From positions 1 through 48,882 of the forward strand of contig WAKG01000059.1 in assembly GCA_015523445.1 (NCBI GenBank): 48,882 nt of DNA, in the 5' to 3' direction. Below the pieces are notes generated by a model that was not told the origin of the DNA, ran no database searches, and saw only the letters and a list, made by a program, of their open reading frames with translations. The stretch's first letter is position 1. Every line of letters starts with the position of its first letter. The stretch comes from Desulfurococcales archaeon (lineage in GTDB: Archaea > Thermoproteota > Thermoprotei_A > Sulfolobales > Acidilobaceae). This document shows, in pieces, positions 1-48,882 of this stretch. Both the position numbers and the translations under genes were made by a program.

Positions 1-30
1 CTATAGTCGTGATGTGGGGGTTGCTAGGTA

Positions 31-2121
31 TTGGAGGTTGAAGGCCTAGCCCTGGAACACTTCGCCTTCGTACAGGACCTTAAACTCACTGTATATATAG
101 TGGCTGCAGTTACATGGGCCTTCCTACTCTACACACTCTATGCGGGCTTCAGGAGGTGGAGCTACGGGGGCGAGAGGATCAGGATAACGGATCCCATCAC
201 GGCATTGAAGACGTTTACAAGGTACGGGCTGCTTCAGTATAGAATACTACGCCATAGATTCCCTGGGACCATGCACCTCCTGATCTTCGCAGGCATGATG
301 TGGCTCCTTGCCGCCACCATACTTAGGGCAGCCGACTCCTACCTAGGCCCCTTCCTAGTCGATGGATATCTTAAGGTGTTCAAGTTACTCAGCAACATAG
401 CTGGAGCAGCTGTCTTCACCGGATCCATAATAGCAATTATCAGGAGAGCTAGGGGCCTGACACCCAACCTACCTCCAGACCCAACATACTACCTCGTCCA
501 CGCACTCTTCATAGTCATAGTCGTCACAGGATTTATCCTGAACGGTATGGCATCAGCAGGTTACAGGGCTGAGTACGAGTCCCCCACCTTCGACCCTATA
601 GGCTACATATTCTTCAAGTGGGCCATCGGCCTAGACGAGGGGACTCTGGAGGTCTACTACCGCGGCCTCTGGCTCTTCCACATGATCCTAGCCCACCTAA
701 CCATGGCACTCATACCGTTCACTAACCTATGGCACATACCTGTGGCTGGGCTTAACATAGCCCTCTCCAGGCGGGAGCCCGCCCCAGCAGCCCTCAGAAC
801 CTACCCCGACATAGATGAGAGGATCGAGAAGGACAAGCCTATAGGAATAGTCAGGCTACGCGACACGACGTGGAAGCAGAGGCTTGACTACGAGGCGTGC
901 ACAAGCTGCATGAGGTGCACCAACGCCTGCCCAGCTTTCGCGAGCGGCAAGGTCCTCAGCCCCAGGGACGTTATAGTAACCATGAGGGACATGATGTACA
1001 AGGGCATGTGGGACGAGGTAGTTTGGACCGAGGGAGGCAACGGGAGGAGGCTGGGAGTAAACCCGGAGGCTATATGGAGCTGTGTAACCTGCGGAGCCTG
1101 CGTTAACGAGTGTCCCGTCCTAATCCACCACGTAGACACAATCATAGACATCAGGAGGGGCATGATGTCCAGCGGAAGCGAGGAGGTGCCCGAGGACGTA
1201 CTAAACACTCTATACAACATCCAGCAGACTGGCAACCCATACGGCTACAACCCGATGGACAGGGAGGAGTGGATCCAACAGCTGGCCGAGAAGTTCGGCG
1301 AAGACATAATAGCCCAGCCCGGTGTTGAGTATGACTACCTCTACTGGATAGGATGCGTGGCCAGCTATGACCAGAGGATCAGGAGCGTGCCTGAGAACGT
1401 GATCAAGCTACTCAAGAAAGCCGGGATAAAGGTGGCTGTCATGCCAGAGGAGGGATGCAGCGGGGAGCCAGCTAAAAGGATGGGCGAGGAGGCCCTATTC
1501 GTAGAGATGATGAAGATGAACCTAGAGAATATGGGCCAATACAGCTTCAAGAAACTGCTAGTCCACTGCCCCCACTGCTACAACATATTCAAACACGAAT
1601 ACAAGAAGTACAAGGACTACCTAGCCTCAAACGAGGAGACCAGGCCACTAGCAGAGCTACTCGACAGGCTCGATGTCGAGCACCACTCAGTACTGTTATC
1701 CAGGCTGGTCAAAGAAGGCAAGATCAGGCCTACGAGGGAAATACAGGCAGCCGTCACATACCACGACCCCTGCTACCTAGGCAGGTGGAACGGGGTCTAC
1801 GAGGAGCCCAGGCTAGTCCTCAAGAGCGTCAAAGGGCTTAGGATAAGGGAGATGCCTAGGAATAGGGATAGGAGCTTCTGCTGCGGAGGCGGCGGTGGCC
1901 ACATGTTCTTCGAGATAAAGAGGGGTAAGAGGATCTCAAGGATGAGGGCAGAGGAGGCTGCACAAACACTGGGATCCACGGGCAACGGGGCCCGTATAGT
2001 AGCTGTTGCATGCCCATTCTGCAACACCATGTTCAGGGGAGAGAGCGAGGACCTAGGCTTCCAGGTCAGGGATATCTCAGAGATCCTAGGTGAAACTGTT
2101 GACGGTGAGGGTGACACCTAG
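31..2121 (+). CDS. HdrDE/EMO-like membrane Fe-S oxidoreductase
   Basis: Single 696-residue polypeptide. About five membrane segments lie in residues ~15-240, resembling NarI/HdrE cytochrome b, with His residues near the helices (HRFPGTMH, LFHMILAH). A cytoplasmic HdrD-like half follows: two ferredoxin motifs (from C290, CTSCMRCTNAC; from C351, CVTCGACVNEC) and two CCG repeats (C476, C513-C516; C581, C617-C618, C661-C664) expected to bind non-cubane [4Fe-4S] clusters. The fusion matches the EMO family (ETF:menaquinone oxidoreductase) and HdrDE-like proteins, so it probably passes electrons from a soluble donor such as ETF through heme b to quinone. The start is TTG; no better in-frame start is visible in the window. 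It stands alone here, but etfABCX lies at 34070-37684. The electron donor is inferred. Confidence 0.85.
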   Translation: MEVEGLALEHFAFVQDLKLTVYIVAAVTWAFLLYTLYAGFRRWSYGGERIRITDPITALKTFTRYGLLQYRILRHRFPGTMHLLIFAGMMWLLAATILRAADSYLGPFLVDGYLKVFKLLSNIAGAAVFTGSIIAIIRRARGLTPNLPPDPTYYLVHALFIVIVVTGFILNGMASAGYRAEYESPTFDPIGYIFFKWAIGLDEGTLEVYYRGLWLFHMILAHLTMALIPFTNLWHIPVAGLNIALSRREPAPAALRTYPDIDERIEKDKPIGIVRLRDTTWKQRLDYEACTSCMRCTNACPAFASGKVLSPRDVIVTMRDMMYKGMWDEVVWTEGGNGRRLGVNPEAIWSCVTCGACVNECPVLIHHVDTIIDIRRGMMSSGSEEVPEDVLNTLYNIQQTGNPYGYNPMDREEWIQQLAEKFGEDIIAQPGVEYDYLYWIGCVASYDQRIRSVPENVIKLLKKAGIKVAVMPEEGCSGEPAKRMGEEALFVEMMKMNLENMGQYSFKKLLVHCPHCYNIFKHEYKKYKDYLASNEETRPLAELLDRLDVEHHSVLLSRLVKEGKIRPTREIQAAVTYHDPCYLGRWNGVYEEPRLVLKSVKGLRIREMPRNRDRSFCCGGGGGHMFFEIKRGKRISRMRAEEAAQTLGSTGNGARIVAVACPFCNTMFRGESEDLGFQVRDISEILGETVDGEGDT

Positions 2122-2178
2122 GTAGTATGAGGGAGGCCACTGTAACTCCCCCAGCCCCCCTAGGTATAGAGGTGGAGG

Positions 2179-2475
2179 GTGGCCAAATTGGACGCCAGGC
2201 CTATAGCAAGGATAATAACGTCAGGTCCAGGGATTATGGGAGTCTATCCTGAAATAGGCTTCGGGGTTGATGAGGCCCTAGCCAAGTCTCTCCAAATAGC
2301 CTACTCAGCCGGGGAGTTCGCTGCGAGGCCTCTAAGGAAGGCCCCTAGGAGAATCGTTGTAGAGCTCAACGATGGATCTATCATTGTTGCGTGGAGAAAG
2401 GGGGAGCATGTGGTGGGTGTTTATGTAGAGCCTAGCAAACCCTTGCTCCGGGCTCAACAGGCTCCTCTACCGTGA
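2179..2475 (+). CDS. small conserved-looking protein, unknown function
   Basis: A 98-residue soluble protein that I do not recognise. The GTG start is supported by a GGTGGAG ribosome-binding sequence just upstream (2171-2177). The C-terminal half (IVVELNDGSIIVAWRKGEH) alternates like beta strands and vaguely recalls roadblock/LC7 domains, but that is only an impression. It has no Cys, no signal peptide and no membrane segment. Its 3' end overlaps the convergent tRNA-binding gene by 44 nt, so one of the two stops may be read through shared transcribed sequence. It follows the EMO-like gene by 57 nt and could be cotranscribed. Confidence 0.6.
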   Translation: MAKLDARPIARIITSGPGIMGVYPEIGFGVDEALAKSLQIAYSAGEFAARPLRKAPRRIVVELNDGSIIVAWRKGEHVVGVYVEPSKPLLRAQQAPLP

Positions 2476-2782
2476 GGAGCACAGGTTTTTCTCCATCACC
2501 ACAAGGCGCGGCCAGGACCATGCCTTGGCTAACCAGACCCGCCATCCTCTTTGGCTTCAGGTTCGCCACAACTATCACCAACTTACCCACGAAGTCCTCA
2601 GGCTTATACCACTTCGCCAGCCCGGCTAGGACCTGCCTCTTCTCCCCTCCAATGTCAACAATCAGTTTCACCAGCTTCCTGCTATTGGGTACTGGCTCTG
2701 CCTCCAGGACCCTACCCACTCTTAAATCCAGCTTGGCGAAGTCTCCATACTCGACCATATCAGACATCTCTAGCCCACCCAT
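2432..2782 (-). CDS. metG2: tRNA-binding OB-fold protein (MetRS beta / Trbp111-like)
   Basis: A 116-residue stand-alone OB-fold domain of the EMAP-II/Trbp111 family, homologous to the C-terminal extension of methionyl-tRNA synthetase. Diagnostic stretches are DLRVGRVLEAEPVPNSRKL, the strand RQVLAGLAKWY and LKPKRMAGLVSQGMVLAA. Archaea often encode this domain separately from MetG; it is thought to bind the tRNA elbow and may assist MetRS. The ATG at 2782 fits a near-leaderless transcript, because a TATA-like element (TTTATTTAG, 2806-2814) lies about 28 nt upstream. An internal ATG (MSDMVEYGDF) is the alternative. It converges on the 2179 gene with a 44-nt overlap. Confidence 0.85.
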   Translation of the reverse strand: MGGLEMSDMVEYGDFAKLDLRVGRVLEAEPVPNSRKLVKLIVDIGGEKRQVLAGLAKWYKPEDFVGKLVIVVANLKPKRMAGLVSQGMVLAAPCGDGEKPVLLTVEEPVEPGARVC

Positions 2783-2805
2783 TTATGGTGGACATGCAGT
2801 GTACA

Positions 2806-2814
2806 CTAAATAAA
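2806..2814 (-). promoter_or_regulatory. TATA box of the tRNA-binding protein gene
   Basis: TTTATTTAG on the minus strand, centred about 28 nt before the ATG at 2782, the spacing expected for a leaderless archaeal mRNA. The AT-rich core is nearly symmetric, so it might also serve the plus-strand gene at 2856. Confidence 0.5.
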
Positions 2815-2855
2815 TTAGAGTTAGCGAGCAGCATGGAGAATGGTGCCTAGCAGGA

Positions 2856-3317
2856 TTGGGAATAGTAGACCTGCTCCACGGCCTAGACCTTATAGCTGGG
2901 AGGGCCAGCGCTGTGGGGGCGGATTTCATATTGGCTGGCCCCCTAAACCTGTGGCTTAGGGGGGTTAGCCCGCCACCCTCCAGGCCACTCTATATACTCG
3001 TGACTAGCCATGAATCCTCTGGGCCTCTAAGATCTGCTATCTCAATAGGGGCAAAGGAGGCCCCCTGGGGCTACAAGTGGAGCAGGATCTCGGGTAGGCT
3101 TTATAGGGCTACCCTGAGGGGCATGGATGTAGCCATCCTGGCCGATCCATCCATAGACACTGGAAGCGGGGTAGCCCGGTTTAGGGCTAGAGACATGGCT
3201 AGGCAGGCAGACCACGCAGTGGTAGGCAGGCATATCGTTAGGCTAGCACCCCTGCACTTCGAGTATACCTTGAAGGGCGCGTTGGGTGGGTATGGTGGGG
3301 CGGAGTTGGAGGAGTAG
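2856..3317 (+). CDS. hypothetical protein, possibly nucleotidyltransferase-like
   Basis: A 153-residue protein with a TTG start; an ATG upstream is closed by a stop. The N-terminal part (helix, then ADFILAGPLNLWLRG and a strand LYILVTS) is faintly reminiscent of small nucleotidyltransferase-fold proteins, but the usual GS..DxD motif is not evident, so no function is assigned. The gene overlaps the next one, a RecB-like nuclease, by 32 nt in another frame. The two are therefore probably translated from one mRNA and may act together. Confidence 0.5.
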   Translation: MGIVDLLHGLDLIAGRASAVGADFILAGPLNLWLRGVSPPPSRPLYILVTSHESSGPLRSAISIGAKEAPWGYKWSRISGRLYRATLRGMDVAILADPSIDTGSGVARFRARDMARQADHAVVGRHIVRLAPLHFEYTLKGALGGYGGAELEE

Positions 3318-3912
3318 TGAGGCTATAGCGGCGCAGATACTCGAGGACCTGGGGTACACTGTAGTTGATAAGCATGTCCAGGTAGAGGTGGACGGAGTGC
3401 AGGTTTCCGACGTTGATCTTGTGGCGGAGAAGGAGGGAATAAGGTATGCCGTGGAGGTTAAGGCTGGTATGGCTGATGTCAATGCTGTGAGGCAGGCGTA
3501 TGTCAATGCTAAGCTCACTGGCATGAGGCCCCTTATAATTGCCCGGGGAGCGGATGACAGGGCACTGAAAGTCTCCGAACGGCTAGGAGTAGAGATCATC
3601 ACTCTGCCAGACCTAGTCATAGCAGGTGTAGACGACGTGAGAGAGATAGTAGAGGAGGCGGTGTGGAGCGCTATAGTCCGTATCACATCTATACCTAGAT
3701 ACTGCAAGGAGCTGGGAAACGAGGACCTTAAGGTCCTAGAGGCCATAGCCTCTACAGATACAATATCTGAGGCGGCCGAGATGATCGGAGCCAGTGTGGG
3801 TGACGTAGCTAGGGTCCTAGATAAGCTAAGGAAGCTAGGCCTCATGCCCAAGCCGCAGAAGTATGGTATGGTCAAGGCTCTGGCGTCGCTAACCCTAATC
3901 TTATGCCGCTAG
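3286..3912 (+). CDS. RecB-like nuclease domain with C-terminal HTH
   Basis: A 208-residue protein. The N-terminal half shows a PD-(D/E)xK nuclease core: helical E12, D44 in SDVDLVAE, then E57 and K59 in AVEVKAG, followed by a conserved-looking QAYVNAK helix. The C-terminal third (residues ~145-205) resembles a winged-helix/helix-turn-helix (SEAAEMIGASVGDVARVLDKL). Such archaeal proteins are usually annotated as uncharacterised RecB-family or Holliday-resolvase-like nucleases; the DNA target is unknown. The start is GTG 3286 or ATG 3292, both inside the preceding gene. All three catalytic residues are present, so activity is plausible. Confidence 0.75.
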   Translation: MGMVGRSWRSSEAIAAQILEDLGYTVVDKHVQVEVDGVQVSDVDLVAEKEGIRYAVEVKAGMADVNAVRQAYVNAKLTGMRPLIIARGADDRALKVSERLGVEIITLPDLVIAGVDDVREIVEEAVWSAIVRITSIPRYCKELGNEDLKVLEAIASTDTISEAAEMIGASVGDVARVLDKLRKLGLMPKPQKYGMVKALASLTLILCR

Positions 3913-3943
3913 CCTTATACCCTACCGGGATCCACATGTAACA

Positions 3944-4014
3944 GGGGCGGCTGTGAAGAAGCCTGCGACGAGCTGAGCGATGCAATGATCAGGAAGAGCC
4001 GAACGAGCCGCCTC
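3944..4014 (+). ncRNA. candidate C/D box-like sRNA with closed terminal stem
   Basis: In the gap between two genes, a 9-bp stem (3944-3952 with 4006-4014, one G-U pair) closes a C-like box GUGAAGA (3953-3959), a 13-nt spacer, a D' box CUGA (3973-3976), a C'-like GCGAUGC (3977-3983) and a D-like CCGA (3999-4002). The layout is that of an archaeal 2'-O-methylation guide RNA that forms L7Ae k-turns. The C and D boxes are imperfect and the second spacer is 15 nt, so it could instead be another k-turn RNA. Confidence 0.4.
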
Positions 4015-4042
4015 CCATCAAGGATCCTCTGGGGGTCCAGGA

Positions 4043-4459
4043 TTGCCTGGTAGGATCAGGTATGAGGAGGCCCCTGAAGTTTGCGCTATTGTAAATATAC
4101 TCTCTAGTATGGAGGAGTTTGGCCACGTTGACACTAGTAGGGTTTACTGCGTGAGGAGCTGGGGGAGTAGAAGCAGGGCAGTGGCTAGGATCTATGGGCT
4201 TCCCGGCCCTTGGGCCACAGTACTGGGGCCAGGCTATGTTATCGAGGTTATTAGCGAGCGCTTCTATAGGTTGTCCCTGGAGGAGAGGGTTAAGACCATT
4301 ATACACGAGCTGCTCCACATACCCTCAACGTTTAGCGGGGGCCTGAGGCCTCATGGCAGGCTGGTTAACGGCAGAGTTGTAGGTAGGATCTATAGGAGGG
4401 CTCTGCGCCTCGGCCTCCTGGATCAGATAGCTGAGATCCTAGGGGAGGGGTGCGGCTAG
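4043..4459 (+). CDS. putative metallopeptidase (HExxH, PhageMetallopep-like)
   Basis: A 138-residue protein whose centre carries HELLH (residues 88-92) followed by H104 in LRPHG, an arrangement matching small zinc-dependent putative metallopeptidases (the PhageMetallopep-like family, also present in archaeal chromosomes). The N-terminal part has three Cys. There is no signal peptide or membrane segment, so it is probably cytoplasmic. The start is TTG 4043. Its last 21 nt overlap the convergent ArsA/Get3 gene. Family assignment rests on the HELLHxP...PHG pattern; the substrate is unknown. Confidence 0.7.
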   Translation: MPGRIRYEEAPEVCAIVNILSSMEEFGHVDTSRVYCVRSWGSRSRAVARIYGLPGPWATVLGPGYVIEVISERFYRLSLEERVKTIIHELLHIPSTFSGGLRPHGRLVNGRVVGRIYRRALRLGLLDQIAEILGEGCG

Positions 4460-5419
4460 GGATATCGTCTTTCTGGCCGCCTCCCTTGCCTTCTCCAGAG
4501 TGTCTGGCGGCGTACGGTTCATCATTATCCCCACCCTTATGCACGACCCCTTGCATTTCAGGTTTAGTATGGAACCTATACTGTCCCTCTGCACCTCGTA
4601 TACCCCCAAGCGCTTGGCCATCTCGTCTTCTATTATCCTGTTAACCACTATCCCAGTGACACTGGCCCCTAAGTCCTGTAGTGTGTGCACAGTCTTCTCC
4701 ACCTCATATACCGGGAGGGGCTCTGGGGTTGCTACCAGGACGTAGCTAGTCCTAGAGTCGTCTACTAGGTTCTTCATCAGCGTCTGGTACCGGTCCCGGA
4801 GCTCGTATAGCTTGTCTAGTACAGGATCCTTGGCCTCGGCCTTCTCCCCCATTACCCTGGATATTGAGTATTTTAGGGACGCTATCTTGGTCCTCAGCTC
4901 TATCAGGTTGCCTAGCCAGAACATGTAGGTCCTCGGAAGGTTTAGTATTCTGAGCGTGACCCCCGTGGGCGGTGTATCTACCACTATGTAGTCGAAGTCC
5001 CTGTTGGAGTACAGTGTCTCCAGGTACCTTAGATATACTTCCTCCTCGAAGCCGGGCGAATTCTTTATCGTGTCAGCAGCCTTCTCCACGTTGAGGACCT
5101 TGAGGCCTGGCATTATCTGCTTGAGAAGCCTACTGTACTCCGCGGTGAACTTCCTTGACTCCTTCTCGAGGTCGAACTGAACAGCGTGTAGGCCCCCGTC
5201 TATCCTAGTGACCTTATGGGTGTCCTTTAGGGAGAGGTACTTGACTAGGTGCTTGGCCTGGTCCAGGCTTACTATGAGGGTCTTACCACTCCTAGATAGG
5301 AGGTCTCCAAGCATTATGCTTACCGTTGTCTTACCTACTCCACCCTTACCTATAACTATGACTATGTGGGGCTTCCCTCCTTTACCCCTAACAACTTCTA
5401 TTAGGTCCTCTAGGGTCAC
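4439..5419 (-). CDS. Get3/ArsA-family ATPase
   Basis: A 326-residue SIMIBI P-loop ATPase of the ArsA/TRC40/Get3 family. The deviant Walker A GKGGVGKTT spans residues 24-32 and the switch II/A-loop is DTPPTGVTLRIL. It is a single-domain protein of the length usual for archaeal Get3 homologues, which are linked to tail-anchored protein targeting, rather than the doubled arsenite pump subunit. CKGSC near the C terminus provides two Cys that might bind metal. No ars genes are nearby. GTG start; the codon overlaps the stop of the upstream small gene (GTGA), indicating an operon and translational coupling. Confidence 0.85.
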   Translation of the reverse strand: MTLEDLIEVVRGKGGKPHIVIVIGKGGVGKTTVSIMLGDLLSRSGKTLIVSLDQAKHLVKYLSLKDTHKVTRIDGGLHAVQFDLEKESRKFTAEYSRLLKQIMPGLKVLNVEKAADTIKNSPGFEEEVYLRYLETLYSNRDFDYIVVDTPPTGVTLRILNLPRTYMFWLGNLIELRTKIASLKYSISRVMGEKAEAKDPVLDKLYELRDRYQTLMKNLVDDSRTSYVLVATPEPLPVYEVEKTVHTLQDLGASVTGIVVNRIIEDEMAKRLGVYEVQRDSIGSILNLKCKGSCIRVGIMMNRTPPDTLEKAREAARKTISLAAPLP

Positions 5420-5748
5420 CAGTCACCACCCATGCTGCTGAAGTAGTCGCTGATGAGGTCCCCTCCTAGCGCGTGCCTCCTCTCCATGATCGCTATCTCC
5501 TCCTTGAGTAGCGGGGCCAGCTCCATGGAGAGGGCTAGGGGGGCGAAGGGCATCCCGACTAGGCCCCCCATTACTATGGTTAGGAAGGTATTCTCCATCT
5601 CTAGGTACTGTAGTTGGAGGGCCTCCACGCTATGCTCTCTCATAGCCTGTCCCATCCCGAATATGAATAGGCTTAGCTCCCGTGCCATACCCTTTAGTGA
5701 TCCAGCTATCTCCCTTAGGATCTTTCCTACTATCAACACTAGCCCCAT
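5416..5748 (-). CDS. small protein paired with Get3/ArsA ATPase
   Basis: A 110-residue protein of unknown family located directly upstream of the Get3/ArsA gene with a GTGA overlap. It is predicted to be mostly helical, with an amphipathic N terminus and a hydrophobic central stretch (TIVMGGLVGMPFAPLAL) that could insert in or attach to the membrane. Because it is translationally coupled to a targeting-type ATPase, a partner, substrate-delivery or membrane-anchor role can be proposed, but this is inference. An AT-rich TATA-like stretch (5751-5761) lies unusually close to the ATG, so the true start might be a little downstream. Confidence 0.65.
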   Translation of the reverse strand: MGLVLIVGKILREIAGSLKGMARELSLFIFGMGQAMREHSVEALQLQYLEMENTFLTIVMGGLVGMPFAPLALSMELAPLLKEEIAIMERRHALGGDLISDYFSSMGGDW

Positions 5749-5771
5749 CTATTAATAAAATATGTGGGCGA

Positions 5772-5784
5772 GGAAAAAAGTCTC
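5772..5784 (-). terminator. T-tract terminator after cstA
   Basis: A run of six T residues on the minus strand (GACTTTTTTCCTC) lies just beyond the cstA stop. Archaeal RNA polymerase commonly terminates at such T-runs without a hairpin. It separates the cstA unit from the Get3/ArsA unit. Confidence 0.45.
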
Positions 5785-5790
5785 ACGCCT

Positions 5791-7569
5791 TTAGAGTGAG
5801 GCTCTAGCCCGTGACAACCCCTTGGAGAATAACACTATCAGTATTAGATTTAGTATCAGCGATATCAGAGCTATGGAGCCTGCGCCCACCTGCTGGACTA
5901 GCGGTAGCTTTGTTGCAACCACTACCAGCCACCATGCCAGCCCGACTGTAACGGTGACCCAGAGGAACATGGCGGGTATTAATATTAGCCAGCTGTAGGT
6001 CCCCCTAATCCTAAGCACAGCGTATACCCACAGTGCTGAGGTCAACAAGGCTAGGGCTGCTAGCATCTGGTTAACCCCAGCGAATGCCGGCCATACCACC
6101 CTGAACGCTGCAACCTGCTGACCCTCGATGTCAACTATCGGATATGCCATGGCGCTACCTATCAAGACTACTATTAGGCTTGCCACCCACTTATTTGCCA
6201 GGACAGTATACAGGGGCCTGCTTACCCTCTCCATCCAGTCTATCATCTCCTGGAATGCGAATCTGGCTAGCCTGGTAGCAGTGTCCAGTGTGGTCATTAC
6301 GAATAGGATCAGGGATATTACTGCGAATAGGTTAAACACTTTGAAGGCTGCTGCATAGTCTATGCCTATCCTGGAGAGCCCGACTCCAAGCATGTATCCA
6401 TAGCCCACGGCGAACCTCTTTACCGGGCTTAGCTCCAGTATATTCTCCTCAAAGATATTGGCCTCCTTTAAAACGCTGGCATCCCAGGCTAGGCTTATTG
6501 GTATTATAACTGCTAGCGTGGATAGAGCCCCCTCTGTAAGCATTGCACCGTATCCTACGAATAGACCCTCCAACTCGTTGGCCAGCTGCTTACTTGTTGT
6601 ACCCGATGATACTAGGGAGTGGAAGCCGCTGAGGGAGCCACATGCTATGATGAGTGGTATTGCTGGCCAGAAGGGGGTTGGCTGGTTCGCGAAGCCAGCT
6701 ATCTTTGGCGCGAACGAGGTGTAGGCTGGTCCCACTAGGATCTTGTCGGCGACCAATAGGCCTCCTATCACTGATAGGCCGACGAATGCGAATAGTATGT
6801 AGCTATTGGTGTAGTCTCTAGGCTGCAACAGGTACCATACCGGGAGGCTTGCAGCTAATATCGAGTATATGCCCAGCACTATGACCCATTTGTGATACGC
6901 GTTCCAGTTCTCCGCAGGGCCTATGTGGAATGGAGTGTAGTAGCTGTAGTAGAATGCACCAGCTACTAGGGCTAGCGTGATTATTGTGGCTATCCTTGTG
7001 TCTATACCGATCCTGTACATCATTATGCCCATGAATAGGGCTATGGGCATGTATAGGATTGATAGTGTGGCAGCGCTTGGAGAGCTGACTAGGAGTAGTG
7101 CTGCTATGCTTGCGAAGGCGGCGTATACTAGTAGTAGGGCCATGAAGGTGTAGGCTAGGAATATGTATCTGGCCCTCCTGCCCATTACCGATTCGCTGAC
7201 GCTCATGATAGATATACCACCATGCCTCACGCTGGCCATAAGGGCTAGGTAGTCGTGTACCGTGCCTATGAATACGTTCCCGAAGAGTACCCAGAGGAGG
7301 GGTAGTGCCCAACCGTACGCCATAGCTATTGCAGGGCCAACTATTGGGCCTGCACCAGCTATGCTAGCGAAGTGGTGGCCGAATAGAACGTACTTATTAG
7401 CTGGCACATAGTCTACTCCATCAAACTTCTCTATAGCTGGTGTGGGCGAGTTTGTCCTAGCCCTCACAATCTTCTCCTGGAGGACCTTCCTACCGTAGAA
7501 CATGTAGGCTACAGTGTATATCACTAGGACTATTACGATGAGTTCTATAACATAGGTGCTCGGCACCAC
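5791..7569 (-). CDS. cstA: CstA-family transporter
   Basis: A 592-residue polytopic membrane protein with more than a dozen hydrophobic segments. The N-terminal signature of the carbon starvation CstA family is clear: YVLFGHHFASIAGAGPIVGP followed by GWALPLLWVLFGNVFIGTVHD. Later segments (ACGSLSGFHSLVSSGTTSKQ) are also family-typical. CstA proteins import peptides or, in enterobacterial paralogues, pyruvate; which substrate applies here cannot be told from sequence. It sits 4 nt after a small two-helix membrane protein gene, an operon-like arrangement comparable to the bacterial pairing of CstA with a small accessory protein, though the sequences differ. Confidence 0.92.
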   Translation of the reverse strand: MVPSTYVIELIVIVLVIYTVAYMFYGRKVLQEKIVRARTNSPTPAIEKFDGVDYVPANKYVLFGHHFASIAGAGPIVGPAIAMAYGWALPLLWVLFGNVFIGTVHDYLALMASVRHGGISIMSVSESVMGRRARYIFLAYTFMALLLVYAAFASIAALLLVSSPSAATLSILYMPIALFMGIMMYRIGIDTRIATIITLALVAGAFYYSYYTPFHIGPAENWNAYHKWVIVLGIYSILAASLPVWYLLQPRDYTNSYILFAFVGLSVIGGLLVADKILVGPAYTSFAPKIAGFANQPTPFWPAIPLIIACGSLSGFHSLVSSGTTSKQLANELEGLFVGYGAMLTEGALSTLAVIIPISLAWDASVLKEANIFEENILELSPVKRFAVGYGYMLGVGLSRIGIDYAAAFKVFNLFAVISLILFVMTTLDTATRLARFAFQEMIDWMERVSRPLYTVLANKWVASLIVVLIGSAMAYPIVDIEGQQVAAFRVVWPAFAGVNQMLAALALLTSALWVYAVLRIRGTYSWLILIPAMFLWVTVTVGLAWWLVVVATKLPLVQQVGAGSIALISLILNLILIVLFSKGLSRARASL

Positions 7570-7573
7570 ACAC

Positions 7574-7795
7574 TCACCTCCCAGCCCTCCTCTTTATAAC
7601 TGCTGGTGTCTCCCCGAACCATAGTGCTGGCCCTGCTAGTATCATGAACCAGGCGGCTATCGTCATCAGGGCATCGCTAGAAGTGGCATCTTCACTGCCT
7701 ATCGCTCCACTACCAGCACCGCTGGCTATGACGTAGAGGAATATTAGGAGGCCGATGATAGTCAGCGCGGCTCCTATGGCCTGCTTCGGGTCCAC
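7574..7795 (-). CDS. small membrane protein in cstA operon
   Basis: A 73-residue protein with two predicted membrane helices (GAALTIIGLLIFLYVIASG and MTIAAWFMILAGPALWF) joined by a short polar Ser/Glu/Asp loop, and a basic C terminus. GTG start. It is 4 nt upstream of cstA on the same strand and has its own TATA-like element (GATAAAACT, 7824-7832), making it the first gene of the operon. It is not similar to the bacterial YbdD/DUF466 CstA partner by eye. A role as CstA subunit or regulator is inferred from position only. Confidence 0.65.
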   Translation of the reverse strand: MDPKQAIGAALTIIGLLIFLYVIASGAGSGAIGSEDATSSDALMTIAAWFMILAGPALWFGETPAVIKRRAGR

Positions 7796-7823
7796 GGCGG
7801 GGACACCCCCTAATTAGTCTACT

Positions 7824-7832
7824 AGTTTTATC
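7824..7832 (-). promoter_or_regulatory. TATA box of the cstA operon
   Basis: GATAAAACT on the minus strand, centred about 33 nt before the GTG at 7795, predicting a leader of only a few nucleotides. The AT-rich gap 7800-7900 also holds plus-strand TATA-like elements (about 7868-7893) for the divergent gene at 7944. Confidence 0.45.
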
Positions 7833-7943
7833 ATGAAACCACTAACAAGTTATTAAAGTTTCTTACACAAATTTAATATAACAATTATAAAACAGATCAG
7901 TGATAGGGTAATCCCCCTCAGAGGGCTCGGGAGGTTTGCCTAG

Positions 7944-8633
7944 GTGGAGCTGGATATACCACAATACCTGAGAGACGCCATGATCGTGTTATTCCTAGCC
8001 TCACTTCCCAGCGTAGCGTGGTTCTTCAGAATGAGGAGGATAATGCTTAACCGGCAGATACTGATTATACGATCCCTCGAGTCAGCCTTCAAGCCTAGAG
8101 ATAAGAGGTATTGGGTCCTAGGATATTTGGTAGGGTTTGCAGCCCGATACTGGATCTACCAGGGACCCCTGGCTAGGGTTAATATCACATATACAGTCCC
8201 CCCATACCACGCCTTCTTCTACATACCCGTAATTATACTTGGGAGGAAGAAGGAGAAGCTGGAGATCGAGTTAGAATCTAGGCACAGGCTTAGGGATGTA
8301 GGGGTTGCCCACATTTATTCTACTGTAATGAGGAGTGTCAGGTTACCGGTTGAGCGCGATATTAGGGATAGGCTTAGGGATGCAATCATCAGCCGGGTAA
8401 AGGTGGCTGGCAGAAAGTATAAGGCTGCATATACTAGCGGGGAGGCCCTGAATAGGGCTATAGAGCTGGTCCAAGACCTATCGGTTATAGGCGAGGTTCA
8501 TAGGGTAACCATAGACTCTAGGTCTAGGAGGATCGCTGCATCCATAACCTTAAAGAGCGTAGATGGCATTGAGGAGTATGTTAAGAGGCTAGTTAAGGAG
8601 TTGGAGGAGCTATCTACTGGTGAGAGGATTTGA
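7944..8633 (+). CDS. membrane-anchored protein of unknown function
   Basis: A 229-residue protein with one N-terminal hydrophobic helix (IVLFLASLPSVAWFF) followed by basic residues and a mostly soluble domain with a second moderately hydrophobic patch (AFFYIPVIILG). The C terminus is charged and helical. I do not recognise the family. The GTG start is set by a GGAGGT ribosome-binding site at 7930-7935, 8 nt upstream. The stop overlaps the TTG start of the next gene (TTGA), so the two unknown membrane proteins are coupled and probably function together. Confidence 0.6.
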   Translation: MELDIPQYLRDAMIVLFLASLPSVAWFFRMRRIMLNRQILIIRSLESAFKPRDKRYWVLGYLVGFAARYWIYQGPLARVNITYTVPPYHAFFYIPVIILGRKKEKLEIELESRHRLRDVGVAHIYSTVMRSVRLPVERDIRDRLRDAIISRVKVAGRKYKAAYTSGEALNRAIELVQDLSVIGEVHRVTIDSRSRRIAASITLKSVDGIEEYVKRLVKELEELSTGERI

Positions 8634-9340
8634 GCCTAAGGGGAGTGGAGACTCTACTTGTAGAGCGTATATTAACAGCTATGGGGCTGGACCCTGTAGA
8701 GCCCCAGAACAGAGGGCCAACAGGGGATCCTATAGTATGGGCCCTGTGGAAGGTCTTAGAGGCTAGGAGAAAGAGTGGCCCAGATAGGAGCCAGGAGGTC
8801 TCCTCAGTCATATCCTGGGCTGTAGGCCTCCTGCCTAGGAAGGAGGTTGAGAAGTCCCTGAGGACGCCATTAATCCCAGTAAGCATGGGATCCACCTCAA
8901 TATTCAGCCTAGCCATACTACTTAGGTCTTATATAACTAAGCCCAGCCTGGAGTCGCTTATGGATATAGCATGGAGTATACGTGCCGAGCTCAATAAACC
9001 ATGTAGCAGTGACCTGACAGCAATGGCTGAGAGAGATAGGCTTGAAAGGCTTATGGCTAAGCTAGGATTGGTTATAGGTATACTCTTCTCCGCGTTCTTC
9101 GTGGCCAGCATCCTGCTCGCATCAAGTATAGCAATAGTCTCTGTGATGATCATTATAATGGGGCTAGTCTGGTATATGGTTAGGTCCTATGGGATGAGGT
9201 ATGCTAGGCTCAACGCTGAGCTCGCATGGGCAGAGTGTAGTATCCAGGATCCCGAGGACCTTGCCAGGCTTATACTGGGCTATGCTCCTATGCAGCTGTT
9301 TGCCGATCTGCTGAGCGATACTGGATCACAGCGCCAGTAG
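8630..9340 (+). CDS. two-helix membrane protein of unknown function
   Basis: A 236-residue protein starting at a TTG that overlaps the previous stop (TTGA). The N-terminal ~140 residues look soluble and helical; residues ~143-185 form two closely spaced membrane helices (LGLVIGILFSAFFVASILLA, VMIIIMGLVWYMV), followed by a cytoplasmic-looking acidic tail. No family is recognised. Its last 53 nt overlap the convergent DUF59-like gene, so at least one C terminus is encoded in sequence used on both strands. The topology is consistent with a small complex with the protein encoded upstream. Confidence 0.55.
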   Translation: MSLRGVETLLVERILTAMGLDPVEPQNRGPTGDPIVWALWKVLEARRKSGPDRSQEVSSVISWAVGLLPRKEVEKSLRTPLIPVSMGSTSIFSLAILLRSYITKPSLESLMDIAWSIRAELNKPCSSDLTAMAERDRLERLMAKLGLVIGILFSAFFVASILLASSIAIVSVMIIIMGLVWYMVRSYGMRYARLNAELAWAECSIQDPEDLARLILGYAPMQLFADLLSDTGSQRQ

Positions 9341-9713
9341 ACCAATCTATGAATACCACCTTGCTAAATCCGGCATCCCTAAGCTTACCCTCAGCATCCT
9401 CCAGTATCCTCCTCCACACCTGCCAATTTATGAAGCGGCAGAAGTTGCACCCAGGATCGCTGCCCGAATAGTCTATAATCACATATATTGTGCTCATGTC
9501 ATAGGATAGCCTAAGCCTCTTCACGGCTCCACTGGTTACTAGGTCATAGTCGTATCCAGGTATGATAACGGTTGTGAGCACCTCCTCTGCCTTTTTCAGG
9601 AGTTCCAGATGCTCCCCTCCACTGGCAATCTGAATATTGGATGGCTGTCTTGCCGACCCTATCTTCTTATATAGGTCGTTGAATAGTATCCTCCTAATCT
9701 TCTCTCCTATCAA
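9288..9713 (-). CDS. DUF59/MIP18-like protein (Fe-S assembly type), tentative
   Basis: A 141-residue protein. The segment EEVLTTVIIPGYDYDLVTSG, then strands around LRLSYD and IYVIIDYSG, the Cys pair GCNFC and a C-terminal strand after a long helix, matches the general plan of DUF59/MIP18 domains, which participate in iron-sulfur or metal-cluster delivery. In typical members the Cys precedes a Pro (CP); here it is CNFC, so the assignment is tentative. It may act as an assembly factor for the many Fe-S proteins of this organism. The 3' end overlaps the convergent membrane protein gene by 53 nt. Confidence 0.5.
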   Translation of the reverse strand: MIGEKIRRILFNDLYKKIGSARQPSNIQIASGGEHLELLKKAEEVLTTVIIPGYDYDLVTSGAVKRLRLSYDMSTIYVIIDYSGSDPGCNFCRFINWQVWRRILEDAEGKLRDAGFSKVVFIDWSTGAVIQYRSADRQTAA

Positions 9714-9831
9714 AACTATCCCCTGTAAAGACCAGATTCTAGCAGGCTAATATCTGTTAGTCAGTGTGCTCTTATTCCCACCATATATACTTTGAAATGT
9801 AAACCGGAGCTTAGCAGTTTAATGATATTGG

Positions 9832-10152
9832 GTGGAGGCAACGGTGCCAATAGCTATTATAAATTATATAAGGGCCAACAGTCCTGATGCCTTTGAGAAG
9901 GTTGTAAACGCTTTCAAGAATAGAGCTGGGCTTGTTGAGGATAGCCCAGGCTTCATGGGACTTCAGGTCCTTGCGAATAGAGAGAGGCTAGAGGTGCTAG
10001 TCATAACAACATGGGAGAGCACGGAGGCCTACGAGGCTTGGGTTAACAGCAAGAGGTTCAAGGAGGCTCACTCGAGGGCAAGGTCCTCAGGCTCTGGATC
10101 GTCCAGTGAGGGCGTGCTCTATGAGGTGGTAGATCACGTCTGTAGGTGTTAG
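9832..10152 (+). CDS. ABM-domain monooxygenase-like protein
   Basis: A 106-residue protein of the antibiotic-biosynthesis-monooxygenase/HmoA ferredoxin-like fold: the N-terminal strand (VPIAIINYI), PDAFEKVVNAF helix, DSPGFMGLQVLANRE, EVLVITTWESTEAYEAWVNS and a final Ser/Gly-rich tail ending VVDHVCRC. The conserved Trp motif TWESxEAYxAW is diagnostic. Family members include heme-degrading monooxygenases and small oxygenases of unknown substrate. Start is GTG 9832 or GTG 9844. A TATA-like ATATATACT lies at about 9783. Its last 4 nt overlap the convergent Hsp20 gene. The CRC at the C terminus is unusual. Confidence 0.75.
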   Translation: MEATVPIAIINYIRANSPDAFEKVVNAFKNRAGLVEDSPGFMGLQVLANRERLEVLVITTWESTEAYEAWVNSKRFKEAHSRARSSGSGSSSEGVLYEVVDHVCRC

Positions 10153-10604
10153 CCTAGTTTCCTAGCCCTTATAATTAGTGTAGATCCCCTCCTCTCCAGC
10201 CTAACTGTGCTCCTGTCTATTCTGAAGGGGAGCCTCACAACTCCGCTATACCTCTCCAGCCTAGACGCCCACTCTATGCCGTGTAATGCCCTTACCACAG
10301 CTTCTCTCGAGACCTTAGCATCGATTCTGATGGAATCCTCCCTAACCTCGACTACTATCGTATCCGGGTTTGACCCTGGGAGGTCCACCACTACCACCAC
10401 ATGGCTACCTCTATCTATGACGGTGTATAGTGGGTCCATGACTCCATCGGTTATGCTGTAGTATCTTGCATCTAGCATTGCCTCCATCTCTCTCATGGAT
10501 TCGGTTAACTCCTCCCACATAATCCTCTCTAGCTCACCCAGCCTGTCTATGGCCCTCCTCATTAGCAGCTCTATCCTACGCCTATCTACATACATATCCG
10601 GCAC
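10149..10604 (-). CDS. hsp20: Hsp20 / alpha-crystallin small heat-shock protein
   Basis: A 151-residue protein with a charged helical N-terminal arm (~60 residues) and a C-terminal alpha-crystallin domain: DPLYTVIDRGSHVVVVVDLPG, IVVEVREDSIRIDAKV, then YSGVVRLPFRIDRSTVRLERRGSTLIIRARK (residues ~119-149). The GVLP-type beta hairpin appears as SGVVRLPF. It acts as an ATP-independent holdase. The usual C-terminal IxI tail is reduced to LIIRARKLG. It lies 14 nt downstream of the PAC2 gene on the same strand, so a proteostasis operon is likely. Confidence 0.82.
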   Translation of the reverse strand: MPDMYVDRRRIELLMRRAIDRLGELERIMWEELTESMREMEAMLDARYYSITDGVMDPLYTVIDRGSHVVVVVDLPGSNPDTIVVEVREDSIRIDAKVSREAVVRALHGIEWASRLERYSGVVRLPFRIDRSTVRLERRGSTLIIRARKLG

Positions 10605-10618
10605 CCCCTAGAATGTGT

Positions 10619-11404
10619 TTATGTATATAGTAGTGGAGCCCTATACTCGTATCCCTTACCCATCTTAGCCATCATACTCCTCGTCTCCTTCATCAACTCC
10701 CTGTACCTCAGCTTTATCATCTCAGCCTCCTTCATAAGCTTCTCCACGCTGATCTCCTTATCCGTGATCTTAGAGACCGCCTCTACGGCCCGGGCCGCCG
10801 CCTCCGGATCAGGTAGATCTATATAGGAGTCTACCATGATCACCATCATGTCCATCCTAGCTCTAGCCGCCTCCTTTAGTATAAGGGCCATTGGGCCCAC
10901 TAGTATACCATCGCTCAGCCTCTTAGCATCACCCCCCAGCTTATCAGCCATGCCCATTGCTGTCCTACCTATAGCTAAGTAATGGATTCCTGGCCTCTCC
11001 ATCTCTATCCTAGCCGGGTTACCCATACCTGTGACTCCCAGTATCGCCCTCACACGCCTTCTCAGGGCCCACTCCACTATTGCCCTTGTCAGTGGGGCCA
11101 TCGCAGGCGGGGGAACCGGCACGTCTGTTATGAGAACAGCTATCCCATCCCCCGTGTAGATCCTCATAGGGTGCTTAGGCTCGCCCTCCTGTACTATTAC
11201 CACTGGCGGGAATGCACTGTAACTATCTATTCCAACCGAGTCCTTCATGCCAAGCTCCCTGATTATGTTGACCGCCGCTATACTCCCCACAAGCCCTACA
11301 TCGGGGAGTGAGACTAGAAGAAGCTCTGGGTCACCTAGCTCCCTGTATTCCCTGAAGATGAACCCGTATATCTCCTCCTCATAGAACGTGTTGAGCATAT
11401 CCAA
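10619..11404 (-). CDS. PAC2-family (proteasome assembly chaperone-like) protein
   Basis: A 261-residue protein of the PAC2/COG2047-COG1938 family: LLLVSLPDVGLVGSIAAVNII near the N terminus, then EPKHPMRIYTGDGIAVLITD, VTGMGNPAR and a long charged C-terminal helix (residues ~200-245). Eukaryotic PAC2 chaperones help build the proteasome; archaeal members (PbaB-like) are ATP-independent chaperone-type proteins. The start is TTG 11404 or, two codons later, ATG 11398. A TATA-like sequence (centred ~11441) lies upstream and is almost symmetric with respect to the divergent MBL gene. Confidence 0.85.
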   Translation of the reverse strand: MDMLNTFYEEEIYGFIFREYRELGDPELLLVSLPDVGLVGSIAAVNIIRELGMKDSVGIDSYSAFPPVVIVQEGEPKHPMRIYTGDGIAVLITDVPVPPPAMAPLTRAIVEWALRRRVRAILGVTGMGNPARIEMERPGIHYLAIGRTAMGMADKLGGDAKRLSDGILVGPMALILKEAARARMDMMVIMVDSYIDLPDPEAAARAVEAVSKITDKEISVEKLMKEAEMIKLRYRELMKETRSMMAKMGKGYEYRAPLLYT

Positions 11405-11458
11405 TCCCCCAGAGCCTTCTCTACTATGTTTCTCCCACTAATTTATACACGTGGAGAG

Positions 11459-11465
11459 TATAAAT
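11459..11465 (+). promoter_or_regulatory. TATA box of the MBL hydrolase gene
   Basis: TATAAAT, centred 28 nt before the GTG at 11490, indicates a leaderless start there and argues against the upstream in-frame GTG at 11451. A second, nearly palindromic element at 11438-11447 points both ways and suits the divergent PAC2 gene. Confidence 0.5.
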
Positions 11466-11489
11466 CTAAGCTGCGTACGATACAACACG

Positions 11490-12422
11490 GTGGCGTGTAT
11501 GACTAGCGCTAGACTGTTACTAGGGCCTAATGGGGGGAGATTCCCCTTCTCTAACTGCATCCTCATAGAGAATGGCTCAACAGTGATCCTAGTAGATACT
11601 GGCTGCTCCCATGATACCATAGCTAGGATCAGGGGCAAGGTCACCCACGTAGTCTTGACCCACCACCATCCCGATCACATATCAGGATACAGCCTACTCC
11701 AAGACAAGCCCACATACTCACCCATCCAAGAGAAGCCATACGTGACACTGGAGGATCTGGGCAAGAGGTACGCTACAACACATTACAGGGAGTGGATGAT
11801 GATGGCAACCACCCTCATGGGCGTAAAGGTAGTTCCCAGGGCCAGCGAATACTATAGGCCCGGAGAGGATGTATGTATTAGAGGTACATGCATAAAGACA
11901 ATTCCAGCACCAGGCCACCTGCTCAGCCACACCCTAATAGAGCCCGATGCAAAATGGCTACATATAACTGATATCGACCTAACAGGCTTCGGACCATGGT
12001 ATGCTAACCCCGAGGCTAATCCACTCCAATTCCTTGCAGACATAGAGAAGGCCTACCATTATGAAGCCAAATGCTACACTACAAGCCACAAGCCAGACAA
12101 GTACTGCGGAGATGAAGCTAGGGAAAGACTGAGGCGGTATGCACTACGCCTAGTAGAGAGCCTAGAGACCATATATAACGCCTTGCCAGCCAACGATTAT
12201 ACTGATGAATGGAACCTCACCGGCAAGGGACTCCTTTATAGAAGATATCTGCCTGGGGCGGAAGACATCATGAGATACTTCGAGGCCGCGCTAATAAGAA
12301 AGCTACTACCTATACTCCATACCCTAGGCTGCGCCGAGCCCGGGCTAATGGGGTACCGCCGCCGGGGCGAGTGCAGCAGTCTTTCCAGGCTACGTGACGG
12401 GATATTATCTAGACTATCGTAG
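11490..12422 (+). CDS. metallo-beta-lactamase-fold hydrolase
   Basis: MBL-fold protein of about 310 residues with the metal-binding motif THHHPDH, the strand GSTVILVDTGCS before it, a downstream AxGH (PAPGHLLSHTL), Asp in HITDIDLTGFG and a late His (TTSHKPD). All canonical ligands for a binuclear Zn site are visible. Substrate unknown; the overall form resembles glyoxalase-II-like hydrolases. The C-terminal ~100 residues are helical and include two Cys pairs. I place the start at GTG 11490, with ATG 11499 the next choice, because a TATA box sits 28 nt upstream. The frame is open back to 11451. Confidence 0.8.
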   Translation: MACMTSARLLLGPNGGRFPFSNCILIENGSTVILVDTGCSHDTIARIRGKVTHVVLTHHHPDHISGYSLLQDKPTYSPIQEKPYVTLEDLGKRYATTHYREWMMMATTLMGVKVVPRASEYYRPGEDVCIRGTCIKTIPAPGHLLSHTLIEPDAKWLHITDIDLTGFGPWYANPEANPLQFLADIEKAYHYEAKCYTTSHKPDKYCGDEARERLRRYALRLVESLETIYNALPANDYTDEWNLTGKGLLYRRYLPGAEDIMRYFEAALIRKLLPILHTLGCAEPGLMGYRRRGECSSLSRLRDGILSRLS

Positions 12423-12433
12423 CCTAGGCTGAA

Positions 12434-13081
12434 TTACATGTATAGCATGCCCTTCCTTCCCTCCCCCATCAATGTGTCAATAATCTTCTCCGCTTCCTCC
12501 CTGGACATCCCGGCTTTCTCCACTAGGAACCTGGTTAGCTGCTCCCTCGTCCATCCACTCTGCATATAGTTGCTAAGGAGTATGGCTAGGTTTCTCCAGA
12601 GCTCCATGTTCAGGGTTTCCTCCATGCCCAGCTCCTTGTAGAGGTGTAGCACGCCAGCTAGCAGCATTGCTAGGGAGTCGTTGAACTCCTCCTTGGTGAG
12701 CCCCCTGAGATTGAGGTCCACTGCTACTGCTATATTCAGGTCGTCCCCGTAGAGGTATGACTTCACCACGGGCATCCTAGATATGCTCAGGAGTTTCCTG
12801 TAGACCCGCTCTCTATCCTTCAAATCCATGCTAATAGTGTCTATAGGAGTCTCCACAACCATCCTAGCAAGATTAAGCTTATCACCCATCTCCTCTACCT
12901 GGAATCCAATTATGATTACCCTTATCGGCAGATCTGGGAATATAGCGGTTATCTGCTCAAGACCGCTCTCACCCCTCTTCTCACCTGTTATAACCCACTT
13001 AACATCGACTATAGTTGAGGGATCATCCACCCCCTCACGTAGCCAGTCCCTGAGGACTTCAAGGCTAACCATGCCAGCCAT
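12434..13081 (-). CDS. conserved-looking hypothetical protein
   Basis: A 215-residue soluble protein. The first ~120 residues alternate strands and helices (IVDVKWVITGEK, ITAIFPDLPIRVIIIGFQVE, NIAVAVDLNLRGLTKEEFNDS) in a way that recalls YbjN/secretion-chaperone-like folds, in which a single domain binds partner proteins. The C terminus is helical, with WTREQLTRFLVEKAGMSREEAEKIIDTL resembling a short helical bundle. No catalytic motif is visible. It converges with the MBL gene, leaving 11 nt between the two stops. Function unknown. Confidence 0.6.
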   Translation of the reverse strand: MAGMVSLEVLRDWLREGVDDPSTIVDVKWVITGEKRGESGLEQITAIFPDLPIRVIIIGFQVEEMGDKLNLARMVVETPIDTISMDLKDRERVYRKLLSISRMPVVKSYLYGDDLNIAVAVDLNLRGLTKEEFNDSLAMLLAGVLHLYKELGMEETLNMELWRNLAILLSNYMQSGWTREQLTRFLVEKAGMSREEAEKIIDTLMGEGRKGMLYM

Positions 13082-13287
13082 AGCATGCCACCATCACTCC
13101 GACCATGCTAGGCTCCTAGCCATACCATAATATTATAATATGCCTGCCCGGGATATTAGCCTTACACAAGACCTCCTACAAGCACCATCTAGGAGCACGG
13201 CCTATCCACTTGTAAGCGCGGAATCTTTATTACCCCCTTAAGCCTGGGCTTCAGTATAGCATCCCTCTAGTGTCTGGGTGTTTGTAT

Positions 13288-14991
13288 ATGAGGATAAGGA
13301 GTGCCCAGAGCAAGACTCTTATCGGCGTCGCTATCATCGTCATAGTGATACTTGCCGCAGCTGCCTTCATGATGAGAGGCGGCGAAGAGGCTCCAGCTAC
13401 ACCCACACAGACTGAAGCCACCCAAACTGAGGCGACTCAAGTCCCGAGGGAGGCGGTAACCGAGACTAAGACCGGAGAGGAAACACAGGCAACTACACCA
13501 GCACAGACACCCAAGGAAACTCAGACTCAGGCTCCGGCCGAGAAGGTTGTTGTTGTAGGAACTACCGATAAGATAACTGAGCTAGACCCTGCCAACGCCT
13601 ATGACTTCTTCACGTGGGAGGTCCTAAGCAACGTCATGGCCGGCCTGGTTACCTACGACCCCGACACTGGCGAGATAGTGGGAGATCTAGCCACAGAGTG
13701 GAAGGCGGAGGAAAACGGTAAGGTGTGGATATTCAAGCTTAGGACAGATGCTAAATTCGCTGATGGTACACCGTGCACTGCCAATGACGTGGTGAGGAGC
13801 ATAGAGAGGGTGATGCAGATACAGGGAGACCCATCATGGCTAGTCACAGAGTTTGTGGAGAAGGTTGAGGCGGTAGACGACTATACCGTCAAGTTCACGC
13901 TGAAGCAGCCCACAGGCTACTTCCTATCCGTGGTAGCAACTGTACCGTACTTCCCCGTGCACCCTGACTACCCACAGGATAAGATAGTGGCAGATGCAAC
14001 CTGGGGTGGCTGCGGCCCGTACATGATAAAGGAGTGGGTCAGAGACCAGAAGCTGGTGCTAGTGCCTAACCCATACTACTATGGAGAGAAGCCTAAGAAC
14101 GACATGGTGATAATAAGGTTCTTCTCCGATGCCAACTCAATGAGGCTAGCACTAGAGAACGGCGAGATAGATGTAGCCTGGAGGACCTTAACCCCGCAAG
14201 ACATAACTAACTTGGAGCAGAAGGGCTACAATGTGATAGAGGTTCCTGGACTCTTCATAAGGTATGTCGTTGTAAAGACTGATGCAGGACCTACCAGTGA
14301 CAAGCTGGTGAGGCAAGCACTAGCTGCTGCAATTGACAGACAAGAGATCGCGGTTAGGGTATTCAAGGGCACCGTGGAGCCACTCTACAGTATGGTTCCT
14401 GCAGGCATGTGGAGCCACATAGAGGCGTTTAAGACCATGTATGGAGACGGCAACCTAGAGCTAGCAAAACAGCTACTAGCTCAAGCTGGCTATAGCGAAG
14501 ACAATAAGCTCAAGGTAGAGCTATGGTATACTCCCACCCACTATGGAGATACTGAGGATGAGCTTGCCGCCGTGCTAAAGGAGCAGTGGGAGAGGACTGG
14601 TATGATAGAGGTTGAGATCAAGAGCAGCGAGTGGGCCCAGTATGTGAAGCAGCTAGGAGACGGTCAATTCATGCTAAGCCTATTAGGCTGGTACCCAGAC
14701 TACCTGGATCCCGACAACTATCTAACTCCATTCCTCAAGTCAACAGCCAATGGTTGGACGGGGACTGGCTACGCCAACCCGACAGTAGACGACCTGCTGA
14801 CCAAGGCCCAGGTCGCTACTGACCAGGCGGAAAGAGAGAAGTACTATGTAGAGGTCCAGCAGATCCTAGCAGAGGATGCACCCTTCATACCACTGATACA
14901 GGGCAAGCTCTACATAGTAACCCAGCCTGACTTCAAAGGGCTCAAGGTAAGCCCCCTCATGTTCCTAATATACTCAAGCCTAGAACCCTAG
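13288..14991 (+). CDS. ABC transporter substrate-binding protein, family 5
   Basis: A 567-residue extracytoplasmic solute-binding protein of the peptide/nickel/opine (SBP_bac_5) family. An N-terminal membrane helix (VAIIVIVILAAAAFMM) is followed by a ~50-residue Thr/Gln/Glu/Pro-rich stalk, as in other archaeal anchored binding proteins that are O-glycosylated. The binding domain begins near VVVVGTTDKITELDPANAYD and carries the family block FKLRTDAKFADGTPCTANDV. The start is ATG 13288, preceded by GGGTG; GTG 13270 would add six residues. It leads the transporter cluster that continues at 15934; the phosphorylase gene lies between. The substrate may be a nucleoside rather than a peptide (inference). 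Confidence 0.88.
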   Translation: MRIRSAQSKTLIGVAIIVIVILAAAAFMMRGGEEAPATPTQTEATQTEATQVPREAVTETKTGEETQATTPAQTPKETQTQAPAEKVVVVGTTDKITELDPANAYDFFTWEVLSNVMAGLVTYDPDTGEIVGDLATEWKAEENGKVWIFKLRTDAKFADGTPCTANDVVRSIERVMQIQGDPSWLVTEFVEKVEAVDDYTVKFTLKQPTGYFLSVVATVPYFPVHPDYPQDKIVADATWGGCGPYMIKEWVRDQKLVLVPNPYYYGEKPKNDMVIIRFFSDANSMRLALENGEIDVAWRTLTPQDITNLEQKGYNVIEVPGLFIRYVVVKTDAGPTSDKLVRQALAAAIDRQEIAVRVFKGTVEPLYSMVPAGMWSHIEAFKTMYGDGNLELAKQLLAQAGYSEDNKLKVELWYTPTHYGDTEDELAAVLKEQWERTGMIEVEIKSSEWAQYVKQLGDGQFMLSLLGWYPDYLDPDNYLTPFLKSTANGWTGTGYANPTVDDLLTKAQVATDQAEREKYYVEVQQILAEDAPFIPLIQGKLYIVTQPDFKGLKVSPLMFLIYSSLEP

Positions 14992-15156
14992 CATAGGAGG
15001 CTATCACCCTCAAAACTTAAATCCTACCTTTTTAAACACCCTTTCATCCAAACAATAATATGCTTATTAAAGGGTTGTAGCCTTAAGGACACTACACAAT
15101 ATTAAAGCTGATATTACTAACCATGCTCCAAGATAGGCAAGCTGGGGTGCTAGGAA

Positions 15157-15891
15157 GTGCCCATACATATCCACGCGGAGCCCGGAAGCATTGCCCCCCT
15201 CATAGTAGCCGTGGGAGATCCAGGCAGAGCCCAGCTACTATCAGAATCCCTGCTAAATGACGCCAAGGTTGTTAATAAAAACAGGGGATACCTAGTATAT
15301 ACAGGCTCCTACAAGGATGTTGATGTTACTGTAGCAACCCATGGTGTCGGTGGGCCTAGCGCCCTTATAGTGCTGGAGGAGTTGGCCAAGCTAGGGGCTA
15401 GATATGTTATTAGACTAGGAACAACTGGAGCCCTCAGAAGGGGGATGAGGATAGGTGACCTTGTGGTGGCAGCCTCAGCTGGATGCAACTATGGCGGGGC
15501 TGGACTGGGCCAATACTACCCTGGTATATGCCCACCACTAGCCCCCGATCCCCTGCTAACCTCTATACTTTATGAGGAGGCTAGCTCTAGGGCTAGGACC
15601 TTTATTGGGCCTGTTTTCAGTAGCGACGCCTTCTACGCGGAGGACAAAGATTTCGCCGCTAGGATAAGCTCGATGGGGTTTATAGCTGTAGAGATGGAGG
15701 TGGCTTCACTCTATGCACTATCATGGCTTAGAGGCTTCAAGGCGGCATCTCTACTCATGATATCCAACAGTCTAGTGGAGGACCTAGGCTATGCTGGGGG
15801 AGACCAGCTTAGGGATACCGTGATTAAGGCTGGAGAAGCAGCGCTAGAGTCCCTTACCCGCATATCCGATATTGGCTCCCAACCTTTATAG
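15157..15891 (+). CDS. purine nucleoside/uridine phosphorylase
   Basis: A 244-residue nucleoside phosphorylase-I family enzyme of the trimeric/hexameric PNP-UDP class, cleaving nucleosides with phosphate to base and ribose-1-phosphate. Motifs: VAVGDPGRA (phosphate loop), ATHGVGGPSA, IRLGTTGAL and the substrate-binding EMEVASLYAL near residue 180. The length is typical. GTG start; TATA-like elements lie between 15030 and 15110. It is inserted between the binding-protein gene and permease genes of an ABC importer, all on the plus strand, which suggests that imported nucleosides are split here. Adenosine, guanosine or uridine preference cannot be settled by eye. Confidence 0.88.
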   Translation: MPIHIHAEPGSIAPLIVAVGDPGRAQLLSESLLNDAKVVNKNRGYLVYTGSYKDVDVTVATHGVGGPSALIVLEELAKLGARYVIRLGTTGALRRGMRIGDLVVAASAGCNYGGAGLGQYYPGICPPLAPDPLLTSILYEEASSRARTFIGPVFSSDAFYAEDKDFAARISSMGFIAVEMEVASLYALSWLRGFKAASLLMISNSLVEDLGYAGGDQLRDTVIKAGEAALESLTRISDIGSQPL

Positions 15892-15933
15892 ACCCCAGTT
15901 CTCCCGGGGTCTATGGGTTGTCGAGGGATTGGG

Positions 15934-16947
15934 ATGGCCGGGCTAGCTCGTTATCTCCTAATTAGGGCCCTCCTAATAATTCCAACAGTCCTCATATTGT
16001 ACACTCTGGTATTCGTGATTATGAGAGTCATACCGGGCGATCCTGTACAGGCAGCACTGGGAACCAGGTATATACCGCCTGAGCAGCTGGAGCTCCTTAG
16101 AGAAAGGCATGGCCTCAACGACCCCTTATACGTCCAGTACTTCAAGTACCTTGCCGGGGTTGTTAGGTTCGACTTTGGCGAGAGTCTCGTGATAGAGGGT
16201 AGGAGGATTGCAGATGATATAAAGGAAAGGTTCCCCGCCACTCTGGAGTTGACTATTGCTAGTTTTATAGTCAGTGTAGGGATAGGCCTGGCTACAGGTA
16301 TACTGGCAGCCGTAAAGAGGGGTTCTAAGCTAGATACAACTATGAGGGTATATAGTATAGTGGCTTACACTCTCTTTATACCATGGCTAGGAAGCATGCT
16401 GATCATGGTCTTCTCCCTGTGGCTTGGCCTCCTACCAACCCATGGCAGATTAGACCCTAGGATAAGCCTAGACCACAAGACCGGGCTATATGTTCTGGAC
16501 TCGATACTAGCCCAGAACTGGGTTGCACTGAAGGATGCACTAGCCCATCTTATTCTACCTTCGCTAACACTAGGTATAGTGCTGAGTGGAGCCTATACTA
16601 GGCTTGTTAGAGCTAATCTGAGCGACGCACTTGTATCCGACTTCGTTAGGGCCTATAGGGCGAGGGGCGTCAGTGAGAGGCGTATACTCCTGCATGCCCT
16701 AAGGAACTCACTGATACCTGTTGTAACCATGATGGGCCTCCAGATGGCGATCCTGCTGGGGGGAGCCGTATTGACGGAGACAACATTCAGCTGGCCCGGC
16801 ATGGGGAGCTACCTGCTAGAGAAGGTTGAGGCTAGGGATTATACTGCAGTTCAGGGTGTCGTGGTATTCTTCTCCTTCATGGTTGGCCTCATCAGCCTAG
16901 TGGTGGACGCAATCTACGCCCTAATCGACCCCAGGATCAGGTATTAG
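15934..16947 (+). CDS. ABC transporter permease (DppB/OppB type)
   Basis: Integral membrane permease of about 337 residues and six predicted helices, beginning MAGLARYLLIRALLIIPTVL as typical for DppB proteins. It shows the family N-terminal block (VFVIMRVIPGDPVQAALG) and the EAA-loop YRARGVSERRILLHALRNSL that contacts the ATPases. ATG 15934 is preferred over the in-frame ATG 15913 because it fits the family N terminus and has a purine-rich GAGGGA upstream. It is followed by the second permease after 7 nt. Confidence 0.9.
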   Translation: MAGLARYLLIRALLIIPTVLILYTLVFVIMRVIPGDPVQAALGTRYIPPEQLELLRERHGLNDPLYVQYFKYLAGVVRFDFGESLVIEGRRIADDIKERFPATLELTIASFIVSVGIGLATGILAAVKRGSKLDTTMRVYSIVAYTLFIPWLGSMLIMVFSLWLGLLPTHGRLDPRISLDHKTGLYVLDSILAQNWVALKDALAHLILPSLTLGIVLSGAYTRLVRANLSDALVSDFVRAYRARGVSERRILLHALRNSLIPVVTMMGLQMAILLGGAVLTETTFSWPGMGSYLLEKVEARDYTAVQGVVVFFSFMVGLISLVVDAIYALIDPRIRY

Positions 16948-16954
16948 GGGTGAG

Positions 16955-17836
16955 ATGTTGAGGCTATCCAGAGTGATGGACCCTATCGTCTCCCTGTTCA
17001 GGGAGAGATATGAGGGTAAGTGGATGATACTAACAGGGCTAGTCATAGTACTGTTCTTCACGGCCCTGGCAATACTCGCACCCTACATAGCACCATACGA
17101 TCCCACCCAGCTATCGGTCCCCCTCGAGAAGGCGCTGGAGCCCCAGCCACCCAGCTGGGACCATCCTATGGGGACGAATAAGATCGGGTATGACATGTTC
17201 TCCAGGATACTCTACGGAAGCAGGGTTGTGCTGTACGTAGTCATAACTGCCAGCCTATTCTCGCTGGCAATAGGAGTACCATTAGGCCTTATATCAGGCT
17301 ACTACTCGGGCAAGGTAGATAGGGTATTAAGCATCATAATGGATAGCATATACTCCTTCCCAGGCATAATACTGGCCATAGCCATAGCCAGCGTGCTAGG
17401 CCCAAGCCCAACCAACGCTGCGATAGCCCTAGCCGTGGTATACGTTCCCACCTACTACAGGATGGTTAGGGGCCAGACCCTGAAGCTCACCCAAAGCGTC
17501 TTCGTAGAAGCACTCAGGAGCCTAGGCTACCCCACAAGGGTTATACTGCTCCGCCATATACTACCAAACACCGCCCCCGTCATACTAGTAGTATTCGGGC
17601 TCGGAGCAGCGGATGCAATACTAACGGAGGCCGGGCTAAGCTTCTTCGGCCTAACAGTCACCGCCCCCAACCCAGACTGGGGCTACGACCTCTACAACGG
17701 TCTAGACGACTTTAGGAACGGGTACTGGTGGACCATATTCTTCCCCGGCCTAGCCATAATGCTCCTAGCCCTGGGCTTCGCCCTGATAGGGGAAGGCCTC
17801 TCAGAGAGACTCGCGCTGAGGCTGGAGAGGGAGTAG
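16955..17836 (+). CDS. ABC transporter permease (DppC/OppC type)
   Basis: A 293-residue permease with six predicted helices. The cytoplasmic N terminus, LAPYIAPYDP and WDHPMGTNKIGYDMFSRILYG are hallmarks of DppC proteins; the EAA loop is around VEALRSLGYPTRVILLRHIL. It forms the heteromeric channel with the preceding permease. ATG start with GGGGTGAG upstream. Two nucleotides separate its stop from the ATG of the first ATPase gene. Confidence 0.9.
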   Translation: MLRLSRVMDPIVSLFRERYEGKWMILTGLVIVLFFTALAILAPYIAPYDPTQLSVPLEKALEPQPPSWDHPMGTNKIGYDMFSRILYGSRVVLYVVITASLFSLAIGVPLGLISGYYSGKVDRVLSIIMDSIYSFPGIILAIAIASVLGPSPTNAAIALAVVYVPTYYRMVRGQTLKLTQSVFVEALRSLGYPTRVILLRHILPNTAPVILVVFGLGAADAILTEAGLSFFGLTVTAPNPDWGYDLYNGLDDFRNGYWWTIFFPGLAIMLLALGFALIGEGLSERLALRLERE

Positions 17837-17838
17837 CC

Positions 17839-18789
17839 ATGACACTACTGAGGATCGAGGACCTTAACATAGACTACGTGACCCTCAGAGGCAGGCTGAG
17901 AGCGGTAAAGAGCGCCAGCCTAACCCTGGGAGGGGGAGAGTGGCTATCCATAGTTGGGGAGTCTGGGAGCGGCAAGTCCACGCTAGCCATGTCGATCCCG
18001 GGCCTCCTACTCCCGCCTGGCAGAATAACTTCGGGCAGGATCATATTCCGGGGTAAGGACCTTACCAGTATGAGTGGAGAGGAGCTGAGGAGGATAAGGG
18101 GGAGCGAGATCGGCGTGGTGTTCCAGGACCCCCTAACCAGCCTCGACCCCCTGAGGACTATAGGGGACCAGATGGCCGAGGCAATAATGGAGCACAGGTC
18201 GGCAAGTAGCAAAAGAGAGGCTCTCGAGATGGCCTCAGCCGCCCTAGAGTCAGTGGGGATACCCGGGGACAGAGTAAAGTATTACCCACACCAGCTCAGC
18301 GGGGGGCAGAGGCAGAGGGTCATGATCGCTATGGCTGTGATGCTCAAGCCCAAGCTACTCATAGCAGATGAACCTACGACTGCCCTAGATGTTATAGTGC
18401 AGGCCAACATTATGAGGCTCCTAAAGAGCCTGCAGCAGAGGATGGGCATGAGCGTCATGTTAATAACACACGATATAGCATTAGCGGCGGAGGTAAGTGA
18501 CAGGATAGCGGTAATGTACGCTGCAGAGATAGTTGAGGAGGGCCCAATAGACCAGGTTATAGAAAACCCTCTCCACCCCTACACGGAGGCCCTCATAAAG
18601 AGCACCCCAGACCTCTGGAGGGAGAAGACCCTGTACACGATACCAGGGAACCCGCCAGACCTCAGGAGCCCGCCTAGGGGGTGCAGGTTCCACCCGAGGT
18701 GCCACAAGGCCTTCGAGCCCTGCAAGGCCAAGGAGCCCAGGCCAACCAGGTTGAGGGGTAGGACAGTGGCCTGCCACCTATACGGGTGA
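17839..18789 (+). CDS. ABC transporter ATPase (DppD/OppD type)
   Basis: A 316-residue ATPase. Walker [10 protein letters not shown] spans residues 40-48, the signature LSGGQRQRV is near residue 153 and Walker [13 protein letters not shown] near 173; the H-loop is LITHD. The C-terminal extension with Cys residues ([14 protein letters not shown]) is the oligopeptide/dipeptide transporter tail, which binds an Fe-S cluster in some members. The frame is open upstream to 17728, but the ATG at 17839 gives the normal N terminus MTLLRIEDL and sits directly after the permease stop. Confidence 0.92.
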
Positions 18790-18795
18790 TCACCA

Positions 18796-19773
18796 GTGGC
18801 CCTGCTAGAGGTTGAGGATCTTAAGAAGTACTTCATACAGGGAGACCTGGTAGACAGGTTGCTGCGCAGAGTGAGGACTGTAAAAGCGGTAGACGGGGTC
18901 ACCTTCAAGCTCGGCAAGGGAGAAACGCTGGCCCTAGTGGGCGAGTCTGGGAGTGGAAAAACTACCACCGGGAAGCTGGTGCTTAGGCTACTAGAACCCA
19001 CAGGTGGCAGAATAGTATTTGACGGAGTAGACATAACTAGGATGAAGGAGGGAGAGCTAAGGAAGCTAAGGCCGAGGATGCAGATGATCTACCAAGATCC
19101 CTATGCCAGTCTCAACCCCAGGATGGAGGTTGGCAGGGCCATAGCAGAACCCCTTGTAGTACATGGCAGAGCGTCTTGGAGCGAGGCCAGGAGAGAGGCG
19201 CTGGAGATGCTGGAGAGGGTAGGCCTAACCCCGGCCAAGGACTTCTACAGGAGAAGGCCGATTCAGCTGAGCGGGGGGCAGAGGCAGAGGGTAGTCATAG
19301 CTAGGGCAATGATACTAAAGCCCAACCTACTTGTAGCAGATGAGCCGGTGTCCATGATAGACGTTTCAATGAGAACCTCAATCCTAAAGCTACTACTAGA
19401 CTTCAAGAAGGAGTATAACATGAGTATGATAATGATAACCCACGACCTAGCAGTTGCACGGCTAGTAGCCGAGAGAGTCGCCGTAATGTATCTGGGCAAG
19501 ATCGTCGAGATGGGGCCCACAGAGGATATACTACACAACCCAAGCCACCCCTACACAGAGGCCCTGATCGCCGCAGCCCCAACAATAGTCCCTAGGGCCA
19601 GGAAGCCAAGGCTCAGGATCAAGGGGGAGATAGCTGATCCCAGCAGGATACCCAGCGGGTGCAGGTTCCACCCAAGATGCCCCTATTCCGACAGCTCCAA
19701 ATGCATCGAGAAGGAGCCCCAGCTGAGGGGTGACTCCAGGATAGTTGCCTGCCACTACCCCCTAACCAGGTAG
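18796..19773 (+). CDS. ABC transporter ATPase (DppF/OppF type)
   Basis: A 325-residue partner ATPase: Walker [11 protein letters not shown]-loop [13 protein letters not shown] (family-typical of OppF), signature LSGGQRQRV, Walker [14 protein letters not shown] and H-loop MITHD. A C-terminal Cys cluster ([15 protein letters not shown]) again matches the peptide-transporter tail. GTG start with GGTGATCA as ribosome-binding site. It ends the importer operon; its last 19 nt overlap the 3' end of feoC on the other strand. Confidence 0.92.
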
Positions 19774-19985
19774 GTAATCCTCCTAGCCAGTCTGCAAGAA
19801 TGACTAAAGGGACACATTCCACAATCCCCGCATCCCTGGGGAGCCACCTTAACTATGCCCCTAGATGCAAGGTAAGAGACCAGCATCCTCGCCCTCACCA
19901 TGCTAATCCCCATAGCCCTAGCTGCCTCCTCCAAGCTGGACCCAGACTGGAGGAGCTGTGCCAGCATCCTCGCCTCCCTACTCAT
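19755..19985 (-). CDS. feoC: FeoC-like small HTH protein with Cys cluster
   Basis: A 76-residue protein: an N-terminal winged-helix (MLAQLLQSGSSLEEAARAMG, then MLVSYLASRGIVKVAP) followed by a four-Cys cluster CGDCGMCPFSHSC. This is the FeoC plan, in which an HTH is coupled to a Cys cluster that can bind [4Fe-4S] and which regulates FeoB function or stability. The ATG at 19985 overlaps the feoB stop (ATGA), giving tight coupling; GTG 19991 is an alternative. The end overlaps the convergent ABC ATPase gene. Confidence 0.78.
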   Translation of the reverse strand: MSREARMLAQLLQSGSSLEEAARAMGISMVRARMLVSYLASRGIVKVAPQGCGDCGMCPFSHSCRLARRITYLVRG

Positions 19986-22060
19986 AGCCACCTCGACCCC
20001 ACCTCCAAAATCATATAGGTGAGGTACATGAGCGTGACGGCAACGACTAGAGAGTAGGCTATCAAGGATGCCAGTATTCTGGGCTTCCCAGACTCGCTAT
20101 ATACAGCCACTGCAGTCGCTATGCAGGGTGTGTAGAACATGAAGAATACCAGTATGGAGTATGCCTGGGCTGGGGTGAGGCCTAGCATTGTAACTGCCTC
20201 CCTAGGATCAGGGCTGCCATAGGCTACCCCGATCGTCTCTACTATAACCTCCTTCACAAGTGACCCGGCTATCCCGGCTAGACCTAGTATCTGGGACTGT
20301 TCCTCCCCCACCCCTAGGGGCTTGAATATAGCCCCTAGAATCGATCCTATCGTGTGGCCCATGCTGGAGCCTCCTCCGGGTGCTTGGAGTAGTAGCCATA
20401 TAATCACTGCTGCCAGGGTTATGGGCCCAGCCATTCTTCTTATGAAGTGTGCTAGCGAGGACCTTACACTCCACCACACAACCCTTATACTCGGCTTATG
20501 CATGAGTGGGAGATCCATTATCAGGTATGGCCTGCCCGGGTCCTGGCCTCCGTATATGCGGTGGGCTGCCTTGGCCGTGAGGAGTGCTACTAGCGCCGAT
20601 AGAGTGTATATGCTAACTGCTACAACTGCCTGCATTAGAGGGCCTCTGAAGAATGCGGATACGAAGGCTAGTAGTACTATTAGCCTCGCACTACAGATCA
20701 CAAAGGGTATTGAGAATATAACCTTCATTCTTTCACCCGCAGGGAGCAGGCGGGACGTCATTATAGCTGGCACGTTGCACCCTAGGCCCAGCAGGTATGG
20801 GTAGATGCTCCTACCAGACACGTCTAGCCTCTGGAGGAAGGGGTGTAGAGACACGGCTATCCTGGTCATCACACCCGAGTCTTCCAGTAGGGCTAGGAAG
20901 GCTGTGGCCACCGCTATTAGGGGTATGAAGGAGGCTACAACCCCAACTCCGCTTAACACACCCGAGACCAGGCCCCAGGCTAGTCCCTGATCTGGTATCA
21001 TGGATATCAGCCAGTCGAAGACCATGCCGACGATTCCGGCTAGACTGTACTCCTCTATCAGTGTAGCGGCGTAGGACATACCCAGCGAGTATAGTACCAT
21101 GTCTAGGGGGAATCCCAAGGATATGCTGAACACGGCGAAGAATGCGGCGAATAGTATTGCTACACTGGCTAGGGGCCCTAGCACTGGGTGGAGCATTATT
21201 CTGTCTATTCTAGCTCCTAGCTCGCCTGGAGCCCTCCTTACAACAAATCTTCTGGCTAGGGCTTCTGCGGCATCTAGTCTAGCCGATGCGGTAATGCCCT
21301 CGAGATCCACCCCTTGGGATGCCAGGGCCGACTTTATCCTATCAGCCTCTCTGACTATGTCATCCCCAATGCTCGAGGCTACACTCCTAGCTACCTGGTC
21401 TCCTGCTAGTAACTGTACTGCAAGCCACCTCTTGGATACGGGGCTTATCTTGTCCTCGTCAATTACTTGTTCTAGAATGTGTATGTACGGCTCTAGGGGG
21501 CCGTAACCAATCCTTAGCCGAGACCTCTGTGCCCGGTTACTGCTCACTGCTTCTCTAACTTTCTCCATACCCACACCTTCTAGTAGACTTACCCTGCTGA
21601 TCCTAATCCCTAGCCTACTCGATAGCCCGTCCACGTCGATGTGTATACCAGCCCCATGGGAGAGTAGGGATTTCGTTACTAGGACCTCTACAGGGCCCTC
21701 GTAGGCCTCTAGTAACTGGGTTAGTAGGTATATACTGGCTTCTGGTTGTAGGCCGTCCATCACAAAAACTATTTTGCCTGGTTTTAGGCTGATTAAGGCA
21801 TTTACAAGTATCTCCTCCTCTATTGAGCCTCCATCTATCGTGTAGACCCCGGGGGTGTCTATTATGCAGGTCTCCCCTAGCCTAGTATAGTGTAGATCAG
21901 CAGTGACCCCTGGCCAATTGGCTATCCTGCTCTTACCACCCGTAGCCTGGTTGAATAGAGTTGACTTCCCACTGTTGGGGGTGCCAACTAGTAGCACTAT
22001 GTCGTTACACTCTCTAATCTCATCTTGCACGTGTACTGTTTTCGTGTGGGCGTGCCTCAA
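19982..22060 (-). CDS. feoB: FeoB ferrous iron transporter
   Basis: A 692-residue Fe(II) permease with an N-terminal G domain, a helical linker and a polytopic membrane domain. G1 GTPNSGKST (26-34), G2 T53 in NWPGVTAD, and G3 DTPG (68-71) are present. At the G4 position, where FeoB has NxxD, this protein has VTKSLLSHG (T129 K130 S131 L132), so both guanine-specificity residues are missing. Membrane gate motifs are normal: LEDSGVMTR, GLGCNVPA and YTPCIATAV. TTG start at 22060; a TATA box lies about 32 nt upstream. It is part of feoA-feoB-feoC, but apparently has its own promoter in the 115-nt gap after feoA. Confidence 0.92.
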   Translation of the reverse strand: MRHAHTKTVHVQDEIRECNDIVLLVGTPNSGKSTLFNQATGGKSRIANWPGVTADLHYTRLGETCIIDTPGVYTIDGGSIEEEILVNALISLKPGKIVFVMDGLQPEASIYLLTQLLEAYEGPVEVLVTKSLLSHGAGIHIDVDGLSSRLGIRISRVSLLEGVGMEKVREAVSSNRAQRSRLRIGYGPLEPYIHILEQVIDEDKISPVSKRWLAVQLLAGDQVARSVASSIGDDIVREADRIKSALASQGVDLEGITASARLDAAEALARRFVVRRAPGELGARIDRIMLHPVLGPLASVAILFAAFFAVFSISLGFPLDMVLYSLGMSYAATLIEEYSLAGIVGMVFDWLISMIPDQGLAWGLVSGVLSGVGVVASFIPLIAVATAFLALLEDSGVMTRIAVSLHPFLQRLDVSGRSIYPYLLGLGCNVPAIMTSRLLPAGERMKVIFSIPFVICSARLIVLLAFVSAFFRGPLMQAVVAVSIYTLSALVALLTAKAAHRIYGGQDPGRPYLIMDLPLMHKPSIRVVWWSVRSSLAHFIRRMAGPITLAAVIIWLLLQAPGGGSSMGHTIGSILGAIFKPLGVGEEQSQILGLAGIAGSLVKEVIVETIGVAYGSPDPREAVTMLGLTPAQAYSILVFFMFYTPCIATAVAVYSESGKPRILASLIAYSLVVAVTLMYLTYMILEVGSRWL

Positions 22061-22087
22061 TTCTGGGTCACTCCCCGCATCGTTAAC

Positions 22088-22097
22088 ATATATTTTA
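22088..22097 (-). promoter_or_regulatory. TATA box of feoB
   Basis: TAAAATATAT on the minus strand, centred about 32 nt before the TTG at 22060, inside the feoA-feoB gap. It suggests that feoB(C) can be transcribed separately from feoA. Confidence 0.5.
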
Positions 22098-22175
22098 CCA
22101 TGTAGAATACCTCGTGGCAGAGTCTAATAAACACTGTTAAACCAACAATCCTTCCAGCTAAGAAACGTGTCCATA

Positions 22176-22448
22176 CTAATCTACAACCTCTACCTCTATA
22201 TTATCGGCTACATCACGCCCAATAGCAATCCTGGCACCCATAACTTCCACAATAACTGGACTCCATGCCACACTAGAACTCCTTACTACAAATAGAACCG
22301 AGCCTGGCATGATACCCCTACTCCTCAGCATGCTACCCACGCTGCCTTCAGGCACGCTCCTGACCCTAACCCTAGCACCCTCCGGAGCCCTGCTTAGAGA
22401 TACCAAGCCGACGTACCCGCTATCCGGAAATAATCCCCCTAGAGCCAT
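22176..22448 (-). CDS. feoA: FeoA SH3-like protein
   Basis: A 90-residue FeoA-domain protein with an SH3-like barrel: VRVRSVPEGSVGSMLRSRGIMPGSVLFVV followed by the closing strand block VIVEVMGARIAIGRDVADNIEV (given as two parts here: residues ~33-61 and ~67-88). GIMPG and IAIGRDVADNI are typical. FeoA assists FeoB; related domains occur in DtxR regulators. Start ATG 22448, only 23 nt from the divergent hydrolase start. Confidence 0.85.
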   Translation of the reverse strand: MALGGLFPDSGYVGLVSLSRAPEGARVRVRSVPEGSVGSMLRSRGIMPGSVLFVVRSSSVAWSPVIVEVMGARIAIGRDVADNIEVEVVD

Positions 22449-22471
22449 TAACCATTAGGTGCCCTTGTGGT

Positions 22472-23221
22472 ATGTACGAGAGGAGAGTAGCGATAATTGA
22501 GGGGCTTAGGATAAGCTACATAACAGCAGGATCCAGCTATAATACAATCATATTCATACATGGCCTCGGGGGTAGAGCTGAGGCCTGGTTATACCAGGTA
22601 AAGACGCTCTCAACAATGCTTAGGACAATAGCCATAGACCTCAGGGGCTTTGGCATGTCTGAGAGGCCTCCTACAACACCGGGCACCATAGACTTCGCTA
22701 GGGACATACTAGGCGTCATGGACTGGGAGGGAGTTGATGCTGCGGTGATAACAGGATCCAGTATGGGAGGCATGGTAGCTTTAAGACTGTATGAGATAGC
22801 AGAGGACAGGATTAGAGCCCTAGCCCTATCTAACACTAGCCCCAGGATAAAGATAAACTTAACACTACTACGCAAAGCCCTGCTAGAGGAAGACCGAGAT
22901 GCCCAGGCCAGAATAGTCAGGAGGCTAGGATCAAGGAGACTAGCAGGGCTTCTCTCAGGAAGCCCACATTACATACTAAGGGTCGCAGATAAGGTACAGG
23001 CCGAGGATCTAACTCACATCCCAGCTAGGATAACCAAGCCCACCCTTCTAATCGGAGGAGAACTGGACCCGATTACACCCCCGCACGAACTAGCCAATCT
23101 ACATAGGACGATACAGAGCTCTACTTTAAAGATAATATCCGGTGCAGGCCACCTAGCACACATACAAAAACCAAGAGAGTACACGAACCTCTTAATTGAA
23201 TTCATATCGAAATTTACATGA
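22472..23221 (+). CDS. alpha/beta-hydrolase
   Basis: A 249-residue alpha/beta-hydrolase. The oxyanion block is IIFIHGLGGRAEAW, the nucleophile elbow GSSMGG (Ser in GxSxG), the acid is Asp in GGELDPITPP and the His is in GAGHLAHIQKP. The cap region is short (residues ~125-180). Family members include esterases, C-C hydrolases and haloperoxidases; the substrate cannot be named. The ATG at 22472 lies only 23 nt from the divergent feoA start, so promoters must overlap coding sequence or the starts are slightly off. Gene neighbours do not constrain its role. Confidence 0.85.
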   Translation: MYERRVAIIEGLRISYITAGSSYNTIIFIHGLGGRAEAWLYQVKTLSTMLRTIAIDLRGFGMSERPPTTPGTIDFARDILGVMDWEGVDAAVITGSSMGGMVALRLYEIAEDRIRALALSNTSPRIKINLTLLRKALLEEDRDAQARIVRRLGSRRLAGLLSGSPHYILRVADKVQAEDLTHIPARITKPTLLIGGELDPITPPHELANLHRTIQSSTLKIISGAGHLAHIQKPREYTNLLIEFISKFT

Positions 23222-23226
23222 TACAA

Positions 23227-23299
23227 GGGCCGTCAAAGCCAGGGGACTCGTCACCACTCCGACGATGCGGGCGACACCCAACGGCAGATCATCCGGCCC
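23227..23299 (-). ncRNA. weak candidate stem-closed k-turn RNA
   Basis: In the 298-nt gap 23222-23519, which holds no protein gene, a 6-bp GGGCCG/CGGCCC stem (23294-23299 with 23227-23232) closes, on the minus strand, a C-like AUGAUCU (23286-23292), a C'-like GUGGUGA and a D-like UUGA (23233-23236). The boxes are poor, so this is only a candidate. Confidence 0.2.
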
Positions 23300-23389
23300 A
23301 TTAAATTATCCCAAAAGACAAGCCCATAATATCCCTTCACCTTAACTCTAGGGGCATGTACTGTTGCCAACGCCCTGAATCTATGTAGC

Positions 23390-23438
23390 AATCCTCTACC
23401 TCATTAGAAATATTTAGATATTCTAATTGTAGAGGATT
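23390..23438. repeat. 49-nt imperfect inverted repeat
   Basis: Arms 23390-23399 (AATCCTCTAC) and 23429-23438 (GTAGAGGATT) are perfect complements. Inside them an AT-rich near-palindrome continues the stem (ATTAGAAATAT against ATATTCTAAT). It lies between the hydrolase gene and tRNA-Leu, so it could be an RNA hairpin, an operator or an element remnant. No gene overlaps it. Confidence 0.6.
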
Positions 23439-23519
23439 ACCTAGGTTTAGGTTATCGTTAGTGACATTGCCTAGTAAGATATAAAAATGTTAAGGAAGTG
23501 ATGTAGCGAAGCCCCCAAG

Positions 23520-23607
23520 TGGTGCGGGGGGTGGGATTTGAACCCACGCAGGCCTACGCCATCGGGTCCTGAGCCCGACCCCTTTGACCAGGCTCGGGCA
23601 CCCCCGC
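23520..23607 (-). tRNA. tRNA-Leu (CAG)
   Basis: Full cloverleaf on the minus strand: acceptor GCGGGGG with CCCCCGC, anticodon loop with CAG, a long variable arm typical of class II Leu tRNA, a TPsiC arm with GGGTTCAAATCCC, discriminator A and an encoded CCA (23520-23522). No intron. A TATA-like ATTAATAAAC sits at 23651-23660. Confidence 0.97.
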
Positions 23608-23675
23608 CCTTCTCCTTGATCCCTGTTTGAGGCTGTGTATTGCTTAGTGGGTTTATTAATTCTATGGGGCTCAGG

Positions 23676-23855
23676 CTATTCCTGCAAGTCTATGGGTGTT
23701 GCCTGCTCTGCTTTAAACCCAACTTTTGCGTGTGATCCATCGCAATAGGGCTTGTTATTTGAGGAGCCGCATCTGCATAGCGCCGCCACGACCTTGCCAT
23801 CAACCTCCACCAGATATGGACCATTCTCCTTGGCTATAATTCTTACCCTACGCAT
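23676..23855 (-). CDS. CDGSH iron-sulfur domain protein
   Basis: A 59-residue protein. It is a minimal CDGSH domain: residues 27-42 contain CRCGSSxxKPYCDGSH, giving the three Cys and one His ligands of a [2Fe-2S] cluster. The N-terminal half (RRVRIIAKENGPYLVEVDGK) forms the beta strands that precede the cluster in small archaeal and bacterial members. It is probably a cytoplasmic electron or cluster carrier. ATG start. It lies between secY and tRNA-Leu, transcribed away from secY. Confidence 0.93.
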   Translation of the reverse strand: MRRVRIIAKENGPYLVEVDGKVVAALCRCGSSNNKPYCDGSHAKVGFKAEQATPIDLQE

Positions 23856-23994
23856 GATATAACACCTGTCTCTCCTGTAAATTAGCTATCTTCCTTTTAT
23901 TCGCAACTATATATCACGTTCGCCGTATAACCCTTTTTAACCGTGTCCTGGTATCAGGGGGCTCCTGGTGTCTAGGGGTTGCGGTGACTGATGG

Positions 23995-25970
<1,976 letters not shown>

Positions 25971-25971
25971 C

Positions 25972-26418
25972 ATGGCCTGGGGGCCTGCCATGGACCTACT
26001 CCCACTATTTCCACCACTCCTAGCAGTCTCCTCAGCTATCCTAGCCATAATGGTGTATAGGCGCATAGTTCCCTACGACGCCATTAAGACAGCGATCGAC
26101 ATCATAACCGAGTATAGGGTTCTGGAGCGTGGGGCCAAGGGTAAGAGGGCCCAGAAGAAGCTGAAGACCATGGAGCCCGAATACAGGAAGGCTAGGAGGC
26201 TCATATTCAGGAGCACAATGGTCAAGTTCCTGGTTCTAACCAGCTTCTATATAGCTGGTGGACTAGCCGCGGTGATCGTGTACCCCCTGATCCAGTCACC
26301 CTACTCACTGCCCCTAGTAACCACCGAGATCGATGGGATCACGGTTGTACCCACCTTCATGCTATACTTCCTAGCCTTCATATATGCAAGCCTAGTCTAC
26401 AGGAAGCACCTCTTGTAG
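25972..26418 (+). CDS. EMC3/Get1-like membrane protein (DUF106)
   Basis: A ~148-residue DUF106 protein of the YidC/Oxa1 superfamily, the archaeal counterpart of EMC3/Get1. There are three predicted membrane helices: LLAVSSAILAIMVYRRIV, KFLVLTSFYIAGGLAAVIV and FMLYFLAFIYASLVY. A cytosolic coiled segment (EYRVLERGAKGKRAQKKLK) follows the first helix and can bind ribosomes or substrates in the family. It helps insert membrane proteins and is encoded between adkA and rpl34e, next to secY. The frame extends upstream, but ATG 25972 (or 25990) after the adkA stop is right. A Get3-like ATPase is encoded at 4439-5419. Confidence 0.88.
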   Translation: MAWGPAMDLLPLFPPLLAVSSAILAIMVYRRIVPYDAIKTAIDIITEYRVLERGAKGKRAQKKLKTMEPEYRKARRLIFRSTMVKFLVLTSFYIAGGLAAVIVYPLIQSPYSLPLVTTEIDGITVVPTFMLYFLAFIYASLVYRKHLL

Positions 26419-26488
26419 CAGCCTTACCCTTATAATCTATCCAGGCAACATGCCGCCTCTACGGCGGGGCCAGGCGGGGTGTACACAC

Positions 26489-26761
26489 ATGGTTAGGCCT
26501 GCTCTGAGGAGTAGGAGCCTGAGGAGGATCCAGAGGAGGACCCCTGGCGGGAGGACTACCACTAGGTACGAGCGGAGGAAGCCGGGCCCGGCTAGATGCG
26601 CTAGGTGCGGTAGGCCACTAGGTGGCGTGCCCAGGGCTAGGCCTAGCACGCTAAGGGGTATGAGCAAGACTAGTAAGAGGCCCGAAAGGCCGTACGGCGG
26701 GGTGCTCTGTCCATCATGCCTAGCGGAGGCATTGAGGGAGTCAATAATAAGGGGCTTGTGA
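26489..26761 (+). CDS. rpl34e: ribosomal protein L34e
   Basis: A 90-residue large-subunit protein, starting MVRPALRSRSLRRIQRRTPG. Two zinc-type Cys pairs, CARC and CPSC, are conserved, as is the basic RTTTRYERRKPG block. The reading frame is open 13 codons further, but ATG 26489 gives the family N terminus. A TATA-like CTTATAATC at about 26427 may supply an internal promoter. Its TGA overlaps the GTG start of cmk. Confidence 0.95.
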   Translation: MVRPALRSRSLRRIQRRTPGGRTTTRYERRKPGPARCARCGRPLGGVPRARPSTLRGMSKTSKRPERPYGGVLCPSCLAEALRESIIRGL

Positions 26762-27294
26762 TAGTCATATCCGGCTCCCCAGGCTCCGGGAAGTCCACGA
26801 TAGCTAGGAAACTAGCAAGAGAGCTAGGGCTCCGCTACCTCTCAACTGGCTCCATATTCAGGGAGATTGCTAAGAGGAGGGGTGTCTCGCTAGTCGAGCT
26901 TGGTAGAATGGCGGAGTCTGACCCCAGTATAGACCTTATGATTGATCGGAGGACTGTCGAGGAGGCCAGGAGGGGTGGGGTCGTGATCGATAGCCACCTT
27001 GCCGCATGGCTTATACATGATATAGCTGATTACCTAGTCTACACTAAGGCTCCTCTCATGGTTAGGGCTAGGAGGGTTGCTGAGAGGGATGGTATGAGTA
27101 TAGCCGAGGCTCTAGAGGAGATTGTAGCTAGAGAATATAGCCAGTGGAGGAGGTTTAAGAGGTACTACGGAATAGACGTCAGGTACCTAGGCATATTTGA
27201 TATAATCATAGACACGCACACATACGGTAGAGATGAGGCCTACAAGACTGCTATAGAGGGCCTTAGGCTGGCTGTGAGCAAGGATTTAATATAG
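26758..27294 (+). CDS. cmk: cytidylate kinase
   Basis: A 178-residue archaeal cytidylate kinase phosphorylating CMP/dCMP. P-loop ISGSPGSGKST, then the NMP-binding STGSIFREIA and a lid region with ARRVAERDGMS. The start is GTG 26758, overlapping the rpl34e stop (GTGA); the extra open codons upstream encode no family sequence. This is the normal crenarchaeal rpl34e-cmk-rpl14e-cbf5 order. Confidence 0.93.
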   Translation: MIVISGSPGSGKSTIARKLARELGLRYLSTGSIFREIAKRRGVSLVELGRMAESDPSIDLMIDRRTVEEARRGGVVIDSHLAAWLIHDIADYLVYTKAPLMVRARRVAERDGMSIAEALEEIVAREYSQWRRFKRYYGIDVRYLGIFDIIIDTHTYGRDEAYKTAIEGLRLAVSKDLI

Positions 27295-27327
27295 CCACCC
27301 TCACAGGTGGAGGAAGGGGTTTGAAGG

Positions 27328-27615
27328 ATGGCAGCGATCGAGGTCGGGCGGATCTGCGTCAAGGTCTATGGTAGGGAGGCTGGTAGGAAGTGTGTAATAG
27401 TTGATATAATAGATGAGAACTTCGTGTTGATAACGGGGCCCAAGAGCCTCACCGGGGTCAGGAGGAGGAGGGCTAACATAGACCACATAGAGCCACTAGA
27501 CAAAAAGGTGGATATAGAGAAGGGTGCCAACGATGATAAGGTTCTAGAGGCGATAAAGAAGGCTGGCCTCGAGGACTTTATGAGGGAGCAGGTGAAGCCT
27601 GCACCCACGATATAG
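27328..27615 (+). CDS. rpl14e: ribosomal protein L14e
   Basis: A 95-residue ribosomal L14e with a KOW-like barrel: [20 protein letters not shown], then [20 protein letters not shown] and [24 protein letters not shown] upstream provides a ribosome-binding site. It lies 33 nt after cmk, within which a small CCACC/GGTGG hairpin (27296-27311) can form. Confidence 0.95.
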
Positions 27616-27685
27616 CTTCGCATACCCAGGCCCCATACTTAATCCTTCCCCCGATACAGATGGGCTGGGTGGAGGGGAGCATGTA

Positions 27686-28762
27686 GTGTCTGACCCCACA
27701 GGCTCGGGCAGAAGGTTCCTCGAGGAGATCGACAAGTTCTGCGGTACTAAGAGGGCTTGGCACGTCAAGTATGAAGAGCCCACAGACCCCAGGTATGGAT
27801 GGCTTCCAACGGAGAGGCCTATAGAGAAGCACATAGAGTATGGAGTGATAAACCTAGACAAGCCGCCAGGGCCTACCAGCCATGAAGTGGTGGCTTGGAT
27901 AAAGAAGATGTTCAACCTAGAGCGGGCAGGACACGGGGGCACCCTAGGGCCCCTAGGCCAATGAGAAGGCCAGGGGCGGGGATATCCCAAGGTAACAGGT
28001 GTCCTGCCCGTAGCACTAGCCAGGATGACCAGGATCGTGGGCACCGTGATACACTCCAGCAAGGAGTACGTATGCGTGATGCAGCTTCACAAGCCGGTCA
28101 GCGAGGATAAGCTTAGAGAGGTAGTCTCCATGTTCATAGGCACAATATACCAGAAGCCTCCGGTTAGGAGCAGCGTCAGGAGGAGCCTAAGGAAGAAGAA
28201 GATAAACAAGATAGAGCTACTCGAGTACACGGGCAAGTACGCATTGATGGTCGTAGACTGCGAAGCCGGGACCTATATGAGGAAGCTGTGCTGGGATATA
28301 GGACTCATACTAGGTGTGGGGGCCCACATGAGAGAGCTGAGGAGGACTAGGACCGGCCCGTTCAGCGAGGATAGAGGGCTGGTTAGGCTCCAGGACCTTG
28401 CAGAGGCGCTGTATAGGTGGAGGGAGGAAGGTAAGGAGGACCTGCTACGTAGATATATACTGCCTGGTGAGTACACGGTCTGCGGTATCCCTAAGGTGGT
28501 GCTCAGGGATACGGCGGTGGAGAGCATAGTTCACGGCGCGACCCTTGCAGTCCCAGGTATAGCAATGATCCAGGAAGGGATAAAGAAGGGGGACCTCGTT
28601 GCCATGCACACACTTAAGGGGGAGCTGATAGGCCTAGCCAAGGCTATCATGACCACACAGGAGGTTCTAGAGTCTAGTAGAGGGGAGGCATTCAAGCCTG
28701 AGAGGGTAATCATGGAGCCAGGCCTATACCCTAGAGCGTGGAAGAAGAGATCCAGTGGCTAG
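27686..28762 (+). CDS. cbf5: Cbf5 pseudouridine synthase, intron-containing
   Basis: Catalytic subunit of H/ACA RNPs (dyskerin/TruB family), giving 346 residues once spliced. Exon 1 (27686-27947, GTG start, GGAGGGG upstream) encodes [20 protein letters not shown] and AGHGGTL; exon 2 (27984-28762) continues with [14 protein letters not shown], the Tyr motif GTIYQKPP, the Arg/Leu motif and a PUA domain. Without splicing, exon 1 stops at TGA 27962. Removal of the 36-nt intron restores the invariant catalytic motif GGTLDPKVTG, with the Asp codon (D88) split as G|AT. cbf5 introns are known in Aeropyrum and Sulfolobus. The 3' end overlaps the ThiL-like gene by 4 nt. Confidence 0.95.
27948..27983 (+). 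other. archaeal BHB intron in cbf5 mRNA
   Basis: A 36-nt intron with a clear bulge-helix-bulge. The central 4-bp helix is CCCU (27942-27945) with GGGG (27978-27981); the 3-nt bulges are 27946-27948 and 27982-27984, with cuts expected at 27947/27948 and 27983/27984. The intron stem is 27949-27954 with 27972-27977, extended by GGCC 27956-27959 with 27968-27971, loop 27960-27967. These cuts are the ones that restore the frame. The tRNA splicing endonuclease should process it. Confidence 0.93.
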
Positions 28763-29667
28763 AACCATTCCCATACCTTGACCCTAAGGTCCCTACCCTG
28801 GTAGACTAGGCCCTCACCCTTCTCCACCCTACCTATAATCCTGCAGGGAATCCCCAACCTGCTGCACGAGCCTAGAAGGCAACTGGCCCTGCGCCTTGGC
28901 AAGGTCACAATGAGGTTATAGTCCTCCCAGCTGTTATAGGCATCTCCTGGCTCCTTACCCAAGCCCCTAAGCACCCTTAGCACTCTAGGATCAACAAGTG
29001 GATCCTCCAAGAGCATTCTGACTCCGCTAGACTCTGCAATCACCCTCAGAGTGTAGCCAAGGCCATCGCTATTATCAGAGGAGGCAGTAGCCCCGCATGA
29101 TGATATGCTAGGACCTACAACCAGCGGCGGCCTCGGCCTTCTTAGCAGGGCAATTAGGTCCTCGCTCAGCTCCTCCACCCTAAGAGTTCCCTCCATAGCT
29201 AGTTTGGCTAGAAGGCCATAACCAGCATAGCCTACCTGAACCACTAGGTCGCCAGGCCTAGCGCCACTCCGGGGTATAGGCTTGGAGGATACCCCGATCA
29301 CACCGACATCTATCCACGAGTCGCACCTGCACCTGTTGGTGTCAGACTTGAGGACCTCAGCCCCGATCCACCTGGCAGCCTCACCGACTCCCCGGGCCGC
29401 CTCTAGCGCCTCCTCTAGGCTGGGAACTCCTATACTATAGATAATCCCTAGCGGCCTTCCTCCACTGGCAGCCACGTCGCTGGCTGACGCGATCACCGCC
29501 CTCCATGCCCAGTCCTCTATGCTAGCCCATGGCGGCTTACTAGATGACATAGAGTAGCCATCCATATTTACTAATAGCCCGCCCTGTAAGGGGCATGCAT
29601 CGTAGTCAAGACACCTAGTAGAGCCCGTGGCTTCAGCTAGTAGCTTGTGAATCTCCTCCTGCCTCAT
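28759..29667 (-). CDS. ThiL/AIR-synthase-family (PurM-like) protein
   Basis: A 302-residue PurM-superfamily ATP-binding protein most like thiamine-monophosphate kinase or archaeal AIR-synthase-related proteins. Visible are [17 protein letters not shown], the [12 protein letters not shown] metal/phosphate motif and a second domain with [11 protein letters not shown] and [10 protein letters not shown]. Whether it phosphorylates thiamine phosphate or another substrate is unclear. ATG start, 1 nt after the CoA-transferase stop and with GAGGTAG upstream, so the two genes form an operon. Convergent with cbf5. Confidence 0.75.
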
Positions 29668-29668
29668 T

Positions 29669-31324
29669 CTACCTCTTCCCGGCCTCCTCGAGTAGCCGTC
29701 TTAGCCTCATTGGCTCCGGCCTGAATATCTCCTTTGGCATCTCCTCAGGCTCTCTCTTTATTATGGGTTTGAACTCCATCTTACCTATGATATCCCTCTC
29801 TACGTCTACGCCTGGAGCCACTTCTTCTAGCTTTAAGCCGTTACTCTCCATCCTGAACACTGCCCTCTCCGTGATCACTAGGACCTCTCTCCCCGCATCC
29901 ACCATCCTCTTACAAGGACAGAAGACTTTGTAGACCCGTTCTACGAACTTTGAGACGTCTCCATCTTTAATAATATAAAGCTTTCCATCCACGATCCTTA
30001 TGTCTCTTTTGCCTGCAGTAAAGCCTCCTGCATAGTATATTCTGGGTGCACCTGATATTATCACGGGGAAGCCTCCAGGACCCGGTAGCCTGCCTGGGAG
30101 CATGCTTGGATTAACGTTACCCTCCTTATCTATCTGCAGGAACCCCAGGCTGGCCGCATCTATCACGCCACCCTCATATATAGCGAACTGGTCTGGCATC
30201 TGGATTATGGCGTATGGCCCTATAGCAGCACCGAAGTCTGGACCAGTTAGCGGTACTCCTCCCCAAGGCCCAGACTCTATTGTTGTAGCTATAACCTCCT
30301 CCACCTTCTCCTCGACAGCTACCTGCATAACATGACTAGGTATACCCACACCCAGGTTCACTATTATCTGTCTACCCTCATCCACAGCCAGTTTCACTAG
30401 CTCTAGCAAAACCCTCCTTGCTATAACCTTCCTTATGCTGAGCTGCATCCTACCAACTAGGTCCTCGCTTATGGGTGGTATTATTCTCCCCGCTATCCGG
30501 GGATCGTAATTTATTGAAGCCGTCTGCCAGTGTTTATCTGGAGAAGCCACGACGACGTAATCCACTAGAGGCCCAGGGACCGCTACCTCCTTCGGGTTAA
30601 GGCTACCATACCTGGCAACTCTGAGGACCTGTGCCACCACTAAACCCTTCTTGGGATAGGCCTTAGTTGCCTGAGCTATGTTGAGCACAGTACCATATAT
30701 AGCCTCATCCTCCATTGTTAAGTTTCCTAGCTCGTCTGCAGTCGATCCCCTTATTAGCGCTACGTCTGGCTGGGGCGCCGTGTAGAGCAGGTACTCCTCT
30801 CCATCTATAGTTATGAGTTGCACTCTAGCCCTGCCACTTTTCCTAGCCCTCTCGTTTAGGTACCCTCCATCCATGCGCGGATCGAAAAACGTGCCTAGCC
30901 CAACCCTTGTCAGGACCCCGGGCCTCCCGCTACCTACCTCCCTAAACCAGTAAGCCATAACACCTATAGACCAAGTGTAAGCCTCGATCCTGTCCTCCAA
31001 CACCATCTTCTGGAGCCACTTGGACCAGCCAAGATACGGCATAAGAACCCCTTCTATAAACTCGTCATCCCCCTCCTTGTAGAGTTCCTCGAAGACCCTA
31101 TCCAAGGCTCTACCCGGCGCTCCAGGGAAGGTGTCGCTTATCAGGAACAGATACCGGGGATGACCAGTCTCCTTATAGATCCTGTATAGCTCCTCTAAGA
31201 GGAGCTCTGGTGTCGTGGACATGTTAAACCCGGATACAGCTATCACCGAGCCATCTCTGATCCCTGAGAGGGCCTGGCGGGCGCTTGCAACTTTTCCTAG
31301 CCCCATAAGTCTAAGAGAGTTCAA
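29669..31324 (-). CDS. acyl-CoA:carboxylate CoA-transferase, fused alpha-beta
   Basis: A 551-residue family I CoA-transferase with alpha and beta halves in one chain, as in YdiF/propionate CoA-transferase. Alpha-half features: VIAVSGFNMSTTPELLLEEL and LGTFFDPRMDGGYLNERA. In the beta half, NLGVGIPSHV precedes the catalytic Glu in TIESGPWGGVPL. It transfers CoA between acetyl-, acyl- or ketoacyl-CoA and a free acid. TTG 31324 is the first start; ATG 31306 is an alternative. Together with the ETF genes it points to acid/acyl-CoA metabolism. Confidence 0.88.
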   Translation of the reverse strand: MNSLRLMGLGKVASARQALSGIRDGSVIAVSGFNMSTTPELLLEELYRIYKETGHPRYLFLISDTFPGAPGRALDRVFEELYKEGDDEFIEGVLMPYLGWSKWLQKMVLEDRIEAYTWSIGVMAYWFREVGSGRPGVLTRVGLGTFFDPRMDGGYLNERARKSGRARVQLITIDGEEYLLYTAPQPDVALIRGSTADELGNLTMEDEAIYGTVLNIAQATKAYPKKGLVVAQVLRVARYGSLNPKEVAVPGPLVDYVVVASPDKHWQTASINYDPRIAGRIIPPISEDLVGRMQLSIRKVIARRVLLELVKLAVDEGRQIIVNLGVGIPSHVMQVAVEEKVEEVIATTIESGPWGGVPLTGPDFGAAIGPYAIIQMPDQFAIYEGGVIDAASLGFLQIDKEGNVNPSMLPGRLPGPGGFPVIISGAPRIYYAGGFTAGKRDIRIVDGKLYIIKDGDVSKFVERVYKVFCPCKRMVDAGREVLVITERAVFRMESNGLKLEEVAPGVDVERDIIGKMEFKPIIKREPEEMPKEIFRPEPMRLRRLLEEAGKR

Positions 31325-31411
31325 CCTATCACACCACTAATCCATCATCATGATGCAAGGGTATTAAGATAAATCCAGCAATAGTAGGGATCAAATTGGG
31401 GCTTAACGGGT

Positions 31412-31762
31412 ATGAAGCTAAATGGGAGGCTTCCGAAAGGCGGAGGCCCTAATGTTAAGAGGCTGATTGGAGCCAGTATTGCAAGTATAGGGTTTATACT
31501 GAGCCCTGTATCATGGTGGAATGATGCCCTAGTTAATATACCCCTAGCCCTAGGTATGGCTAAAACAGTGTCTCACCTAACAGGTTTGGATGTTGGTCTC
31601 CTGTTTGCCATGTTCTACTGGGCCACCAATATAGCTGGTATCATATTGATGATTGCAGGTTCCAGCTATAGCCTAGGCAGGTCCTCACCGAGAAGAAACC
31701 TCATTATAGGGGTCCTAGCCAGCATCGTTTACACCATGGCAGTGCTAGTAATCCTAGGGTAG
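31412..31762 (+). CDS. three-helix membrane protein, unknown
   Basis: A 116-residue protein with a short basic N-terminal segment and three predicted membrane helices (IGASIASIGFILSPVSW, VGLLFAMFYWATNIAGIILM, LIIGVLASIVYTMAVLVIL). I recognise no family. It is divergent from the CoA-transferase gene; a TATA-like stretch TTAAGATAAATCC lies at about 31360-31375. No functional hint except its position ahead of another small membrane protein. Confidence 0.6.
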   Translation: MKLNGRLPKGGGPNVKRLIGASIASIGFILSPVSWWNDALVNIPLALGMAKTVSHLTGLDVGLLFAMFYWATNIAGIILMIAGSSYSLGRSSPRRNLIIGVLASIVYTMAVLVILG

Positions 31763-31839
31763 TTACCGAGTCATACAGTCCCCCCTACCTTAGCCTTCTA
31801 GCCGAGTCTAATACTTAGCCCTGGGAGGGTGAATAGGGT

Positions 31840-32088
31840 ATGGCCAGGGAGGACCTATACCAGGTTCTCGACAGCTTCAAGCAGCTGGGGATCGTTCCAG
31901 AGGCGGATCTGGGCTACTATCTTCTACTAGTAGGATTCGCAATGTTCGCCATAATAGGGGTGCTAGGGCTGACCTACTTCGCTGCTAAAGCGGTTAGAGG
32001 ATTATGGGATATGACTCCGGGCGGCCTACTCAAGGCTATGCTGGCCATGTCAGGTATATTCATATTTGTTGGGCTGCTTCTTCCATAG
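31840..32088 (+). CDS. two-helix membrane protein, unknown
   Basis: An 82-residue protein with two membrane helices ([20 protein letters not shown] and [18 protein letters not shown]) and a small loop GLWDMTPGG. Start ATG with a strong GGGAGGGTGA at 31823-31832. The 3' end overlaps the atpD 3' end by 29 nt on the other strand. A link to the ATP synthase is possible but not shown; the helices do not carry the proton-site Glu/Gln of the c/K subunit. Confidence 0.6.
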
Positions 32089-32716
32089 CGCGCTCCTCTA
32101 ACTTTCTCTTTAGCATTTTTAGCCTGACGAAGTCTTCCCTCATACGCTCCTCTAGCACTGCCTTGATGAACTTTATAGCCCTGGCATAGCTAGGCAGTAT
32201 CACGTAGTCCATCGCATTGATTAGTCTCTGCGTCTCCTTTAGCTCCTCTATTAGCCTTCTTAGCATCTCTTCGTACTCAGCCATCTTCAGTATGCTGGGT
32301 AGGAGCCTCCTCATGAGTATCCAGCTGTTGACAAGGTGTGGGCTAACTGCTGGGGGCGGCATGAGGGGGGGTAGTGTGTCTTCTTTGATGGTGAATGTAG
32401 GCGTCTTAACTGCGAAGAGGACCCTTGTACCTGCCTCGACTGTTAGAGTTTGGGGTACAGCCTCGCTGTAGGCCGAGGCCCTCTCGACACCCTCCTCTGC
32501 TAGGCCCAGGTAGTATTCGGTGAAGATCTCATTTATCGCCTCGAAGACCTCTCTCTGGTACCTGTTATACTCTTCTGCAGCACTCTTTATATAGTGTAGG
32601 AGCACCTCCCTCTTCTCCTCCATAACCCCCCTTATCTTCCTCAGCATCTTCTCCTCTCTACGCAGCCGTATCAGGTTTATCTTCGTCGGCAGCACCTTCC
32701 TTGGGTCTACGGCCAA
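32060..32716 (-). CDS. atpD: A-type ATP synthase subunit D
   Basis: A 218-residue central-stalk subunit D: the N-terminal coiled coil ([19 protein letters not shown], then [12 protein letters not shown]), a short beta hairpin region in the middle ([18 protein letters not shown]) and the C-terminal coil ([20 protein letters not shown], then [13 protein letters not shown]). It connects the A1 head to the membrane rotor. TTG start. No other ATP synthase gene is present in the window, so atpD is detached from the main operon, at least locally. Confidence 0.9.
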
Positions 32717-32789
32717 CCGCTACACCAGGAGGCTTGGGGTGTTAAGAGGGATAAATTAATGTCGCATAATAACGGCCTGGTGGAGCTGG

Positions 32790-33914
32790 ATGGTTAAGAT
32801 ACTTATCGCCGTATCCGGCATAGGGCTGGGCCATGTAGCTAGGGCCCGGGTACTTGCTAAGGCCCTAGCAAGTATGGGTGCAAACGTTGAATTACTAGGC
32901 CCACCACCCATCGGATCCTATCTTAGGAGCTACTCAATGGAGCCACACCCAGTGTCGGATATGCTGGAGCCATACTCGCCCATTGTGGACAGGTTCTACT
33001 CCTCAACCCGATCAGGCAGGATAGGGCTTAAGATGGAGCTGGAGGAGGCTAAGGTGGCCCGCAAGAACGCTGAAATTATAGAAGGCCATATTAAGCTTGA
33101 CTCATACGATGTAGTGGTTTCCGACGAGTCATGGGAGCTCATGTATATGGGGCTAGACAGGGTTAGTAGCCCCAAGGTCCTCGTAACAGACTTCATCTCA
33201 TATCCATACAGGAGAGGCTTGATAGCAGCTATAGCATTTAACAGGTTCATGTCATCTAGACTGTCCCAGTTCGATATACTCGCATTTACCGGCTTCCCCC
33301 AAAAGATCTGCGCAGCCCGCTGGCCCCCACTGGTAGGTAGGCGCCTATCCGAGGCTATATACCGTGTAGAGGTTATAGGACTAATACCACCTGCTCTCGA
33401 AGACGAAATTCTTACCCCTAAGCAGGCCCTAGATGAGCTGGGACTCGATGAACCACCAATACTGGCATTACCCGGCGGGACTAAGGCAGGACATGATATA
33501 ATACATAGGGCTGCAGCCTCCCTTGCCAGAGATGGCTTTAAAGTAGTGACTACCCTCCCTGATCCCCCTTCAGGCGCATATAGAGTGCCTGGGGAGAAGC
33601 AGTACCGTATCCCTCTAATGATGAGGGGTTTCTCATCAGCCGTTACCCTAGGAGGGCTAAGTAGCCTGGCTAGTGTGGCTTCCCTAGGAATCCCAGCCCT
33701 AGCTATACCTCTTCCCGGTCACTTCGAGCAGGAAGAGAATGTAATCTTAGCCTCCAGGCACTACAGGTGGATCCGGGCTATTCCTGCATCTAAGGCAGTA
33801 TACGCCTCCAGCCTTCTCAAGGACGTCAAGAAGCCTAGTGGGGGCGACTCGAGCATCTTCACCTCACCCTATAAACTTGCAAGACTTATACTGCATCTTG
33901 CCAGAGGCTACTAG
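32790..33914 (+). CDS. GT-B glycosyltransferase (MurG/GT28-like)
   Basis: A 374-residue glycosyltransferase-like protein with a GT-B fold. The N-terminal Rossmann half starts ILIAVSGIGLGHVARARVLA with the GxGHxxR loop; the C-terminal half has LALPGGTKAGHDII, a nucleotide-sugar-type site around AVTLGGLSSLASVASLGIPA and IPLPGHFEQEENV. It resembles family 28/MurG and archaeal N-glycan or lipid-linked glycosyltransferases. The sugar and acceptor are unknown. ATG start with GGTGGAG upstream. Confidence 0.8.
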   Translation: MVKILIAVSGIGLGHVARARVLAKALASMGANVELLGPPPIGSYLRSYSMEPHPVSDMLEPYSPIVDRFYSSTRSGRIGLKMELEEAKVARKNAEIIEGHIKLDSYDVVVSDESWELMYMGLDRVSSPKVLVTDFISYPYRRGLIAAIAFNRFMSSRLSQFDILAFTGFPQKICAARWPPLVGRRLSEAIYRVEVIGLIPPALEDEILTPKQALDELGLDEPPILALPGGTKAGHDIIHRAAASLARDGFKVVTTLPDPPSGAYRVPGEKQYRIPLMMRGFSSAVTLGGLSSLASVASLGIPALAIPLPGHFEQEENVILASRHYRWIRAIPASKAVYASSLLKDVKKPSGGDSSIFTSPYKLARLILHLARGY

Positions 33915-33916
33915 AG

Positions 33917-33978
33917 GCGGATGATGGGAGAGCGGGATTTCCGACTGTGTGGATGGGGATGGTCTCAAGCCCTGACGC
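33917..33978 (+). ncRNA. candidate C/D box guide sRNA
   Basis: Immediately after the glycosyltransferase stop: C box AUGAUGG (33921-33927), 13-nt spacer, D' CCGA (33941-33944), 8-nt link, C' AUGGGGA (33953-33959), 12-nt spacer, D CUGA (33972-33975). A short GCG/CGC stem closes it (33917-33919 with 33976-33978). The near-12-nt spacers are the architecture of archaeal dual-guide 2'-O-methylation RNAs. Targets cannot be assigned here. Confidence 0.55.
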
Positions 33979-34038
33979 ATTAGCCCCTAGGGTATTTAAC
34001 CTGGAGTCTACATCGGCCTGGACGCTGGCTTGTACTAA

Positions 34039-34047
34039 TTAAAATAT
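34039..34047 (+). promoter_or_regulatory. TATA box of the etfCXBA-trkH operon
   Basis: TTAAAATAT centred 27 nt before the ATG at 34070, the expected distance for a leaderless mRNA. It supports 34070 rather than the internal ATG 34112 as start of etfC. Confidence 0.6.
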
Positions 34048-34069
34048 CCCGGATCCACACCGAGGCTAC

Positions 34070-35419
34070 ATGGAATACCGGGGGCCTTATAGGCTTGAAA
34101 GGTGGTTGCTTATGAGTGGCGGTGTTCCCAGCAAGTTTGACGTAGTGGTGGTCGGCGCTGGGCCTGCTGGCTCGGCGGCTGCTTATGTGCTAGCAAGGGC
34201 CGGATTTAAGGTCCTTATGCTTGAGAGGGGTAGAGGTGCTGGCTCTAAGGAGCTTTTCGGTGGCAAGGTGTATGCCCCCCCATTAAGGGATATTTGGCCT
34301 GAGCTAGATAAGGAGGCCCCAATACATAGATGGGTGACTAGGGAGAGGATTAGTTTTGTGAGGGGTGAGAGGGTAGCTACTATCGAGTACAGCCTTGGTA
34401 GGAGGGTTGGGTTCACCACGTTTCTACCTGAGTTGGCTAAGTGGATGGCTAAGAAGGCCACCGAGGCTGGCGCTCTACTAGTTGATGAGATAAGGGTTGA
34501 CGAGATCGTTGCTAAAGACGGCAAGGTTGTGGGGGTGAGGAGTGGCCCCGACTTTATAGAGGCTGATGTGGTTGTAGACGCCGAAGGCGTGAACAGGCTC
34601 CTCCTCGAGAGGCTAGGACTCGTGGATAGGCTAAGCCCGGAGTACGTTGCACTGGGAGTGAAGGAGGTTCTCAACGTGGGGAGGGGGACGATAGAGGAGC
34701 GCTTTGGGCTGCCAAAAGGAGAGGGTATGGCTTGGATGGTTGCAGGCGATATAACAGCTGGCATACCAGGTGGTGGATTCATATATACAATGAAGGAGGC
34801 AGTAAGCATAGGACTGGTCCTCCATATAGGGAAGGCTACTGAGAAGGCCGAGGCGGGTAAGATAAATAAGCACGTCTCCATGCTCCTAGAAGAGTTCAGG
34901 CTCCACCCCTACTTCAAGCAGTACTGGAAGGACGCCGACATCATGGAGTACGGAGCCCACATGACAATAGAGGGGGGCCTGAGGATGGTCCCTAAGAGGC
35001 TATACGCGCCAGGCCTAGTAATAGTTGGAGACGCTGCAGGCCTACTGCTAAACACAGGGTATACTGTGAGGGGAGTTGACTTCGCCGCTACCAGCGGTAG
35101 GATAGCCGCTGAAGCTATCATAGAGGCATTCAACCGTGGAGGACCTACAGGAGAGAACCTGAAGATCTACGAGGACAGGCTCAAGGAGAGTTTTGTATGG
35201 AGGGAGCTAGTTAGGCACCGCGGCATAGCCAAGGTTATGGAAGATGAATTCTACTTCACTAAGGCAGTAGGGGTATTAATTAGGATGCTGCAGAAGCTGT
35301 ATGAAGCTGATTACGAGGAACCGACATTAATCGATGCACTCCTACAGTCACTAGCGGAGGAGGATATTACCCTGACAAGGCTGATTATGAAGATTGGATC
35401 GGTGGTGGGTAAGCTTTGA
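34070..35419 (+). CDS. fixC: ETF:quinone oxidoreductase FixC/EtfC
   Basis: A 449-residue flavoprotein of the geranylgeranyl reductase/FixC family. The FAD-binding VVVVGAGPAGSAAAYVLARAG is followed by MLERGRGAGSKELFGGKVYA, typical of FixC. IVVGDAAGLLLNTG, second FAD contact (as VIVGDAAGLLLNTG), lies near residue 325. It takes electrons from EtfAB and, with FixX, reduces quinone. In Pyrobaculum the homologous EtfABCX bifurcates electrons from NADH. First gene of a five-gene operon; stop overlaps fixX (TTGA). Confidence 0.92.
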   Translation: MEYRGPYRLERWLLMSGGVPSKFDVVVVGAGPAGSAAAYVLARAGFKVLMLERGRGAGSKELFGGKVYAPPLRDIWPELDKEAPIHRWVTRERISFVRGERVATIEYSLGRRVGFTTFLPELAKWMAKKATEAGALLVDEIRVDEIVAKDGKVVGVRSGPDFIEADVVVDAEGVNRLLLERLGLVDRLSPEYVALGVKEVLNVGRGTIEERFGLPKGEGMAWMVAGDITAGIPGGGFIYTMKEAVSIGLVLHIGKATEKAEAGKINKHVSMLLEEFRLHPYFKQYWKDADIMEYGAHMTIEGGLRMVPKRLYAPGLVIVGDAAGLLLNTGYTVRGVDFAATSGRIAAEAIIEAFNRGGPTGENLKIYEDRLKESFVWRELVRHRGIAKVMEDEFYFTKAVGVLIRMLQKLYEADYEEPTLIDALLQSLAEEDITLTRLIMKIGSVVGKL

Positions 35420-35718
35420 GCAAACAGGGTAACATCCTGGAGAAGCCCCTCAAGCTCGAGGACCTACTCCAGAGGGATATATGGGATGTGGACGAGGATC
35501 CACATATAGAGATCCCAATGGACGATCAGACCGGGATACCCAAGAAAGCACTAGTATACCTGTGCCCTGCGGGATGCTACACCATGATAGGAGACAAGGT
35601 CCTCTTCAGCTACGAGGGGTGCTTCGAGTGTGGCTTGTGTAGGGTTATAACGCCTGAGGATAAGATACGCTGGGAGTACCCTAAGAGCGGGAAGGGGATA
35701 CAGTTTAGGTTCACCTAG
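35416..35718 (+). CDS. fixX: FixX/EtfX ferredoxin-like protein
   Basis: A 100-residue ferredoxin-like protein with Cys in YLCPAGCYTM and in EGCFECGLCRV, enough for one [4Fe-4S] cluster. The tail IRWEYPKSGKGIQFRF is the FixX C-terminal signature. It pairs with FixC as an ETF:quinone oxidoreductase. TTG start, overlapping the fixC stop. Confidence 0.92.
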   Translation: MSKQGNILEKPLKLEDLLQRDIWDVDEDPHIEIPMDDQTGIPKKALVYLCPAGCYTMIGDKVLFSYEGCFECGLCRVITPEDKIRWEYPKSGKGIQFRFT

Positions 35719-35732
35719 GCGGGGTGTGACTC

Positions 35733-36569
35733 ATGCGTATAGTAGTGGGGATCAAATGGGTCCCAAACACCCAGGCAGTCAGGTTCGACCCCAAGACTGG
35801 GACCCTCATAAGGACAGGGGTCCCAGCCATAGTGAACCCCCACGACCTCCCTGCCGCGGAGCTAGCCCTCAGGCTCAAGGACAGGTATGGCGGGGAGGTT
35901 ATAGTAGTAACCATGGCTCCTCCTCCAGCTATGCAGGGGCTTGAGCACATACTCGGCATGGGAGCAGATAGGGCTGTACTCCTGACTGATAGGGCTTTCG
36001 CCGGGGCTGACACACTTGCCACTAGCTACGTTATAGCCAGGGGTATTAGGAAGATCGAGGAGGAGTGGGGCCCCGTTGATCTAGCGGTCTTCGGGCAGGA
36101 GACTATAGACTCTAGCACTGCTCATATAGGGGCTCAGGTTGCTAGCTGGCTAGGCTGGCCATACATATACTATGTGAAGAAGGCTTGGCTCCAGGATGGC
36201 AGGCTAAGGGTTGTTAGGCATCTAGAGAGTGCTGTAGAGGAGTTCGAGGTCTCAACTCCTGCAGTGGTTAGTGTTGCTATGAAGGCACTTAAGGCTAGGC
36301 CTGTCAGGCTGTCATACAAGCTGAGGGCTAAGCTGGAGAGCCCCATAACGGTGTGGACAAATAAGGACCTAGGCCTGGATCCTAGGTGCGTCGGCCTTAA
36401 GGGCTCCCCAACTATAGTATCCAAGGTTACATACCTGCCAGAGGTGCCTAGGAAGAAGATAGTGTACAAGCCTAGGGATCCAAGGGATGCGGCTAGGTGG
36501 ATCCTAGCCCAGCTGTTTAGTGATGAGAAGACTAGGGAGGTTCTATATAAGGCTTTGTGGGGTGGTTAG
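35733..36569 (+). CDS. etfB: electron transfer flavoprotein beta subunit (FixA)
   Basis: A 278-residue EtfB: IVVGIKWVPNT at the N terminus, NPHDLPAAELALRLKD, and the signature VFGQETIDSSTAHIGAQVA. In bifurcating ETFs this subunit binds the bifurcating FAD; the association with FixC/FixX suggests that group, but the FAD-versus-AMP choice cannot be proved by eye. ATG start 14 nt after fixX. Confidence 0.92.
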   Translation: MRIVVGIKWVPNTQAVRFDPKTGTLIRTGVPAIVNPHDLPAAELALRLKDRYGGEVIVVTMAPPPAMQGLEHILGMGADRAVLLTDRAFAGADTLATSYVIARGIRKIEEEWGPVDLAVFGQETIDSSTAHIGAQVASWLGWPYIYYVKKAWLQDGRLRVVRHLESAVEEFEVSTPAVVSVAMKALKARPVRLSYKLRAKLESPITVWTNKDLGLDPRCVGLKGSPTIVSKVTYLPEVPRKKIVYKPRDPRDAARWILAQLFSDEKTREVLYKALWGG

Positions 36570-36571
36570 TT

Positions 36572-37684
36572 ATGGCTAGGATTGACTGTGGCAAGCTATG
36601 CCCCGAGTGGCCCTGCGAGCAGCCGGAGGAGTTTAAGCATGTATGGGTCATAGCAGAGGCTACTGAGGATGGTATTAGCGAGGCTAGCCTCCAGATGCTA
36701 ACGCCTGCCCTCGAGATAGCTAGAAAGCTTGACAACAAAGTAGTTGGAATCCTGCTAGGCTACAACGTTTCTAGGCACGCAGATACCCTGATCAAACACG
36801 GCGCAGACGAGGTCATAGTAGTTGACGATATAATGCTGAGCGAGTACTACCCAGAAGTCTACGGGCAGGTTATCGTAGATCTTGCTAAGAAGTACAAGCC
36901 AGAGGTAATACTACTAGCAGCCACTATGAGGGGCAGAGAGATGGGGCCCTACATAGCCAACACTCTCCGGGCAGGGATCACTGCTGACTGCACAGACTTC
37001 GACGTGGACGAGAAGACGAGGGACGTGCTCCTCATAAGGCCACCCTTTGCAGCTATAATGCTAGCCTACATAAAGACCCCCTTCAGGAGGCCTCAGATAG
37101 GCACTGCTAGGCCCAACGTTTTCCCCGTTCCCCCGGCTGACGAGTCTAGGAAGGGAGAGATCAAATTCGAGAAACCCAGTATACTAACCGCTAGGGCCAA
37201 GCTAGTCTTTAGGAAGATCCTGAAAAGGGAAGAGATACCGATCGAGAAGGCGGAGATCATAGTCTCTGGCGGCAAAGGCCTTGGAGGCCCTGAAGGCTTC
37301 AAGCTACTAGAGGAGCTGGCCAGCATACTAGGAGGAGTTGTAGCAGGCTCTAGGAAGGCGGTTGACGCTGGATGGATAAGCCACGAGAGGCAGGTAGGCC
37401 AGACAGGGAAAAGCGTGAAGCCAATACTATATATAGCAGTGGGCATCAGCGGCGCCGCCCAGCACATGATAGGAGTTAGAGAGGCTACCAGGATAGTTGC
37501 TATAAACATAGATCCAGAGGCCCCTATATTTAACCAAGCAGACTATGGGGTAGTAGGGGACTACAAGGAGATTGTTGATGCACTTATAGAGGAGCTAAGG
37601 AGGCTTAGAGACGCTGGCCCCCAAGCGGTTGAGGAGCTTATAAGAGAATATGCCCAGCAAGCCCAGGCAGCAGGGCAGGGATGA
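36572..37684 (+). CDS. etfA: electron transfer flavoprotein alpha subunit (FixB)
   Basis: A 370-residue EtfA. The N-terminal domain has a Cys-containing segment (CGKLCPEWPCEQPEEF) and the C-terminal FAD domain shows VSGGKGLGGPEGF, GSRKAVDAGWISHERQVGQT and GISGAAQHMIG, the ETF alpha signature. ATG 36572 is preferred; the frame is open from GTG 36557 in etfB. The stop overlaps trkH (ATGA). The three N-terminal Cys are unusual and could bind metal. Confidence 0.93.
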   Translation: MARIDCGKLCPEWPCEQPEEFKHVWVIAEATEDGISEASLQMLTPALEIARKLDNKVVGILLGYNVSRHADTLIKHGADEVIVVDDIMLSEYYPEVYGQVIVDLAKKYKPEVILLAATMRGREMGPYIANTLRAGITADCTDFDVDEKTRDVLLIRPPFAAIMLAYIKTPFRRPQIGTARPNVFPVPPADESRKGEIKFEKPSILTARAKLVFRKILKREEIPIEKAEIIVSGGKGLGGPEGFKLLEELASILGGVVAGSRKAVDAGWISHERQVGQTGKSVKPILYIAVGISGAAQHMIGVREATRIVAINIDPEAPIFNQADYGVVGDYKEIVDALIEELRRLRDAGPQAVEELIREYAQQAQAAGQG

Positions 37685-39138
37685 AGCCGGGCAGACTACT
37701 ATGGCCGCTGGGAGCCAGTCTTGTAGCGGCTGGTCTCCCAATACTTTCTTCAGGCGTAATATCAGCTACATTATATGGTGAGGCATGGCCAGGCTGGTCT
37801 CTCACCCTGCTAGGCACCACCTATCTACTAGCTGGCTTGCTACTCTATAAGAAATACTACTCCCGGCTGCACCTCTGGGAGGCTGTCACAGCTACCACCC
37901 TAATATGGATAATAACCCCTATCCTAGGGGCCGCCCCATTCTATATGCTACTCCATATACCCCTGCTAGACTCTCTCTTCGAGAGCGTAAGTGCCTGGAC
38001 CACGACAGGGCTTACAATATTCACGGGTGAACCCAGCAGCTCTGGAGGGGTCTATGTCCCCAGTGTTGAAGAGCTTCCAGAGGCCTTCAAGTGGCTCAGA
38101 ACACTGACCCAGTGGGAGGGTGGGCTTGGGATCGTGGTCTTCACTATAGCAGTCCTAGCCCCACCGGGCATCTCCGTTGCAGTACTATACCTTGCCGAGG
38201 GCAGGTTTGAAAGGCTCGAGGCTAGCCTTAAGAGGAGTGCTATGATTATGGGAGAAATCTACGTACTCATAACGCTGGCTGGGATAGCGTTGTTCACAGC
38301 CGCTGGTATGCCTCTAGAGGATGCTGTACACCACTCCATGACCGGTGTTGCTACAGCAGGTTTCTCCACTCACAGTGATAGCTTGGGCTTCTACCACACC
38401 ACCCCAGTATTGATGGCAGGTATGATGGTTGTCATGCTAGGTGCAATCAGCTTCAGCGACCACTACAACCTGCTTAGGCTAAAGCTGTCCAGCCTCAGGG
38501 AGAGTGTCGAGCTTAAGGCTCAGATGCTGCTGCTAGTAGCATCAGTCTTGGCAGGCCTAGCCCTATGGGAGAGGGATCCCCGGCTAAACGTGTCAATGCA
38601 GCCGATAGACGTGGTTTTCAACATAGTTTCAACCAGCGCTACTGCAGGCTTCCAGTCATCCAGCCTATCAGAGTCTGGGCCAGGGTACAAGCTTCTCCTG
38701 GCAGTGCTAGCCCTTATAGGGGGGAGTGCGTTCTCCACTGCAGGAGGCATTAAGGTCCTCAGGATCCTAGTAGCCATGAAGAGCATTATGATAGAGGCGT
38801 CCAAGACCATGTATCCGCCTGGATATATGCCTAACAAGAGGCTAGGGAAGTACATAGTCGGTGAAGACCTAGCACTCAGGACACTAGCGGTCATCGCCGC
38901 TATACTAGCCACATACACTATCCTAGTCATAACCCTACTGATAGCTGTCCCACGCATCCGGCTCGAGGACGCTATGCTAGAAGTAGCAAGCGCAATGGGT
39001 AACGTGGGGATCAGCAGTGGCATAACAAGTGCCGCTGCGAGTCCACAGGTTAAAGCAATACTGATAGTGGCGATGAGCCTAGGCAGGCTAGAGGTAATAG
39101 CATACCTGATAGCAATCAAATCCCTAGCAAAGCTATGA
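37681..39138 (+). CDS. trkH: TrkH-type potassium transporter
   Basis: A 485-residue K+ translocating subunit of the TrkH/KtrB family. Four P-loop repeats are visible, near ESVSAWTTTGLT, TGVATAGFSTHSD, STSATAGFQSSS and SAMGNVGISSG, each with the selectivity-filter Gly. Many membrane segments. The regulatory partner TrkA is not in the window. The ATG overlaps the etfA stop, so potassium uptake is transcribed, and perhaps translated, with the ETF operon, whose electron flow would affect membrane potential. Confidence 0.93.
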   Translation: MKPGRLLWPLGASLVAAGLPILSSGVISATLYGEAWPGWSLTLLGTTYLLAGLLLYKKYYSRLHLWEAVTATTLIWIITPILGAAPFYMLLHIPLLDSLFESVSAWTTTGLTIFTGEPSSSGGVYVPSVEELPEAFKWLRTLTQWEGGLGIVVFTIAVLAPPGISVAVLYLAEGRFERLEASLKRSAMIMGEIYVLITLAGIALFTAAGMPLEDAVHHSMTGVATAGFSTHSDSLGFYHTTPVLMAGMMVVMLGAISFSDHYNLLRLKLSSLRESVELKAQMLLLVASVLAGLALWERDPRLNVSMQPIDVVFNIVSTSATAGFQSSSLSESGPGYKLLLAVLALIGGSAFSTAGGIKVLRILVAMKSIMIEASKTMYPPGYMPNKRLGKYIVGEDLALRTLAVIAAILATYTILVITLLIAVPRIRLEDAMLEVASAMGNVGISSGITSAAASPQVKAILIVAMSLGRLEVIAYLIAIKSLAKL

Positions 39139-39154
39139 CCCAAACGGGGTAACC

Positions 39155-39163
39155 CTTAAAAGA
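39155..39163 (+). promoter_or_regulatory. TATA box of tRNA-Ala
   Basis: CTTAAAAGA centred about 37 nt before the mature 5' end of tRNA-Ala, predicting a leader of about 10 nt. Confidence 0.45.
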
Positions 39164-39195
39164 GCAGCCCACAGATACACCCTCTAATCCGGAGT

Positions 39196-39272
39196 GGGCC
39201 GGTAGCTCAGCCTGGAAGAGCGCTCGGCTTGCACCCGAGAGGCCCCGGGTTCAAATCCCGGCCGGTCCACCA
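39196..39272 (+). tRNA. tRNA-Ala (TGC)
   Basis: Cloverleaf with acceptor GGGCCGG/CCGGTCC (one G-U pair), D arm GCTCAGCCTGGAAGAGC, anticodon TGC, TPsiC arm GGGTTCAAATCCC, discriminator A and encoded CCA. No intron. Confidence 0.97.
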
Positions 39273-39443
39273 ACCCCCATACACTTCCAATTAGTATCAT
39301 AACATCATAACTCCAGACCATAGATCCCACACGCTAACACTCCCAGCCACCAATTTAGCCTTCTCAAGACAGAAAGCGTGTACTGTCCCCCACATTTTAT
39401 CCCCCTGCAAGGAGTGGTATGGTATTACCCTGGGGGCCCGCGA

Positions 39444-42062
39444 GTGGCGGCTAATGATGGAGAGGTCTACAAACTACTTACCCCCTATGTTGCCGAATGG
39501 TTTAGATCCAGGTATGGAGAATTCACGGAGCCACAGCGCTGGGCTATCCCCTATGTTAAGCGCGGGTTTAACGTGCTCGTATCCTCACCCACTGGCACTG
39601 GTAAGACTCTAGCTGCATTTCTCGGCATTATAGATGAGTTGTTTAGAATATGGAGCGAGAATGGGATTGAAGATGCTATCTATGCTGTATATGTGAGCCC
39701 GCTCCGGGCCCTCAATAACGATATGAGGAGGAATCTGCTAGAGCCCCTGAATGAGATACGTATGCTAATGGAGAATAAGGGACTTGAACCTCCAGAGATC
39801 AGGGTAGGCGTGAGGACCAGCGATACACCCCAATCTGAGAAGCAGAAGATGCTGAGGAAGCCTCCCCATATTTTGATCACAACTCCAGAGAGCCTGGCCA
39901 TAAGCCTAGTGGCCCCTAAGTTCAGGGAGAGGCTAGCCACAACCAGGTGGATTGTCCTAGATGAAATACACGAGGTAGCCCAGAGCAAGAGAGGCGCCCA
40001 TCTATCTCTCAGCGTCGAGAGGCTTGACCACCTTGTCTCATCTCGAGGCGGCAGGCTTGTTAGGATTGGCATGTCAGCAACGATATCGCCTTTGGACATT
40101 GTGGCTAGGTTCCTTGGAGGCTATGATGATAGTGGAAGACCGCGCCCAGTTAAGATTGTTGATGCTAGGTTCTCTAAGCCCATAGATATACGTGTGATCT
40201 CGCCCGAGGTAGACCTTATACATGACCCTGCAGATACAGTAAACGAGGCTATATATAGGAAACTAGTCCAGTTAATCAAGAACCATAAGACCACTCTCAT
40301 ATTCACAAACACTAGGAGTGCAACTGAGAGAGTAGTATACAAACTGAAGAAACTGCTCAAGGAGGAGCTTGGATGGAGCGAGGACCTTATCGAAGCCCAC
40401 CACTCTAGCCTCTCCCGTCACCTAAGGCTAGATGTTGAGGAGCGGCTGAAAAAGGGTGAGCTCAGAGTTGTGGTATCCAGCACAAGCCTAGAGCTCGGCA
40501 TAGACATAGGCTATATAGATCTAGTAGTACTGCTATCTAGCCCTAAGAGCGTTAGCAGGCTCCTACAGAGGATCGGAAGGGCTGGCCACCACATAAGGCA
40601 AGTCAGCAAGGGCAGAGTTGTGGTAGTTGATAGGGACGACCTTGTAGAGTGCAGTGTTCTAGTGAAGAGCGCTAACGAGAGATTCATAGACTCGGTACGC
40701 ATACCCATGAACCCTCTAGACGTGTTGGCCCAGCACTTGGTTGGGATGGCTGTCGAGGATAAGTGGAGGATCGAGGATGCATACAACCTCGTCAGGAGAT
40801 CCTACAACTTCCACACGCTTAGCAGGGACGACTTCATCCGGGTCCTCCGCTACCTGGCAGGCAGAGATGGGCTTGAGGATGAAAAGGTCTACGCCAAGAT
40901 CTGGCTAGACGAGGAGGAGGGAGTGTTCGGCCGTAAGAGGAGCGCCAGGATGATATACCAGCTGAATACCGGAACCATACCAGACGAGTCCAAGATAGAG
41001 GTATACACGGTCAAGGGTAAATACGTGGGGAACCTTGAGGAAGAGTTTGCCGAGATACTTGCCCCAGGCGACATATTCGTGTTAGGCGGCAGGACCTACA
41101 GGTTCATCAGATCATCAGGCATGAAGGTAATCGTTGAGAGTGCAGAGGGTGCGAGGCCCACTGTACCCAGCTGGTTCAGCGAGATGCTACCCCTAAGCTT
41201 CGACAGCGCCCTCAGAGTTGGCGCCTTCAGGAGGAGGATAGCATCTCTCCTAGCAGAGGGTAGGAGCGGCGAGGTGGATAAAATGCTTATTGAGGAGTAC
41301 AGTCTGGAGCCTCATTCGGCTGATGCCATAAAGACGTATATATGGGAACAGCTTGCCTACACCGGGGTTGTCCCCGGGAATGACCTGGTACTAGTGGAAT
41401 ACTTCAGGTTTGAGGATAGCTGGGCCATAGTATTCCACACTCTATACGGCAGGAGGGTCAATGACGCGCTATCCCGCGGTATGGCCAGCATACTTGCCAG
41501 AATAACCTCAGCCCCCGTAAGGCTAAGCGTTTCAGACAACGGATTCATGCTTATCACAGACACACAGCCCAGCAGGAGTATAATAGAGGAGCTTGTAGAG
41601 GAAGCAGATCCAGAAAGGTTCAGGGTGATCCTAGAGCAGGCACTATCTAGGACAGAGCTTGTAAAGCGTAGGTTCAGACATGTAGCACAGAGGAGCTTTA
41701 TGATACTCAGGCGATATAGGGGTAGAGAGAGGAGCCCGGAGAGGATGCAGATAAGTGCTGAAAGACTTCTAGACGTCCTCATGCACCTAGACCCTGAGCA
41801 TCCTGTGGTCAGAGAAACTTTCAGGGAGATCCTAGAGGATTACATGGATGTGGAGAGGGCGACCTGGGTTCTAGAGGGTATCAGAAGTAACAGGATCAAG
41901 CTAGTTATAAGAGGGCCTCTGCCGTACCCCTCCCCTATGGCCCACCACCTTGTGGTTAAGGGATACAGCGACGTAGTGCTCATGGAGGACAGGCGCCGTC
42001 TCCTAGCCATACTTCATGACCGTATAATGGAGATACTGTCTAGTATGCAGGAGGCTATCTAA
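39444..42062 (+). CDS. lhr: Lhr-family DNA helicase
   Basis: A large helicase-related protein of ~872 residues (894 with the open upstream extension to 39378). SF2 motifs: PTGTGKT (I), SPLRALNND (Ia), DEIHE (II), MSATI (III) and QRIGRAGHH (VI). A winged-helix and Lhr C-terminal region follow. It unwinds DNA and RNA:DNA hybrids and is linked to repair. GTG 39444 follows a CTGGGGG sequence; GTG 39414 and 39378 are alternatives, but a TATA-like ATTTTATCC at ~39393-39401 lies inside that extension. The 3' end overlaps the CBS gene by 8 nt. Confidence 0.93.
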   Translation: MAANDGEVYKLLTPYVAEWFRSRYGEFTEPQRWAIPYVKRGFNVLVSSPTGTGKTLAAFLGIIDELFRIWSENGIEDAIYAVYVSPLRALNNDMRRNLLEPLNEIRMLMENKGLEPPEIRVGVRTSDTPQSEKQKMLRKPPHILITTPESLAISLVAPKFRERLATTRWIVLDEIHEVAQSKRGAHLSLSVERLDHLVSSRGGRLVRIGMSATISPLDIVARFLGGYDDSGRPRPVKIVDARFSKPIDIRVISPEVDLIHDPADTVNEAIYRKLVQLIKNHKTTLIFTNTRSATERVVYKLKKLLKEELGWSEDLIEAHHSSLSRHLRLDVEERLKKGELRVVVSSTSLELGIDIGYIDLVVLLSSPKSVSRLLQRIGRAGHHIRQVSKGRVVVVDRDDLVECSVLVKSANERFIDSVRIPMNPLDVLAQHLVGMAVEDKWRIEDAYNLVRRSYNFHTLSRDDFIRVLRYLAGRDGLEDEKVYAKIWLDEEEGVFGRKRSARMIYQLNTGTIPDESKIEVYTVKGKYVGNLEEEFAEILAPGDIFVLGGRTYRFIRSSGMKVIVESAEGARPTVPSWFSEMLPLSFDSALRVGAFRRRIASLLAEGRSGEVDKMLIEEYSLEPHSADAIKTYIWEQLAYTGVVPGNDLVLVEYFRFEDSWAIVFHTLYGRRVNDALSRGMASILARITSAPVRLSVSDNGFMLITDTQPSRSIIEELVEEADPERFRVILEQALSRTELVKRRFRHVAQRSFMILRRYRGRERSPERMQISAERLLDVLMHLDPEHPVVRETFREILEDYMDVERATWVLEGIRSNRIKLVIRGPLPYPSPMAHHLVVKGYSDVVLMEDRRRLLAILHDRIMEILSSMQEAI

Positions 42063-42954
42063 GCGCTGTTATGAACCGTAGTATATCGGTTCTCGTCACT
42101 ATACCTATAGGCCTTCCCTGACTATTTATCACTAATAGCCTGCCTATGCCATGGAAACTCATTATCCTAATAGCCTCCAATATTGTATCCCCCTCTGATA
42201 TCACAACTACATTCCTCCTCATATACCTAGTTACTGGGGCATCAAGGTCCTCACTGTTAGCCACAACCATTGCTATATCTGTCGTTGTTATGAACCCTAT
42301 CACATCACCCTTCTCCGACATTATAGGAGCGCCTCTGATGCCGTGGTTGTATAGGATCTTAGCCGCCTCTCTCAGAGTGCTAGACTCGCTTATGGTGACT
42401 AGATTTCTCCTAGTTATCTCCCCCACCCTTACATCAGGTAGTATAACCATCCTATTGATGGATACTAGGACCTCCTCGGCGTGGAGGTCTGCCCTCTCTA
42501 TGGTCCCCTCGATAACTATCCTCCTGTCAGGGCTGCTCTCTATCTTAACCCTGTCACCCCGCTTAATCTCGCCGAGGTTACCAGCTACCCTGACAACTGC
42601 CTTGGCAGGTTCAGGAGCGAATAGTCCTATGATCTCTAGGTTGACTACGCTTAGCTTAACCTCCCTGTCACCCCGTGGCACAATCATGACACCATGTCCT
42701 GCTAGGTGGAAGGTTGTGGCAGCCCCTAGGACCTCGTATGCCTTCAGGCTAGGGACGTACCCACCAGCTGGCCCTGTCCTGCTCTCTACCAGGCCCATAT
42801 TCTTTAACACCATAATTATGTTCCTAACGGTTCCCTCATCTTTACCTAGAACCCTAGCAACTTCCTTACTCTTTATCATCCTCTTATGCTGCTCATACAG
42901 CCTAGTAAGAGTCTCCAACACCTCCCTCTGAACCATTGTTAGAGGCCTTGCCAA
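42055..42954 (-). CDS. HTH regulator with paired CBS domains
   Basis: A 299-residue protein. Residues ~5-75 form a winged helix (KSKEVARVLGKDEGTVRNII). A central domain of strands (~75-170) follows, then two CBS domains (RRNLVTISESSTLREAAKIL; RRNVVVISEGDTILEAIRIM) that normally bind adenine nucleotides or SAM. It is a likely energy- or metabolite-sensing transcription factor. TTG 42954 is the first start and ATG 42936 (MVQREVLETL) an alternative. Convergent with lhr. Confidence 0.85.
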   Translation of the reverse strand: MARPLTMVQREVLETLTRLYEQHKRMIKSKEVARVLGKDEGTVRNIIMVLKNMGLVESRTGPAGGYVPSLKAYEVLGAATTFHLAGHGVMIVPRGDREVKLSVVNLEIIGLFAPEPAKAVVRVAGNLGEIKRGDRVKIESSPDRRIVIEGTIERADLHAEEVLVSINRMVILPDVRVGEITRRNLVTISESSTLREAAKILYNHGIRGAPIMSEKGDVIGFITTTDIAMVVANSEDLDAPVTRYMRRNVVVISEGDTILEAIRIMSFHGIGRLLVINSQGRPIGIVTRTDILRFITALR

Positions 42955-43071
42955 TCTACCTCTTCACCTTCCCCTAATCCCCGAGGGCCCATACTAATCA
43001 CATTAAAACAATGATAAATACGGGTTTAAATATGTTAATCAACAACAATTATATGAATCCACACAGTTCCA

Positions 43072-43824
43072 CTAACCCCTTCCCTGGCCCTTCCTCTGCC
43101 TACTCCCGTGGGACAACACCATATTAATAATCCTCTTTGGAACCCGGAACACTTCCGAGGCTATCTTCTCGATATACCTATCATCAGGTATAACCCCCTT
43201 CTCTATCCCAGTCTCGAGCGCAAGAGCCTGCTTGAGGGCCTCCTTAGATATCCTATCCCTAACCTCTCCCGATGCTATGGCCTCTGCTACCCTGAATGCT
43301 ATGTAGAATCTAGCATACTTCACGGCCAACCTCTCCTTCTCGGGGAGAGCCTTCGACACAGCCCTTATCAGATTTATGAGAGCCCTATGATCTGAAAAGC
43401 CGAAATATGCCTCAGTCATCTTGACTCTAAGCATTCTAGCCAAGGTGTTATCGTCTAGTGAGCCTAGTAACAGGCTGATCTTGTCCCTAGCCTTACCCGG
43501 CTCCTCCGTTAGGAGGATTCTCACTGCCTCATCATACCTTATTATATCTGGGAATAGGAAATCGAATAGCTCTGGATACTGTTGGTCTAAGCCCATACCG
43601 TGCTTACCAACTACATATAGGCTTATAAGCTCCTTCTCGAATATGTCCTCTGGCATACTAGCGCCTCTAAGGGGACTCAGCCTCTCCCTCCTATACGCAT
43701 CCTTTAGCATCTCTATGACCCTGTCCCTCGTCACACCGGATCCAGAGTCCCACATTCCAACAATCTCGTTCCAGAGATCCACAAGTACTGATAGCCTCCG
43801 CTTAACGTCTATGGCCTCCCTCAT
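43072..43824 (-). CDS. DUF2192-like archaeal protein
   Basis: A 250-residue, mostly helical soluble protein. It matches in general appearance the crenarchaeal DUF2192 family (N-terminal VDLWNEIVGMWDSGSG, central ELISLYVVGKHGMGLDQQYP and a basic tail GSRQRKGQGRG). No catalytic motif is recognised. The 117-nt gap upstream of the CBS gene is AT-rich and seems to hold only promoter-like sequence. Function unknown. Confidence 0.6.
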   Translation of the reverse strand: MREAIDVKRRLSVLVDLWNEIVGMWDSGSGVTRDRVIEMLKDAYRRERLSPLRGASMPEDIFEKELISLYVVGKHGMGLDQQYPELFDFLFPDIIRYDEAVRILLTEEPGKARDKISLLLGSLDDNTLARMLRVKMTEAYFGFSDHRALINLIRAVSKALPEKERLAVKYARFYIAFRVAEAIASGEVRDRISKEALKQALALETGIEKGVIPDDRYIEKIASEVFRVPKRIINMVLSHGSRQRKGQGRG

Positions 43825-43893
43825 CCCAAAGGCACACCCTTAACTCGGTTCCTCAAGCGCGTACACCAGGGATTAGCCACCTCTAGAGGGTTA

Positions 43894-43902
43894 GTATTTA
43901 GG
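43894..43902 (+). promoter_or_regulatory. TATA box of the 58-residue Cys protein gene
   Basis: GTATTTAGG centred 29 nt before the ATG at 43927, as for a leaderless transcript. It is the main support that this short ORF is a gene. Confidence 0.45.
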
Positions 43903-43926
43903 CTAGGTGATAAGCATTATAGTGGC

Positions 43927-44103
43927 ATGGGGAGGTGCCTCCTCTTGACCGTGGATGAGTGGCCCCTACTCAAATCCAGGCCCAAGAGAGGGCTATATCC
44001 GGATAAATGTGAGAGTATTGTTGAGGCTTGCGTTGGAGAACTGCTACGGATCGATGAACTGCCTATGAATTGTGTGGTGCTGGTGAGGTATTGTGGTAGC
44101 TAG
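43927..44103 (+). CDS. 58-residue cysteine-containing protein
   Basis: A short ORF, beginning MGRCLLLTVDEWPLLKSRPK and ending VVLVRYCGS, with Cys at positions 4, 28, 35, 49 and 56. A TATA box sits 29 nt upstream and the codon usage looks like neighbouring genes. It overlaps the start of the SpoIIM-like gene by 11 nt. A GGTGAGGT near its 3' end would serve the next gene. Five Cys in 58 residues suggest metal binding or disulfides. No family recognised. Confidence 0.5.
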   Translation: MGRCLLLTVDEWPLLKSRPKRGLYPDKCESIVEACVGELLRIDELPMNCVVLVRYCGS

Positions 44104-44719
44104 TAGGGCTGAGGGCTACATATATAGTAGGGGGTTCCTCGGTGACTGGCTACTTTCTACAATGATCATAGTAGCCTTAATGATCATTGTATCGGCAGCT
44201 TACCCTATTATTGCGGAGTCTAGTATAGGCAAGACTATAAGGGAGCAGCTAGATCAGCTACTGGAAGGTGCTGACGAGACACCGCTAGATCCGATCTCAC
44301 TGATGAGTGTAATCATTTTAAATAATATACGTGTGGCCATAATTATAGTTCTAACATCCCCAACACTAGCACTACCTCTAGTGATCGAGGCCTTCCAAGG
44401 CGCCGCTATAGGCTACATGATCTCTGCCACACTATATGGCGACTATTTAACAGCAAGCGCCGGAATACCTATTATCCCTCTAGTGATCCATTATGGGCTA
44501 GTGCCACATGGAGCTGTAGAGATACCAGCCATATCGCTACTTGTGGCACCCATATTAGGCGTGAGGAGGTATGGATTCAAGAAGGCTATAGTATATTCGA
44601 TATCAATGCTACCTCTAACCATAGTCATGCTCATAGTGGCAGGCGTCGTAGAGTCAACCGTTACAATTGTACTAATTCTACTGATAAGCATAATAGTAGC
44701 GTTCAAACTATTAGTATAG
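44093..44719 (+). CDS. SpoIIM-family (DUF95) membrane protein
   Basis: A 208-residue integral membrane protein with five or six helices. The family hallmark PHGAVEIPAISLLVAP is near residue 145; IAIIVLTSPTLALPLVIEAFQGAAIGY-type segments precede it (residues ~85-115). SpoIIM/DUF95 proteins are widespread in archaea; the role outside sporulation is unknown. GTG start with GGTGAGGT just upstream. Followed after 12 nt by the eIF2B-like gene. Confidence 0.8.
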   Translation: MVASRAEGYIYSRGFLGDWLLSTMIIVALMIIVSAAYPIIAESSIGKTIREQLDQLLEGADETPLDPISLMSVIILNNIRVAIIIVLTSPTLALPLVIEAFQGAAIGYMISATLYGDYLTASAGIPIIPLVIHYGLVPHGAVEIPAISLLVAPILGVRRYGFKKAIVYSISMLPLTIVMLIVAGVVESTVTIVLILLISIIVAFKLLV

Positions 44720-44731
44720 TAGGGGGACTGG

Positions 44732-45664
44732 ATGGGAGCCAGGATCCACTATCCAGACCTGCTGGACTCTATAAGAGTAACAGTTGAGAACTTAGAGAAA
44801 TTCCTGTCTCACCTCGAGGGAGAGGCCATCGGAGGCAGGGAATCACTATCCATTACACTTGGTAACTACCTCCGCGACGCTACATCAAAGGAGCCTAACC
44901 CCACTATAATATCCAATCTAGGTAGTGTGCTATCTACAATAGTTCGTAGGATGAGGATAAGCGACACAGCTACCATATCTATTTTGAGGAAAACCCTATC
45001 ATCATTCATAGAGAGGTATGTGACCGAGTCCCTCTCTGGCCTCACCAAGTCATGCACAACTGCACTTTCAGATGCAACCTCAATACTCTTAATACCGCCT
45101 GGCAGGCTAGCTGAAGAGTGCGTGCGTGTCTGGGCTAGTAGTGAGAATGCGCGGGAAGTATACGTTCTGAGCCACTCCATGCTCCAGGGCATTTCAAGGC
45201 GTATAGGAGGCCTAAGGACCACCCCGCTACCCATATCTAGCCTATCTATGGTTGAGGGTCGTGTAGACACCGTGGTTACCGAGGTTGAGAGTATAGTTCA
45301 TAATAGCGTGGCAGTTCCACCAGCCGGATCTGGGGCTATATCATACGCAAAACACGTCAATAACGCTACAGTTGTAGGTGTTACGCTTAGCATAGCTGTC
45401 AAGATAACGGGTAGGCCGGGCGAGACTGCCTACTTGAGGAGGATTGTTGAGGTTCCCCAGGCATGGGGAGAATTTATAAGTGTTGGGGCTCAGGACGTGG
45501 CTAGCCTGAAGCTCTTCAATAAACTAGTTATGGGGCAACACGTTATAGAGGGTCCGACTCATAGACTCTCTCTTATGGCTAAACGTATAGCGACGTCGGT
45601 GGTGAAGGACCTCACCACAGTCATACAGTCAGCCGTTGTGGTGGACCAGAGTGCTAAGGGCTAG
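44732..45664 (+). CDS. eIF2B/ribose-1,5-bisphosphate isomerase-like protein
   Basis: A 310-residue protein with a helical N-terminal half and a Rossmann-like C-terminal half (REVYVLSHSMLQGISRRIGG, then VDTVVTEVESIVHN and NNATVVGVTLSIA). This resembles divergent members of the IF2B superfamily, which includes archaeal eIF2B-like proteins, MtnA and ribose-1,5-bisphosphate isomerase. Key catalytic residues are not certain, so activity is open. ATG start; 3' end overlaps the next gene. Confidence 0.55.
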   Translation: MGARIHYPDLLDSIRVTVENLEKFLSHLEGEAIGGRESLSITLGNYLRDATSKEPNPTIISNLGSVLSTIVRRMRISDTATISILRKTLSSFIERYVTESLSGLTKSCTTALSDATSILLIPPGRLAEECVRVWASSENAREVYVLSHSMLQGISRRIGGLRTTPLPISSLSMVEGRVDTVVTEVESIVHNSVAVPPAGSGAISYAKHVNNATVVGVTLSIAVKITGRPGETAYLRRIVEVPQAWGEFISVGAQDVASLKLFNKLVMGQHVIEGPTHRLSLMAKRIATSVVKDLTTVIQSAVVVDQSAKG

Positions 45665-46307
45665 CGCTCCCTTACTATTATTATCCCTACTACTCCTACC
45701 CCTAGCATACGCTAAGCCAGAAGTTGTAGTGTATTCTGAACCGCCTATTCAGGGTCTTACAGTGGATAGCATAGAATCTATAGAGTATAGGGGCCGCTAC
45801 TATCCAAAGCTGTCCATACGCCTACCTAGTAATGATGGATGCCCTAATGTATATATAGTAGAGGTGTGGAAGGACCAGTTAAACATAACTAGACTAGCCC
45901 TAGCATCCGGGTCTATAAACATAGATTATGATAGCTGTACTCTTGACGTTGATGGATACAGACTTAAGGGTATAATGTACTTGGATGGACCTTCTATAAC
46001 GATCATCGTTAACATAGACGGGATCACTACTAACATAGTCATCAAGACCCGGGAAACCGTGGTTCCCGTGAGAGGCAATCACACCAACACAGATCCCAGA
46101 GCAGACACGGCAGATAGCATGCCCGTGTCCAGGAGTAGCCTGCCTACAGAGACTATTAACAATACATTTAGTAGCCTCGAAATATTAGTAGGTATAACCC
46201 TTGTAGCGTTACTTGCTGTATCGGTGGTGTATGAGTATGCCCTTGGAAGAGGCGGTAGAGTCGCTGAAATCTGGAAGGCCAGTGATGATCTACGACGACG
46301 ACAATAG
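45651..46307 (+). CDS. secreted or membrane-anchored protein, unknown
   Basis: A ~218-residue protein with an N-terminal signal peptide (LRASAPLLLLSLLLLPLAYA) and a C-terminal membrane helix (LEILVGITLVALLAVSVVY), so the beta-rich middle faces outside, with a two-Cys core (DGCPNVY, YDSCTLD) and several N-glycosylation sequons near the stalk. The start is GTG 45651; TTG 45636 also fits. The last 71 nt overlap ribB in a different frame. No family recognised. Confidence 0.65.
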   Translation: MLRASAPLLLLSLLLLPLAYAKPEVVVYSEPPIQGLTVDSIESIEYRGRYYPKLSIRLPSNDGCPNVYIVEVWKDQLNITRLALASGSINIDYDSCTLDVDGYRLKGIMYLDGPSITIIVNIDGITTNIVIKTRETVVPVRGNHTNTDPRADTADSMPVSRSSLPTETINNTFSSLEILVGITLVALLAVSVVYEYALGRGGRVAEIWKASDDLRRRQ

Positions 46308-46917
46308 AGAGGCCGAAGTAGACCTAGTATACTATGCCCCCACAGTCACCAGCGACTCCATATACACCCTGAGAACCCTAGCTGGCGGCTTGATATGCTT
46401 CGCCACAGACTCCAGCATAACAAGGAGCCTAGGTCTACCATGGGGTGACGAGCTTATCAGCATGCACCCCAGTCTCAAACCCCTAGCATCCAGAAGGCTA
46501 GGCTACGGCGATAGGCCAGCCTTCACGATCTGGGTGAACCACGTATCAGTCAAGACAGGCATACGCGACCATGACAGGAGCATCACGATCAGGAAGCTGG
46601 ATGAGGTAGTAGGTCTAGTATTAGATGGTAGAGTAGAGGAGGCTAGGAGAGTATTCTACACCGAGTTCCAGGCTCCAGGCCACGTACCCATACTAGCGTC
46701 GAGGAGTTTAGATGAGAGGAGAGGCCACACAGAGCTATCCATAGCACTATCTAGGATAGCAGGTCTAAAGCCAAGCATGGTTATAGCCGAGATGCTGGAC
46801 AGGGGCACGGCTCTCAGTGTTGACAAGGCGTCCAGGCTGGGCAGGGAAATGGGCTGGCCGCTAGTCAGGGGGTCTGAGATCATTGAGGCGTGTAGAGAAG
46901 TGTGTGGGGGTAGTTGA
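46237..46917 (+). CDS. ribB: 3,4-dihydroxy-2-butanone 4-phosphate synthase
   Basis: A 226-residue RibB making the four-carbon riboflavin precursor from ribulose 5-phosphate. The catalytic acidic loop is YDDDNREAEVDLVYYAP (typical DDxxREnEgD), with VNHVSVKTGIRDHDRS, then APGHVPILASR and RRGHTELSIALSRIAG; the His/Glu ligands are kept. ATG 46237 has GGTGGT 8 nt upstream; ATG 46231 is close. Its first 71 nt lie inside the upstream gene in another frame. Overlaps ribC by 35 nt. Confidence 0.92.
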   Translation: MPLEEAVESLKSGRPVMIYDDDNREAEVDLVYYAPTVTSDSIYTLRTLAGGLICFATDSSITRSLGLPWGDELISMHPSLKPLASRRLGYGDRPAFTIWVNHVSVKTGIRDHDRSITIRKLDEVVGLVLDGRVEEARRVFYTEFQAPGHVPILASRSLDERRGHTELSIALSRIAGLKPSMVIAEMLDRGTALSVDKASRLGREMGWPLVRGSEIIEACREVCGGS

Positions 46918-47359
46918 CACTACCTTCGCTAGGATCGATATGGCGGGGCCAGCGATAGAGGAGCTGCAAAGACTACTACCCGGGTATAGAATCATAAGGT
47001 ACACCGTGCCTGGCATCAAGGACCTGCCTGGGGCCGCCAAAAGGCTAGTAGACCAGCATAGGTGCGAGGGCATAATCACTCTAGGATGGGTTGGTAGGAG
47101 GGAGGCGGATAAGTATAGCTACTTGGCCATGAGCATCGGATTGATAATGGCAGAGCTCCTAACCGGGTCAGTGCTGATAGACGTGACAGTTCATGAGGAT
47201 GAGGCTGATGATCCAGAGGAGCTCCGTAGAATAGCACTAGATAGGGCTAGGAAGCACGCTAGGAACCTGGCCCTCATGGTCAAGGAGGGGCCTACAGCCC
47301 TATCCCGCCATGCTGGCAGGGGGCTACGCCAGGGGTACCCGGATGTAGGCCCTCTCTAG
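46883..47359 (+). CDS. ribC: archaeal riboflavin synthase
   Basis: A 158-residue archaeal-type riboflavin synthase, related to lumazine synthase rather than bacterial RibE. CVGVVDTTFARIDMAGPAIE at the start, YTVPGIKDLPGAAKRL, TLGWVGRREADK and HARNLALMV are family-typical. TTG 46883 is used; GTG 46904 would be the minimal start. It overlaps ribB by 35 nt, so the two flavin steps are coupled. The flavin supply fits the ETF genes in the window. Confidence 0.92.
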   Translation: MRRVEKCVGVVDTTFARIDMAGPAIEELQRLLPGYRIIRYTVPGIKDLPGAAKRLVDQHRCEGIITLGWVGRREADKYSYLAMSIGLIMAELLTGSVLIDVTVHEDEADDPEELRRIALDRARKHARNLALMVKEGPTALSRHAGRGLRQGYPDVGPL

Positions 47360-47360
47360 C

Positions 47361-48062
47361 CTAGGGCTGCGGTACTATCCAGTGCCCTAAGTCCTCGTCA
47401 TAATATGCTAAACCGCCCGACACTAACTTCTCAAACAATATCCTAGCCCTTTCCCCCAGTGCTGACTCCACCAGGATCGACGCCTCCCCGGGGTCCCTTA
47501 CAGCAACCTCCTCCACAGCCCTAACGAAATCGTCCCAGAAGCCCCTGTCCACTGCAACTTTCTCACCGCCAGCCTCAAATACTATGGCCCCCTCCTTCTC
47601 TAACTTGGCGAATAGCCTATCAGGGGCCTTCATCCACTTAACATCCTCCCAGAAAAGGATCTTCTGCTGCCTTAACCTGTCTATAGCCCCTGTCCTCTGC
47701 TGCCTCTGAGCATACCTATGCTGCTCTACCCTTACAGGCTCCGCCCTAGCCTGCTCAGACTCTCCGCCCTCCAGTTTCTCTACGAGATCAGCCAGCCTCC
47801 TAGCCACCTCATCTATCTTGCCAGTGAACGGATTTACAATGTCGGAAACAACCCTCTCAACCCTCCTGGCAACTATATCGGCTATCCTCTTCTCATCCCC
47901 GCATCCACCCACCCTAGCCGCCTCGCCACGGGCCTCTCTAGCCAATAGATCCCTAGCATAGTCGGAAACCAGAGTATACCCCTCTCTCCTAGCCTTCTCC
48001 CTAAGCATAACATACGTGTCCCAGTCTAGCTCCACCTTAACCACAGCACTCTCCGGCAACAC
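47361..48062 (-). CDS. ribbon-helix-helix-like, coiled-coil protein
   Basis: A ~233-residue protein. The N-terminal ~45 residues (VVKVELDWDTYVMLREKARREG, in residues 7-28, then LVSDYARDLLAREARG) look like a CopG/ribbon-helix-helix DNA-binding unit. A coiled coil with Arg/Val repeats follows (~60-110), a Gln/Arg linker and a C-terminal globular domain (ILFWEDVKWMKAPDRL). The frame is open to TTG 48095, but GTG 48062 follows the TATA box at the proper distance. Function unknown; possibly DNA-binding. Confidence 0.55.
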   Translation of the reverse strand: MLPESAVVKVELDWDTYVMLREKARREGYTLVSDYARDLLAREARGEAARVGGCGDEKRIADIVARRVERVVSDIVNPFTGKIDEVARRLADLVEKLEGGESEQARAEPVRVEQHRYAQRQQRTGAIDRLRQQKILFWEDVKWMKAPDRLFAKLEKEGAIVFEAGGEKVAVDRGFWDDFVRAVEEVAVRDPGEASILVESALGERARILFEKLVSGGLAYYDEDLGHWIVPQP

Positions 48063-48095
48063 ACATACACCACTAAGAATAACGTTTACACCCAA

Positions 48096-48105
48096 TACTA
48101 TAATA
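48096..48105 (-). promoter_or_regulatory. TATA box of the ribbon-helix-helix-like gene
   Basis: TATTATAGTA on the minus strand. It predicts transcription from about 48075, downstream of the first in-frame TTG, and so favours GTG 48062 as the start. Confidence 0.45.
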
Positions 48106-48129
48106 CCCTACCAACCCACAGGAAATACA

Positions 48130-48138
48130 ATATAAACC
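48130..48138 (+). promoter_or_regulatory. TATA box of tRNA-Gly
   Basis: ATATAAACC centred about 33 nt before the mature 5' end of tRNA-Gly. Confidence 0.5.
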
Positions 48139-48166
48139 CCACCAACCCACGAGTCAAACCAGAAGA

Positions 48167-48245
48167 GCGGCCGTCGTCTAGCCTGGACTAGGACGCCGGC
48201 CTCCCAAGCCGGTGATCCCGGGTTCAAATCCCGGCGGCCGCACCA
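48167..48245 (+). tRNA. tRNA-Gly (CCC)
   Basis: Cloverleaf with acceptor GCGGCCG/CGGCCGC, anticodon CCC in CCTCCCAAG, TPsiC arm GGGTTCAAATCCC, discriminator A and encoded CCA (48243-48245). No intron. Its last base is also the first base of a strong hairpin. Confidence 0.97.
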
Positions 48246-48696
48246 CGGGGGCGGAGCCCCCGTCTCCCCGTTTCTTGGGTTGTGGACAGGTTCCTTCCAG
48301 GATCCACTCTAGTATTTTATTGACGTTTCGTGTGGTGAGGCGTATTCCACGGCTCTCGAAGAAGTCGTGTATAGTCACTAGAACCTCGACGTTCCCCGCG
48401 TACTTGTCTATTCTCATACCATCGTGGAACACTACCCGGCGTAGGTAGAACTTTCCGCCTTTCCCCTGAATATAGTAGTTCACACCCAACTCCGGTCTCC
48501 CAAGTAGGAACTCTCTTCTCCACACTATAACCCTGCACCCTATTAACTCATAATCGCCCCTTAAATAAGAGCGTGGAAATTCCACCAGTGCTCCAGGAGC
48601 CTGGGGTTGCTTGTCGGTGTATCCAGGCGTGGGTAAGACGTTTATCGTACTGTAGTAGGGCGGGTGTGATGTGCGAGCCCGTGGGCGACGGCCCAC
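48178..48696 (-). CDS. open frame of unknown function running antisense through tRNA-Gly
   Basis: Up to 172 residues. The middle (CRVIVWRREFLLGRPELGVN, YYIQGKGGKFYLRRVVFHDG, VLVTIHDFFESRGIRLTTRN) looks like a real basic protein of unknown family. The C-terminal ~25 residues are translated from the hairpin and the antisense of tRNA-Gly and are unlikely to be ancestral. The start is uncertain: ATG 48696 lies in a structured RNA candidate, whereas a TATA-like CTTATTTAA (48561-48569) suggests GTG 48525. It may be a gene truncated by recombination at the tRNA. Confidence 0.4.
   Translation of the reverse strand: MGRRPRARTSHPPYYSTINVLPTPGYTDKQPQAPGALVEFPRSYLRGDYELIGCRVIVWRREFLLGRPELGVNYYIQGKGGKFYLRRVVFHDGMRIDKYAGNVEVLVTIHDFFESRGIRLTTRNVNKILEWILEGTCPQPKKRGDGGSAPVVRPPGFEPGITGLGGRRPSPG
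48245..48263. terminator. strong hairpin abutting tRNA-Gly
   Basis: A perfect 8-bp GC-rich stem (48245-48252 with 48256-48263) and a GGA loop directly after the tRNA, followed by TCTCCCCGTTTCTT. It could help end tRNA transcription or 3' processing. It may equally be part of an integration boundary. Confidence 0.4.
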
Positions 48697-48731
48697 GCCG
48701 CATAGGCGCGATGCGAGCCGTTGACCCGCCC
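48658..48731 (+). ncRNA. candidate structured RNA with C/D-like k-turn
   Basis: A 74-nt element closed by an 8-bp stem (48658-48665 with 48724-48731). Next to the stem are a C-like GUGAUGU (48666-48672) and a D-like UUGA (48721-48724), as for a k-turn. Inside is a 7-bp hairpin CGUGGGC/GCCCACG with a GACG loop, then CGCC/GGCG. It lacks a TPsiC sequence, so it is not a tRNA. It overlaps the 5' end of the open frame on the other strand. Confidence 0.4.
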
Positions 48732-48761
48732 CAGTAAACTATAAGGATAGAGGTGGTTATA

Positions 48762-48863
48762 ATGGTTTGGCGTAGGATGAGGGGTTACTATGGGGGCAGG
48801 GATGACGTCTCCTACACTATAACCATACCCGGGGAGATCTACCAGGCCATGGGGAGGCCCTAG
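48762..48863 (+). CDS. short AbrB-like ORF, possibly interrupted
   Basis: ATG with AGGTGG at 48751-48756 and a TATA-like ACTATAAGG further upstream encodes 33 residues (MVWRRMRGYYGG, then SYTITIPGEIYQAMGRP). TITIPxEIxxAMG recalls AbrB/SpoVT-type swapped-hairpin proteins, and the same frame after TAG 48861 reads EVLVTY, as such a domain would continue. Either a pseudogene with an in-frame stop or a short gene followed by another with ribosome-binding site GGAGGT. The window ends here. Confidence 0.35.
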   Translation: MVWRRMRGYYGGRDDVSYTITIPGEIYQAMGRP

Positions 48864-48882
48864 GAGGTCCTGGTAACCTATA

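Follow-up and report, generated by a model that had tools for sequence, protein, structure and literature searches.

How a full-length Cbf5 could be produced from a gene whose reading frame is closed by a stop codon ahead of the active site is the question raised by the window analysed here, a 48,882-nucleotide stretch of a Desulfurococcales archaeon genome. The cbf5 gene occupies 27686-28762 on the + strand, stands last in a cluster of ribosomal-protein genes, downstream of adenylate kinase, L34e, cmk and L14e, and is interrupted by a 36-nt insert at 27948-27983. Without splicing, the frame runs from GTG 27686 to TGA 27962-27964, a total of 92 codons, and a downstream frame runs on to 28762. 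The break described in the earlier note, a 36-nt insert carrying a stop, was found at exactly the coordinates given there. Excision of 27948-27983 joins G27947 to A27984-T27985 as GAT, the codon for Asp88 of GHGGTLDPKVTG, and places the insertion point between bases 1 and 2 of this catalytic Asp codon. Removals of 36 nt shifted by one base either way produced no Asp and were rejected. The spliced product comprises 346 aa, and profile searches matched it to TIGR00425 CBF5 (409 bits, E 9e-123, cut-off 238) and to NF003280 (452 bits, cut-off 242), in agreement with the residue number and product length proposed earlier. Archaeal Cbf5 chains of solved structure aligned with it over almost the whole length (E 3e-114), and GGTLDPKV coincided in both. 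The intron shows why automatic gene callers split cbf5. The features of the locus are collected in Table 1.

Table 1. Features of cbf5 and of its predicted bulge-helix-bulge (BHB) in the window; a slash marks the predicted cut
Feature	Position	Strand	Remarks
Shine-Dalgarno-like GGAGGGGAG	27671-27679		Ahead of the cbf5 GTG at 27686
cbf5 exon 1	27686..27947	+	GTG start; residues 1-87 and first base of the Asp88 codon
Central 4-bp helix, 5' strand CCCU, exonic	27942..27945	+	Within the Thr86-Leu87 codons
5' bulge A-G/G	27946..27948	+	From the fold; predicted cut after 27947
cbf5 BHB intron, 36 nt	27948..27983	+	From the fold, frame and relatives
Intron stem-loop	27949..27977	+	6 bp (27949-27954/27972-27977), one bulged base, 4 bp (27956-27959/27968-27971), 8-nt loop
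In-frame TGA inside the intron	27962..27964	+	Ends unspliced translation at 92 aa
Central 4-bp helix, 3' strand GGGG, intronic	27978..27981	+	From the fold and relatives
3' bulge A-T/A	27982..27984	+	From the fold; predicted cut after 27983; AT/A commonest in relatives
cbf5 exon 2	27984..28762	+	Second base of the Asp88 codon to the stop

Folding of 27925-28005 gave a structure of -40.3 kcal/mol (z -2.86; 1 of 200 shuffles equally good), in which the cuts predicted between nucleotides 2 and 3 of each bulge fell exactly on the borders that restore Asp88. All four central and all six inner pairs stood in register in only 9 of 200,000 shuffles of the insert. BHB pairing of a loose kind, however, occurred at 666 places in the window and is thus frequent by chance, so that the motif alone is no proof; the weight of the evidence rests on the coincidence of the BHB with the frame break and on its conservation in relatives. 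The structure, with a 4-bp central helix, two 3-nt bulges and a 6 plus 4-bp stem, had previously been called almost ideal, which is too strong, as the outer exon helix is relaxed. At this point the optimal fold opens into a 3x3 internal loop (27939-27941 versus 27982-27984) and, in strict register, C27940 faces C27986, a pair whose equivalent is also missing in 23 of 45 relatives. The fully paired outer exon helix by the 3' bulge, which marks the strict symmetrical hBHBh' tRNA-type motif, is therefore not formed, and the insert is, as modelled, a relaxed crenarchaeal BHB and not an ideal one. Base 1 of the intron (27948) is G, the sole such case of 45, with A in 41 and T in three; the 5' bulge is correspondingly AG/G in the window and AG/A in 39 of the 45 relatives.

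A comparison with relatives, suggested in the earlier note as a check, was carried out. The closest named records to the window genome were Acidilobaceae/Desulfurococcales MAGs, the best at 93% protein identity. Forty-five distinct, verified sequences carried an intron at the same site and in the same phase, with sizes of 16-57 nt; genomes of the same genus had an insert of 35 nt there, and other genera of the family inserts of 16-57 nt. The central helix was always paired (180 of 180 cells across the 45 sequences, versus 57-76% when slid by 1-2 bases), and the inner stem displayed compensatory changes among relatives (GC/AT/TA/GT; CG/GC/TA). Across the order, an intron-type pattern was found in 131 of 214 genomes, some of them chance matches, versus about 15 genomes for a reversed-pattern control. 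From these alignments and counts, the cbf5 intron is present at the same place in most relatives of the window organism.

The same lengths bear on whether cbf5 could be expressed by stop-codon readthrough or by frameshifting across the insert, a reading to which we give almost no credence. As a multiple of three with a single TGA, the 36-nt insert would keep the frame without removal, and genes of this kind have been mistaken for cases of frameshifting in the past. However, readthrough would replace the Asp codon, giving GGG CCC ... instead of GAT, and the lengths in the 45 sequences fall into all three modulo-3 classes (26/11/8), the 35-nt insert of the same genus included, so that readthrough cannot be general and was rejected. 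The assembly is a fragmented MAG of 164 contigs, which might suggest a pseudogene or an assembly error; against this, both exons are intact, the comparison with a same-genus genome gives 93% protein identity and 85% DNA identity, and homologous inserts occur in independent assemblies. The relatives already refute this explanation, the chance of which we judge to be minimal.

The exonic strand of the central helix lies in coding sequence, and its codons differ with the presence of the intron. Thr86-Leu87, whose codons contribute to both the helix and the bulge, is encoded by ACC-CTA in 41 of 45 intron-bearing genes and by many synonyms in intronless ones. Among order members chosen without an ACCCTAG-containing pattern, the Thr86 wobble base was C in 38 of 41 genes with the intron versus 6 of 16 without (Fisher p 4e-5), and the Leu87 wobble base was A in 39 of 41 versus 6 of 16 (Fisher p 1e-5), both p-values being inflated by the treatment of related sequences as independent. 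On these counts, it is only in genes with the intron that the choice of synonymous codons at Thr86-Leu87 is constrained.

The genome also encodes two EndA subunits and RtcB. The gene for the EndA catalytic subunit is full length (183 aa, E 9e-27). A further EndA-like subunit gene, of the structural type (L160 1468-1719, G000 C161; 83 aa, E 9e-6), runs to the end of its contig and is incomplete there. RtcB is present (E 1e-180), as for a hetero-oligomeric EndA working with a ligase. On folding of the transcript, the intron's 3' end would base-pair with the final bases of exon 1; a heteromeric (alpha2beta2-type) splicing endonuclease would cut after 27947 and 27983, inside the two bulges, and RtcB would join the exons, restoring the Asp88 codon and with it full-length Cbf5, while the intron would be thrown away, probably as a circle. 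Direct observations of this analysis are the broken frame, the structure with its conservation and covariation in relatives, the exon-level constraint and the endonuclease and RtcB genes; cutting and ligation in the window organism we infer from relatives, as the economical reading given the EndA genes and RtcB. The insert is almost certainly the BHB intron known from crenarchaeal cbf5 pre-mRNA, conserved and passed on vertically, and spliced to restore Asp88.

An intron in cbf5 pre-mRNA has been described previously from Desulfurococcales and Sulfolobales (Watanabe 2002; Yoshinari 2006; Yokobori 2009, PMC2738675), with published sizes of 16-44 nt (PMC2738675) and with cDNA and cleavage evidence from Aeropyrum, Sulfolobus, Desulfurococcus, Staphylothermus and others, so that the earlier statement that such introns are established in Aeropyrum and Sulfolobus was well founded. 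The window intron shares with them the host gene, the position between the first two bases of the catalytic Asp codon, the BHB-type structure with its predicted central helix, bulges and cuts, the lineage, the EndA and ligase genes and a size within the published range, 36 nt being also that of the Staphylothermus intron. In contrast to the known cases, it has an uncultured host, a loop sequence of its own, G in place of the usual A at base 1 and a single mismatched pair in its outer exon helix; in this weak outer helix it resembles most of the cbf5 introns of Yokobori et al., whose BHB they described as 'unconventional' (PMC2738675). The cutting motif is shared with archaeal tRNA and rRNA BHB introns, and the endonuclease and ligase presumably are too. 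In contrast to these, however, the window intron interrupts an mRNA, is not part of a tRNA fold and has no homing endonuclease ORF, which many rRNA introns possess. It is thus an ordinary, well-documented feature, correctly read, in a previously undescribed organism: an uncultured lineage that also keeps the one well-known crenarchaeal mRNA intron, placed at the active-site codon of an enzyme that modifies RNA.

Whether the intron does more than interrupt the gene is a separate matter. The earlier note held that unspliced mRNA could give only a 92-residue product without the active site and that splicing thereby gates pseudouridylation. The first part follows from the sequence, since active Cbf5 cannot be made from an mRNA in which the active site is not encoded; the gating itself is unproven and was overstated, as Pus10 is also encoded in the genome. 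We consider it improbable that the intron is a regulatory switch whose splicing efficiency sets the level of active Cbf5 and hence rRNA pseudouridylation, and a shade less probable still that temperature or growth alters the rate of its splicing, which in turn sets rRNA pseudouridylation. The intron is kept widely across the order and has been proposed in the literature as a 'negative regulator', and a regulatory element, if true, would explain both long retention and repeated loss. However, the loop and the length vary freely (16-57 nt) with only the splicing signal conserved, the intron has apparently been lost repeatedly without visible change to the gene, and the endonuclease, which in archaea at large acts on tRNA introns as well, is thus no dedicated switch. 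A search of the available literature for circular forms of the cbf5 intron or for regulation of its splicing yielded nothing. The persistence of the intron is explicable without a regulatory role.

Besides the synonymous-site constraint from RNA structure, the survey adds modestly to the known history of the intron through probable extra losses. On a Cbf5 protein tree of 79 rows, the intron state changes at least seven times, a provisional count as the tree was a quick one with many weak deep forks, and one that alone cannot separate gain from loss; a single gain with about six losses would fit it. Two of these losses, in the Ignicoccus-like and Pyrodictiaceae clades, were reported in 2009 (PMC2738675). 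Intronless cbf5 genes were also seen nested among intron-bearing relatives (L012/L020 in G008, L042, L046; L049; L052, L135). These apparently reflect one or two losses within a single genus of the family to which the window belongs (L012; L042 with L046) and two more within a family resembling Desulfurococcaceae (L049; L052 with L135), making losses beyond the two reported ones probable. L182 (G022) and L183 (G021), which belong to a different family of the order (f5, genus g23), likewise have no cbf5 intron at the site. G138, intronless by pattern, was rejected, its real cbf5 having a 20-nt intron, and for this reason pattern matches alone were not trusted for losses.

Whether a cbf5 intron may carry an endonuclease gene has been posed as an open question (PMC2738675). 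In 20 stretches from genomes without a short-intron pattern match, 18 had introns of 20-57 nt and two had none, and no endonuclease-bearing cbf5 intron was found; that none of the cbf5 introns read holds such a gene is a further modest addition, as is the extension of sizes to 57 nt. Introns of that length, in L031 (an Aeropyrum sp. MAG) and L170 (G032), exceed the published range, as do others of 47 and 52 nt (L175, L178, L179). A 27-nt intron type in L015, L074, L075 and L079 starts with TTCCCC and not AGCCC, and combines the same site and pairing scheme with another stem sequence.
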